From Burkholderiaceae bacterium (GTDB lineage Bacteria > Pseudomonadota > Gammaproteobacteria > Burkholderiales > Burkholderiaceae_C), in assembly GCA_028685665.1 (NCBI GenBank), contig JAQUDN010000004.1, forward strand, positions 1 through 49,077: 49,077 bases of DNA, in the 5' to 3' direction. Of this stretch, positions 1 through 49,077 are shown one piece after another (position 1 is the stretch's first letter; every line of letters begins with the position of its first letter). The notes below the pieces were generated by a model. The model did not search any database and was not told where the DNA came from. It saw nothing but the letters and a program-made list of their open reading frames with translations. Both the position numbers and the translations under genes were made by a program.

Positions 1-902
1 CGAATCGTCTGCAGGCCCGCCAGGCGCGACACGGCGATGCCATCGATGCGCCGGTCCAGCAGCTCGAAATAGGCGCTGCTCGCTGAAAACCGCGAATGGG
101 TCGCGGCGTACTGGCTCTCCACCTGCCCGGCCAGCCGGGTCAAGCGGTCGAGCAGCGCCGGTTCGGCATCGCGGTTGGCGGTGCGGATGGCATCGGCCAG
201 CCCGGCCAGTTCGCGTTCGGCAAAGGCCAGCACCGTGCTGGCCTCGCGCGCGGCGGGCAGGCCCAGCAGCGCCGCCATGCGGTAGGTTTCGATCTCCAGC
301 AGCTGCTGCACCAGCCGCCCCTGGCGGCGCGGGGTCATGCCCCCGGTGAGCAGCACCATGCGGGAAAAACCGTCGGCGTGGATGACAAAGTCGGTGTACA
401 CCTCGCCATGGCCATCGGCCACGGTCGAGGCCACCAGGGTGTCCTCGTGCAGGACATGGCGCACGATCGACCCGGACCCAAAGGCCTGGGTGGGCAGCAC
501 CCACAGGTTCAGGCTGCACAGGCAGCGCCCCGGCAAGGCGGCCAGCCAATCGTGCGGGACCACCGTGGCAGCACCGACCGGCTCCCGGTCGGCGAAGACC
601 TCGACCTGGGTGGGGATGGTGAAGGTCCAGGTCACAAACTCGGTGTGCAACTCCCAGCGCAGCCGGAACGCGGCCAGGTCCACGCGCAGGTGCGTGGTCT
701 CGGCGTCGGGCGGGGCCTGGTGGTGGTCGCGCAAGAGAGCGGCCAGGTGGGCCCGGCTGGCTTCACGCTCGGCGGCATCGGCCAGCATCACGATGTGGGC
801 GATGGCCAGGGGGGCCGTCAAGGCCTCGGGGGGACGGGCATGGATCTCGTTGTGCAGCAGGGCCCGCTGGGGGTGCTGCGCGGTGCGCAAAAGTGTGTTC
901 AT
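1..902 (-). CDS. DUF3422 family protein (3' end outside window)
   Basis: The minus-strand frame from ATG at 902 stays open to the window edge, giving about 300 residues. It starts MNTLLRTAQHPQRALLHNEI and continues HARPPEALTAPLA; the N-terminal H-N-E-x-HARPP signature is typical of the DUF3422 family, whose members are about 430 residues with a C-terminal membrane segment that would lie outside this window. GAGAGG sits just upstream of the ATG and supports the start. The function of the family is unknown. The ORF track misses this gene because it has no stop inside the window. A terminator separates it from the upstream tctBA unit, so it is probably transcribed independently. Confidence 0.8.
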   Translation of the reverse strand, partial: MNTLLRTAQHPQRALLHNEIHARPPEALTAPLAIAHIVMLADAAEREASRAHLAALLRDHHQAPPDAETTHLRVDLAAFRLRWELHTEFVTWTFTIPTQVEVFADREPVGAATVVPHDWLAALPGRCLCSLNLWVLPTQAFGSGSIVRHVLHEDTLVASTVADGHGEVYTDFVIHADGFSRMVLLTGGMTPRRQGRLVQQLLEIETYRMAALLGLPAAREASTVLAFAERELAGLADAIRTANRDAEPALLDRLTRLAGQVESQYAATHSRFSASSAYFELLDRRIDGIAVSRLAGLQTI

Positions 903-962
903 GGAATCCTCTCGGCGCCATTGTGGCCTGCGGCAAGGCCGGCTGGACACCCGGCGATGGCC

Positions 963-1000
963 CCAGCAAAAACGGCACCCGAAGGTGCCGTTTTTGCTGG
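963..1000 (-). terminator. Perfect-stem terminator after tctA
   Basis: A 16-bp perfect inverted repeat, CCAGCAAAAACGGCAC paired with GTGCCGTTTTTGCTGG, has a 6-nt loop. A-run and T-run arms make it usable in either direction. It lies 24 bp past the tctA stop and before the DUF3422 start, so its likely job is to end tctBA transcription. Confidence 0.85.
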
Positions 1001-1023
1001 TAGTTGCCGATCGAAAGACCGGA

Positions 1024-2535
1024 TCAGTCCTCGACGAACGCTTCTTCGCGCTTGTTCTTCACCGCAGGCAGCAGCACCACGACCAGCAACAGGGCGGCGG
1101 CGGCCAGCAGACCGGCGGACAGCGGACGCGTGACAAACACGCTCCAGTCGCCACGCGACAGCAGCAGGGCACGGCGCAGGTTTTCTTCCATCATCGGGCC
1201 CAGGATGAAGCCCAGCAGCAGGGGCGCAGGTTCCGTGCCCAGCTTGTGGAAGACGTAGCCGATCAGGCCGAACAAGCCCACCATCCAGATGTCGAAGGTG
1301 TTGTTGTTGGTGGAGTACACGCCAATCGCGCAGAACAGCACGATGGAGGGGTAGAGCCAGCGGTAGGGCACGGTGAGCAGCTTGATCCAGATGCCGATCA
1401 GCGGCAGGTTCAGGATCACCAGCATGGCGTTGCCGATCCACATCGAGGCGATCAGGCCCCAGAACAGCTCGGGGTTGCTCGTCATCACCTGGGGGCCAGG
1501 CTGGATGTTGTGGATGGTCATCGCGCCCACCATCAGCGCCATCACGGCGTTGGGGGGAATGCCCAGGGTCAGCAGCGGAATGAAGGAGGTTTGCGAACCC
1601 GCGTTGTTGGCGGCTTCTGGCGAGGCCACACCACGGATGTTGCCCTTGCCGAACGGCACTTCACCGCGCTTGAGCTTGGTCTTCTTTTCGATGGTGTAGG
1701 CCGCAAAGGCCGCCAGCAGCGCACCGCCACCGGGCAGGATGCCCAGGGCCGAGCCCAGGGCCGTGCCGCGCAGGATGGCCGGGGCCATGCGCTTGAAGTC
1801 TTCCTTGGTGGGGAACAGGCCCTGCACCTTGGCGGTGAACACTTCGCGGTCTTCTTCAGGGCGCGAGAGGTTGGCAATGATTTCGCCGTAGCCGAACACG
1901 CCCATGGCGATGGTCACGAAGCCGATACCGTCGGTGAGTTCAGGAATGTCGAAGCTGAAGCGGGCCACACCCGAGTTCACGTCGGTCCCGACCAGGCCCA
2001 TCAGCAGGCCCAGCACGATCATGCCCACGGCCTTGAGCAGGGAGCCCGAAGCCAGCACCACGGCACCGATCAGGCCCAGCACCATCAGCGAGAAGTACTC
2101 GGCAGGGCCGAACTTGAACGCCACTTCGGTCAGCGGAGGCGCAAAGGCCGCCAGGATCAGCGTACCGACGCAGCCCGCAAAGAACGAGCCCAGACCGGCC
2201 GCCGCCAGCGCGGGACCCGCCCGGCCATTGCGCGCCATCTGGTAGCCGTCGATCACGGTCACCACCGAGGACGATTCGCCAGGCAGGTTCACCAGGATCG
2301 CGGTGGTCGAACCGCCGTATTGCGCACCGTAGTAGATGCCCGACAGCATGATCAGCGCCGCCACGGGGGGCAGCGCGTAGGTGGCGGGCAGCAGCATGGC
2401 GATGGTGGCGACCGGGCCGATGCCGGGCAACACACCGATCAGCGTGCCCAGAAGGCAGCCGACAAAACAGTAAATGAGGTTTTGAAACGTGAAGGCGACG
2501 CCGAAGCCGAGCGCCAGGTTGTCAAACAATTCCAT
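1024..2535 (-). CDS. tctA: Tripartite tricarboxylate transporter permease, TctA family
   Basis: A 503-residue, strongly hydrophobic protein of the usual TctA length. The N-terminal region with GTLIGVLPGIGPVATIAMLLP and the stretch YYGAQYGGSTTAILVNLPGE are the conserved family segments. TctA is the large membrane subunit of TTT carriers, which take up citrate and related carboxylates together with a small TctB subunit and a periplasmic TctC receptor. It begins 15 nt after tctB, with AGGAG before the ATG, so the two are one transcript. No TctC gene is adjacent; in betaproteobacteria many TctC-like receptors are encoded elsewhere. Substrate cannot be predicted from sequence alone. Confidence 0.93.
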   Translation of the reverse strand: MELFDNLALGFGVAFTFQNLIYCFVGCLLGTLIGVLPGIGPVATIAMLLPATYALPPVAALIMLSGIYYGAQYGGSTTAILVNLPGESSSVVTVIDGYQMARNGRAGPALAAAGLGSFFAGCVGTLILAAFAPPLTEVAFKFGPAEYFSLMVLGLIGAVVLASGSLLKAVGMIVLGLLMGLVGTDVNSGVARFSFDIPELTDGIGFVTIAMGVFGYGEIIANLSRPEEDREVFTAKVQGLFPTKEDFKRMAPAILRGTALGSALGILPGGGALLAAFAAYTIEKKTKLKRGEVPFGKGNIRGVASPEAANNAGSQTSFIPLLTLGIPPNAVMALMVGAMTIHNIQPGPQVMTSNPELFWGLIASMWIGNAMLVILNLPLIGIWIKLLTVPYRWLYPSIVLFCAIGVYSTNNNTFDIWMVGLFGLIGYVFHKLGTEPAPLLLGFILGPMMEENLRRALLLSRGDWSVFVTRPLSAGLLAAAALLLVVVLLPAVKNKREEAFVED

Positions 2536-2550
2536 GGTCGTGACTCCTGC

Positions 2551-3039
2551 TTAACCGGAAATGAAACTGGGCCAGACCGGAAACTGCAGCTTCAGCGCCA
2601 GGACGAACGCCACATAGCTGCCCGCCGCCAGCACCGTGGCCAGAATGAACACCGCCTTGGCTGCAAACTCTTCGCCCGCCAGGCTGGCGATGAAGGCCAA
2701 AGCGTAAATCGCCACGATCAGGCCCATGGCGGGAATGCCCAGGCTGGGCAGACCGGCCAGCAGCACGCCGAAGGCCAGGTTGGCGGCGAGGATGAAGAAC
2801 AGCGGCTTCCAGGCCCATTTGCCGATCTTGTCGCCGTCCTGGGTTTCCACCACGGTCGCATTGAAGGTGATGACCAGACCGATCACGGCCAGCAAGATGC
2901 CCAGCATCAGGGGGAAATAGCCTGGCCCCATGCGGGCGCCAGAGCCGACGCTGTACGTGGTTGCTCCCCACGCAAATGCGCCACCGACCCCCATGAACAT
3001 GAGGCCGGAAAAAAAGTCTTTTTGACTCTTGATTTTCAC
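2551..3039 (-). CDS. tctB: Tripartite tricarboxylate transporter small membrane subunit, TctB family
   Basis: About 162 residues with four predicted membrane segments: FFSGLMFMGVGGAFAWG, a segment near YFPLMLGILLAVIGLVI, the pair around FFILAANLAFGVLLAG and LIVAIYALAFIASLAG, and a final hydrophobic stretch. The SGARMGPGYFPLMLG motif is characteristic of TctB. The ORF track extends to 3114, but TAGGAG lies just before a GTG at 3039 (protein starting MKIKSQKDFF), which I take as the start. It is the first gene of the tctBA unit. Confidence 0.9.
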   Translation of the reverse strand: MKIKSQKDFFSGLMFMGVGGAFAWGATTYSVGSGARMGPGYFPLMLGILLAVIGLVITFNATVVETQDGDKIGKWAWKPLFFILAANLAFGVLLAGLPSLGIPAMGLIVAIYALAFIASLAGEEFAAKAVFILATVLAAGSYVAFVLALKLQFPVWPSFISG

Positions 3040-3200
3040 GGAATAACTCCTAGACGACGATCCAAGGGTGGGAATTGTGTCGCCGATATGGGCTCCGCCC
3101 CATGTGGATTCCACCTACGGAACGGCCGGGGTTTACCCTGATCCAGCCAGGCCCTGCGCCGGCCCGATCGCCCCCGCCAGCGCGGGGACAAAACCCCGGC

Positions 3201-5006
3201 TCACTGGGGTGGCGGCGTCGAGGCCATGACCTCGTCCAGGGTGGTCAGGCCCTGGGCCACGCGCAGGGCGCCGGCCATGCGCAGCGGGGTCATGCCATCG
3301 GCCACGGCCTGGTGGCGCAACTGGTCCAGCACGGGCGTGGCGGTGATGCCCTGCTTGAGCGCAGGCGTCACCGTGAGCAGCTCGTACAGGCCCATGCGCC
3401 CCCGGAACCCCGTCATGCGGCAGTCCACGCAGCCCACCGGCCGGTAGGGGTGGTAGCCCCCGCCCAGCGTCCAGGGCTTGACGGCCTCGGCCAGGGCGGC
3501 GGGCGCGCTTTCGTCGTCCACCTGCTTGCACTGCTTGCACAGGGTGCGCACCAGGCGCTGGGCCAGCACGCCGAGCAGGGTGGCGTTGATCAGGTAGGCC
3601 GGTACGCCCAGCTCCAGCAACCGCGAAATCGCCGCGGGCGCGTCGTTGGTGTGCAAGGTGGTGAAGACCAGGTGCCCCGTCAGCGCGGCCTGCACGGCCA
3701 TTTCGGCGGTCTCCAGGTCGCGGATCTCGCCCACCATGATGATGTCGGGGTCCTGGCGCATGAGGGCGCGCACGCCTTCGGCAAAGTTGAAGTCGATCTG
3801 CGGCTGCACCTGCGTCTGGTTGAAACGGGGCTCGATCATCTCGATCGGGTCCTCGACGGTGCTGACGTTGACCTCCTCAGTGGCCACCCGCTTGAGGGTG
3901 GAATACAGCGTGGTGGTCTTGCCCGAGCCGGTGGGCCCGGTCACCAGGATGATGCCGTGGGGCCGCTGGATCAGCGCCTCCCAGCGCCGCGCATCCTGCG
4001 GCGAGAACCCCAGCGCATCCAGGTCCTTGACCGCGTTGTCGGGATCGAAGATGCGCATGACCATCTTCTCGCCAAAGGCCGTGGGCAAGGTGGACAGGCG
4101 CATTTCCACCTCTTCGCCGCGCGGGTTGCGGGTCTTGATGCGGCCGTCCTGCGGGCGGCGCTTTTCCACCACGTCGATGCGGCCCAGCAGCTTGACGCGC
4201 GCGATCATGGCATTGAGCACCCCCATGGGCATCTGGTAGACCGGGTGCAGCACCCCGTCGATGCGGAAGCGGATCACGCCCTGCTCGCGCCGGGGTTCGA
4301 GGTGGATGTCGCTGGCCCGCTGGTCGAAGGCGTATTGCCACAGCCAATCGACGACCCGGATCACCGCCTGGTCGTTGGCATCGAGCTGCTTGTTGGTGTT
4401 GCCCAGTTCGACCAGCTGCTCGAAGCTGCTGGCACCGGCACTGCCGCCGGCCCGCTGGGCGGCACGCACCGACTTGGCCAGGGCGAAGAATTCCGCGGTG
4501 TAGCGGTGGATGTCCTCGGGATTGGCCACCACACGGCGCACGGGCCGGCGCGCCTGGCGCTCCACCTCGGCCAGCCAGTCGGTCTGGAAAGGCTCGGCTG
4601 TAGCCACGACCACCTCCTCGGGCGTGGCCTGCACGGGCAGCAGCTTGTGCCGCTCGGCGTAGGTAGCGCTCATGGTGTCGGAGACCCGGGCCACGTCCAC
4701 CTTGAGGGGGTCGATGCGCAGGTAGGGCAGGCCGCTGCGCTGGGCCAGGTACTCGGTCAGCATCTCCAGGTCGAGCGCTCGCCCATCGCTGGCGCGCTCC
4801 ATCGACACGCTGGCCAGGCGCACCAGGGGGTGCAGCCGGCTTTCGGCCTGGGAGCAGCGCGCCACGGTGCGCCGGGCCTCGTCGGTGGTGATCACCCCGT
4901 CGGTGCACAGCCAGTTCACCAGCATGCGCCAGTCCAGGGGGCCGACATAGGTCTCAGGCACCGCAGCGGAAGAGGCGGCATGCACAGAGGCAGGGACGCG
5001 TTTCAT
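3201..5006 (-). CDS. GspE/PulE/PilB-family type II secretion or type IV pilus ATPase
   Basis: 601 residues. The N-terminal part (about residues 75-170) looks like the MshEN/T2SSE_N domain. The C-terminal ATPase has Walker A GPTGSGKTTTLYS, an Asp box (IEPRFNQTQVQPQID), Walker B-like RQDPDIIMVGEIRD, a His box (LTGHLVFTTLHTNDAP) and a tetracysteine zinc site (CKQCK ... CVDCR). These are the hallmarks of hexameric ATPases that drive pseudopilus or pilus assembly. It is 30 bp behind the spermidine-synthase-like gene and appears to be last in that operon. No GspF/PilC or prepilin gene is next to it, so whether it serves type II secretion, type IV pili or another filament is open. Confidence 0.88.
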   Translation of the reverse strand: MKRVPASVHAASSAAVPETYVGPLDWRMLVNWLCTDGVITTDEARRTVARCSQAESRLHPLVRLASVSMERASDGRALDLEMLTEYLAQRSGLPYLRIDPLKVDVARVSDTMSATYAERHKLLPVQATPEEVVVATAEPFQTDWLAEVERQARRPVRRVVANPEDIHRYTAEFFALAKSVRAAQRAGGSAGASSFEQLVELGNTNKQLDANDQAVIRVVDWLWQYAFDQRASDIHLEPRREQGVIRFRIDGVLHPVYQMPMGVLNAMIARVKLLGRIDVVEKRRPQDGRIKTRNPRGEEVEMRLSTLPTAFGEKMVMRIFDPDNAVKDLDALGFSPQDARRWEALIQRPHGIILVTGPTGSGKTTTLYSTLKRVATEEVNVSTVEDPIEMIEPRFNQTQVQPQIDFNFAEGVRALMRQDPDIIMVGEIRDLETAEMAVQAALTGHLVFTTLHTNDAPAAISRLLELGVPAYLINATLLGVLAQRLVRTLCKQCKQVDDESAPAALAEAVKPWTLGGGYHPYRPVGCVDCRMTGFRGRMGLYELLTVTPALKQGITATPVLDQLRHQAVADGMTPLRMAGALRVAQGLTTLDEVMASTPPPQ

Positions 5007-5036
5007 GCGAGAGGCACCAGCGGAAAGAGCGCCACG

Positions 5037-5813
5037 TCAGGCGGCCACGGGTTTGAAGACGCGCATCCATTTGGCGGCAGGAAGGTCCCAGCGGGCCTGG
5101 ATGGCCTCGGCGCGGGCCTGCAGATCGGCCCGCTTGGGCCGGACCGGGGTGCGCTGCGCCAGCACCACGGTATTGCCTTCGCGCGTGGGCTTGAAGGCCC
5201 ACAGCGCCTCTTCGCCAAAGGCGGTGGCCATGCTCTGCAGGCTGCGCTCGAAGCTCGACGAACGGCCAAACAGGTTCACCGTCATGCAGCCGTCTTCGCT
5301 GAGCAAGGCGCGGCAATCGGCATAGAAGTCCGGGCTGTCCAGCACGGGGGCCGCCGCCTCGTGGTCGTACAGGTCGACGGCCAGCGCGTCCACCGTGCCC
5401 AGCCACATGGGGTTGCGGATTTCTTCGGCCGCATCGGCCAGCACCACGCGCAGCTTGGGGCCGTCGGGTGGCAGCTTGAACCAGGCACGGCACACGGCCA
5501 GCACCTGGGGATTGAGCTCGATGGCCGTGGCGCACATGCGCAATTTCTTGTGGCAGAACTTGGTGATCGCCCCCGCGCCCAGCCCCAGCTGCATGGCGTG
5601 GCGCTTGCTGACCGAGGCCGGCTCGACGAACAGCAGCCAGGCCATCATGCGCTGCACATATTCCAGCTCCAGCTCGAAGGGCTCGGCCACGCGCATGGAG
5701 CCCTGGATCCAGGGGGTGCCCAGGTGCAGGTGGCGCACCTCGCCATCGTCGGAGACGCTCACCTCAGGAAGCTCTGACACGGTCATTTTTTCGGTCGTTT
5801 TATTGCGGGCCAT
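5037..5813 (-). CDS. Spermidine synthase-like (PABS-fold) protein
   Basis: 258 residues. It shows the nucleotide-binding core of the polyamine synthase fold: HAMQLGLGAGAITKF (glycine-rich loop), TAIELNPQVLAVC (acidic residue that would hold the ribose) and the DAAEEI segment. Single-domain relatives are often annotated as spermidine synthase, but it is not shown that this one makes spermidine; it could be another SAM-type transferase. Its ATG directly abuts the stop of the upstream DNA glycosylase gene, implying co-translation, and gspE follows 30 bp later. The pairing of these three functions has no obvious metabolic logic. Confidence 0.75.
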   Translation of the reverse strand: MARNKTTEKMTVSELPEVSVSDDGEVRHLHLGTPWIQGSMRVAEPFELELEYVQRMMAWLLFVEPASVSKRHAMQLGLGAGAITKFCHKKLRMCATAIELNPQVLAVCRAWFKLPPDGPKLRVVLADAAEEIRNPMWLGTVDALAVDLYDHEAAAPVLDSPDFYADCRALLSEDGCMTVNLFGRSSSFERSLQSMATAFGEEALWAFKPTREGNTVVLAQRTPVRPKRADLQARAEAIQARWDLPAAKWMRVFKPVAA

Positions 5814-6371
5814 TCACACCAATCCATGCCGGGCCAGCAGTTCGGCCCAAGCGTTCAATTTACGTTCAAAACTCCACGAGGCGTTGGCCGGGCTGGTGGA
5901 CGGCAGCCGGAACACCGGCACCTCCAGCAAGGCCGTGCTGCGGGCATGCCTGAAGCTCTCGGCGCCATTGTGGGCGATGGCCGCCAGCCGGGGGCAGTCG
6001 GCCCGCAAGCGGGCGAAGTCGTTCACCTGCGCATTGCGGATGCGGCTGTCCAGGCTGCCCACGCGCTCACAACGGGCATACACATCCCACAGGCCCAGCC
6101 CGCGCGCCAGCAGCCATTCGCAGCGCAGGGCGTAGTGCGCGGGACCGGGCAGCGGGTGCTGCGGCCACAGCGCTTGCAGAATGCGCCAGAAATGGTTTTG
6201 CGGGTGCGCATAGTACTGCCCTGCCCGCAGCGAAGCCACCCCCGGAAAACTGCCCAGCACCAGCACCACGGTGCGCTCGGACACCACGGGTGGCAGGCCC
6301 GTCAGGACCGGGCTCCCCCCGGGCGGGGGCAGGCCGGAGGCGTCGGCGGAAAGGGAACCACGTTCGTGCAT
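5814..6371 (-). CDS. DNA-deoxyinosine (hypoxanthine) glycosylase, UDG superfamily
   Basis: 185 residues. The motif LVLGSFPGVASLRAGQYYAH followed by PQNHFWRIL and the late LPSTSPANA motif match the family-6 UDG-like hypoxanthine-DNA glycosylases (related to Mug/TDG). Such enzymes excise deaminated adenine from DNA. It is the first gene of a compact minus-strand operon, ending exactly where the spermidine-synthase-like gene starts. The N-terminal 25 residues are low-complexity, and a later start near VVSERTVVLVLG is possible. Confidence 0.8.
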   Translation of the reverse strand: MHERGSLSADASGLPPPGGSPVLTGLPPVVSERTVVLVLGSFPGVASLRAGQYYAHPQNHFWRILQALWPQHPLPGPAHYALRCEWLLARGLGLWDVYARCERVGSLDSRIRNAQVNDFARLRADCPRLAAIAHNGAESFRHARSTALLEVPVFRLPSTSPANASWSFERKLNAWAELLARHGLV

Positions 6372-6410
6372 GGGTGGATTCTGGCCTGAAACCCGGCAGG
6401 CCCTTTATTT

Positions 6411-6447
6411 ACTATCAAAAAAATAGCTGCCAGCGCAATACTGGCGT
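6411..6447. repeat. Dispersed AT-rich short repeat, intergenic copy
   Basis: The tract ACTATCAAAAAAATAGCTGC followed by CAGCGC and an imperfect GCGC-type inverted segment lies between the glycosylase and tatD genes. The same core (TATCAAAAA..ATAGC or its complement) recurs at about six other places in the window, including inside genes, against a very GC-rich background. Confidence 0.6.
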
Positions 6448-6468
6448 GCTCCAGAGGCCTCAAACACC

Positions 6469-7299
6469 TCAGGTCTTTGGCAGCAGCGCCGCCAGGCGCG
6501 GCAAGGCGGCACAGGCGTTGGCGCCGGTGGCGCGGGCCAGTTCGGCCAGCGGCAGGCCGCGCAGGCCTGCCACCACTTGGGCGATGCGCGGCAGCTCGGC
6601 CGGGGTGTTGCGCCCCTGCGGCTGCCCCGCCGCCCGCTGCGCCGCCGTGGCATAGAGCCAATGCGGGGGCATGTCGGGCGCATCGGTCTCCAGCACCAGG
6701 GCGTCCAGGGGCAGTTCGGCCGCCAGGCGGCGCAACTGCAGCGCACGCTCGTAGGTCACCGCCCCGCCAAAACCCAGCTTGAAGCCCAGCGCCCCGAAAG
6801 CCTGCGCCTGCTGCAGGCTGCCATTGAAGGCATGGGCGATGCCGCCGCGCACGCCGACCTCGCGCAGCCCCTTGAGCAACAGATCGGCCGAACGGCGCAC
6901 ATGCAGGATCACCGGCAGGTCAAACCGCCGCGCCAGCTGCAGCTGGGCCCGGTAAAAGTGCATCTGCCGCAAGGGGTCCAGCCCCGGCACCCAGAAATCG
7001 AGCCCGATCTCGCCCACCGCCACCAAGCGCGGGTCGCGGTGGTGCTGCGCCAGGGCCTGCGCCAGCCTTTCCAGATCGGCCTCGTCGGCCTGGGCGGTGT
7101 AGAGCGGGTGGATGCCCAGCGCATAGCTGTCACCGTGCTGGTGGGCCAGTTGGCGCACCACCTCCCAATGGGCGCGCTCCACAGCGGGCAGCACGCAATG
7201 CGCCACCCCTGCCTGGGCGGCCTGGGCACGCACGGCAGCACGGTCGGGGGCGAATTCGGCGGCGTCGAGGTGGCAATGGGTGTCGATCCAGCGGTCCAT
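6469..7299 (-). CDS. tatD: TatD family metal-dependent hydrolase
   Basis: 276 residues from ATG at 7299. The start is set by the family's N-terminal HxH motif (RWIDTHCHLDAAEF); the longer ORF in the track only adds a low-complexity leader. Further family motifs are VAVGEIGLDFW, PVILHVRRSADLLL, GGIAHAFNG and LVLETDAPDMPP. TatD proteins are TIM-barrel metal-dependent nucleases or phosphoesterases; the physiological substrate here is unknown. It lies divergently from the MBL-fold gene and about 100 bp upstream of the glycosylase operon, with a copy of the short repeat between. Confidence 0.92.
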   Translation of the reverse strand: MDRWIDTHCHLDAAEFAPDRAAVRAQAAQAGVAHCVLPAVERAHWEVVRQLAHQHGDSYALGIHPLYTAQADEADLERLAQALAQHHRDPRLVAVGEIGLDFWVPGLDPLRQMHFYRAQLQLARRFDLPVILHVRRSADLLLKGLREVGVRGGIAHAFNGSLQQAQAFGALGFKLGFGGAVTYERALQLRRLAAELPLDALVLETDAPDMPPHWLYATAAQRAAGQPQGRNTPAELPRIAQVVAGLRGLPLAELARATGANACAALPRLAALLPKT

Positions 7300-7433
7300 G
7301 GCAGGATGATGCCCGAGGGAACCGGGGTCACGGGGGCGACAGCCGCCCCACGCCCCGGCCACCGCCGCCAAAAAAGAATCCGCTAAGGTGGGGCCATGGT
7401 GGGCACCACGCCCCCCCCCTCCCCCACGCTGCC

Positions 7434-8525
7434 ATGACCGAATCGACCGCCTTGAACCCCACCGCCCCCACCGGCTCCACGCCCGCCCCCGCGCTGGGCT
7501 ACCCCTTTGCCAGCCCGCCCCTGCCCGGCCAGACCCTCGAAGTCGCACCCGGGGTGCACTGGATTCGCATGCCCCTGCCGTTCTCGCTGGACCACATCAA
7601 CCTGTGGGCCCTGGAAGACGGCGAAGGCTGGGCCCTGGTCGATACCGGGGTCTGCAACGAAATCACCCTGGACACCTGGCGCACGCTGTTCAGCACCCTG
7701 CTGCAAGGCCGCCCGGTCACCCGGGTGTTCGTGACGCACATGCACCCCGACCACATCGGCCTGGCCGGCTGGCTGACCCGCCATTTCGGTGCGCGCCTGT
7801 GGATGACGCGGCTCGAATACCTGCACTGCCGCGCCCTGGTCTCCGACACCGGGCGCCCAGCCCCCGCCGAAGGCCTGGCGTTCTACCGCCGCGCGGGCTG
7901 GGGCGACACGGCGCTGGAAGGCTACCAAACCCGTTTTGGCAACTTCGGCAAAGTGATCCATGCCCTGCCCGACAGCTACCGGCGCATCCAGCAGGGCGAA
8001 GCCGTGCAGATCGGCGGCCGCCGCTGGGAAATCTGGGTGGGCGCAGGCCATTCGCCCGAACACGCCTGCCTGTACTGCCCCGAGCAGGGGCTGTTCATTT
8101 CAGGCGACCAGGTCTTGCCGCGCATTTCCTCGAACGTGTCGGTGTACCCGGTCGAGCCCGAGGCCAACCCCATGGCCGAATGGAACGACTCCCTGGCCCG
8201 GCTGCGGCGCGACATCCCCGACGACGTGCTGGTGCTGCCCTCGCACAACGACTGCTTCCGGGGCCTGCACACCCGCATCACGCAACTGCAAAGCGGCCAG
8301 GACAAGGCCATGGAGCGCCTGCGCCGCAGCCTGCGCGAACCGCGCCGCGCCGTCGATGTGTTTGGCGCGCTGTTTGCCCGCCCGATCACCGAAGCCCAGC
8401 ACTCGCTGATCAGCCTGGCCACCGGCGAAAGCCTGGCCTGCCTGAACTACCTGGTGCACACCGGAGAAGCCGTCTGCGAAGCCGATGCGCAGGGCGTGGA
8501 CTGGTACCGGCTCCGCGCCGGCTGA
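7434..8525 (+). CDS. MBL-fold metallo-hydrolase
   Basis: 363 residues. Metal ligands of the metallo-beta-lactamase fold are visible in order: THMHPDHIG (HxHxDH, about residue 101), GHSPEH, SGDQVLP and a late PSHN. The C-terminal about 90 residues form an added helical region often seen in MBL proteins annotated as glyoxalase II-like or hydroxyacyl hydrolase-like. It is not a resistance enzyme on this evidence; the substrate is unknown. It converges with the creatininase gene 20 bp away. Confidence 0.88.
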   Translation: MTESTALNPTAPTGSTPAPALGYPFASPPLPGQTLEVAPGVHWIRMPLPFSLDHINLWALEDGEGWALVDTGVCNEITLDTWRTLFSTLLQGRPVTRVFVTHMHPDHIGLAGWLTRHFGARLWMTRLEYLHCRALVSDTGRPAPAEGLAFYRRAGWGDTALEGYQTRFGNFGKVIHALPDSYRRIQQGEAVQIGGRRWEIWVGAGHSPEHACLYCPEQGLFISGDQVLPRISSNVSVYPVEPEANPMAEWNDSLARLRRDIPDDVLVLPSHNDCFRGLHTRITQLQSGQDKAMERLRRSLREPRRAVDVFGALFARPITEAQHSLISLATGESLACLNYLVHTGEAVCEADAQGVDWYRLRAG

Positions 8526-8544
8526 GCGCCGCGCACCATCCAGG

Positions 8545-9405
8545 TCAGGACAGATCGGGCTGGTCCACCAGGGTGGACAGCGGCAGGGCATGCAGCTCCT
8601 GCAGCAAGGCCCGCAACTGCACGGCAGCCGCCTCCACCACGCGCTGCCCCTTCTCGGCCGTGGCCGCAGCGGCCTGGCCCACGGCCCCGGCCGGGTGGTA
8701 ATCCTGCATCTGCCAGCCCAGCTTGGCCGACTTGCCGTTGCCCAGCAGGGCATAGCGCTCGGACCGGTCTTGCGAGGTCGAGCGAAAATCCCGCGCCCGT
8801 TCCATCCGCACCGTGGCCGGGGCCAGGTGCCGCATCATCGACGTCTCGATCTCACCGGCATGGATGCCAAAACGGTGCTCCTCGGCACTGAACTGGCCCG
8901 CCACCGCCTCGGGCAAAGGCAGGCTGAACCAGCTGGCGCTGTACACCAGCAGATCGCACTGGCTGCGCAACTGGCGCGCCACGATGTCCATCACGCTGAC
9001 CTGGCCGCCGTGGCCGTTGAACAACAGCAATTTGCGCACCCCGGCCCGCGCCACGCAGGCCCCGATCTCGGTCCACAGCGCGATCACCGTGGCGGGCGAC
9101 AGCGTCAAGGTGCCGGGAAAACGCTGGTGCTCCAGGCTCAGGCCCAGGTTCTGCGGCGGCAGGAACAGCACCGGCAGCTCGGCGGGCAACCCAGGCAAGG
9201 CCGCGTCGATCACGCCCTGCAACAAAGTGGCGTCCACCGACAAGGGCAGGTGCGGCCCATGCTGCTCAATGGCCGCCACCGGCAGCACCGCCACCACCTC
9301 GGCCGCCCGGCCCGAAGCCTGCAGCTGCGCAAAGTCGCGCGTGGAAAGATCCGCCCAAAAGCGGGAGGGCAAGGCGAGGGGGGTCACGGCAGAGGTTGCA
9401 GGCAT
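8545..9405 (-). CDS. Creatininase family protein
   Basis: 286 residues. Motifs of the creatinine amidohydrolase family are clear: AIEQHGPHLPLSVD near residue 47, LLFNGHGG near the middle, and the HAGEIETSMM metal and catalytic segment after it. Family members hydrolyse cyclic amides or formamide groups (creatininase, and relatives acting in riboflavin/F420 and mycofactocin-type pathways). Nothing nearby indicates creatine metabolism, so the substrate is undetermined. AGGATGG before the ATG at 9405 supports the start. Confidence 0.88.
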   Translation of the reverse strand: MPATSAVTPLALPSRFWADLSTRDFAQLQASGRAAEVVAVLPVAAIEQHGPHLPLSVDATLLQGVIDAALPGLPAELPVLFLPPQNLGLSLEHQRFPGTLTLSPATVIALWTEIGACVARAGVRKLLLFNGHGGQVSVMDIVARQLRSQCDLLVYSASWFSLPLPEAVAGQFSAEEHRFGIHAGEIETSMMRHLAPATVRMERARDFRSTSQDRSERYALLGNGKSAKLGWQMQDYHPAGAVGQAAAATAEKGQRVVEAAAVQLRALLQELHALPLSTLVDQPDLS

Positions 9406-9528
9406 GCCGCCATCCTAGCGGGGAGGGGCGTGAAAGTCCGTCCGCCCCACCGCCGAGGCTGCGATCCCACCGCCCTGCCGGACCCTTGCACTCAGGCCCT
9501 TGGCTTACCGATCCCGAACGCAGCCGGC

Positions 9529-10572
9529 TTATTTCGGAAACAGAGGGCTCACCTTGCCAATCACATAATCGGAGATGATTTGATTGGTTTTATCGGTGTA
9601 GTGCACCGTGTCCGCATAAAGGTAGGTGTTATTGGCATTCGGAGCCACCAGCGTGGACTTCGTGCAGACAGCCGAATAGCTGGAAATATCCGTCCGCGGC
9701 AGGCAGGCCGTGCCGGTCAGATTCGATAATCCATATTTCGATGGATTGGTTCGCACATCGGAGAAAAGCCCTTGAATATCCACCAGGACAACGCCCCCCA
9801 GTCCATTGACATGGGTGGCAAGCCTGGCATTGAAAGCCGCCGACAAGGCGGTGGCATAACTTTGCGCAGCACTGCTGAAAGCGACGATGGGGGCCTTGCC
9901 CAAATCATCCAGATTCAGCACGGCAATCTTCAGCGCGCCATTGGCTTTCAGGCGTGCAAGCTCTTTTGCCAAATCGTCGGCCGCTTTCTGAACCTGGGGA
10001 ACACCGACCTCGGGAGCCACCGGCGCGATTCCTATCGGACGGAACACGTCATTGGTGCCCACCCACACAAGAACCAGGTCGCTGGCATTGAAAGCGCCTT
10101 TTTGTTGAAGGTGCGCAGTAATCTGGTCCTTGACCGGCAAAGTGCTTGCACCCGAGTTCGGCCCCATGGTGGCATCGGTATTGTTCGAGCCAGGCTGCTC
10201 CGCCACACGGGAACCACCTTCCGCATAACCGGTCCCGCCTTCAAGGGTCGGCGCCGACCCAAAACCAGCCGTCCGGTTCAAGCCTATCGTGGTGCCGTAG
10301 TAGGACGCCACATTCTCGACCCACAAGGGCCCAGGATTGACGGTGAATTTTCCACCACTGGGCTCACCCAAGGCCACAGACCGTTTTTTGTAGGTGCCCA
10401 GATCAGACAGGCTGTCACCAAACACGATGACGCGCTGCACGTTGGGCGGCGGCTCGGAACCACCGCAGCCGAGGAGCGCGCCCGCCAGCCAAGGAATGGC
10501 GAGGGCTGCCGCCGCCCTTCGGCGCGAAAAAACAGGCGCTGCCGGCCTGATGGAACGGTGTGACTTGAACAT
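9529..10572 (-). CDS. Secreted SGNH/GDSL-family lipase/esterase, probable lipoprotein
   Basis: 347 residues from ATG at 10572, chosen because AGGAGACAAC precedes it; the ORF track's longer start adds 33 residues with no ribosome-binding site. The leader has an arginine-rich stretch (SRRRAAAALAI) and a lipobox LLGC with Cys about residue 36, so export and lipidation are likely. Block I is VFGDSLSDLG (catalytic Ser), block III VWVGTND and block V YADTVHYTD (catalytic Asp/His). Substrate is unknown, an ester or acyl group by family. Codon composition is more AT-rich than flanking core genes. It diverges from a LysR gene, which may control it. Confidence 0.88.
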   Translation of the reverse strand: MFKSHRSIRPAAPVFSRRRAAAALAIPWLAGALLGCGGSEPPPNVQRVIVFGDSLSDLGTYKKRSVALGEPSGGKFTVNPGPLWVENVASYYGTTIGLNRTAGFGSAPTLEGGTGYAEGGSRVAEQPGSNNTDATMGPNSGASTLPVKDQITAHLQQKGAFNASDLVLVWVGTNDVFRPIGIAPVAPEVGVPQVQKAADDLAKELARLKANGALKIAVLNLDDLGKAPIVAFSSAAQSYATALSAAFNARLATHVNGLGGVVLVDIQGLFSDVRTNPSKYGLSNLTGTACLPRTDISSYSAVCTKSTLVAPNANNTYLYADTVHYTDKTNQIISDYVIGKVSPLFPK

Positions 10573-10700
10573 GTTGTCTCCTCGTTGGCATTGCTTTTCA
10601 TGTAATTGGCAGGTGACAACCAGCGCTGAGACAAGGTCGCGGTTCGCGCAGTGTTCAGTTCCCGTTGGCACACCCAGACAAAATTTCCCAGCGAGAAACC

Positions 10701-10711
10701 TTGCTCAGCAA
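10701..10711. promoter_or_regulatory. Short palindrome in GDSL/LysR divergent region
   Basis: TTGCTCAGCAA is an 11-bp perfect palindrome flanked by AAATTT/AAAATTTT stretches, midway between the divergent GDSL esterase and LysR genes. Its position would suit a LysR-type operator, but the motif is short and the assignment is inferred. Confidence 0.3.
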
Positions 10712-10818
10712 AATTTTAGGCACGGAGGTCATGCACGGGAATTGATTTGTTTTTCAGGCTGGTCATAAGCTACATTCATGACCCTCTGGCAATGCCCCCG
10801 ACACAGAACGCTTTCTCC

Positions 10819-11727
10819 ATGACACATCGAAAAAGCAGAATAGACCTCAACCTGTTCAGGGTGCTGGACGCCATTTACACGAACGATGGCATATCGGGTG
10901 CGGCAAAAGCATTGCATTTGACACAGCCAGCAATCTCCCATTCACTGGCCCACCTGCGTGAAATATTCAAGGACCCCTTGTTCATCCGGCAAGGCAATCA
11001 TTTCGTCCCCACGGAGAAGGCAAGGGCCATCATGCCCAAAATCCAGCAGTCTCTTTCTGGATTGAATTCCACCGTTTTGACCGACGAGGGATTGAATTAT
11101 TCCGACATGGAAATCACCTTCACACTGGGGTTTCGCGATGCGCTGGAGTCCATCGTTTTTCCAGACTTGATGAAGCAACTTTTGCGGGAAGCGCCCAAGG
11201 TCACCATCATCAGCCGCCATATATTGCGCAACGAAATGGCCAAAGAACTGGTTTCTGGCAGCGTCGACCTGGTCGTAGACAGGCGCCTCCACATGGATGC
11301 CATGGTATGCAGTGAATACCTTTGCGATGAACCCTTGGTCGTTGTCATGGCCATCGGGCATCCGCTCGCATCGCAATCCCTGCAACGCGAACAGTATTTG
11401 CGCGCACAACACATCGCCGTGACCCGCAAAGGAACCCAGGAATCCATCGATACCCTGCTCCACGAAGACGGACACTCCCGTCGTCTTGGCTTGGTGTGCC
11501 AAAACTATTTTTCTGCGTGCAAAGCAGCCGCTGCCAGCGAGATGCTTCTGACCATGCCCGGTCGCTATGCGGAAGATTTGGCCCCTTGCCTGCCGATTAC
11601 CCTGCGTCCGCTCCCTTTCCGCATCAAACCAATACGCCTGGAAATGTATTGGCATGCAAACAAGGACAAGGCAGGCGCGCACAGGTGGCTGCGGCAGAAA
11701 GTGGCTGAAATCCTTCGTCGGCCCTGA
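10819..11727 (+). CDS. LysR-family transcriptional regulator
   Basis: About 302 residues if started at ATG 10819 (MTHRKSRIDLNLFRVLDAIY); upstream starts at 10792 (ATG) or 10747 (TTG) are possible and no strong ribosome-binding site decides. The N-terminal winged helix-turn-helix is clear: GISGAAKALHLTQPAISHSLAHLRE followed by FKDPLFIRQGN. The rest is the substrate-binding domain. The AT-richer codon use matches the divergent GDSL esterase, suggesting the two arrived together, and control of that gene is a reasonable guess. The IS5-type remnant begins 10 bp after its stop. Confidence 0.9.
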   Translation: MTHRKSRIDLNLFRVLDAIYTNDGISGAAKALHLTQPAISHSLAHLREIFKDPLFIRQGNHFVPTEKARAIMPKIQQSLSGLNSTVLTDEGLNYSDMEITFTLGFRDALESIVFPDLMKQLLREAPKVTIISRHILRNEMAKELVSGSVDLVVDRRLHMDAMVCSEYLCDEPLVVVMAIGHPLASQSLQREQYLRAQHIAVTRKGTQESIDTLLHEDGHSRRLGLVCQNYFSACKAAAASEMLLTMPGRYAEDLAPCLPITLRPLPFRIKPIRLEMYWHANKDKAGAHRWLRQKVAEILRRP

Positions 11728-11737
11728 AATATTCATT

Positions 11738-12274
11738 TCACGCTGGAACGGAGTCCGACAGCGGCGTTCGTGGCGTCCCCATCAGCGTCGCACGCAGCAT
11801 CTGCGGCGCGTTTGGCTGCAGCTGCGCTGATTTGCACAGGCGCAAAAAAAGCCCCCACAAGAAGGCCACGCCCTTCTTGGCCATCATGCTCAGCAGCCAG
11901 CGCAGGTTGTAGCTGGCCGCACACAGCACCGCATGCAGGCTGTCGCCCAGCTCTCCCTTGAGGTGACAGCGATCGAGCCGGTGATCCGCCTTCAGGTGCC
12001 CCAGGATCGGCTCAATCGCCTGGCGGCGCTTGAGCAGCTTTCTCTGCTTCAGCGTTGGAGTGGCGGGCCACGGGGGTGGGTGCTTCGCCAAACAGGTCCA
12101 GATCGGGCATGGGCTGGCCACTGGTGCGGGCCTTGCGGGAGAACAGGTGGGCCACGGCTGCTTCGATCTGCTGCCAGGGCATGCGCGAAGCGAGCACCAC
12201 CAGGGGATGACGCAGATCGATCATGGAGTCGAGGCGGTCGCGGAAAAGTCTTCGGTGGCAGCGTCGGCGAACAT
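11738..12274 (-). pseudogene. IS5-type transposase remnant (internal deletion plus frameshift)
   Basis: Read on the minus strand from ATG 12274 the sequence gives MFADAATEDF, then must change frame to give RDRLDSMIDLRHPLVVLASR (one T appears lost from a T run). It continues MPWQQIEAAVAHLFSRKART to DLDLFGEAPTPVARHSN, then jumps, in another frame, to KRRQAIEPILGHLKADHRLD and the C-terminal end. Both blocks are typical of the start and end of about 450-residue IS5-family transposases, so roughly 250-300 residues including most of the catalytic domain are missing. Terminal inverted repeats could not be recognised. The element is dead and marks a recombination-prone boundary to the AT-rich island. 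Confidence 0.8.
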
Positions 12275-12692
12275 CACAAATCTCCCAGAAGCGCGAGCTG
12301 ATGGGAAATTGAAGTGGGAGTTGGCGAACGGCCTCAAAGTATGGCCGCGCCTGTGTTCATGCGGGTTGGCGGGATTGTTCAGGGCCGACTCCCTACCGGG
12401 ACAGGTAGGAGAGCCACCTGCCTCGAAAGCGTTGCTGAGCAGAAGGGGCGGGGCTTCGCTCAAGACAAATACAGCCCACGCGGTATAGCTGCAGATCGCA
12501 TGCCAATACGCAGCACCTGCGAAATAAATTCAAGACTTAACTTCTCAACAAAGATAGCTTGCGCTTGACGTCCAAGTGGGACGTAAAAAGCATCCGGCGA
12601 AAGTCAGGATTGATGCAAATCAAAGCAATCAAGTTATGAAAACTTTCAATCAAATATTAATTATCAAAAATCACCATAAAAATCTAACGTAA
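12275..12692. other. No gene seen; GC-to-AT transition
   Basis: No ORF here looks real. The left part is GC-rich like the IS remnant; from about 12480 rightwards the composition becomes strongly AT-rich (for example the TTAATTATCAAAAATCACC stretch). The change of base composition marks the left edge of the imported segment. Some of the left part could be the outer end of the damaged IS element. Confidence 0.5.
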
Positions 12693-13245
12693 ATGAATCA
12701 ATAAAATTAAAAGTAGCCACTCTCTGCGATGAACCTGTAGGACTAACATGCAGCGTTGATGCAGCAAGAAAAATAGGCATGATAGGAAAAATAATTTTTT
12801 CTCAAACTTTCGAAGAAGCAGCAACGCATGTCAAACATCAAAATGCAGATGCTTTTTTAGTACCTGCAGCATACCCAGGTTTAAATAAATTCGTAATGGA
12901 TGAAGAATTAGAGACATTCCAGACATGCATCCATAGAATTCCAGCACTTATCTACGCATGCCCCAAAAACATCACAAATGAAGATTTAACCTCAAAGCCA
13001 ATAAAAATATACCATCATCCAGCAGTTAACCCTCTACCACAAGAGGTAGAAGTAATTAACAAATATTTTGAAAGCTAAAAACAACATCGAACAGCGAGGC
13101 ATGGAAACAAACAATAAGCGACATGAATGCATCAGCATGCATAACAAATGAAATTTGCGCCAATTATTACAATCTAAGAAAAATTCAAATTTTACGGAAT
13201 GGAATATCAATGCCACGGATACTATTTAGATCAACTCAAAAATAA
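12693..13245 (+). pseudogene. Frameshifted BacA/prephenate decarboxylase-like gene
   Basis: The track shows only 12779-13078, but the open frame extends left (KVATLCDEPVGLTCSVDAAR) with no start codon, and a second open segment in another frame follows (13072-13245: KLKTTSNSEAWKQTISDM ... GISMPRILFRSTQK). Adding one A after CAA at 12701 gives a start MNQIKLKVATL at ATG 12693. Adding one A near 13071 fuses FEKLKTTSNS in frame. The repaired product is about 184 residues. The order TFEEAATHV, ADAFLVPAAYPGLNKFVM, PIKIYHHPAVNP, ACITNEICANYYNL resembles from memory the prephenate-dehydratase fold of BacA-type non-aromatising prephenate decarboxylases. Family is a moderate-confidence inference; frameshifts are certain as the sequence stands. 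Confidence 0.55.
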
Positions 13246-13302
13246 AATGAAAATCCGAAAAATAAAAATACCAAAGACAAAATTACCAGACAGACAATTA
13301 AA

Positions 13303-14490
13303 ATGGAATCAATTTTAAAAATTAAATCAATCCATTACATTGGAATTATTTTCGGAATTATAGCCATTGGCACTGAATCTTTGATCATGTCCCCTCTTCT
13401 GAAGGAAATAGGTGAATCTTTTGGAAATGATATCGGGATGACTGGGTGGGCAGTCAGCGCATATGGAATCGCTTTGGCCATCACAGCACCGGCCATTGGA
13501 CTTCTTTGTAGAAAAACCGCCCGTGTGCACCTTATGCTCGTAGGCATGCTCGTCTTTTTCATTGCCAGCCTCTGGTGCGGAATATCCAACAGCTTCTCTG
13601 GATTGGTACTAGCCCGTGCGCTGTGCGGCATGGGCGCAGGGCTTTATATTCCATCGTGCTACGCTTGGATTGGGGACCATGTTCCCTACGAAATACGCGC
13701 CCAGGTCATGGGGAGAATTATGGCAGGATGGTCGATGGCGCTGGTCCTTGGGGTACCCTTTGGGACTGTTTTAGCAGAAGCTTTCGGTTGGCGATCTGCT
13801 TTTTTCGCCATCTCGGCCATCTCATTACTCGCCTTACTTGGAATATTTCTACTTCCTATTTTTAAAAACGAAATAGTCTCAAGGCCCTCCCTCCGTGATG
13901 AAGTCCATTCCATTCTTACAGGACCATCAAGCAAAATTCTACGGATTAACTTTCTCAACATGCTTGGCTTCTATAGCTGCTACAGTTTCTTAGGAATTGC
14001 AACCAGAGAAAGTCTACAAATTGGAAGTGCCCTTTTTGGCATGCTGGTCATTTGTTACGGAATGGGACTTATGCTCAGCACCATGAATGGAAATCGACTG
14101 GACAAATTAGGAAAGCAAAAAGCCCTATGGGGCTCCAATTTTGGTCTGATGGCTATTTTCCTTTTACTCCCGATGAGCTTCACTCATATAGCAGCGATGG
14201 CCCTCTGTATGGGGGCATGGGGAATATTTCAAGGGATTGCTCAGACCAGTACCGCGACCCTGATGACCTTGAGCGCGGGAAAATCAAGAGGATTTGCCTT
14301 GGCATGCATGAGTTCCACCACCTATTTGGCCGTAGCTTTGGGGGCGGGAGCCGGTGGATGGATGATGCAATACAACGGTTTTTCAAGCATTACATTGATG
14401 TCTTTGGGCACCGTTTTTTCAGTTCACTTTCTGATCAAAAATCTTCTCATCAACGAGAAAATAGAAATTATCACGCCCACAACAAAATAA
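13303..14490 (+). CDS. MFS transporter (DHA1-type drug/metabolite exporter)
   Basis: 395 residues with about 12 hydrophobic segments. The family motif A variant GLLCRKTARVHLMLVGMLVF lies in the first cytoplasmic loop, and ALCGMGAGLYIPSCYAWIGD plus VLGVPFGTVLAEAFGWRSAF are typical of Bcr/AraJ-like DHA1 exporters. Composition is AT-rich, unlike the genome around it. It follows the BacA-like pseudogene by 57 bp and precedes an AraC regulator by 7 bp, so it is probably a small-molecule exporter controlled by that regulator. Its substrate is unknown. Confidence 0.88.
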   Translation: MESILKIKSIHYIGIIFGIIAIGTESLIMSPLLKEIGESFGNDIGMTGWAVSAYGIALAITAPAIGLLCRKTARVHLMLVGMLVFFIASLWCGISNSFSGLVLARALCGMGAGLYIPSCYAWIGDHVPYEIRAQVMGRIMAGWSMALVLGVPFGTVLAEAFGWRSAFFAISAISLLALLGIFLLPIFKNEIVSRPSLRDEVHSILTGPSSKILRINFLNMLGFYSCYSFLGIATRESLQIGSALFGMLVICYGMGLMLSTMNGNRLDKLGKQKALWGSNFGLMAIFLLLPMSFTHIAAMALCMGAWGIFQGIAQTSTATLMTLSAGKSRGFALACMSSTTYLAVALGAGAGGWMMQYNGFSSITLMSLGTVFSVHFLIKNLLINEKIEIITPTTK

Positions 14491-14497
14491 AAATAAA

Positions 14498-15307
14498 ATG
14501 ACAAAAATCTTAAAGTGGTCTTCTCAGGCGCACGGCTTTCAACCCCATTTTCATACCGAATTTTTCATCAGCACCACACTCCAAGGCCAATGTCATTTTG
14601 AATGCGAAGGGAAATCATATACAGCGAAAACGGGAGACATCAGCCTGATCCCACCATTCCACGTACATACGGCGCACTGCACCGAAGACATGCAATATTT
14701 TGCGGTTTACCTAGCCCATCCTGGGATACATGAATGGATGACGGGAGAGAGTCCTGGTATCCCTGTGCAGTGGGAAACACCCTATGTTGTATCAGACAAC
14801 ACACTTGCCCAAAAACTGCGAGAAGCGATGGTGCAAAGCACATCACACTCCAGCGCCACAGTCGCGAAGGAAATTATCCAAAAATACGCCCGTCAGATCC
14901 CTCCAGATGCATCATCACTCGGGTGGCGGGTTCGGTCCATGCATTGGATGCGCGAGTCACTCCTTCAAAATGACTCCATCGCCAGCATGGCCCGCCACAT
15001 GAATATGTCACACCAGGGATTCAGTCGGGCATTTCAAAAATATTTTGGAGTCACCCCGATTTTCTTCAGAAACCAGATCAAACTGGAAATTGCAGAAAAT
15101 CTCCTCCTCCAAGGCAATAAACCTATTGATGTCGCCACCATGTGTGGATTTTCAGATCAAGCCCACTTGAACCGTGTACTCAAAGCGAGCAGAGGTCATA
15201 CTCCGGGAAAATACGCAAGAAATTACTTCCCCTTCGCAGAAGACCGTCGACAGCCGCTGCACCACCGAAGCACCATCCCTGAACCGCAGATCACTTTGTC
15301 CCCATAA
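14498..15307 (+). CDS. AraC-family transcriptional regulator
   Basis: 269 residues. The N-terminal half looks like the AraC cupin-type ligand-binding domain (HFHTEFFISTTLQG, then GDISLIPPFHVHTAHC). The C-terminal half carries two helix-turn-helix motifs: SIASMARHMNMSHQGFSRAF and PIDVATMCGFSDQAHLNRVL, followed by GHTPGKYARN. It starts 7 bp after the MFS gene, so the two are likely co-transcribed. The AT-rich composition stops at its end, so it is the right-hand member of the imported segment. Confidence 0.9.
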   Translation: MTKILKWSSQAHGFQPHFHTEFFISTTLQGQCHFECEGKSYTAKTGDISLIPPFHVHTAHCTEDMQYFAVYLAHPGIHEWMTGESPGIPVQWETPYVVSDNTLAQKLREAMVQSTSHSSATVAKEIIQKYARQIPPDASSLGWRVRSMHWMRESLLQNDSIASMARHMNMSHQGFSRAFQKYFGVTPIFFRNQIKLEIAENLLLQGNKPIDVATMCGFSDQAHLNRVLKASRGHTPGKYARNYFPFAEDRRQPLHHRSTIPEPQITLSP

Positions 15308-15431
15308 CGGCACGGTGCGCCCTGCCCCCTAATCCAACAGGACAACCCAGCGGCAAACTCCCGCGCCCCGGAGGGTCGACAATCGGGCGCCTTGCCTGCG
15401 TCGTGCGCAAGGTTCGCTGCCTTTGAGACCC

Positions 15432-18400
15432 ATGCTCCATCCCCGTCTGCCTGCCGCCCTCCTCTCCCTGCGCCAAAACCCCTGGTCGCGCCGTGTCTTG
15501 CGTGCTGGCGCGGCCTTGCTGCTGCTCTGGCTGGTGGCGTGGCTGGCCGTGCCGCCTGCGCTGCGCTGGGGCATCGAGCGGCTGGGCAGCCAGGCGCTGG
15601 GGCGCTCTGTGGCGGTGGGGTCGGTGGATTTTCGGCCCTGGTCGCTGGAGCTGACGCTGCATGAACTGGCGGTGGGGGCAGCGGCCCCCGGCGCGGCGGA
15701 CTCGGGGCCCCAGGGCGCCAACGCCCTGCCCCCGCAGTTCACCGTGGACCGCGTGTACCTGGATGCCGAGATGCAATCCCTGCTGCGCCTGGCGCCGGTG
15801 GTGGATGCGCTGACCCTCGAATCGCCGCACCTGCGCCTGGCGCACCAGGGCGGGGGCCATTACGACATCGACGACATCCTGGAGCGCCTGGCCACGCCGC
15901 CCGACCGCCCCGACACGGGCCCGGCCCGGCTGGCGCTGTACAACCTGGTGGTCTCGGGGGGGACGGTGGATTTTGCGGACGCCGCCACCGGCAGCCGGCA
16001 CGCCTTGCGCGACCTGGCGCTGCAACTGCCCTTCCTGAGCACCCTGCCCTCGCAGCGCACGGTGGAAGTGCAGCCCCATCTGGCGTTTCGCCTGGACGAC
16101 AGCACGTTCGACAGCCGGGCCCACGCCACGCCTTTTGCCGAGGTGCGCCAGGGCGAGGTCACGCTGCGCTGGACGGGCCTGGACCTGGCCGATTACAAGG
16201 CCTACCTGCCCACCAGCCTGCCCCTGCAGGTCCACAGCGCCGTGCTGGCCGGCGACCTGACCCTGGCTTTCGTGCAGGGCCCCGAGCGCAAGGTGGCGCT
16301 GCGGGGCAGCGTGCAGGTCAGCGACCTGCGCCTGAATGACCGCACGGGCCAGCCGCTGTTTTCTGCGGACCTGCTGGCGATGGACCTGAGCGAGCTGCGC
16401 CCGCTGGAGAAGGTGGCCCAGCTGGGGCAAATCACCCTGAAGGCCCCGGTGGTCCATGCCAGCCGGCAGGCCAATGGCCAGATCCACGGGCTGCAACGGG
16501 CGCCAACACCCGCACCAACGCCCCCCCAAGCGCCCACCCCAGCAGCGGCCCCGACGCGCCCCCCCTCCGCCCCTGGCAAGCCCCCGGCGCCCGGCGCGGA
16601 CAAGGCCCCCGTTGCCCAGGCTGCCCCATCCGCCTGGAAGGTGGAGGTCGCCCAAGCCCGCATCCACGAAGGGCAAATCCACTGGAAAGACCAAACCACC
16701 CAGCCCGCGGCCGTGCTGCGGGCCACGGACCTGGCCCTGGAGGTGCGGGACATCGCCTGGCCCCTGGCCCAGCCACTGCGCTTTGAGGGCCAGCTGGCCC
16801 TGCAAGACGCAGCGGGCGCCCAGCCTGTGCCGGGTGGAACGCTGCAGTTCCAGGGCGAAGCCACCGGCCAGCAAGCCCAGGCCCAGCTGACCCTGAAAAA
16901 CCTGGGCCTGCCGCTGGCCGCGCCCTACCTGGCCGCCTGGCTGGAGCCCACGCTGGAAGGCCAGCTCAGCGGCGCACTCGGCCTGCAATGGCAGGCCCCC
17001 GGCCACACCGCGCCCGGCAGTACCGGGCTGAGCCTGACGGCCCGCCAGCTCACGCTGGACCAGGTCGCGCTGCGGCAAGGTGGGCAGCAGCTGGGCCGCA
17101 TCGGCCAACTGGCCCTGTCTGGGGTGCAACTGCCGCTGGACCGGCGCAACGTGAGCGTGGACACACTCACGCTGACCGACCCCGACATCGCCGTGGAGCG
17201 CGACCGCGATGGGCGCTGGATGGTGGAGCACTGGCTCAAGGCCGCGGGCAGCCCCGCCCCGGCGGCCAGCAGCCCGACCGACCCTGCCACCGCCGCTTTG
17301 GCCGCCCCCCGCCCCTGGCGCGTGGCACTGGGGGAACTGCAGCTGAACGGCGGCCGCCTGGCCTGGAAGGACGCGCTGCCCGCCCGCCCCGTGGCCTTTG
17401 GCCTGAGCGACCTGACGATCGAGGCGCGCCAACTGGCCCTCGACAACCCCCAGCCCTCGCCCCTGAAAATCACGGCCCGCCTGCTCGATGGCCGCACCCT
17501 GGCCCGGGTGCAGGCCCGCCCGCCCGAACCCACGGCCACCGCACAGAAAACCACCGCAGCACAATCCACCGCCAGCAGCGCCCCGCAGGGCAAGAACGCG
17601 GCTGCGGCCCCCGCCCTTTCCAGGGCGAGCCCTGCCGCCCCCAGCAGCCCCCTGCGCAAGGCCAGCGCCCCGCCACCGGCGCCCGACGAGGACGACGCCC
17701 CACGCGCCAACCGGCAGCGCAGCGGCCAGTTCGCTTTCGAGGGCAACCTGCGCCTGGCCCCCCTGGCCCTGGACGGCAAGGTCGAGGCCAGCCGCCTGCC
17801 CCTGCATGCGCTGGACGGCTACCTGGCCGACCGCCTGGCCCTGCACCTGGTGCGCGCGCTGGCGGGTTTCCGGGGGCATGTGGACTTTGCCCAGCGCCCC
17901 GAAGGCCTGGCGCTGCGCCTGCAGGGCGATGCCGCGCTCGACCGCCTACAGGCGCGCAGCACCGGCCCGGCGGCCACGGCCAGCACCGCCCAGGCGGCCC
18001 AGGCCCCGCAAGCCGGCGAAGAACTGCTGGCCTGGGAAAGCCTGGGCCTGCGCGGCGTGAACGTGGCCATCGCCCCGCGCACCGCGCCCCGGATCGCGGT
18101 GCAGGAAACCAGCCTGGCCAACTTCTATGCCCGCGTCGTGCTGAACGACAAAGGCCAGCTCAACCTGGCCGAACTGCTCAAGCCGGCCCCAGGCAGCGCC
18201 CCGGGTGCAGCCCCCTCGGGCACCGCGCCGGCGAGCGCTTCCGCTCCCGCCGCCCCGGCCCGGCTGGCAAGCGCCCCGCCCTCCGCCCCCGACCCGCTGG
18301 CGCCGGTGTTCCAGTTCGGACCGCTCAGCCTGGTCAACGGGCAGGTGCTGTTCTCGGACTTTTTCATCCGGCCGAACTACCGGGCCAACCTGACCGAACT

Positions 18401-19478
18401 GACCGGCAAGCTCAGCGCGTTCTCCTCGGTGCCGCCCTCGGGCCAGCCCGTGCTGGCCGACCTGGAGCTGCGCGGCAAGGCCGAAGGCACGGCCTCGCTG
18501 GAGATCACCGGCCAGCTCAACCCCCTGGCGAAGCCGCTGGCGCTGGATATCCAGGGCAAGGTGCGCGACCTCGAACTCTCGCCGCTCACGCCCTACGCCA
18601 TCAAGTACGCCGGCCATGGCATCGAAAGCGGCAAGCTCAGCCTGGACGTGGCCTACACCATCCAGCCCGGCGGCCAGCTCACCGCCCGCAACCAGCTGGT
18701 GCTGAACCAGCTCACCTTTGGCGACCCGGTGGAGGGTGCGCCGAACAGCCTGCCCGTGCGCCTGGCCGCGAGCCTGCTGGCCGACCGCAATGGGGTGATC
18801 AACCTGGACCTGCCCCTCAGCGGCTCGCTGAACGACCCGGAGTTCCGCATCGGGCCCATCCTTTTCCAGGTGATCGTCAACCTGATCGGCAAGGCCCTGG
18901 TCTCGCCGTTCGCGCTGCTGGCCAGCGCCCTGGGCGGCGGCGACGACCTGGACCATGTGGCTTTTGCGCCGGGCAGCGCCGAACTGAGCGCCAGCGCACG
19001 CAGGGGCCTGGACAAGGTGGTGCAGGCGCTGACCGACCGCCCCAGCCTCCAGCTCGCGGTGACGGGCCAGGCCAGCCTGGCGCGCGAGCAGGACGGCCTG
19101 CGCCGTGCCCAGCTCGACGCCCTGGTGCTGGCCGAAAAACGCCGGCGCACGCCCGACAACACCGACCCGGTACAGGCCGCCGAATACCCCGGCCTGCTGC
19201 GCGCGGTGTACCGCAACACCGACATGCCCAAGCCGCGCAACCTGATCGGCCTGGCCAAAGACCTGCCCCAGGCCGAAATGGAAGCCCTGCTGCGGGCCTA
19301 CCTGCCCGCCACCGACACCCAGGCCGGCGCACTGGCCCAGCGCCGGGCGCTGGCCGTGCAGGCCTACCTGGCCGAGCAGAAACTGCCGGCGAGCCGCCTG
19401 CAGCTCAAGACGCCCCAGACCGGCCCCCAGGAAGACGCCTGGACGCCCCGGGCCCAGTTGAGCCTGTCGATGCCATGA
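15432..19478 (+). CDS. DUF748 domain-containing AsmA-like envelope protein
   Basis: About 1348 residues from ATG 15432 (the track's TTG start at 15423 is three codons earlier). One N-terminal membrane segment (AGAALLLLWLVAWLAVPPAL) is followed by a long periplasmic body of repeating beta-rich units (for example VDRVYLDAEMQSLLRLAPVV) broken by Pro/Ala-rich linkers. This matches DUF748 proteins, relatives of the AsmA/TamB bridge-like lipid transport group. The last 180 residues, from HVAFAPGSAELSASARRGLD, resemble the OmpA-like peptidoglycan-associated fold. A role in envelope biogenesis is inferred from the family. A very long minus-strand ORF over this gene is a GC-driven shadow. Confidence 0.85.
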   Translation: MLHPRLPAALLSLRQNPWSRRVLRAGAALLLLWLVAWLAVPPALRWGIERLGSQALGRSVAVGSVDFRPWSLELTLHELAVGAAAPGAADSGPQGANALPPQFTVDRVYLDAEMQSLLRLAPVVDALTLESPHLRLAHQGGGHYDIDDILERLATPPDRPDTGPARLALYNLVVSGGTVDFADAATGSRHALRDLALQLPFLSTLPSQRTVEVQPHLAFRLDDSTFDSRAHATPFAEVRQGEVTLRWTGLDLADYKAYLPTSLPLQVHSAVLAGDLTLAFVQGPERKVALRGSVQVSDLRLNDRTGQPLFSADLLAMDLSELRPLEKVAQLGQITLKAPVVHASRQANGQIHGLQRAPTPAPTPPQAPTPAAAPTRPPSAPGKPPAPGADKAPVAQAAPSAWKVEVAQARIHEGQIHWKDQTTQPAAVLRATDLALEVRDIAWPLAQPLRFEGQLALQDAAGAQPVPGGTLQFQGEATGQQAQAQLTLKNLGLPLAAPYLAAWLEPTLEGQLSGALGLQWQAPGHTAPGSTGLSLTARQLTLDQVALRQGGQQLGRIGQLALSGVQLPLDRRNVSVDTLTLTDPDIAVERDRDGRWMVEHWLKAAGSPAPAASSPTDPATAALAAPRPWRVALGELQLNGGRLAWKDALPARPVAFGLSDLTIEARQLALDNPQPSPLKITARLLDGRTLARVQARPPEPTATAQKTTAAQSTASSAPQGKNAAAAPALSRASPAAPSSPLRKASAPPPAPDEDDAPRANRQRSGQFAFEGNLRLAPLALDGKVEASRLPLHALDGYLADRLALHLVRALAGFRGHVDFAQRPEGLALRLQGDAALDRLQARSTGPAATASTAQAAQAPQAGEELLAWESLGLRGVNVAIAPRTAPRIAVQETSLANFYARVVLNDKGQLNLAELLKPAPGSAPGAAPSGTAPASASAPAAPARLASAPPSAPDPLAPVFQFGPLSLVNGQVLFSDFFIRPNYRANLTELTGKLSAFSSVPPSGQPVLADLELRGKAEGTASLEITGQLNPLAKPLALDIQGKVRDLELSPLTPYAIKYAGHGIESGKLSLDVAYTIQPGGQLTARNQLVLNQLTFGDPVEGAPNSLPVRLAASLLADRNGVINLDLPLSGSLNDPEFRIGPILFQVIVNLIGKALVSPFALLASALGGGDDLDHVAFAPGSAELSASARRGLDKVVQALTDRPSLQLAVTGQASLAREQDGLRRAQLDALVLAEKRRRTPDNTDPVQAAEYPGLLRAVYRNTDMPKPRNLIGLAKDLPQAEMEALLRAYLPATDTQAGALAQRRALAVQAYLAEQKLPASRLQLKTPQTGPQEDAWTPRAQLSLSMP

Positions 19479-19590
19479 GCTGGCAGCCGCCCGGCCCTGC
19501 TGCGCCCCCGGCGCGCCCCGGCCGTGCCACGGGGGGCCCAGCCCCCGGGCCCACGGAACCAAACCCCGCGCCCAGCGCTCCGACACCGCT

Positions 19591-21855
19591 ATGTCCCTGA
19601 ACCTGCTCCGCCACCTGGCCATTGCTATTTTTTTAATAGCTAGCACCGCCCTCTCCACGGGCGCCCAAGCCCAAATAGCCTTCAAACCCAGCGGGGGCCG
19701 TGCCGACACGGCTGGCGGGGCGGTCGTCACCACCCCGCATGTGCGGGCCGAGCTGCTGGCCCACGCGCCCGAAGGCGTGGGCCCGGGCAAGCTGCTGTGG
19801 CTGGGCCTGCACCTCGTCCACCAGCCCGGGTGGCACACCTATTGGAAGAACCCCGGCGACTCGGGCCTGGCCACCGAACTGCAGTGGCAACTGCCCCCCG
19901 GCCTGGGGGCCGGCGACATCGCCTGGCCGGTGCCCCAGCGGCTGCCCATTGGCAACCTGGCGAACTACGGCTACGAGGGCGAACTGCTGCTGCCCGTGGC
20001 GATGCAGGTGGCGCCCGGCTTCGCGCCCGCCGCCGACGGCACGCTGACCCTGCGCCTGCAGGCCACCTGGCTGGTCTGCCGCGTGGAATGCATTCCCGAA
20101 AACGGGGCCTTCACGCTGACCTTGCCCGTCGAAAGCGCCACCGCCCTGCATGCCAGCACCTTTGCCCAGGCCCAGGCACGGCAGGCCCAGCCGCTGAACG
20201 GGGCCTCCCGGGCCACCGTGCAGGGCGAGCGCCTGCAGCTGCGCGTGGCCGGCCTGCCCGCCCACCTGCGGGGCCGGACGCTGGCGGTCTTCCCCGAAAC
20301 GCCCGAGGTGCTGGTGCCCGCCGCCCGCCTGGGACGCGACTGGACCCAGGCCTGGGACGGCGCGGTCTGGACGGCCGACCTGCCCCTGTCGCCCCAGCGC
20401 GGCGACACGCCGGATCGCCTGCCGCTGGTGCTGGCCGTCGAGGGAGACAGCGAGACCGGCTGGCGCACCAGCGCCACGGTCGAAGGCCGCTGGGCCGCAG
20501 CGGCCAAGGCCCAGGTCTCGCCCGCGCTGGCGGCGGCGCTGGCAGCCAATGCCGCGCCCCCCGTGCCGGCCGCTCCCGACAGCGCCCCCGCGCCGCTCAA
20601 GCCCTACCTGGGCGCGCTGCTGGCCAGCCTGCTGGGCGGCCTGCTGCTGAACCTGATGCCCTGCGTGTTCCCGGTGCTGGCGATCAAGGTCATGGGCTTT
20701 GCCCAGCACGGCACGGACCGCCGCGCGCAGCGCCTGTCCGGCGCGGCCTACACCGTGGGCGTGGTGCTGTCGTTCATGGCCCTGGGCGGCTTGCTGCTGG
20801 CGCTGCGCGCAGCGGGCGAGCAGCTGGGTTGGGGCTTCCAGCTGCAGTCGCCGGCCGTGGTGGCCGCGCTGGCCGCGCTGTTCACGCTGATCGGGCTGAA
20901 CCTGGCGGGCGTGTTTGAGTTCGGCATGTTCGTGCCCGGGCGCCTGGCCGCCCTGCAGGCCCGGCACCCGGTGGGCGATGCGTTTTTGTCCGGCGTGCTG
21001 GCGGTGGCCGTGGCCTCGCCCTGCACCGCGCCGTTCATGGGGGCCTCGCTGGGCGTGGCCGTGACCCTGCCGGCCAGCCAGGCCCTGGGCGTGTTTGCGG
21101 CGCTGGGCCTGGGCATGGCCCTGCCTTACCTGGCCGCCAGCCTGGCCCCCGCCGTGGTGCGCTGGCTGCCCCGGCCCGGTGCGTGGATGGAGACCTTCCG
21201 CCGCGCCATGGCTTTTCCGATGTTTGCCACCGTGGTCTGGCTGGTCTGGGTGCTGGGCCAGCAAAGCGGCATCGACGGCGCGGCCACGCTGCTGATGTTG
21301 CTGGTGGCCGGCAGCAGCGTGGTCTGGTCGCTGACGCTGGCGGGCCGCACGCGGGTGGTTTTCGCTTCTGTTTTGATAGCTGCAACCGCTTTATTCATGG
21401 GCGCTTGGGGCCCCAACATCACCGAAACCCCGGCGCAGGCCCTGCCCGCGTCGGCCCAGGGGGCGGGCCCGTCCACCCTGGGCGCTTCTGGCGCTTCAGG
21501 CGCCACGGGCTCCCTGGCCCTCTGGCAGCCCTGGTCCGCCGAAGAGGTGGGCCGCCTGACGGCGGCGGGCCAGCCGGTGTTTGTGGATTTCACGGCCGCC
21601 TGGTGCATCACCTGCCAGTACAACAAGCGCAACGCGCTGGCCGATCCGGCCCTGCTGGCGGACTTGGCCGCCAAGAAGGTGCAGCTGCTGCGCGCCGACT
21701 GGACCCGGCGCGACCCGGCCATCACCGCCGCGCTCACCCAACTGGGCCGCAGCGGCGTGCCGGTGTACGTGCTGCATGCCCCGGGCAAGGCCCCCGTGGT
21801 GTTCACCGAAATCCTGAGCGGGGACGCAGTCCGGCAGGCCATCGCCCGCCTGTAA
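19591..21855 (+). CDS. dsbD: Protein-disulfide reductase, DsbD/ScsB family
   Basis: 754 residues. Residues 1-28 form a signal peptide ending AQA. The periplasmic N-terminal domain carries WLVCRVECIPE (Cys 163 and 167), which resembles the ScsB/DsbD-type cysteine pair. The middle is an eight-helix CcdA-like electron conduit with LMPCVFPVLAIKVMGF and ASPCTAPFMG cysteines. The C-terminal thioredoxin domain has AAWCITCQYNKR. Together these pass electrons from cytoplasmic thioredoxin to periplasmic dithiol targets. The order of domains is that of DsbD, but ScsB-type proteins share it. Two copies of the dispersed AT-rich repeat lie in this coding sequence, in the signal peptide and in the last membrane segment. 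Confidence 0.88.
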   Translation: MSLNLLRHLAIAIFLIASTALSTGAQAQIAFKPSGGRADTAGGAVVTTPHVRAELLAHAPEGVGPGKLLWLGLHLVHQPGWHTYWKNPGDSGLATELQWQLPPGLGAGDIAWPVPQRLPIGNLANYGYEGELLLPVAMQVAPGFAPAADGTLTLRLQATWLVCRVECIPENGAFTLTLPVESATALHASTFAQAQARQAQPLNGASRATVQGERLQLRVAGLPAHLRGRTLAVFPETPEVLVPAARLGRDWTQAWDGAVWTADLPLSPQRGDTPDRLPLVLAVEGDSETGWRTSATVEGRWAAAAKAQVSPALAAALAANAAPPVPAAPDSAPAPLKPYLGALLASLLGGLLLNLMPCVFPVLAIKVMGFAQHGTDRRAQRLSGAAYTVGVVLSFMALGGLLLALRAAGEQLGWGFQLQSPAVVAALAALFTLIGLNLAGVFEFGMFVPGRLAALQARHPVGDAFLSGVLAVAVASPCTAPFMGASLGVAVTLPASQALGVFAALGLGMALPYLAASLAPAVVRWLPRPGAWMETFRRAMAFPMFATVVWLVWVLGQQSGIDGAATLLMLLVAGSSVVWSLTLAGRTRVVFASVLIAATALFMGAWGPNITETPAQALPASAQGAGPSTLGASGASGATGSLALWQPWSAEEVGRLTAAGQPVFVDFTAAWCITCQYNKRNALADPALLADLAAKKVQLLRADWTRRDPAITAALTQLGRSGVPVYVLHAPGKAPVVFTEILSGDAVRQAIARL
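19621..19650. repeat. Dispersed AT-rich short repeat inside dsbD signal peptide
   Basis: ATTGCTATTTTTTTAATAGC then TAGCACCGCC lies in frame and encodes IAIFLIASTA, the hydrophobic core of the DsbD signal peptide. The GCTATT/AATAGC arms are a perfect inverted repeat around TTTTT. Confidence 0.6.
21361..21407. repeat. Dispersed AT-rich short repeat inside dsbD membrane segment
   Basis: CTGTTTTGATAGCTGCAACC with a trailing GGGCGCTTGG lies in frame and encodes ASVLIAATALFMGAWG, part of the last membrane helix before the thioredoxin domain. Confidence 0.55.
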
Positions 21856-21886
21856 GGCCGGGCCCCAGGCCCCAAGCCCAGGCACC

Positions 21887-22990
21887 TCAGCGCGGCGTGC
21901 GCTGGCGCGCCCTGGGGGCCGGCGGCACATCCACCTCGCGCACCAGGCGCAGGCCCACCAGGGTGTAGCGCGTCTGGGGCGTGTTCCAGTTGCGAAAGGC
22001 ACAGCGCGCATAGAAGGGCCAGGTGTGCCACGAGCCGCCCCGGCGCACCCGCACCTGCCCGGTCGCGGGCCCTTGCGGATCGTCGCGCGGGGCGTGGGCA
22101 TAGCTGTCTTCGCCATACCAGTCGGACACCCATTCCCAGGCATTGCCGACCATGTCGTGCAGGCCCCAGGCGTTGGCGGCGTGGCTGCCCACCGGCGCGG
22201 TAAAGGCATGGCCGTCGTGCCCCGGGGCGGCCTGCGCCTGCCAGCGCGGCCAGTAGGGGGCGGCGTCCTGGTCGAACACATTGGCGTGCTGCGCGAGCGG
22301 GGCCGGGTCGTCGCCATGCGGGTAGCGGGTGGAAGTGCCCGCGCGGCAGGCGTATTCCCATTCGGCCTCGGTGGGCAGGCGGTAGCGCTGGCCTTCGGTG
22401 GCGCTCAGCCAGGCGGCCAGGGCTTGGGCGTCGTGCCAGGTGAGGTTGAGCACGGGGTGGTCCTCGCCCTGGGCAAAGCCGGGGTTGCGCCAGGAATAGC
22501 GCGCATCGCGCCCCTCGAAGGCATCGCCCCGCGCGCTCTGGGCCGGGTCGTAGGCGGGGTTGTAGCCATAGCCCCCGGTGCCATCGGCCTCGGACTCGGC
22601 GCGGTAGCCCGAGGCCTGCACGAAGCGGCGGAACTGCCCCACCGTCACCTCCGTCTGGCCCAGGTAGAAGGGCCGGGTGATGCGCACGGTGCGCACCGGC
22701 GCTTCATCGGCCAGGTCGTCCAGGCGCCCGCGCTCCAGCTGCGGATAGGCCTGGGCCAGGCGCTCGGCGGGTTCGCTGCTGCCCCGCAGAAACCGGCCCG
22801 CCGGAACGCGCACAAACGGCATGCCCAGGGAATTGACCCAGACCGCCGCTGCGGCCCGTGGGGCCGCCTGGGTGGGGTGGGGGCGTGGGGCCGCCGTCTG
22901 CGCCGGCGCGGGCAGGGCCGCCCAGGCCAGCGCGAGGCCCCAGGCCCGTGGGCTGCCGAGCAGGCGCTGAATACAGGAAACAGGGGCCAT
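21887..22990 (-). CDS. Formylglycine-generating enzyme/SUMF1 family protein, exported
   Basis: 367 residues from ATG 22990, chosen because AGGAG precedes it; the track's start is 51 residues too long. A signal peptide (WGLALAWAALPAPAQT) suggests export. The domain is the C-type-lectin-like FGE-sulfatase fold, with GMPFVRVPAGRFLRGS, FYLGQTEVTVGQFRRFV, YRLPTEAEWEYACRAGTSTRY, GLHDMVGNAWEWVSDWYGE and RGGSWHTWPFYARCAFRN. Many family members are not true formylglycine generators but structural or peptidoglycan-linked proteins. No sulfatase gene lies nearby, so enzymatic activity is unproven. Confidence 0.85.
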   Translation of the reverse strand: MAPVSCIQRLLGSPRAWGLALAWAALPAPAQTAAPRPHPTQAAPRAAAAVWVNSLGMPFVRVPAGRFLRGSSEPAERLAQAYPQLERGRLDDLADEAPVRTVRITRPFYLGQTEVTVGQFRRFVQASGYRAESEADGTGGYGYNPAYDPAQSARGDAFEGRDARYSWRNPGFAQGEDHPVLNLTWHDAQALAAWLSATEGQRYRLPTEAEWEYACRAGTSTRYPHGDDPAPLAQHANVFDQDAAPYWPRWQAQAAPGHDGHAFTAPVGSHAANAWGLHDMVGNAWEWVSDWYGEDSYAHAPRDDPQGPATGQVRVRRGGSWHTWPFYARCAFRNWNTPQTRYTLVGLRLVREVDVPPAPRARQRTPR

Positions 22991-23081
22991 GCAAACACTC
23001 CTGAAAGGCGCGCAGAAAAACAGGGCAAACCAGTATAGGGGGCGACGGGCGCCAGGCCCTGGCCTGCGTACACTGTCCGCC

Positions 23082-23597
23082 ATGCTCCGCACGCCCGACA
23101 CCATCAGCACCCTGCGCGACATCCTGGCCCACTGCCGCACCATTGCGGTCGTGGGCCTGTCGCCGCAATGGCACCGCCCCAGTTACTTCGCCGCCAAGTA
23201 CTTGCAGGCCCACGGCTATCGCATCGTGCCGATCAACCCGCTGGTGGCGCGCGACGGCGGGCAGATCCTGGGTGAGACCTGCTACGCCAGCGTGACCGAG
23301 GCGGCGCAGGCCATCGCCGCCCAGGGCGGGCACATCGACCTGGTGGACTGCTTTCGCAAGAGCGAAGACATCCCGCCCCTGGCCGAAGAAGCCATTGCCA
23401 TCGGCGCGCGCTGCCTGTGGCTGCAACTGGGCGTGTTCCACGAGACGGCGGGCCAGCGCGCCGAAGACGCCGGGCTGCAGGTCATCCAGAACCGCTGCAT
23501 GAAGATCGAGCACGCCCGGCTGTTCGGCGGCCTGGGCTGGGCGGGCGTCAACACCCGCGTGATCTCGGCCAAGCGCCCCCACCAACTGCCTTATTGA
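23082..23597 (+). CDS. CoA-binding domain protein (YccU-like)
   Basis: 171 residues from ATG 23082; the track's longer start overlaps the divergent FGE gene. It is a single Rossmann-like CoA-binding domain with TIAVVGLSPQWHRPSYFAAKYL, YRIVPINPLVA, IDLVDCFRKSEDIPPLAEEA and a late CMKIEHARL. The family role is unclear; relatives resemble the CoA ligase NAD-like domain. It lies 34 bp upstream of the sulfhydrylase gene and is probably co-transcribed with it. Confidence 0.85.
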   Translation: MLRTPDTISTLRDILAHCRTIAVVGLSPQWHRPSYFAAKYLQAHGYRIVPINPLVARDGGQILGETCYASVTEAAQAIAAQGGHIDLVDCFRKSEDIPPLAEEAIAIGARCLWLQLGVFHETAGQRAEDAGLQVIQNRCMKIEHARLFGGLGWAGVNTRVISAKRPHQLPY

Positions 23598-23631
23598 GTG
23601 CGGCCCCCGCACCGCCAACCCCGAGCCCCCC

Positions 23632-24956
23632 ATGAGCGCTTTTTCTGACCCGCCCCCTGGCGACCGTGCCTACGGCTTTGGCACCCGCAGCATCCATGCC
23701 GGCGCCATCCCCGACCCCGTGACCGGCGCCCGCGCGGTGCCCATCTACCAGACCTCCAGCTTCGTCTTCGACGACGCCGAGCACGCCAGCAGCCTGTTCA
23801 ACCTGCAGACCTTCGGCAACGTCTACAGCCGCATCAGCAACCCCACGGTGGCGGTGCTCGAGGAGCGCGTGGCCAGCCTGGAGAACGCCCGCGCCGCCCT
23901 GGCCTGCGCCAGCGGCATGGCCGCGCAGATGGCCGCGCTGCTCGCCATTTTGAAAACCGGCGACCACATCGTCGCGGCCAGTACGCTGTACGGCGGCACC
24001 GTGGGCCAGCTGGGCGTGGGCTTTGCGCGGCTGGGCATCGAGACCACCTTCGTCGACCCCGCCGACCCCGAGAACTTTGCCCGCGCCATGCGCCCGAACA
24101 CCCGCGCCGTCTATGGCGAGACCCTCGGCAACCCGCTGGTCAATGTGCTAGACATCGCCGCCGTGGCCGAGGTGGCGCACGCGCACGGCGTGCCGCTGGT
24201 GATCGACAACACCGTGGCCAGCCCCTACCTGTGCAACCCCTGCGACCTGGGCGCCGACATCGTGGTGCACAGCGCCACCAAGTACCTGGGCGGCCATGGC
24301 ACCACGCTGGGCGGGCTGGTGGTGGAGGGCGGCAAATTCCCCTGGGACAACGGCAAGTTCCCCGAGATGGCCGAACCCAGCCGCGCCTACCACGGCGTGA
24401 AGTTCTACGAGACCTTTGGCGACTTCGGCTTCACCATGAAGGCGCGCATGGAGGTCAACCGCACCTTTGGCGGCGTGCTGGCCCCCATGAGCGCCTGGCT
24501 GCTGCTGCAGGGCACCGAGACCCTGCACCTGCGCATGCGCGAGCACTGCCGCAATGCACTGAAAGTGGCGCGCTTCCTGCAAAGCCATCCCCAGGTGAGC
24601 TGGGTCAACTACCCTGGCCTGCCCGAATCGCCCTACTACGCGCTGGCACAAAAGCAGTTCCGCACGGTGGATGGGCAGCCCGGGGCCTCGGGCATCCTCA
24701 CTTTTGGCGTGAAAGGCGGCGCGGCGGCGGGCGAGAAGTTCATCGACGCCTGCGAGTTCCTCAGCCACCTGGCCAACATCGGCGACGCCAAGACCCTGGT
24801 GATCCACCCCGCCTCCACCACCACCGCCAGCTGAACGACGAAGAGCTGGCCCGGGCCGGCGTCAGCGCCGACATGGTGCGCCTCTCCGTGGGCATCGAAG
24901 ACATCGACGACATCCTCTGGGACATCGACCAGGCGCTGGACCGGGCCACGCGGTAA
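23632..24956 (+). pseudogene. metY: O-acetylhomoserine sulfhydrylase (MetY type), single-base frameshift
   Basis: Residues 1-400 match Cys/Met PLP enzymes: [13 protein letters not shown] at the start, [22 protein letters not shown], and [13 protein letters not shown] with the Schiff-base lysine. The frame then stops at 24834 after [11 protein letters not shown]. Another frame continues [33 protein letters not shown] to a stop at 24956. The normal family sequence is [13 protein letters not shown], so one C is missing around 24822; the restored product is about 441 residues. The normal enzyme joins O-acetylhomoserine with sulfide or methanethiol in methionine synthesis. A read error is as likely as a true mutation, because everything else looks intact. 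Confidence 0.82.
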
Positions 24957-25012
24957 GGGCCACCAGCCCATCGCTGCAAGAAAATGCACAAAAATGGCTA
25001 TAAGGCCATGCA

Positions 25013-25041
25013 CAGCAAGCGCCTCTAGCTATCAAAATCAT
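25013..25041. repeat. Dispersed AT-rich short repeat before MFS gene
   Basis: ACAGCAAGCGCCTCTAGCTA TCAAAATCAT is the complement orientation of the same element found elsewhere in the window (ATGATTTTGATAGCT...GCGCTTGCT). It sits between metY and the MFS transporter start. Confidence 0.55.
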
Positions 25042-25058
25042 TGCACCCTAGGACCTCC

Positions 25059-26642
25059 ATGGCCGCCTCCACCTCCCTCTGGAGCCCCTTGCGCCAACCC
25101 GCTTTCCGGGGCTGGTGGCTGTGCGGCGCCGTGTTCTTCATCGGCAACGGCATGCAGGGCATGGCCGCCGCCTGGCGCATGGTGGAACTGACGGGTTCGT
25201 CCTTTTTGGCCGCGCTGGTGCAGACCGCCGTCTTCCTGCCCATGTTCATCCTGGCCCTGCCCTCGGGCGTGCTGGCCGACACCACCGACCGGCGGCGCCT
25301 GATCTCCGCTGCCCTGCTGGTACAGGCCCTGGCCTGCGCGCTGCTGGCCGTGCTGACCCTGGCCGGGGTGAACAGCCCCCTGGGCATGCTGCTGCTGGTG
25401 TTTGCCTGCGGCTGCTGCATCGCGGTGCTGACGCCCGCCTGGAACTCCGCCGTGGTCGATCCCGTGCCGCGCGAGGAACTCCCCCAGGCCATCACCGCCA
25501 TCAGCATTGCCTACAACGCCGCACGGGCCGTGGGCCCCACCCTGGCCGGCCTGATCTTTGCGCGCTGGGGCCCGGGCTGGGTGTTTGCCATCACCGTGCT
25601 GAGCACGCTGGTGATGTGGTACTCGGTCCAGCGCTGGCCGCCGCGCCCGCCCCTGCCCTCGCGCCTGCCGGCCGAGCGCCTGTGGGGTGGCACCCTCAGC
25701 GGCCTGCGCTTTGCTTGGCATTCGCGCCTGGTGCTGGCGCAACTGGTGCGGGTCACTGTGTTTGGCGGTGCCGGCTCGGCCCTGTGGGCGCTGCTGCCCG
25801 TGATCGCCCAGCGCCAGCTGGGCACCGGGGCCGAAGGCTTTGGCCTGCTGATGGGCTGCATGGGCACCGGCGCCATCGCCGTGGGCTTTGTGCTGGGCCC
25901 GCTGCGCGCACGCGTCGGGCTGGAGGCCCTCGTCAACGCGGGCAGCCTGGTCTTTGCCGCGGCCATGCTGGTGGCCGCGCTGAGCCAGACACACGCGCTG
26001 GTCTATGGCGCCATGGTGCTGGGCGGTGCGGCCTGGATGGCGTCCATGTCCACCTTCAACACCGCCACCCAGGCCAGCGCCCCGCCCTGGGTGCGCTCCC
26101 GGGCGGTGGCCATGCACATGGTGGCCGCGCTGGGGGCCTTCGCCCTGGGCTCGGCGCTGTGGGGCGCCGTGTCCGACCTGGTGGGCCTGAGCCCCACGCT
26201 GATCGCGGCCGCAGTCACCTTGGTGGCCAGCCTGGCCCTGGCCCGGCCCCTGCCGCTGCGCATCGGCGGCGTGCACGAAGTCACCCAGGCCACCACCCCC
26301 TGGCACGAGCTGTTCATCGAATCCGAACCCGGCCCCGAAGACGGCCCCATTGCCGTCGAAATCCGCTACCAGATCCGCCCCGGCACGGACGCCGCGTTCC
26401 TGGACCAGATCGCCCACCTCAAGGCCCCCCGCCGCCGCGACGGCGCCACCTTCTGGCGCGTCTACAAAGACCTGGGCGCCAGCTCCCGCTACGTGGAGCG
26501 CTTCATCGTCGAATCCTGGGCCGGCTACCTGCACCAGCGCGCCCGCGCCACCGTGGCCGACCAGACCCTGGAAGCCACCGTGCGCGCCTTCCTCGCGCCG
26601 GGGGAGACGGCGGAGATGTCGCACTTTATTGCGGAGCGGTGA
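25059..26642 (+). CDS. MFS_3-family transporter with C-terminal ABM-like domain
   Basis: About 527 residues from ATG 25059. The first 410 residues have about 12 membrane segments with SGVLADTTDRRRLISAALLV (motif A) and AITAISIAYNAARAVGPTLA, as in the EntS-like MFS_3 family. The last about 110 residues (from EIRYQIRPGTDAAFLDQI to LAPGETAEMSHFI) form a soluble domain resembling the antibiotic biosynthesis monooxygenase-like fold that ends many MFS_3 proteins. The substrate is unknown; siderophore or drug export is a family possibility. It is monocistronic, with a dispersed repeat copy just upstream. Confidence 0.88.
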   Translation: MAASTSLWSPLRQPAFRGWWLCGAVFFIGNGMQGMAAAWRMVELTGSSFLAALVQTAVFLPMFILALPSGVLADTTDRRRLISAALLVQALACALLAVLTLAGVNSPLGMLLLVFACGCCIAVLTPAWNSAVVDPVPREELPQAITAISIAYNAARAVGPTLAGLIFARWGPGWVFAITVLSTLVMWYSVQRWPPRPPLPSRLPAERLWGGTLSGLRFAWHSRLVLAQLVRVTVFGGAGSALWALLPVIAQRQLGTGAEGFGLLMGCMGTGAIAVGFVLGPLRARVGLEALVNAGSLVFAAAMLVAALSQTHALVYGAMVLGGAAWMASMSTFNTATQASAPPWVRSRAVAMHMVAALGAFALGSALWGAVSDLVGLSPTLIAAAVTLVASLALARPLPLRIGGVHEVTQATTPWHELFIESEPGPEDGPIAVEIRYQIRPGTDAAFLDQIAHLKAPRRRDGATFWRVYKDLGASSRYVERFIVESWAGYLHQRARATVADQTLEATVRAFLAPGETAEMSHFIAER

Positions 26643-26763
26643 GGGGGTGGTGAGGGGGATTAGATGGAACGATTACAGGGTTCTACCGCCTGATGTGAGT
26701 GGTCGGGCGATCTGCTTGCTCTGCCTTCAATCCGAAGAAGTCATGCCAATCGGACAACAACTT

Positions 26764-27651
26764 TTATTGTTGGATTGCTGCTACCAGAGCAGCTCCAATT
26801 CTTTCGATCGCTGCATTGCTATCGGTCATTGGTACCAGCGTCTGCGTAATGTAGATTCCCACCACGACAGGGGCTCGATGCGGAGGCCATATGACGGCCA
26901 CAATGGACCTGGAACCGTAGCCTCCCGCTCCCGATTTGTCGGCGATTTTCCAACCGACAGGCAATGCAGCTCGGAGTAATGCATCCGCCACCTTGTCATT
27001 GATCATCCAGTCCTCAAGCAATGCACGCGATTTCGGGGTGAGCACTTCACCCAGCAAGAGCTTTTTCAAATCATCAACAATGGCATTTGGCGTTGTCGTA
27101 TCACGCTCGTCATTTGGGACTGCGCTGTTGAGCTCTGGCTCCAAACGGTCCAGTCGAGTGCTTGAGTCACCCAGCCCGCGAAGGAAGGTCGTCAAGGCAG
27201 ACGGCCCACCGTTGACACTGGTAACAAGGTTCGCTGCGGTGTTGTCACTGAAGCTGACTGCCGCCTCGCACAAGGCTTGTAACGTCATGGATTCGGTAGG
27301 CAAGTGCTTTTCCGTCACGGGCGAATAACCCACCCGCTGTGACGGACGAATTACCACAACCTGCGACAGCGACAGGACACCTTTATCCACTTGATGAAGC
27401 AGAGCCGCACACGTGAAGGTTTTGTGGGTGCTGTTGAGCGGAAAACGCTCATCTCCACGGAGGTTCCAGCGCCGACCATCCAGCGTATCGATGACGGCCA
27501 TCCCCACACGAGCGTTTAGCAATTGCGCTTCCCTCTGGACTGCATTGGCCAGGATTTCAGTGTCCAGTGCATAGGCGCACGGAGAGGCCAATACACCGCC
27601 CAAACAAAGCATAGCCAGCATGGCGCGGCAACCAGAGATGTCATTTTTCAT
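26764..27651 (-). CDS. Class A beta-lactamase (CARB/PSE-like subgroup)
   Basis: 295 residues from ATG 27651. A signal peptide ends near CAYA. The active-site motifs are in order: STHK (Ser74, Lys77), SDN (135-137), ExxLN as EPELN (171-175) and KSG (239-241). The stretch RDTTTPNAIVDDLKKLL and DKSGAGGYGSRSI resemble the CARB/PSE and related chromosomal enzymes rather than TEM or CTX-M. It hydrolyses beta-lactam rings in the periplasm by family. Base composition is lower in GC than most of the window. It diverges from hicB and has no AmpR-like regulator beside it, so constitutive low-level expression is likely. Spectrum cannot be read from sequence. Confidence 0.9.
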   Translation of the reverse strand: MKNDISGCRAMLAMLCLGGVLASPCAYALDTEILANAVQREAQLLNARVGMAVIDTLDGRRWNLRGDERFPLNSTHKTFTCAALLHQVDKGVLSLSQVVVIRPSQRVGYSPVTEKHLPTESMTLQALCEAAVSFSDNTAANLVTSVNGGPSALTTFLRGLGDSSTRLDRLEPELNSAVPNDERDTTTPNAIVDDLKKLLLGEVLTPKSRALLEDWMINDKVADALLRAALPVGWKIADKSGAGGYGSRSIVAVIWPPHRAPVVVGIYITQTLVPMTDSNAAIERIGAALVAAIQQ

Positions 27652-27731
27652 ATGCGGTGGAGGAGGATGGTGGATTGTCAGATGCGCGGATTTTCCTGAA
27701 AAACGGCCTGTAAGGCCCCCCCAGAACAACC

Positions 27732-28121
27732 ATGCTGTATCCCGTCTATGTGCAGGTGGGCAACGCACACAAGGCCCACGGTGGGATCTTTCCGGACTTT
27801 CCCGGCTGTTTTTCGGCGGCGGACGAGTGGACCGATTTGCCTGCGGCCATCCAGGAGGCCGTGCAAGCGCATTTCCACGGAGCGCCCGAGACCGTGCCAC
27901 CGCCCACGCCCCTGGAACAACTGGCCAGCCACCCCGACTACCAAGGCGACGTCTGGATGCTGGTGGACATTGACCTGACCCGGATCGCCGCCAAGCCAGT
28001 GCGGCTCAACATCAGCTTGCCGGCCCATCGGGTGCAACAGATCGACGCCTACGCCAGAGCCCACCATCTGACGCGCTCGGGCTTTCTGGCCAAGGCGGCG
28101 CAGCAGGCCATGCACGGGTGA
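27732..28121 (+). CDS. hicB: HicB-family antitoxin (orphan)
   Basis: 129 residues. The N-terminal domain (MLYPVYVQVGN, GIFPDFPGCFSAADEWTD LP, AAIQEAVQAHF) is the HicB fold, and the C-terminal domain NISLPAHRVQQIDAYARAHH LTRSGFLAKAA is a ribbon-helix-helix DNA-binding unit. HicB normally neutralises the mRNA interferase HicA encoded next to it. No HicA-like ORF (a 60-80 residue dsRNA-binding-like protein) is seen on either side, because the 80-bp and 160-bp flanks are too short. Confidence 0.8.
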   Translation: MLYPVYVQVGNAHKAHGGIFPDFPGCFSAADEWTDLPAAIQEAVQAHFHGAPETVPPPTPLEQLASHPDYQGDVWMLVDIDLTRIAAKPVRLNISLPAHRVQQIDAYARAHHLTRSGFLAKAAQQAMHG

Positions 28122-28240
28122 AGTGCGAAGCTACAGAGGGGAAAAACACTCTCTTTTTAGGAGCAATTACCGCTGGTATCCATTGGCTTCAAGCCACGTT
28201 TGACCATCAATCTCCCAGCCAGCGTGGCGGAACCCAGCAC

Positions 28241-28262
28241 GGCGTATGTACGCCTTTTGTAC
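28241..28262. promoter_or_regulatory. Candidate operator of DUF1778/GNAT module
   Basis: A perfect inverted repeat GGCGTA-TG-TACGCC (28241-28254) overlaps a direct repeat of TGTAC at 28247 and 28258, 11 bp apart, in the 160 bp before the antitoxin. Ribbon-helix-helix antitoxins of this class bind half-sites spaced about one helical turn. Autoregulation is inferred, not shown. Confidence 0.45.
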
Positions 28263-28298
28263 TAACATCACACCCCGTCCATGCCCCAAGGTGCCGCC

Positions 28299-28592
28299 AT
28301 GCCCGCCACTGCCTCGTCTTCCCGCTCCCGGTCGGCCCGTCTGGGGCTGCGGGCCACGCCCGCGCAAGAGGCCGTGCTGCGCCGCGCGGCCGAGGTGTCG
28401 CGCAAATCGTTGACCGAGTTCATTTTGGACAGCGCCTGCACGGCCGCCGAGCAGACCTTGCTGGACCAGCGGCTGTTCATGGTGAGCGGAGACCAGTTCC
28501 AGGCCCTGATGGATCTGCTGGACCAGCCCGAGCAGCCCAACGAGGGGCTGCGCGACCTGTTCTCGCGCAAGGCGCCCTGGGACGCGGCATGA
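28299..28592 (+). CDS. DUF1778 (TacA/AtaR-type) antitoxin
   Basis: 97 residues. ATG 28299 is preferred over 28281 because AAGGTG precedes it at normal spacing. The N-terminal RSARLGLRATPAQEAVLRRA AEVSRKSLTEFIL is the DUF1778 ribbon-helix-helix, and the C-terminal tail (DQRLFMVSGDQFQALMDLLD) is the toxin-wrapping segment. Its TGA overlaps the ATG of the GNAT gene, the standard arrangement for acetyltransferase toxin-antitoxin pairs. The protein should neutralise the toxin and repress the operon. Confidence 0.85.
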   Translation: MPATASSSRSRSARLGLRATPAQEAVLRRAAEVSRKSLTEFILDSACTAAEQTLLDQRLFMVSGDQFQALMDLLDQPEQPNEGLRDLFSRKAPWDAA

Positions 28593-29086
28593 GCCTGCGC
28601 GGGCCCGAAGCGCTGGCCCCGCAGCACCGGCTGGAAGGTTTTGACTGCGGCAAGCCCGCGCTGAACGACTGGCTGCTGCGCCATGCCCGGCAAGCGCAGG
28701 GCAGCGGCTCCGCCAAGACCTTCGTGGTGAGCGAGGACGACCGGGTCGCCGCTTATTTCAGCCTGACCGTGGGGCAGATCGACGCCCTGGAGGCGCCGGA
28801 ACGGATTCGCAAAGGGATGGGGCTGTACCCGGTTCCCGTGGTGATCCTGGCGCGACTGGCCGTGTCCCAGCAAGACCAGGGGCGCGGCATTGGCTTTGGT
28901 TTGCTGCAAGACGCCATCCGCCGCACGATGCTCATGGCCGAGCAAGCGGGCATCCGGGCGCTGCTGACCCACCCCATCGACGCAGAGGCTGCGGCTTTCT
29001 ACACCCGCTTCGGCTTCATCGCCTCGCCGCTGCGCGAACAGCAGTTGCTGCTGCTCCTGAAGTACGCCCGGCGCTGGGTGCGGTGA
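28589..29086 (+). CDS. GNAT-family acetyltransferase toxin (TacT/AtaT type)
   Basis: 165 residues, ATGA overlap with the DUF1778 gene. The N-terminal motif HRLEGFDCGKPALNDWLLRH and the acetyl-CoA-binding loop LAVSQQDQGRGIGFGLLQDA (Q/RxxGxG/A) are characteristic, as is the C-terminal AAFYTRFGF. Toxins of this class acetylate the amino group of charged tRNAs and stop translation. Which tRNA this one attacks is not predictable from sequence. Confidence 0.88.
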   Translation: MSLRGPEALAPQHRLEGFDCGKPALNDWLLRHARQAQGSGSAKTFVVSEDDRVAAYFSLTVGQIDALEAPERIRKGMGLYPVPVVILARLAVSQQDQGRGIGFGLLQDAIRRTMLMAEQAGIRALLTHPIDAEAAAFYTRFGFIASPLREQQLLLLLKYARRWVR

Positions 29087-29172
29087 TGCGGTGACTGCGG
29101 ACATCAAGGACTGTTCACACCTGAAAAATTCCTCCGCAGGCGAATCATCAACCAATTATTGTTAAAAATTAG

Positions 29173-29460
29173 CTGGATGCCGACATTCCGCTGAAGGCGG
29201 CAGAAGACAAGTGGCTACGGAGCGCAAAGATCGAAACCATCATTTCCGTGCCCGCCATCGAGGCCACCTTGCTGACCCTTCTTGGCCAGCACGCACCGCA
29301 TCTCACAGCGATGTGCAAAAACGCGCTGCAAAAGCATGCGCCAGGAGACCCCACGGACGCCCGCTACGACACGAGGCATTTTCCGCTCCCCGCGCTGGAG
29401 CAAGTTCGTAGCAAGATTCCGGCGCTCAAGGCGCTGGTCGCGGCGGTCCGTACGGAATAG
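29173..29460 (+). pseudogene. Unidentified coding-like fragment
   Basis: The frame opens directly after a TAG at 29170 and reads DADIPLKAAEDKWLRSAKIE TIISVPAIEATLLTLLGQ ... FPLPALEQVRSKIPALKALV to a TAG at 29458; the only start-like codons are CTG 29173 or GTG 29248. The composition of the peptide looks like real protein, probably the C-terminal end of a longer gene of which the 5' part is missing. I do not recognise the family. Confidence 0.35.
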
Positions 29461-29837
29461 GCCAGAACCCCTGGCCCCCACAGCCTCCATCGATCACGGG
29501 TACCCAGACGGCTACCTGGCGCGCTTGGACTGTCTGGCCAACAACGCAGCAGGCCATGCCGTGTCCGAGAGCCTGGCGCTGCAGCAGCGGATTGACAAGG
29601 GCCATGCCGACACAGACCGCCCCCGGGGTGAGCCCAGGCACCTGGCGGGCGTGGAGCCTCCCCGGGAACCGCACAGCGGGGGGTGCTTTGCGGAGCAAAC
29701 GCTCTGTCTGGCCTAGCTGACACCGCCCCACTCCCGGGGCCTGGGGCTGGATGGCATGCCCAGGACACCGCTTCGTCACACCGCGGTCATCCCAGTCGCC
29801 TAGCCTCGCGGGTTTCCCACCGCTTTAGGATGTTTGC
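29461..29837. other. No gene supported
   Basis: Several overlapping ORFs exist on both strands, none with recognisable motifs or a ribosome-binding site. This may be decayed DNA linked to the fragment before it. The GDPD lipoprotein begins at its right end. Confidence 0.4.
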
Positions 29838-30992
29838 ATGATCCGCACCCCTGCCCTTGCCCCGCTCGTTTGCGCCCTGAGCGCCGCCCTCAGCCTCAGC
29901 GCCTGCGGTGGCAGCGATGATCCCACCTGGCCCCCCGAGCGCGCCGTGATTGCCCACCGGGGCGCCTCGGCGCTGCGCCCGGAGCACACGCTGGCCGCCT
30001 ACCAAAAGGCCATTGACGACGGCGCCGACATCATCGAGCCCGACCTGGTCATCACCAAGGACGGCGTGCTGGTCTCCCGCCACGAAAACGCCATCGCCAT
30101 CCTGAACGCCGATGGTTCGGTGCGCGAGGCCACCACCAATGTGATCGACCGCCCTGAATTCGCCAACCGCAAGACCACCAAGACCATCGACGGCACCGCC
30201 ATCACGGGCTGGTTCACCGAAGACTTCACGCTGGCCGAGCTGAAAACCCTGCGCGCCCGCGAGCGCATTCCGGCGATCCGTCCGGCCAACACGGCGTTCA
30301 ACGACCAGTTCCCGGTGGCCACGCTGCAGGAAATCATCGACCTGGCCAAGGCCCAGTCGGTGGCCAAGGGCCGCACCATCGGCATCGAGCCCGAGACCAA
30401 GCACCCCACTTATTTCCAGTCGATCGGCCTGCCGCTCGAAAAGCCGCTGCTGGCCACGCTGGAGAAGAACGACTGGAACCACCGGAACGCTCCGGTCATC
30501 GTGCAGTCTTTTGAAGTCACCAACCTCAAGGACCTGAGCAAGCTCACCACCGTGCGCCTGGCGCAGCTGGTCAGCAACAACGGCCGGCCCTACGACTTCG
30601 TGGTGCAGGGTGCGTCCAATACCCGCAGCTATGCCGACCTGGTCACCCCCGCCGGCCTGAAGGACATCGCCACCTACGCTTATGCCGTGGCGCCGTTCAA
30701 GGAATTGATCATTCCCTTCGTGCGCGACGCCGCCGGCGTGCCCACGGGCCTGGGCCAGCCCACCGAGGTGGTCAAGAACGCGCAAGCGGCTGGCCTGAAG
30801 GTGCACAGCTGGACCTTCCGCCCCGAAAACAGCTTCCTGCCCACCGCGCTCAAGGGCAACCCGGCCAGCGACCCCACCGCACGCGGCAACAGCGTGGCCG
30901 AGATCCAGGCGTACCTCAAGACCGGCCTGAATGGTTTCTTCACCGACGACTCCGCCGTGGGCCGCCTGGCGGTGGACACCTTCAAGCCGTAA
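29838..30992 (+). CDS. glpQ: Glycerophosphodiester phosphodiesterase, lipoprotein (GlpQ type)
   Basis: 384 residues. The leader ends in a lipobox LSAC with Cys 23, so it is a probable periplasm-facing lipoprotein. The catalytic domain has VIAHRGASALRPEHTLAAYQ, then IEPDLVITKDGVLVSRHE, with the conserved HRG and E/D residues of the GDPD TIM barrel; TIGIEPETKHP supplies further acidic ligands. The length and the insert between the first strands match periplasmic GlpQ. It hydrolyses glycerophosphodiesters to glycerol-3-phosphate and an alcohol. It converges with the abi gene. Confidence 0.9.
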   Translation: MIRTPALAPLVCALSAALSLSACGGSDDPTWPPERAVIAHRGASALRPEHTLAAYQKAIDDGADIIEPDLVITKDGVLVSRHENAIAILNADGSVREATTNVIDRPEFANRKTTKTIDGTAITGWFTEDFTLAELKTLRARERIPAIRPANTAFNDQFPVATLQEIIDLAKAQSVAKGRTIGIEPETKHPTYFQSIGLPLEKPLLATLEKNDWNHRNAPVIVQSFEVTNLKDLSKLTTVRLAQLVSNNGRPYDFVVQGASNTRSYADLVTPAGLKDIATYAYAVAPFKELIIPFVRDAAGVPTGLGQPTEVVKNAQAAGLKVHSWTFRPENSFLPTALKGNPASDPTARGNSVAEIQAYLKTGLNGFFTDDSAVGRLAVDTFKP

Positions 30993-31013
30993 ACGGCGCT
31001 TTCACGCCCTCCA

Positions 31014-31727
31014 TCAAACCGCCTTGACCAGGGGCATGGCCTCGGGGCCAGCTGCATGTAGGCTGTGAAAGCGATAGAGCGCCCCATGCAAACGGGCCAC
31101 GTCTGGCTGCAACCACAGCAGCCAAGTCTCGGACTCTCTGACCAAGGCTGGCAAATTGGGCCAGTACCAGACCGGCTCGTGGTGGAACACGCGGTTGCGC
31201 AAGGTGCGAAGCCGCGCCGCGTAGGGAGATTGATCCTTGCGCGTGCGCAGCTTACGTGGGGCATGGGCAAAGATTTGGGGCGCCAGCACGGGCCACAAGG
31301 TACGGCTGCGCTCGTAGCGAACATCCAACAGGCTGGTCCAAAACCCGAAAGTCAGCTCTGCCACCATCCGGCCGGGGGTCGGGGCCATCCGGTGGCGGAC
31401 GATTTTCTGCCGGGCCTCCGTCACCTTGGCAGCATCCCGCGGATCCAACCAAGTGTCGTCATACCAATCCTGCCGCTGGAAATGCTGGCTCAACACCTGA
31501 TGGAAACGATTGCGCAAGGTGACCTCGCTGAAGTTGAGCAGGGGGTACAGGCTCTCACAGAGGGCAATGTTCCACAGGTACAGGGCAAGGGCCTTGTCCC
31601 GATTGCCAGCGGCGTGGTCGAGGTAGGGCGCCAAGCGCTCGAGCGCAAAAGCCGCCTCCATCTCGGACCAAGTGACGGTCATGGTGGACGCGGTTGGAAC
31701 GTGGCTGCTGGCGCTTGGCGATGACAT
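31014..31727 (-). CDS. Abi family protein (HEPN-type, abortive-infection-like)
   Basis: 237 residues from ATG 31727; GGAAGG is just upstream, whereas the ATG at 31682 lacks a ribosome-binding site. The protein matches the Abi_2 group: ALALYLWNIALCESLYPLLN, then a core WDAAKVTEARQKIVRHR-like segment, and late LRTLRNRVFHHEPVWYWPNL. The RNRVFH stretch fits the R-x4-6-H motif of HEPN ribonucleases (AbiD/AbiF relatives that act against phages). It lies beside toxin-antitoxin genes and stands alone; no partner is seen. Function is inferred from the motif and family. Confidence 0.78.
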   Translation of the reverse strand: MSSPSASSHVPTASTMTVTWSEMEAAFALERLAPYLDHAAGNRDKALALYLWNIALCESLYPLLNFSEVTLRNRFHQVLSQHFQRQDWYDDTWLDPRDAAKVTEARQKIVRHRMAPTPGRMVAELTFGFWTSLLDVRYERSRTLWPVLAPQIFAHAPRKLRTRKDQSPYAARLRTLRNRVFHHEPVWYWPNLPALVRESETWLLWLQPDVARLHGALYRFHSLHAAGPEAMPLVKAV

Positions 31728-31961
31728 GAAAGACCTTCCGGTGTGGCCCCAGACGCAGCAGCGGAGCTGCAAATCGGCGGCGTTGGTGTGCTACATTTCG
31801 CGCGCAGTCCCCGGGCGATTCCTCTCCCAGATTCCAACGAGTCTGGTGATGAACCCGGGGTTAGTTTTTTGGGGACCAGGTTGCGACGGCGCGCCTGAAG
31901 TGTCCCACGGGGACGACACGACACCCCAAGCGGCCCGCAGCACCCTGCGACAATCGCCCGC

Positions 31962-33083
31962 ATGACTTCCACCGCCTTCGCCCCCCTGCACAACGACACC
32001 TTTTTGCGCGCCTGCCGCCGCCAGGCCACCGACTACACGCCCCTGTGGCTGATGCGCCAGGCCGGCCGCTACCTGCCGGAATACAAGGCCACGCGCGCCC
32101 AGGCCGGCAGCTTCATGGGGCTGGCCACCAACGTCGATTACGCCACCGAGGTCACGCTGCAGCCCCTGGAGCGCTTTCCGCTGGACGCCGCCATCTTGTT
32201 CAGCGACATCCTCACCGTGCCCGACGCCATGGGCCTGGGCCTGAGCTTTGCCGAGGGCGAGGGCCCGCGCTTCGCCCAGGTGGTGCGCGACGAGGCGGCG
32301 GTGAATCAACTCGCCGTGCCGGACATGGACAAGCTGCGCTATGTGTTCGACGCCGTCACCAGCATCCGCAAAGCGCTGAACGGCCGCGTGCCGCTGATCG
32401 GCTTCTCGGGCAGCCCCTGGACACTGGCCTGCTACATGGTCGAGGGCAAGGGCAGCGACGACTACCGCCGGGTCAAGACGCTGATGTACAGCCGCCCCGA
32501 CCTGATGCACCGCATCCTGGCCATCAACGCCGACAGCGTGGCGCAGTACCTGAACGCGCAGATCGACGCCGGCGCCCAGGCGGTGATGATTTTTGACAGC
32601 TGGGGCGGCGTGCTGGCCGATGGCGCCTTCCAGGCCTTCAGCCTGGCCTACACCGCCCGCGTGCTGGCGCAATTGAAGCGCACGGGCGTCGATGGGCAGG
32701 ACGTGCCGCGCATCGTCTTCACCAAGGGCGGCGCGCTGTGGCTGGACGACATGAACGGCCTGGATTGCGAAGTGCTGGGCCTGGACTGGACGGCCAACCT
32801 GGGCAAGGCCCGCGCCCTGGTCGGCGGCGCGGTGGGCGGCCCCGGCAAGGCGCTGCAGGGCAATATCGACCCGAACGTGCTGTTTGCCCCGCCCGCGCAG
32901 ATCGCCACCGAGGTGGCCCGGGTGCTGGACAGCTTTGGCGCGCCCCACACCGACAAGACCACCACCGGCCCCACCCACATCTTCAACCTGGGCCATGGCA
33001 TCAGCCAGTTCACCCCGCCCGAGCACGTGGCCGCGCTGGTGGAGGCGGTGCACCGCCATTCGCGCGCGCAACGCCAGGGGTGA
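31962..33083 (+). CDS. hemE: Uroporphyrinogen decarboxylase
   Basis: 373 residues, normal for HemE. Conserved segments are [19 protein letters not shown] near the N-terminus, [50 protein letters not shown] and [18 protein letters not shown]. The enzyme decarboxylates uroporphyrinogen III to coproporphyrinogen III in haem synthesis. It stands upstream of a 660-bp spacer with DnaA boxes and then priA, an arrangement that may be related to replication. Confidence 0.97.
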
Positions 33084-33218
33084 AGGGCCGCCTTGCCCAC
33101 TGCCCAAACAAGAGGCAATGCGACTTATGCACAGCGGCAGGACAAGTCGCTTGGGGATTTTCAGGGGATTTCCATCGGGCCTGAAAATCCAAAAACCGTG
33201 ATAAACCCTTGATTCATT

Positions 33219-33240
33219 TGATTTTTTTGATAGCAAGCGG
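33219..33240. repeat. Dispersed AT-rich short repeat in hemE-priA spacer
   Basis: TGATTTTTTTGATAGCAAGC GG matches the core of the dispersed element (TTTTTGATAGCnnGCG). It forms part of the AT-rich tract between the first two DnaA boxes. Confidence 0.45.
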
Positions 33241-33371
33241 CCGCCCTCTGCCCCACTCCGCGCCCCACCAGGCCCCATGGCAAGGATTCCATGCCAGGGA
33301 TGTCAACAAAGTTATCCACAGAAATCCGGAAAAACCTCCCAAAGCCCTTGCAGATCAAGCACTTGCGCACA

Positions 33372-33397
33372 CCGGGCCCGAAAAGCCCGGGGTTTTT
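33372..33397 (+). terminator. Hairpin with T-run, probable hemE terminator
   Basis: CCGGGC (33372-33377) pairs with GCCCGG (33385-33390) and is followed by GGTTTTT. It lies 290 bp after hemE between the two DnaA-box periods, so it could close readthrough before priA. Confidence 0.55.
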
Positions 33398-33413
33398 CTG
33401 CCTTGCCTAGCAT

Positions 33414-33427
33414 ATTTCGGCCGAAAT
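33414..33427. promoter_or_regulatory. Perfect 14-bp palindrome
   Basis: ATTTCGGCCGAAAT is a perfect palindrome just before the third DnaA box. It could be a dimeric regulator site; no family can be named. Confidence 0.3.
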
Positions 33428-33743
33428 GGCAGGCTCCCAGCCCTTTGCCCCAGGCACTTATGCACACCAAGAAGCCAGCGACCCGGGAAAATACACCGTC
33501 TCCCAGACCCTCTGGGCCGGGGAACACCCGAAAGAAAGATCGTTGATTCATAAAGGTTTTTTCTGCATGCCGATTTTGTGGGCAATCTGCTGTGCGCTCC
33601 ATTTGGCGCGGCTTGCGCGGGCATCGCGACAGGATGTCAACAAAGTTATCCACAGAAACCTGGGATATCTGCCAAAAACCCAATGGCGTCAACGACTTAG
33701 CCCCCGCCTTTGAAAATCCACTGTCACAACGCCCGCTAACGCC

Positions 33744-35879
33744 GTGTCTGCCCTTTCCTTCACCGTCCAGGTGGCCTTGCACACCCCGTCGCACAGCGGG
33801 GTCGGCGACCTGCTGAGCTATGCCTGCGAGCGCCCGCTGCCCCCCGGCACCCTGGTGCGCGTGCCGCTGGGCTCGCGCGAGGTGCTGGGCGTGGTCTGGG
33901 AAGCCGCCGAAGGGCCAGGCGACGGGCCCGCCGACCGGGCCCTGCGCCCGGTGGCGGGCGTGCTCGACGGCCTGGCCCCCCTGGATGCCGGCTGGCGGCG
34001 CCTGGTGGGTTTTGCGGCGCGCTACTACCAGCGCGCGCTGGGCGAGGTCGCGCTCGCCGCCCTGCCGCCGCAGCTGCGCGATTTGCGCCCCGAGCAGCTG
34101 GCCCGCCGCCTGCGCCGCCCGGGGCCGGCCGACGGGACCGCAGCAGAGACTATCAAAAACATAGCGCTCAGCGCAGAGCAGGAAAGCGTCAGAGCCCAAA
34201 TCTCTGCCGAAAAAGGCCCGTTCCTGCTGTTTGGCAGCACGGGCAGCGGCAAGACCGAGGTCTACCTGCGCTGCGTGCAGGAGGTGCTCGAAGCCGACCC
34301 GGGCGATGGCCTACCGGCCCAGGCGCTGGTGATGGTGCCCGAGATCAACCTCACGCAGCAGCTCGAAGAGCGCTTCACCTCGCGCTTTACCGGCCGCTTT
34401 GGCGCCGGCGCCGTGGTGTCGCTGCACAGCGGCATGACCCACCCCCAGCGCCTCAAGAGCTGGCTGGCGGCGCATTCGGGCCAAGCGCGCATCGTGCTGG
34501 GCACGCGCATGGCGGTGTTTGCCAGCCTGCCCGGGCTGAAGATGATCGTGGTCGATGAAGAGCACGACCCCAGTTACAAGCAGCAGGAAGGGGCCCGCTA
34601 CTCGGCGCGCGACCTGGCCCTGTGGCGCGGGCATGCCCAGGGCGCCAAAGTGCTGCTGGGCTCGGCCACGCCCTCGCTGGAGAGCTGGCATGCCAGCCGG
34701 CCCGCCACCCCCGAAGACCCGGGCGGCGGGCGCTATGTGCGCCTGCACATGCCCAGCCGCATTGGCGCGGGCGAGCTGCCCAAGGTGCGCCGGGTGGACA
34801 TGAACCAGCAGCCCCGGCGCACGGTGTTCTCGGCGCCGCTGCTGGCGGCCATCACCGAGCGCATCGCGCGCGGCGAGCAGTGCATGGTGCTGCTGAACCG
34901 GCGTGGCTACGCCCCGGTGCTGCACTGCGCCGACTGCGAATGGAAGAGCGACTGCCCCCACTGCAGCGCCTTTCAGGTCTTCCACAAGCAGGACCGCACC
35001 CTGCGCTGCCACCACTGCGGCTACACCGTGCGCGTGCCCTGGGCCTGCCCCGGCTGCGGCAGCCCCGACATCGCCCCGATCGGCCGGGGCACCGAGCAGC
35101 TCGAAGAACAGCTGGGCACCCTGCTGGCCGGCGTGCTGCGCCCCGACGGCCAGCCGGTCCGCATCGCCCGCATCGATGCCGACACCACCCGGCTCAAGGG
35201 CGCGCTGGAAAGCCAGCTCGCGCAGGTGCATTCCGGCGAGGTCGATGTGCTGGTGGGCACGCAGATGATTGCCAAGGGGCATGACTTCCGGCGCATCACG
35301 CTGGTGGCGGCCGTGCAGCCCGATGGCGCGCTGTTCTCCAGCGACTTCCGGGCGCCCGAGCGGCTGTTTGCGCTGCTGATGCAGGCCGGCGGGCGCGCGG
35401 GGCGCGATGCCGCCTACATGGCCGCACAAGGCAGCCGCTGCGAGATGTGGGTGCAGAGCTTTCACCCCAAGCACGCGGTGTTCGAGGCGCTGCGCCAGCA
35501 CGACTACCCGGCGTTTGCCGCCCAGCAGCTCCAGGAACGCAAGGACGCGGCCATGCCGCCCTTCGCCTTCCAGGCCCTGGTGCGCGCCGACGCCCGCACC
35601 CAGGAGGTGGCCCAGGCCTTTCTGAGCGCCGCCAGCGCCGCCGCCCACGCGGCCGGCCTGCCGGGGCTGGAATGGGTCACGCTCTACCCCGCCGTGCCCC
35701 TGGCCATCCAGCGGGTGGCCAATGTCGAGCGGGCGCAGATGCTGCTGGAAAGCCCCCACCGCGCCGTGCTCCAGCGCTTTCTGGCCGCCTGGCAGCCGGT
35801 GCTGCAGGCCACCCGCAGCCAGCCCGAACACAAAGGCCTGGTCCGCTGGCTGGTGGATGTGGACCCGCTGACGATCTGA
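33744..35879 (+). CDS. priA: Primosomal protein N' (PriA), replication restart helicase
   Basis: 711 residues, GTG start at 33744. Domains in order: the N-terminal 3'-DNA-binding domain (SFTVQVALHTPSHSGVGDLLSY), helicase Walker A FGSTGSGKTEVYL, a DEAH-type box VDEEHDPSYKQQEGARY, LGSATPSLESWHASR and the zinc-binding cysteine arrays CADCEWKSDCPHC and CHHCGY...CPGCGS. The helicase motif GTQMIAKGHDF is also present. PriA reloads the replisome at stalled forks. One copy of the dispersed repeat is inside the linker between DNA-binding and helicase parts (ETIKNIALSAEQ). It converges with the sfnR-like gene. Confidence 0.95.
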   Translation: MSALSFTVQVALHTPSHSGVGDLLSYACERPLPPGTLVRVPLGSREVLGVVWEAAEGPGDGPADRALRPVAGVLDGLAPLDAGWRRLVGFAARYYQRALGEVALAALPPQLRDLRPEQLARRLRRPGPADGTAAETIKNIALSAEQESVRAQISAEKGPFLLFGSTGSGKTEVYLRCVQEVLEADPGDGLPAQALVMVPEINLTQQLEERFTSRFTGRFGAGAVVSLHSGMTHPQRLKSWLAAHSGQARIVLGTRMAVFASLPGLKMIVVDEEHDPSYKQQEGARYSARDLALWRGHAQGAKVLLGSATPSLESWHASRPATPEDPGGGRYVRLHMPSRIGAGELPKVRRVDMNQQPRRTVFSAPLLAAITERIARGEQCMVLLNRRGYAPVLHCADCEWKSDCPHCSAFQVFHKQDRTLRCHHCGYTVRVPWACPGCGSPDIAPIGRGTEQLEEQLGTLLAGVLRPDGQPVRIARIDADTTRLKGALESQLAQVHSGEVDVLVGTQMIAKGHDFRRITLVAAVQPDGALFSSDFRAPERLFALLMQAGGRAGRDAAYMAAQGSRCEMWVQSFHPKHAVFEALRQHDYPAFAAQQLQERKDAAMPPFAFQALVRADARTQEVAQAFLSAASAAAHAAGLPGLEWVTLYPAVPLAIQRVANVERAQMLLESPHRAVLQRFLAAWQPVLQATRSQPEHKGLVRWLVDVDPLTI
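34149..34176. repeat. Dispersed AT-rich short repeat inside priA
   Basis: ACTATCAAAAACATAGCGCTCAGCGCAG, in frame, encodes TIKNIALSAE in the PriA interdomain linker. Surrounding codons are GC-rich, so the tract stands out as an insertion-like patch. Confidence 0.6.
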
Positions 35880-35889
35880 CGCGGCGGGT

Positions 35890-37017
35890 TCACCGCAGGG
35901 CCGAGATTTCCCGGCGCTTGATCAGGCGGGAACGCAGGACATTGCGGCTGATGCCCAGGAGCTTGGCAGCCTGCACCTGGTTGCGGTGGCAGAAGTCGAA
36001 GGCCGTGCGCATGACCGCCTCCTCGATCTTGTCAAACAGGCCGTCCGGCTCCTCCTCGAACAGGCTGCGCAGGGCGGCTTCCAGGGCCTGAAGGGGCAGG
36101 GCATCGTCGGGCAAGACCCCGTCCTCCGAGGCCGTGCGCTTGAGGGCCAGGGGCGACAAGTGCAGGTCATGGGCCGTGAGCACCTCCCCCGGGCAGATCA
36201 GCAGGGCATGGTGGATCACGTTCTCCAGTTCCCGAATGTTCCCGGGCCAGGCATGTTCGCGCAGCTTGCGCTCCGCCCCCGGATCGAGCTGGCTGGCGCC
36301 ATAGCCCAGGCGGCGGCGGTATTCATCAATGAAATAGCGGGCCAAGGGAAGGATGTCGCCGGGCCGGTCCCGCAGCGTGGGCAAAGCCAGGTGCACGACA
36401 TGCAGGCGGTAGTACAGGTCTTCCCGGAAATGCCCGGCCGCCACGGCGTCCTGCAAGCGCACATTGGTGGCGGCCACCAGGCGCACGTTGATGGGAATGC
36501 TTTTGCGCGAGCCCAGCCGCACCACCTCGCGCTCCTGCAGGACGCGCAGCAGCTTGACCTGGATGGACAAAGGCAGGTCACCGATTTCATCCAGGAAGAG
36601 CGTGCCGCCGTGGGCCGCCTCGAACCACCCGGGCTTGGCGCCAAAGGCGCCGGTGAAAGCGCCTTTTTCATGGCCGAACAGCTCGCTTTCGACCAGGTTT
36701 TCAGAAAACGCACCGCAGTTGACGGCGACAAAAGGCCCGTCCTTGCGGCGGCTCAGATCGTGCACATGGCGGGCAATCAGCTCTTTGCCCGTTCCCGTCT
36801 CGCCAATGATCAGGACATTGGCATCACTGGGGGCCACCATGCGGATGCGCTGCAGCAGGGCCAGGGACTGCGGATCTTCAAACACCTGGGCCGTCGCCCG
36901 GATCGACGTGGTGTGCTTGCGCGGATCGGGCAAGGTCAAAAGCCCGGGCGGCTCCCAGGACGGGGGGGACAGATCCGGCGCACTGAAAGCAGAAAGGGGG
37001 CGAAGGGTCGATGTCAT
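35890..37017 (-). CDS. sfnR: Sigma-54-dependent activator without receiver domain (SfnR type)
   Basis: 375 residues from ATG 37017. After a short N-terminus with no sensory domain, the AAA+ core has [15 protein letters not shown] (Walker A), [17 protein letters not shown] (the GAFTGA loop that contacts sigma-54), [12 protein letters not shown] (Walker B) and [16 protein letters not shown]. The end is a Fis-type helix-turn-helix ([20 protein letters not shown]). The lack of a receiver and the neighbouring sulfur genes match SfnR, which with sigma-54 activates dimethylsulfone use under sulfate limitation. Its ATG overlaps the stop of the flavoprotein gene upstream (ATGA), so the two are co-translated. 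Three sigma-54 promoters with a shared upstream repeat lie beside it. Confidence 0.85.
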
Positions 37018-38237
37018 GAGTAGAACGTAGGCTGGGGGTGTTTCTGTTTCAGGGCCCACTCGCCGATCTCGCGCACCTTGTAGGCCACGGGGTCGTGCAG
37101 GGTATGGGTCCGCAAATTGCGCCAATGCCGGTCGAGCCGCAGGTCGCCATGGGTGGCGCGGGCACCGGCCACATCAAACATGCGCGTACAGAGATCCAGG
37201 CCGGTGCGCGTGGCCGCCACCTTGGCCGTGGCCACGGAGACGGCCACCTGGCCGCGCTCGGCCTCGGTCAGCGCCGCGCCCCGCAGCCAGGCGGCATCCA
37301 GCTGGTCGGCGGCGCGGTCCGCCAGCACACGCACCCCTTCAAGACCGACCCAGAAATCACCGTAGTGCTGCAGCACATAAGGATCGTCCTGCACATGGTC
37401 CACCCGGGCCTGGTGCCAGGGACGTGCTTCGTTCAAGGTGTAGTACCTGGCGTCCTGGAAGGCGGCCTCCGCAATCCCCAGATAGATATTGGCCAGGACC
37501 AGCTGCGAGACCAGCGGGCGCAGGCAGGCCAAGGGGGTGGACAGCGGCCCGGGATCGGACAGGACTTCGTGCCGCTCGATGCGCACTTTTTCAAAAACCA
37601 CGCTCCCGCTGTCCGTCTGCCGCTGGCCGATGTTGTTCCAGTCGGGCACCACGAAAACGCCGCTGCGGGCCGTGGGCAGCGCCGCGACCACCAGGGCGCC
37701 GGTCTGGGCATCCCGGGCGGACGCCACCAGCATCTCGGAATCCAGGGCCCCGGAACAAAAGCTCTTGGGCCCGGTGAATTCATGCCACGCCCCGTGGGGG
37801 CTGCTCACCGTGCGGTCGTCCAGCGGATTCAGGGCGTTCCCCCAGAACCAGCGATGGCGCGCGGTCTGCTCCATCCAGGGCTGCCATTGCGCGGGACGGG
37901 CGAACAAGCGCACGGTGGCCAGCATGAGGTGGTGGAAACCGAAGACATGCGCCAGCGAGCTGTCGCCCTGGGCCAGCCGGCGCACCACGTCCAGGGTCTC
38001 GCGCCAGCTTCCACCGCCACCGCCCCACTCCGCGGGAATGCTCAAGGCCAGCAGACCGCTGGCGCGCAGGAGATCCCGCTCGGCCTTGGGCGTCCCGCCC
38101 CGGGCATCGCGCTCGACCGCCGTGCGCGCAAAAAGCTGCGCCAGCCGGTCCGCCACCGCAGACGCGGCCTCCGGCTGCGGGGGCTGGGGCGGGGACGCCA
38201 GGACCGGGGAGCCCTCGGGAGAAAAAACAGAATTCAC
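37014..38237 (-). CDS. Acyl-CoA dehydrogenase/DszC-like flavoprotein
   Basis: About 407 residues; the start is taken at GTG 38237 ([14 protein letters not shown]), since the longer ORF has no plausible start near it. Segments [40 protein letters not shown] and the C-terminal [21 protein letters not shown] place it with acyl-CoA-dehydrogenase-like group D flavoproteins such as DszC and SfnB. These use reduced FMN and oxygen to attack organosulfur compounds, or act in an unclear way in sulfur acquisition. It is first in the sfnR operon and may feed the same pathway. Confidence 0.78.
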
Positions 38238-38262
38238 GATGGAGGACGGCGTTGCGCACGGC

Positions 38263-38278
38263 TGCTGATGAGGCAGCA
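38263..38278. promoter_or_regulatory. Candidate SfnR enhancer site 1
   Basis: TGCTG-ATGAGG-CAGCA is an inverted repeat with 6-bp spacing. The same arrangement, TGCTG-N6-CAGCA, lies upstream of both other sigma-54 promoters of this locus. It is about 200 bp before the ssuD promoter and 26 bp before the start of the minus-strand flavoprotein gene, so it could also act in autoregulation. Confidence 0.6.
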
Positions 38279-38372
38279 ACTCTCTGCGTCCACCCCGGTT
38301 TGCACAATGATTTTTTGCGCATATGGATACATGATTTGCCTCTGCCGCAGCAGCCACGCCCCGCGCTGCACC

Positions 38373-38393
38373 CCCAGCAGCAACCGTGCTGGG
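38373..38393. promoter_or_regulatory. 7-7-7 inverted repeat in ssuD upstream region
   Basis: CCCAGCA-GCAACCG-TGCTGGG is a perfect inverted repeat of 7-bp arms. It uses the same half-site letters as the enhancer candidates in inverted order, so it may be a second regulator site, or a CysB/Cbl-type site; undetermined. Confidence 0.4.
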
Positions 38394-38462
38394 CACTTGC
38401 GGCCTCTGCAGCACAAAAGGCAGCACAAAGGCAGCGCAAGGCCGGGGCTGCAGGAGAAAAGA

Positions 38463-38479
38463 CTGGCACGTTCCGTGCT
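38463..38479 (+). promoter_or_regulatory. Sigma-54 promoter upstream of ssuD
   Basis: CTGGCACG-TTCC-GTGCT matches the -24/-12 consensus YTGGCACG-N4-TTGCW with one mismatch and the required 10 bp between GG and GC. It is about 38 bp before the ssuD ATG. Confidence 0.85.
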
Positions 38480-38517
38480 CAAGACACCCCCTGCTCCACT
38501 GCCCTGCCCCGTCCACC

Positions 38518-39651
38518 ATGCATCTCTTCTGGTTTCTCCCCACCCATGGCGACAGCCGCTACCTTGGAACCACCCACGGAGCCCGCGCCGTCGATCATGG
38601 CTATCTCAAACAGGTGGCCCAGGCCGCCGACCGCCTGGGCTACGAAGGCGTGCTGATTCCCACAGGCCGGTCGTGCGAAGACTCCTGGGTGGTGGCCGCG
38701 TCATTGATGCCCTTCACCGAGCGCCTGAAGTTCCTGGTGGCCATCCGGCCGGGCACCATCTCGCCCACCGTCTCGGCACGCCAGGCCGCCACCCTGGACC
38801 GCTTCTCCAACGGCCGCCTGCTCATCAACGTGGTCACCGGCGGCGACCCCGACGAACAGCAGGGCGATGGCAGCTTTCTGACCCACGCCGAGCGCTACGA
38901 GGTGACCGAGGAATTCCTGCGCATCTGGCGGGGCGTGGCCCGGGGCGAGACCGTCCATTTCCACGGCAAACACCTGCGCGTGGAAAACGCCAAGGCGCTC
39001 TATCCACCGATCCAGACGCCCTACCCCCCGCTGTGGTTTGGCGGCTCCTCGGAGCCGGCCATCGCCCTGGCGGGAGAGCAGGTGGATGTCTACCTGACCT
39101 GGGGTGAACCCCCTGCGGCCGTCGCCGAGAAAATCGCCCTGGCCCGCGCAGCGGCCGCCCGCCATGGACGGACCCTGAAATTCGGCATCCGCCTGCATGT
39201 GATCGTGCGGGAAACCAGCGCAGCGGCCTGGAAGGCCGCGGACGAACTCATCTCCCACGTCACCGACGACACCATTGCCTCGGCCCAGAAAGCCTTTGCC
39301 CGCTTTGATTCGGTGGGCCAGCAGCGCATGGCCGCCCTGCACGGGGGACGGCGTGACAGGCTGGAGGTCTCGCCCCATCTGTGGGCCGGTGTGGGACTGG
39401 TGCGCGGCGGGGCCGGCACGGCGCTGGTGGGCAATGCCGAGGAGGTGGCCGCACGCATCCGGGAGTACGCCGACCTGGGCATCGAGACCTTCATCCTCTC
39501 GGGCTACCCCCACCTGGAAGAGTCCTATCGCGTCGCCGAGCTGCTGTTTCCCCTGCTGCCCCTGGCCTACCGGCGCCCCACGGGCACCACCAACCTGACC
39601 GGCCCCTTTGGCGAAATGATCGCCAACGACCCAGTCCCCCAGCCTGTCTGA
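38518..39651 (+). CDS. ssuD: FMNH2-dependent alkanesulfonate monooxygenase
   Basis: 377 residues from ATG 38518, close to E. coli SsuD (about 381). The protein starts [20 protein letters not shown] and contains [56 protein letters not shown] and [16 protein letters not shown], all conserved in SsuD. The enzyme is a TIM-barrel luciferase-type oxygenase that releases sulfite from alkanesulfonates using FMNH2 from a separate reductase. It stands alone behind its own sigma-54 promoter. The reductase encoded at 44577 could supply FMNH2. Confidence 0.93.
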
Positions 39652-39815
39652 GCGGGGGCCCGGCCCTCCGCCGTCTTCGCCCGCCGGCGTGCTCCCGGCG
39701 CCCCGGCCACCCGGGGCCAGGGCCAGCCCCGCCACGCCGGCCCGGGGCACCAGGGCCGCAGGCGCTTTTTCTCCGATCCAAAACCCCTTCCAGCGCCGTA
39801 GACAAGGCGGTTTGC

Positions 39816-39834
39816 GCTATCAAAAATGATGCGT
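39816..39834. repeat. Dispersed AT-rich short repeat, intergenic copy
   Basis: GCTATCAAAAATGATGCGT with an upstream AGCGCCGTAGACAAGGCG resembles the longer form of the element seen before tatD (CTATCAAAAAAATAGC, then GCGC segment). Confidence 0.5.
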
Positions 39835-39988
39835 CCTCCTGGCATCCCCAACGCGGACACCCCCAGTGCCCCGGTGCTGTGCCCGCACCCCCGCCCCGGC
39901 AGGGCGCAAGGCCGGCGGCCCCGGGGCCACACGGGGCGGCATGGCGCAGACGCACCCCGGCACGGGGCCCTGGCAGGGCGATCCGCCC

Positions 39989-40004
39989 TGCTGTTGGCGC
40001 AGCA
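39989..40004. promoter_or_regulatory. Candidate SfnR enhancer site 2
   Basis: TGCTG-TTGGCG-CAGCA, the same inverted repeat as sites 1 and 3. Its centre is about 92 bp before the -24 GG of the promoter at 40086, a normal distance for a sigma-54 enhancer. Confidence 0.65.
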
Positions 40005-40056
40005 ACCCGTCCGCAGAGTGCTGAAACACCAGCACGCCCATTCCCGGCATACGCGC

Positions 40057-40069
40057 TAAGTCGTTGATT
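40057..40069 (-). promoter_or_regulatory. Perfect IHF consensus site, promoter 2
   Basis: On the minus strand AATCAACGACTTA fits WATCAANNNNTTR without mismatch. It lies between the enhancer candidate and the sigma-54 promoter, 18 bp before the -24 GG, where IHF is expected to bend DNA. Confidence 0.7.
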
Positions 40070-40085
40070 TGCAAGGCACTTCAGG

Positions 40086-40102
40086 GTGGCACGGTCCTCG
40101 CT
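40086..40102 (+). promoter_or_regulatory. Sigma-54 promoter of the sfnB operon
   Basis: GTGGCACG-GTCC-TCGCT has GG and GC 10 bp apart and differs from YTGGCACG-N4-TTGCW at two positions. It is 80 bp before the flavoprotein ATG at 40182. Confidence 0.8.
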
Positions 40103-40181
40103 TATATCCAATACGTCGCATAAGACGGACGACTTCAAATCAGATGGCATATCAACCGAGGCCCCAGGAAGGAAGCAGCCC

Positions 40182-41426
40182 ATGAACCCCCGATCCACTC
40201 CCGCCACCGCCGCGTGGACGCCCAGTGAACACCCCGCCCTGGCGGCGAAGTTCCGGCCTGTTTTTCAGCGCATTGCCGAGACGGCCCTGGACCGCGAGCG
40301 CAACCGGGTGCTGCCCACAGAACCGATCCAGTGGCTGAAAGCGGCCGGCTTTGGCGCGGTGCGCGTGCCGACCGAACACGGGGGCGGCGGCGCGTCGATT
40401 CCCCAGTTGTTCCAGCTGCTGATCGAACTGAGCGAGGCCGACTCCAACGTGACCCAGGCGCTGCGCGGGCACTTTGCCTTTGTGGAAGACCGCCTGAATG
40501 CCCCTCCCAGCCCGGAGCGGGAGGTCTGGTTCCAACGCTTTGTGCAAGGGGACCTGGTGGGCAATGCCTGGTCGGAAGTCGGTGCCGTGGCGATCGGGGA
40601 CGTGATCACCCAAATTGCGCAGAAAGAGGGGCAGTGGGTGGCCAACGGCCGCAAGTTCTACAGCACCGGCAGCATTTTTGCGGACTGGATTGACCTGTAT
40701 GCCCGCCGTGCCGACAACCAGGCCGATGTGATCGCCGCCGTCAGCACCCACCAAAGCGGCGTGGTGCAGCACGATGACTGGGACGGCTTTGGCCAGCGCA
40801 CCACCGGCAGCGGCACGTCGGTGTACCACGATGCCCGGATCGATCCGGAAAACATCTTCCCGTTCGAAACGCGCTTCAAGTACCAGACCGCCTTCTACCA
40901 GCTCTTTCACCTGGCCACCCTGGCAGGCATTGGCCGGGCCATCGAGCGCGACGTGGGCCAGCAAGTGCGCGACCGCCAGCGCATCTACAGCACCGGCAAT
41001 GCCCCGCAGGTCAGCCAGGACGCGCAGATTCTGCAAGTGGTGGGGCAAATATCGGCGCTGGTCTACAGCGCACAGGCCATCGCCCTGCGGGCCACGCTGC
41101 CCGCGCAGCGCGCCTACGAAGCCCGCCTGCAGAACGACCCGGTGGCCGAGAAGCAGGCCAATATCGAGGCCGAAATCGAATCAGCCCAAGGCCAGATCGT
41201 GGTCTCGGAGCTGGTGCTGCGCGCAGGCTCCGATCTGTTCAACGCCCTCGGGGCCTCGGCCGCCAGCACGGCCAAGGCCCTGGACCGCCACTGGCGCAAC
41301 GCACGCACCGTGGCCTCGCACAACCCGATTGTCTACAAGGCGCGCATCGTCGGCGACTGGAGCGTGAACGGCACCGAGCCCCCCTATGTGTGGCAAATCG
41401 GCAACGGCCCGGGCCGCCCCCGCTGA
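40182..41426 (+). CDS. Acyl-CoA dehydrogenase/DszC-like flavoprotein
   Basis: About 414 residues from ATG 40182, preceded by GGAAGGAAG. Conserved segments are GFGAVRVPTEHGGGGASIPQ, GNAWSEVG, VANGRKFYSTGSIFADWI, WDGFGQRTTGSGTSVYHDAR and LDRHWRNARTVASHNPIVYK. The last motif is shared with the two other flavoproteins of this locus. It resembles DszC and other FMNH2-dependent sulfoxide or sulfone monooxygenases rather than a fatty-acid dehydrogenase. It is the first gene of a three-gene operon with sfnB and the NtaA-type gene; substrate unknown. Confidence 0.82.
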   Translation: MNPRSTPATAAWTPSEHPALAAKFRPVFQRIAETALDRERNRVLPTEPIQWLKAAGFGAVRVPTEHGGGGASIPQLFQLLIELSEADSNVTQALRGHFAFVEDRLNAPPSPEREVWFQRFVQGDLVGNAWSEVGAVAIGDVITQIAQKEGQWVANGRKFYSTGSIFADWIDLYARRADNQADVIAAVSTHQSGVVQHDDWDGFGQRTTGSGTSVYHDARIDPENIFPFETRFKYQTAFYQLFHLATLAGIGRAIERDVGQQVRDRQRIYSTGNAPQVSQDAQILQVVGQISALVYSAQAIALRATLPAQRAYEARLQNDPVAEKQANIEAEIESAQGQIVVSELVLRAGSDLFNALGASAASTAKALDRHWRNARTVASHNPIVYKARIVGDWSVNGTEPPYVWQIGNGPGRPR

Positions 41427-41518
41427 CCCCCCCTGCCGTGACGCCGGCCCCCAGGCCAGCGGCAACGGCGCCCTTTCGCTGTTTGTCTGTTCTTCCTTTT
41501 TTCTTGTTGGAGTTCACC

Positions 41519-42772
41519 ATGACCACTGAAACCCTGGACCGTCCGCGGGTCAACTCACCCGCCCCCTTTGCGGCACGCCCACGCCCCGCGCAAGCGGCAC
41601 ACACCATCCGCAGCGACAGCGAAGCCATCGCGGTCGCGCGCCGCCTGGCGGAAACGTTCCGTGCCGAATCGGCACTGCGCGACCGCGACGGCTTGCTGCC
41701 CCTGGACGAACTGGACGCGTATTCGCAAAGCGGCCTGTGGGGCATCACCGTGCCCAAGGCCTATGGCGGGGCCGGGGTGTCGTTTGCAACGCTGGCCCAG
41801 GTGATCCGCATCCTGGCCGAAGGCGACTCCAGCCTGGCACAGATCACCCAGAACCACCTGGCACTGGTCGGGCACATCGATCTGGACGCCACCCCCGCGC
41901 AAAAAGAAGAGCTGTTCGCCCTGGTACTGCAAGGCATCCGGTTCGGCAACGCGTTCTCGGAAAAGAACAGCAAGAACGTGGCCGACTTCGAAACCACGCT
42001 GGCGTTCGATGGCGACTTCGCCGTGGTGAACGGGCAGAAGTTCTACACCACGGGCGCCTTGCTCTCGCACATCGTGCCCATCGTGGCCGTGGACCCCGTG
42101 GAGGGCAAAGGCTATCTGGCCTTTGCCGAGCGCGACGCCCCGGGCCTGACGGTGCACAACGACTGGTCGAGCTTTGGCCAGCGCACCACGGCCTCGGGTT
42201 CGATCCAGATCGTGAACGTGCGCGTGCCGCGCAGCCGCCTGGTGCCAGTGGCCGCGTTCGAGCGCCCGACCGTGGCCGGGGCGGTCTCGCAAATCATCCA
42301 GGCTGCAATCGATGCCGGCATTGCCGCCGCCGCCATCGCCGAAACCATCGCCTTCGTCCAGACCCGCAGCCGCCCCTGGATCGACAGTGGCAAGACCTCG
42401 GCCGCCGAAGACCCCTTCACCATCAGCGCGATTGGCGATCTGACGCTGCGCCTGCATGCCGCAGAAGCCCTGCTCGACCGCGCAGGCCAGGCCATTGACG
42501 CGGCCCACGCCCACCCCAGCGAAGAGACCGTGAACGCCGCCACCCTGGCCACGGCAGAGGCCAAGGTACTGACCACCGAAGCGGCCATCCAGGCGAGCAA
42601 CAAGCTCTTCGAACTGGCGGGAACACGCGCGACGCTGGCCGAACACAACCTCGACCGCCACTGGCGCAATGCCCGCGTGCATACGCTGCACGACCCCGTG
42701 CGCTGGAAGTTCTACCACCTGGGGAACTTCCACCTCAACGGGGTCAACCTGCCCCGCCACCCCTGGAGCTGA
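41519..42772 (+). CDS. sfnB: SfnB family sulfur acquisition oxidoreductase
   Basis: 417 residues from ATG 41519, preceded by TTGGAG. The segments LWGITVPKAYGGAGVSFATL, AEGDSSLAQITQNHLALVGH, GNAFSEKNSKNVADFETTLA and NWSSFGQRTT-like WSSFGQRTTASGSIQIVNVR are characteristic of SfnB, an acyl-CoA dehydrogenase-like flavoprotein found in sulfone and sulfonate gene clusters. The end LDRHWRNARVHTLHDPVRWK repeats the motif of its paralogues. The exact reaction of SfnB is not established in general. It sits 93 bp after the DszC-like gene and 12 bp before the next, all under the promoter at 40086. Confidence 0.88.
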   Translation: MTTETLDRPRVNSPAPFAARPRPAQAAHTIRSDSEAIAVARRLAETFRAESALRDRDGLLPLDELDAYSQSGLWGITVPKAYGGAGVSFATLAQVIRILAEGDSSLAQITQNHLALVGHIDLDATPAQKEELFALVLQGIRFGNAFSEKNSKNVADFETTLAFDGDFAVVNGQKFYTTGALLSHIVPIVAVDPVEGKGYLAFAERDAPGLTVHNDWSSFGQRTTASGSIQIVNVRVPRSRLVPVAAFERPTVAGAVSQIIQAAIDAGIAAAAIAETIAFVQTRSRPWIDSGKTSAAEDPFTISAIGDLTLRLHAAEALLDRAGQAIDAAHAHPSEETVNAATLATAEAKVLTTEAAIQASNKLFELAGTRATLAEHNLDRHWRNARVHTLHDPVRWKFYHLGNFHLNGVNLPRHPWS

Positions 42773-42784
42773 GGAGCCGTTGCC

Positions 42785-44248
42785 GTGGCCAAGAACATCC
42801 GCTTCAATGCCTTTGAGATGAACTGCGTGGCACACCAGTCGCCGGGCCTGTGGACACACCCACGGGACCGGTCCTGGGAGTACAAGGACCTGCGCTACTG
42901 GACCGACCTGGCCCAGGTGCTGGAGAAAGGCTTCTTCGATGGCATCTTCATTGCGGATGTCATTGGCTACTACGACGTCTACAAGGGCAGCAACTACCAC
43001 GCACTGCAGCAGGGCGCGCAGATTCCTGTGAACGACCCGCTGCAGCTGGCCGCGCCGATCGCGATGGTCACCGAACACCTGGGCATCGGCATCACGGCGT
43101 CCACCTCGTTCGAGCACCCCTACACCTTCGCCCGGCGCATCGCCACGGCCGATCACCACACCAAGGGGCGCCTGGGCTGGAACATCGTCACGTCCTATCT
43201 GGAAAGCGGGGCCAAGAACATCAGCCAGGGCGGGCTGCGGCGGCACGACAACCGCTACGAGGTCGCCCAGGAATACGTGCAGGTGCTCTACAAACTGCTG
43301 GAAGGCAGCTGGGAAAGCGATGCCGTGGTGCGCGACCGCCACCGCGGCCTCTTTGCCCACCCCGAGAAAATCCATGAAATCGGCCACCAGGGCACGTACT
43401 TCGAGGTGCCGGGCTACCACCTGAGCGAGCCCTCGCCCCAGCGCACGCCGGTGCTCTACCAGGCGGGCGCTTCAGGCCCGGGCAAGGCGTTTGCCGCGCA
43501 GCATGCCGAGTGCGTTTTTGTGGCGGCACCCAGCCAGAGCCTGCTGAAGAACTATGTACGCGAGGTGCGCGAACAAGCCGCCGCCGCCGGACGCGACCCC
43601 CGCAAACTGCTGATCTACAACCTGGTCACCCTCATCGTCGATGAAACGGATGCCAAGGCCCAGGCCAAATTCAAGGAATACCAGCGGCATACGTCTTACG
43701 ACGGGGCCCTGGTGTTCATGTCCGGCTGGACCGGCATCGACTTTGGCCAGTACGCCCCGACGGAGCGGGTCCGCCAAGTGGAAACCAATGCGATTGTGTC
43801 TGCCGTCGAACATCTGGCGGGCGGCGACACAGCCTGGACCATTGAAGAGCTGGCGCAGTGGGGTGGCATCGGGGGCCTGGGCCCGGTGTTTGTGGGCTCG
43901 GCCAGCACCGTGGCGGACATCTTGCAGAACTGGGTCGAACACACGGATGTCGATGGCTTCAACCTGGCCTACGCCGTGGCGCACGAGACCTTTGAAGACG
44001 TAGTGACCCATCTGGTGCCCGAGCTGCAGCGCCGGGGCGTCTACCCCACGGCCTACCGCCCCGGCACGCTGCGGGAAAAGCTGTTCGGCCAAGGCCCCCT
44101 GCTGCCCGAGAACCACCCGGCCCACCGGTACCGGGACATCGAACGCATCAAACGCGAGGAAGCACAAGCGCGGCAGGCGGCAGCCACCGCCAGCCCCACG
44201 GCCAGCGCGCCAGGGCAGCACGCCCCCCGCGCAGCCCTGGCGACCTGA
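42785..44248 (+). CDS. LLM flavin-dependent monooxygenase, NtaA/SnaA/DszA/DmoA type
   Basis: 487 residues, GTG start at 42785 with GAGGAG upstream. Motifs of this luciferase-like branch are MNCVAHQSPGLWTHPRDRSW, WTDLAQVLEKGFFDGIFIAD, TASTSFEHPYTFARRIATAD, LGWNIVTSYLESGAKN and PVLYQAGASGPGKAFAAQHA. Relatives include dimethylsulfide monooxygenase DmoA, DszA (sulfone ring opening) and nitrilotriacetate monooxygenase. The sulfur neighbours favour an organosulfur substrate. The Ala-rich last 30 residues are probably disordered. A terminator follows the stop. Confidence 0.87.
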   Translation: MAKNIRFNAFEMNCVAHQSPGLWTHPRDRSWEYKDLRYWTDLAQVLEKGFFDGIFIADVIGYYDVYKGSNYHALQQGAQIPVNDPLQLAAPIAMVTEHLGIGITASTSFEHPYTFARRIATADHHTKGRLGWNIVTSYLESGAKNISQGGLRRHDNRYEVAQEYVQVLYKLLEGSWESDAVVRDRHRGLFAHPEKIHEIGHQGTYFEVPGYHLSEPSPQRTPVLYQAGASGPGKAFAAQHAECVFVAAPSQSLLKNYVREVREQAAAAGRDPRKLLIYNLVTLIVDETDAKAQAKFKEYQRHTSYDGALVFMSGWTGIDFGQYAPTERVRQVETNAIVSAVEHLAGGDTAWTIEELAQWGGIGGLGPVFVGSASTVADILQNWVEHTDVDGFNLAYAVAHETFEDVVTHLVPELQRRGVYPTAYRPGTLREKLFGQGPLLPENHPAHRYRDIERIKREEAQARQAAATASPTASAPGQHAPRAALAT

Positions 44249-44285
44249 ACAACCCGCCCTCCTGCACGGGGGCTTGCCGTCTGTG

Positions 44286-44314
44286 GCCGACGCTCTTGGG
44301 GCGTCGGCTTTTTT
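44286..44314 (+). terminator. Rho-independent terminator of sfnB operon
   Basis: GCCGACGC (44286-44293) pairs with GCGTCGGC (44301-44308), followed by TTTTTT. It lies 37 bp after the NtaA-type stop and isolates this operon from the next promoter. Confidence 0.88.
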
Positions 44315-44436
44315 CATCCGCGCGGCCTGCGGGCCTGCCAAGGCCCTGGCATCCGCGCACCGGGGCAGGTCCGGGGCTCCAGGTCGGCACGCCCGCCGGG
44401 AGGGCGTGCTTCCCTGGCAGCACCCCTGGCGCAGGC

Positions 44437-44452
44437 TGCTGTTGCCGCAGCA
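44437..44452. promoter_or_regulatory. Candidate SfnR enhancer site 3
   Basis: TGCTG-TTGCCG-CAGCA; nearly identical to site 2 (CTGCTGTTGsCGCAGCA in both). Its centre is about 64 bp before the -24 GG at 44508. Confidence 0.65.
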
Positions 44453-44476
44453 CGCTGCCCCACACCCACCATCGTC

Positions 44477-44489
44477 CAAGTCCTTGATT
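44477..44489 (-). promoter_or_regulatory. Perfect IHF consensus site, promoter 3
   Basis: On the minus strand AATCAAGGACTTG fits WATCAANNNNTTR without mismatch and stands exactly as far from the sigma-54 promoter as the site at promoter 2. Confidence 0.7.
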
Positions 44490-44505
44490 TCATTGGCATC
44501 GGCAG

Positions 44506-44522
44506 GTGGCATGACTTTCGCT
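44506..44522 (+). promoter_or_regulatory. Sigma-54 promoter of the msuE-sfnG-liv operon
   Basis: GTGGCATG-ACTT-TCGCT; GG and GC are 10 bp apart. It shares TCGCTTAT with promoter 2. It lies 55 bp before the FMN reductase ATG. The rest of 44315-44505 is noncoding. Confidence 0.75.
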
Positions 44523-44576
44523 TATCCACAACAAACCAGAAAAATCCTCCTATCTATACATAAAGGTAATTTAGAA

Positions 44577-45164
44577 ATGGCTCGCAAACTCAACGTCGTG
44601 GCAGTCTCCGGGAATCTGCAACGCCCTTCGCGCACCCTGGTGCTGGTGGAACAGCTGGTGGCCTCGCTGGCGCAAGAGCGGGCGGTGGAGGTGGAAGTGA
44701 TCGAGCTGGGCGACCTGGGGCCCCAGTTTGCGGGCGTGCTGTACCGCAGCCAGTTGCCTGCGGCGGTCGAGGCCCAGGTGCGGGCGATTGAGCAGGCCGA
44801 CGTTCTGATCGTCGCCAGCCCGGTGTACCGCGCGTCCTACACCGGACTGTTCAAGCACCTGTTTGACTTTGTCCACCAGGATGCCCTGATCGACACCCCC
44901 GTGCTGCTGGCCGCCACCGGCGGCAGCGACCGCCACGCGCTGGTGATCGACCACCAACTGCGCCCCCTGTTCAGCTTCTTCCAGGCGCGCACGCTGCCCG
45001 TGGGCGTGTACGCCGTGGAAAAAGACTTTGAGGGCTATGCCATTGGCAGCCCCGCCCTGCGCGATCGCATCGCCCTGGCCATCCAGCGGGCCTTGCCGCA
45101 GCTGCCCCAGCCGGCCCCCAGCACCGCACGCCCGGCCCCACAGCCGGAAGCCGTGGCGGCCTGA
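44577..45164 (+). CDS. msuE: NADPH-dependent FMN reductase (SsuE/MsuE type)
   Basis: 195 residues from ATG 44577 (MARKLNVVAVSGNLQRPSRT); the track's start is about 100 residues too far upstream. The flavodoxin-like fold is clear: SGNLQRPSRT phosphate loop, ADVLIVASPVYRASYTGLFK, KHLFDFVHQDALIDTPVLLA and TGGSDRHALVIDHQLRPLFS. Such reductases make FMNH2 for the two-component sulfur monooxygenases; here it likely serves SsuD, SfnG and the NtaA- and DszC-type enzymes. SsuE and MsuE cannot be separated safely; the symbol is tentative. It is first of the operon with sfnG and the importer. The last 25 residues are Pro/Ala-rich. Confidence 0.87.
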   Translation: MARKLNVVAVSGNLQRPSRTLVLVEQLVASLAQERAVEVEVIELGDLGPQFAGVLYRSQLPAAVEAQVRAIEQADVLIVASPVYRASYTGLFKHLFDFVHQDALIDTPVLLAATGGSDRHALVIDHQLRPLFSFFQARTLPVGVYAVEKDFEGYAIGSPALRDRIALAIQRALPQLPQPAPSTARPAPQPEAVAA

Positions 45165-45220
45165 CCCCTTTTTTTCCCCGCCCTGGCCCTTGCCAACCGT
45201 TTTCTTTCAAGGAATTCACC

Positions 45221-46360
45221 ATGAGCAACACCCCCTCCCAGCCGTCAGCGGACGCTGTCAAATTCGCCTACTGGGTGCCCAACGTCAGTGGCGGCCTGGT
45301 GGTCAGCACCATTGAACAGCGCACCGACTGGAGCCTGGAATACAACCAGCGCCTGGCGCAGACCGCCGAAAAGGCGGGCTTTGAATATGCGCTCAGCCAG
45401 ATCCGCTTCACGGCGGGCTATGGCGCGGAGTACCAGCACGAGTCCGTGTCTTTCAGCCAGGCCTTGCTGCACGCCACCACCCACCTGAAGGTCCTGGCAG
45501 CCATCCTGCCCGGCCCCTGGAACCCGGCCGTGGTGGCCAAGCAGATCGCCACGATCGACCACATTTCGCAAGGGCGCATTGCCATCAATGTGGTGAGCGG
45601 ATGGTTCAAGGGCGAGTTCCAGGCCATTGGCGAGCCCTGGCTGGAACATGACGAACGCTATCGCCGTTCGAACGAATTCATCCGGGCCTTGAAAGGCATC
45701 TGGACCCAGGACAACTTCTCGTTCCACGGCGACTTCTACCGCTTCAACAACTACACGCTGAGCCCCAAGCCCGTACAAAAGCCACACCCCGAAATCTTCC
45801 AGGGTGGCAGTTCGCGCGCGGCGCGCGACAACGCGGCCAGCGTGTCGGACTGGTACTTCACCAACGGCAATACCGTCGAGAACCTGAAGGCACAGATCGA
45901 CGACATCCAGGCCAAGGCCGCGCAGAACGGCCACAAGGTGCGCATTGGCGTGAACGCCTTTGTGATTGCCCGGGACACCGAAGAAGAAGCCCAGGCGGTG
46001 TTGGCCGACATCCTGCGGCATGCCCACGTCGAGGCGGTGCATGCTTTTGGCGATGCCGTCAAACAGGCGGGCAAGGCCTCGCCCGAAGGCGAAGGCAACT
46101 GGGCCCAATCCACGTTCGAAGACCTGGTGCAATACAACGACGGCTTCCGCACCAACCTCATCGGTACGCCCCAGCAGATTGCCGAACGGATCGTGGCCCT
46201 CAAGGCGGTGGGCGTCGATCTGGTGCTGACCGGCTTCCTGCACTTCATCGAAGAGGTGGCGTATTTCGGCCAGAAGGTGCTGCCTCTGGTGCGCCAACTG
46301 GAGGCCGCCCAGGCCGGCGCAGCGGAACAGGTCCCCGTGGCACTGGAAGCGGTGGCATGA
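45221..46360 (+). CDS. sfnG: FMNH2-dependent dimethylsulfone monooxygenase
   Basis: 379 residues. The luciferase-type protein has VKFAYWVPNVSGGLVVSTIE, AGFEYALSQIRFTAGYGAEY, ILPGPWNPAVVAKQIATIDH, INVVSGWFKGEFQAIGEPWL EHDERYRRSNEFI and HPEIFQGGSSRAARDNAASV SDWYFTNGN. These match SfnG, which turns dimethylsulfone into methanesulfinate in sulfur-limited bacteria. It follows the FMN reductase by 56 bp with AAGGAATTCACC before its ATG, and its stop overlaps the start of livG (ATGA). The enzyme is the best substrate clue for the whole cluster. Confidence 0.92.
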   Translation: MSNTPSQPSADAVKFAYWVPNVSGGLVVSTIEQRTDWSLEYNQRLAQTAEKAGFEYALSQIRFTAGYGAEYQHESVSFSQALLHATTHLKVLAAILPGPWNPAVVAKQIATIDHISQGRIAINVVSGWFKGEFQAIGEPWLEHDERYRRSNEFIRALKGIWTQDNFSFHGDFYRFNNYTLSPKPVQKPHPEIFQGGSSRAARDNAASVSDWYFTNGNTVENLKAQIDDIQAKAAQNGHKVRIGVNAFVIARDTEEEAQAVLADILRHAHVEAVHAFGDAVKQAGKASPEGEGNWAQSTFEDLVQYNDGFRTNLIGTPQQIAERIVALKAVGVDLVLTGFLHFIEEVAYFGQKVLPLVRQLEAAQAGAAEQVPVALEAVA

Positions 46361-47292
46361 GCGCAGCCCTGTCCCCCGCCACGGGCTATGCCGCGGTGCA
46401 GCGCCACGGCGTGCACCCGCGCGAGCGGGCCCGCGCAGGCGCGCTGCAGGAGGGGGCCAGGCAGCACCAGACGGCCGCAGCCATTCCCCCGGTGCTGCAA
46501 CTCCAGGGCATTGATCTGTCGTTTGGCGGGGTGCTGGCCTTGTCGGGGGTGGACCTGGAGATGGCCCGCGGTGAAATTCGCGCGGTGATCGGCCCCAATG
46601 GCGCGGGCAAGAGTTCGCTGGTCAATGTGATCAGCGGTCTGTACCGCCCCCAAAGGGGCCGCGTGGCCATCGACGGCACCTGGTTTTCCGAAGTGCCCAC
46701 GCCCCGCCTGGCCCGCCTGGGCGTGGCACGCACCTTCCAGAACCTGGCCCTGTTCCCTGGTTTGTCGGTGCGCGACAACGTGGTGCTGGGCCGGGTCCAG
46801 CAGGCACGCTCCAGCTTTGTGGAACAGCTCATCGGCCTGGGCCGTGCCCGCCGTGAGCGCGACGACGCCCGGGCCCGCGCCGAGGCGGTGATGGCCTTTC
46901 TGGGCCTGGGTGCCGTGAGCGAGCGCCGGGTGGGCACGCTGGCCTATGGCCTGCAAAAGCGGGTGGAACTGGCGCGGGCCCTGGTGGCGGAACCCAAGTT
47001 GCTGCTGCTGGACGAGCCCATGGCGGGCATGACCGTGACCGAAAAAACAGAAATGGTCCATTGGATACGCCAGGCGCGCGACCGGTTCGGCACCACGATG
47101 CTGCTCATCGAGCACGACATTGGCGTGGTGCTGGGCCTGTCGGACCGCGTGGCGGTCCTGGACTACGGACGCAAGATTGCCGATGGCACCCCCGCGCAGG
47201 TGCGCCAGGACCCGGCGGTGGTGGAGGCCTATCTGGGCGTGGCCCACGGCGACGAAGCCCAGCCGGGCCGGCCACGGCCAAGGAGCGCCTGA
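46357..47292 (+). CDS. livG: LIV-type ABC transporter ATP-binding protein
   Basis: 311 residues. After an unusual extension of about 45 residues (no homology seen) the ATPase begins PVLQLQGIDLSFGGVLALSG. Walker A is GPNGAGKSS, the Q-loop region ARTFQNLALFPGLSVRDNVV, the signature variant LAYGLQKRVELARAL and Walker B LLLLDEPMAGM, with H-loop IEHDI. All are LivG-like. LivG partners LivF and the LivHM permease. Its start overlaps the sfnG stop, so it is translationally coupled with the dimethylsulfone enzyme; import of an organosulfur compound is the inferred job. Confidence 0.9.
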   Translation: MSAALSPATGYAAVQRHGVHPRERARAGALQEGARQHQTAAAIPPVLQLQGIDLSFGGVLALSGVDLEMARGEIRAVIGPNGAGKSSLVNVISGLYRPQRGRVAIDGTWFSEVPTPRLARLGVARTFQNLALFPGLSVRDNVVLGRVQQARSSFVEQLIGLGRARRERDDARARAEAVMAFLGLGAVSERRVGTLAYGLQKRVELARALVAEPKLLLLDEPMAGMTVTEKTEMVHWIRQARDRFGTTMLLIEHDIGVVLGLSDRVAVLDYGRKIADGTPAQVRQDPAVVEAYLGVAHGDEAQPGRPRPRSA

Positions 47293-48188
47293 TGGAGGGT
47301 TTTGATCTGGCTTTTTTTGCCGAAGTGCTGATCGGCGGCCTGTTGTCCGGCGTGATGTATTCGCTGGTCGCGATTGGCTTTGTCCTGATTTACAAAACGT
47401 CGGGCGTGCTGAATTTCGCACAGGGCGCCCAACTGCTCTTTGCGGCGCTGACCTTCGTGAGCCTGGTCGAACGGGGCGTGCCTTTTGCCCTGGCGCTGCT
47501 GCTGACCTTTGCCCTCATGCTGCTGCTGGGCCTGGCGATTGAGCGCGTGGTACTGCGTCCGCTGGTCAACCAATCGCCCATGACCCTGTTCATGGCCACG
47601 CTGGGCCTGTCCTATGTGATCGAAGGCGTGGCGCAACTGGTGTGGGGCACGCAGGTGCATGCGCTCGATCTGGGGGTCTCCGACGCCCCCTGGGAGGTGT
47701 TCGGCGTGCTCATCTCCACCTTCGATCTGTTCGCGGCCGGGACCGCGGCGCTGATGGTGGCGCTGCTGTCGGCCTTCTTTCGCTACACCCATGTCGGCCT
47801 GGCCTTTCGCGCCGTGGCCGACGACACCTACGCCGCGCTGGCCGTGGGCCTGCGCCTGCCGCGCATCTGGGCCACGGTCTGGGCCGCGGCGGGGGTGATT
47901 GCACTGGTGGCCGGGCTGCTGTGGGGCGCACGCCTGGGGGTGCAGTTTTCGCTGTCGCTGGTGGTGCTCAAGGCCCTGCCGGTGCTGGTGCTGGGCGGGT
48001 TTGACTCCATTCTGGGCGCCATCGTGGGCGGCCTCATCATCGGCGCGCTGGAAAAGCTGGCCGAGGTCTATCTGGGCGCCTATGTCGGCGGCGGCATCGA
48101 GAGCTGGTGCGCCTATGTGATCGCGCTGGCTTTTCTGCTGGTGCGCCCCGGCGGCCTCTTTGGCCAGAAGCTGGTGGAAAGGGCTTGA
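47292..48188 (+). CDS. livH: LIV-type ABC transporter permease
   Basis: 298 residues from ATG 47292, TGATG overlap with livG. It begins FFAEVLIGGLLSGVMYSLVA IGFVLIYKTSGVLNFAQGAQ, the hallmark of LivH. Later VLKALPVLVLGGFDSILGAI VGG is the cytoplasmic coupling segment. About eight membrane helices are visible. It should form the channel with LivM. Confidence 0.93.
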   Translation: MEGFDLAFFAEVLIGGLLSGVMYSLVAIGFVLIYKTSGVLNFAQGAQLLFAALTFVSLVERGVPFALALLLTFALMLLLGLAIERVVLRPLVNQSPMTLFMATLGLSYVIEGVAQLVWGTQVHALDLGVSDAPWEVFGVLISTFDLFAAGTAALMVALLSAFFRYTHVGLAFRAVADDTYAALAVGLRLPRIWATVWAAAGVIALVAGLLWGARLGVQFSLSLVVLKALPVLVLGGFDSILGAIVGGLIIGALEKLAEVYLGAYVGGGIESWCAYVIALAFLLVRPGGLFGQKLVERA

Positions 48189-48190
48189 CC

Positions 48191-49077
48191 ATGGCGGACA
48201 CGACACACTCCACCGCCCCGGCGGACCGTGGGCGCTGGCCCGCCTGGGCCACGCCGGCCCTCAGCCTCCTCGTGGCCTTTGGCCTTGTGCCCTGGGTGGC
48301 TTCGGGGTACTGGCTGGATGCCATCCTGATTCCTTTTCTGGCGCTGTCGCTGGCGGCGCTGGGACTGAACCTGCTCACGGGCTACGCCGGCCAGCTTTCG
48401 CTGGGCACCGCCGCCTTCATGGCGGTGGGCGCATTTGCCGCCTACAACTTCCAGCTGCGGATCGAAGGCCTGCCGCTGCTGGTCAGCCTGTTTCTGGCCG
48501 GCCTGTCGGCCACGCTGGTGGGGGTGGTGTTTGGCCTGCCCAGCCTGCGCCTGCGGGGCTTTTACCTGGCTGTCTCCACCCTGGCGGCACAGTTTTTCGT
48601 GCAATGGGCGCTGACCAAGTTCAGCTGGTTCAGCAATGACAGCCCCTCGGGGGTGATCGATGCCCCGCCGCTGGTGGTGGCGGGCTACGCCTTTGACACG
48701 CCGGTGGGGCGCTACCTGTTTGCGCTGACCATCGTGACCGTGATCACGGCGCTGGCCACCCGGCTCGTGGGCACGCAGACCGGCCACCATTTCATTGCCG
48801 TGCGCGACAACGAACTGGCCGCACGCGTGATGGGCGTGCCGGTGCTGCGCACCAAGCTGCTGGCGTTTGCCCTGTCCTCCTTCATCGTGGGGGTGGCGGG
48901 CGTGCTGTGGGGCTTTGTCTATCTGCGCACGGTGGAGCCTGCGGGCTTCAACCTGGACCGATCGTTCCAGATCTTTTTCATCATAATCATCGGCGGACTG
49001 GCCACCATCCGCGGGGCCTTTCTGGGCGCGGCGCTCATCGTGGTGTTTCCGCTGCTGCTGTCGCGCCTGGGCCAACT
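48191..49077 (+). CDS. livM: LIV-type ABC transporter permease (3' end outside window)
   Basis: About 295 residues are present and the frame runs off the window. The N-terminal region AALGLNLLTGYAGQLSLGTA AFMAVGAFAAY is the LivM signature, and FIAVRDNELAARVMGVPV, then IIIIGGLATIRGAFLGAALI, is the coupling segment. It starts 2 bp after the livH stop. The missing operon members, a LivF-type ATPase and a periplasmic binding protein, would lie downstream. The ORF track does not list it because there is no stop. Confidence 0.9.
   Translation, partial: MADTTHSTAPADRGRWPAWATPALSLLVAFGLVPWVASGYWLDAILIPFLALSLAALGLNLLTGYAGQLSLGTAAFMAVGAFAAYNFQLRIEGLPLLVSLFLAGLSATLVGVVFGLPSLRLRGFYLAVSTLAAQFFVQWALTKFSWFSNDSPSGVIDAPPLVVAGYAFDTPVGRYLFALTIVTVITALATRLVGTQTGHHFIAVRDNELAARVMGVPVLRTKLLAFALSSFIVGVAGVLWGFVYLRTVEPAGFNLDRSFQIFFIIIIGGLATIRGAFLGAALIVVFPLLLSRLGQ

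Follow-up and report, generated by a model that had tools for sequence, protein, structure and literature searches.

The closest described relatives of the element reported here are the DnaA-reactivating sequences of E. coli, DARS1 in bioD-uvrB (~813.1 kb) and DARS2 in the rppH-mutH spacer (2.97 Mb). To our knowledge, DnaA reactivation at DARS has been studied almost only in E. coli. Fis is required for DARS2 activity, and we know of no reported need for IHF at the 101-bp DARS1. Both loci have a core in which three DnaA boxes are identically spaced and box I is opposite to boxes II and III (PMC5742627). DARS2 adds sites for IHF and Fis, with TAAnnnnTTGATW as the IHF consensus (PMC8682772). A 2014 paper restricts the DARS2 core to E. 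coli and its gamma-proteobacterial relatives (PMC4245941), and a 2017 review places DARS in beta or gamma, naming no locus (PMC5742627). In the openly searchable literature on DARS with Burkholderia, betaproteobacteria, Pseudomonas or priA, elements at hemE-priA and xseA-exbB/D are not described. The loci in beta-proteobacteria, the distal box located ~187 bp away in helical phase, and the repeated occurrence of tandem duplication are new.

Tandem DnaA box units between hemE and priA

The window (the whole 49,077-nt stretch of DNA that we analyzed) belongs to an assembly of 3.37 Mb in 285 contigs, 88% complete, whose HemE is ~93% identical to that of Acidovorax. Genes hemE (31962–33083, + strand; TIGR01464, 392 bits) and priA (33744–35879, + strand; TIGR00595, 484 bits) flank a spacer at 33084–33743. 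It contains four perfect DnaA boxes, all on the + strand: TTATGCACA at 33125–33133 and 33458–33466, and TTATCCACA at 33312–33320 and 33646–33654. The distal box TTATGCACA precedes the core box TTATCCACA by 187 bp in unit 1 and 188 bp in unit 2, and the box periods are 333 and 334 bp. A 27-nt block, GGATGTCAACAAAGTTATCCACAGAAA, is present in identical copies at 33298 and 33632; TTGATTCAT, at 33209 and 33543, has the same 334-bp period as the block and the core boxes. The initial annotation had reported four same-strand boxes in two ~333-bp periods, together with these pair spacings, the common block and the two flanking genes. The boxes and periods proved exact to the base, and the remaining items were confirmed.

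Across the window, TTATNCACA is seen five times versus 0.35 expected, a count reached in 0 of 100 shuffles. The one match besides the spacer's four is a lone TTATCCACA at 44522, which lies 43 bp after an IHF-like CAAGTCCTTGATT. This segment (44479–44530) is flanked by a flavin-dependent monooxygenase-like ORF and an FMN-reductase-like ORF.

Each unit runs from the distal box through a predicted IHF site, 110 bp before the core box, to the core. In unit 1, the IHF site (TAAACCCTTGATT, 33202–33214, + strand) fits TAAnnnnTTGATW (PMC8682772) at 9/9 positions; its counterpart in unit 2 (AAGATCGTTGATT, 33536–33548, + strand) fits at 7/9. Box II, the core box, is perfect in both units. The box III position is occupied by ATGTCAACA in both (33300–33308 and 33634–33642, + strand), degenerate at 6/9. 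The inverted box I position is also degenerate, with 6/9 matches to TTWTNCACA in unit 1 (TTTTTCCGG, 33326–33334, – strand) and 5/9 in unit 2 (ATATCCCAG, 33660–33668, – strand). The latter is one base off TTATCCCAG, found at equal offset in core A of the E. coli DARS2 region. A second, downstream IHF-like sequence follows in unit 1 (GATCAAGCACTTG, 33353–33365, + strand), at the place where the family consensus is AATCAAGCACTTA, and the corresponding position in unit 2 is degenerate (CGTCAACGACTTA, 33687–33699, + strand).

RNAalifold returned 0 consensus pairs for the aligned units, so the element appears to act as DNA. The Rfam search gave no family above threshold, the two sub-threshold matches being to human lncRNA families. 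On these grounds we rejected a structured RNA.

Conservation in the Comamonadaceae

For the family comparison, we used 80 HemE-anchored loci. A single pair, TTATGCACA and TTATCCACA separated by 186–189 bp, is found in Variovorax, Rhodoferax, Limnohabitans, Curvibacter and others. Acidovorax, Paracidovorax, Simplicispira, Giesbergeria and Comamonas have two pairs in tandem, some of them partly lost. Because most genera have one unit and the Acidovorax/Comamonas clade has two, the window's four boxes are a tandem duplication of the family-wide unit. They represent a recent tandem copying of a DNA element that is itself old and very widely conserved. Boxes not shared by close relatives would, according to the initial annotation, have counted towards its refutation; the comparison with relatives did not refute it, and the spaced pair TTATGCACA-N170..199-TTATCCACA occurs in 192/401 family genomes, representing 75/141 genera. 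The reversed-pattern control gave zero in each genome listed (~400 family genomes searched).

In an alignment of 57 units, the invariant columns are both boxes, the ACAAAG that precedes the second one, and a TTGAT motif at its core. This motif, TAAGTnnTTGATT, fits the IHF consensus TAAnnnnTTGATW and lies at –109/–110 from the TTATCCACA box. Comamonadaceae hemE units score a mean of 8.2 of 9 for the IHF site; for box I the group is weak, at 5.0 of 9. Most also carry a second IHF consensus in opposite orientation, AATCAAGCACTTA, at about +40 from the core. Distances between the distal box and the core cluster at 176–180, 186–191 and 197–200 bp, and the gaps between the clusters are empty. The clusters are one helical turn apart, as would be expected if both sites must share a face of the helix.

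Two Acidovorax sp. genomes (L028 and L046) have a longer hemE-priA spacer (2.2 kb) and retain the element at its priA end, an arrangement that fits an operator and a DARS view alike. In two Comamonadaceae-like MAGs (L040 and L045), the element is missing from this site, where hemE and priA nearly abut (9–19 bp). Locus L091 has, downstream of priA, an extra full unit (7765–8023) as well as its upstream one.

The element across Burkholderiales and Gammaproteobacteria

We built two profiles, neither containing E. coli sequence. R1 is a sequence-only profile from 57 Comamonadaceae hemE-priA units, and R2 was trained on Burkholderiales units only. In the window, R1 matched unit 1, which was part of its training set (33120–33369, + strand; E 5.5e-23), and unit 2 (33454–33705, + strand; E 2e-35). 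R2 matched unit 2, which was outside its training set (33539–33694; E 2.5e-14). At E<0.01, R2 found nothing besides hemE-priA units in 469 kb of sequence from the window and Comamonas testosteroni.

R1 matches were obtained in 240/250 Burkholderiales genomes, usually two or three per genome. The main order-wide locations are hemE-priA and xseA-exbB/D; 19 of 20 second-locus matches examined, each from a different genome, adjoin xseA. The source genome has its own second element in the xseA-exbB/D spacer (C235:3453–3661, L160); this copy scores 8/9/7 and matches the three-box core better than those in the window do. Matches away from hemE, priA and xseA were seen at L187, L194 and L216.

The order-wide core has same-strand boxes at –12 and 0 and an inverted box at +14, with the IHF site at –109/–110. 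Outside the Comamonadaceae this core is sharper, reading TTnCCCACA-AAG-TTATCCACA-N5-TGTGGATAA. Mean scores (of 9) for box III, inverted box I and IHF are 7.7, 7.6 and 8.35 for order-wide hemE units (n = 20), and 7.6, 7.55 and 7.95 for xseA units (n = 22). For controls, we took 30 other perfect TTATNCACA sites from three genomes; these average 3.5, 3.3 and 4.6, and none of the 30 combines box I ≥7 with IHF ≥7.

R2 matches extend to 287/321 GTDB Gammaproteobacteria genomes, with E values down to 3e-23 and often beside priA. Among 30 gammaproteobacterial loci, ∼11 adjoin priA, the inverted +14 box is usually perfect, and the distal box is mainly at 187–191. One gammaproteobacterial homologue (L232) is near uvrB, a single case to be compared with DARS1 at bioD-uvrB. 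In the phylum sample, the three genomes of the same class listed without a match are 1.0–1.2 Mb; the other classes gave mixed results. A perfect Fis-like GnnYAnnnnnTRnnC at about –78 occurs in 13/29 gammaproteobacterial units, 7/20 order-wide hemE units and 4/85 Comamonadaceae units. In complete genomes, hemE-priA elements lie at 0.02–0.44 of the chromosome from dnaA, often <0.12, and xseA elements at 0.15–0.50. Tandem or triple units were also seen in another Burkholderiales family and in a gammaproteobacterium (L170, L169, L039, L236). Given such multiple copies in other lineages, duplication of the unit appears to be recurrent.

Comparison with DARS1, DARS2 and datA

In 65 kb of E. coli sequence, R1 gave exactly three matches, two in the DARS2 region (E 1.9e-7 and 2.7e-5) and one at DARS1 (E 3.3e-4), and none at oriC, the dnaA promoter or datA. 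In 265 kb, the top R2 ranks were DARS1 (33.1 bits) and two DARS2-region sites (30.2 and 26.6 bits), so that for both profiles the best matches in the E. coli sequence scanned are DARS1 and DARS2. The next R2 ranks were oriC (19.2 bits), datA (16.2 bits) and the nrdA promoter (14.3 bits), all without the IHF part.

DARS1 has TAATACACA, TTATCCACA and inverted TTATCCACT at exactly –12, 0 and +14, the same offsets as the three core boxes of the Burkholderiales element, and scores 8/8/7 (of 9) for box III, inverted box I and IHF. It differs from the element here in its locus and in having no distal same-strand box at about –187. DARS2 is likewise intergenic, with a three-box core, an IHF site ∼100–110 bp before it and an additional DnaA box beyond the IHF site. 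In the DARS2 region, two cores, their boxes placed by spacing, lie 316 bp from each other; the IHF-like sites are at –109 and –99, and core A scores 7/6/7. These R2 matches (L196:1130–1591) correspond to about 2969129–2969590 of E. coli K-12. The two same-orientation core-like matches recall the window's 334-bp tandem, and suggest that DARS2 itself may derive from a tandem pair. DARS2 differs from our element in locus, outer-box spacing and Fis arrangement, and its activity is proven in E. coli whereas that of the element is inferred. datA shares with the element an intergenic position at a control locus and the combination of DnaA boxes with an IHF site, but it lacks the opposed three-box core and has no R1 match.

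A probable DARS-type element

Collectively, these comparisons make it probable that the hemE-priA element is an intergenic element of DARS type, that is DnaA-reactivating, and tandemly duplicated in the window. The reading builds on the observed boxes, fixed spacings, IHF consensus, deep conservation, copy at xseA-exbB/D and similarity to DARS1 and DARS2. Reactivation is the best supported function because the consensus across the order reproduces the three-box core and IHF layout of E. coli DARS, with the IHF site at a fixed distance. From these sequences we infer protein binding, DNA bending, nucleotide exchange and a role for the distal box, as follows. ADP-DnaA would bind the core, with box I opposing boxes II and III, and IHF would bend the DNA ∼110 bp upstream. 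Through the bend, the same-strand distal box would reach the core from its position ∼187 bp away, and the assembled complex would make DnaA release ADP. Apo-DnaA would then be released and reload ATP, raising initiation capacity. The distal box may serve as a second contact in a loop, or as a feedback site like box V in E. coli DARS2. The source genome encodes Hda (TIGR03420, 214.6 bits versus a cut-off of 194.8), which makes an ATP/ADP-DnaA cycle plausible.

Several observations count against a DARS role: boxes I and III are weak in the window units, as is box I in the Comamonadaceae generally; the Fis-like motif is scarce in that family; the distance of hemE-priA from oriC is inconstant; and two MAGs have no hemE-priA spacer. 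In addition, a search of the source's 88%-complete assembly for bona fide IHF-alpha (himA) gave only sub-cut-off matches, which at this completeness is not decisive.

For the wider history, we lean towards a scenario in which DARS-type DnaA-IHF elements are ancestral and near-universal in GTDB Gammaproteobacteria (the former beta plus gamma), at about two per genome. The priA-linked copy would have an extra distal box in helical phase, DARS1 and DARS2 of E. coli would be relocated and derived forms, and tandem duplication would be a recurrent form of tuning. If the DARS reading is true, the loci would provide DARS candidates for Burkholderia, Bordetella, Ralstonia, Neisseria and Pseudomonas relatives, and DnaA cycling would be linked to priA, a gene of replication restart, and to xseA. 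Being nearly universal and alignable, they would also show, as an evolutionary profile, which of the boxes and spacings are important.

Alternative explanations

The element could instead be a DnaA-IHF operator for transcription of priA, and perhaps hemE, with DnaA bound ∼90–130 bp upstream tying replication-restart capacity to DnaA. It adjoins priA in many Burkholderiales and in ∼11 of the 30 gammaproteobacterial loci, and the second conserved IHF consensus after the core in Comamonadaceae is near priA. However, at xseA-exbB/D the same architecture recurs with a core that is not ahead of a replication-restart gene, the hemE-priA spacer contains no sigma-70-like promoter that we could find, and an operator leaves the match to DARS1 and DARS2 unexplained. 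We consider this explanation unlikely, and the initial annotation's proposal of DnaA control of priA gains from the position upstream of priA in many families and loses from the second locus. A DARS role and priA regulation could coexist. The same annotation had offered titration or reactivation. Reactivation fits best, given the three-box core and IHF site as in DARS, while titration fares poorly, since two to four boxes would represent a small capacity compared with other sites. IHF-dependent hydrolysis of DnaA-ATP, as at datA, would account for the pairing of DnaA boxes with an IHF site and for the origin-proximal position in several genomes (0.02–0.12 of the chromosome). Against this, three boxes so spaced, one of them opposed, make up the core of DARS and not the datA layout of PMC5742627, and the R2 match at datA covers a single box; the box/IHF arrangement of datA was not found in the element. 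Taken together, datA-like hydrolysis and plain titration seem improbable.

Chance, with unrelated boxes falling in AT-rich spacers, is scarcely credible. The spacers are indeed AT-rich, and R1 and R2 include an AT-rich stretch, but the invariant columns coincide with the boxes and the IHF core, and we rejected chance on the shuffles, the reversed-pattern controls and the specificity of R2. A former or alternative replication origin is very improbable. The Caulobacter origin, Cori, adjoins hemE, and perfect DnaA boxes clustered together with an IHF site beside hemE bring it to mind. In the complete genome of C. testosteroni NFYY023, however, dnaA starts at base 397 and the hemE-priA locus is at 335.6 kb; in strain OS-4, dnaA is ∼540 kb from the locus (∼336 kb in C. 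testosteroni). GC skew in NFYY023 is uniformly positive at 200, 325 and 450 kb, with sign flips near 18 kb and ∼2.0 Mb and no sign change at hemE-priA. Since skew is constant across the locus and dnaA is far away, the Caulobacter analogy is coincidental, the name of a neighboring gene being all that is shared. The skew and dnaA checks proposed in the initial annotation thus went against an origin, which we rejected; of its ‘old origin-like duplication’, the duplication stands, as one of the element in the Acidovorax/Comamonas clade. The source genome also has a cluster elsewhere that weighs against an origin at hemE. On its contig C198 (G000, 2975–3758; L106), six TTATCCACA boxes lie at a sign change of GC skew, ∼14 kb downstream of dnaA-dnaN-gyrB, and this is likely oriC. 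NFYY023 likewise has boxes at 14.5–18.4 kb after dnaA, near its ∼18-kb skew flip, and the origin seems to be displaced from dnaA in these Comamonadaceae.
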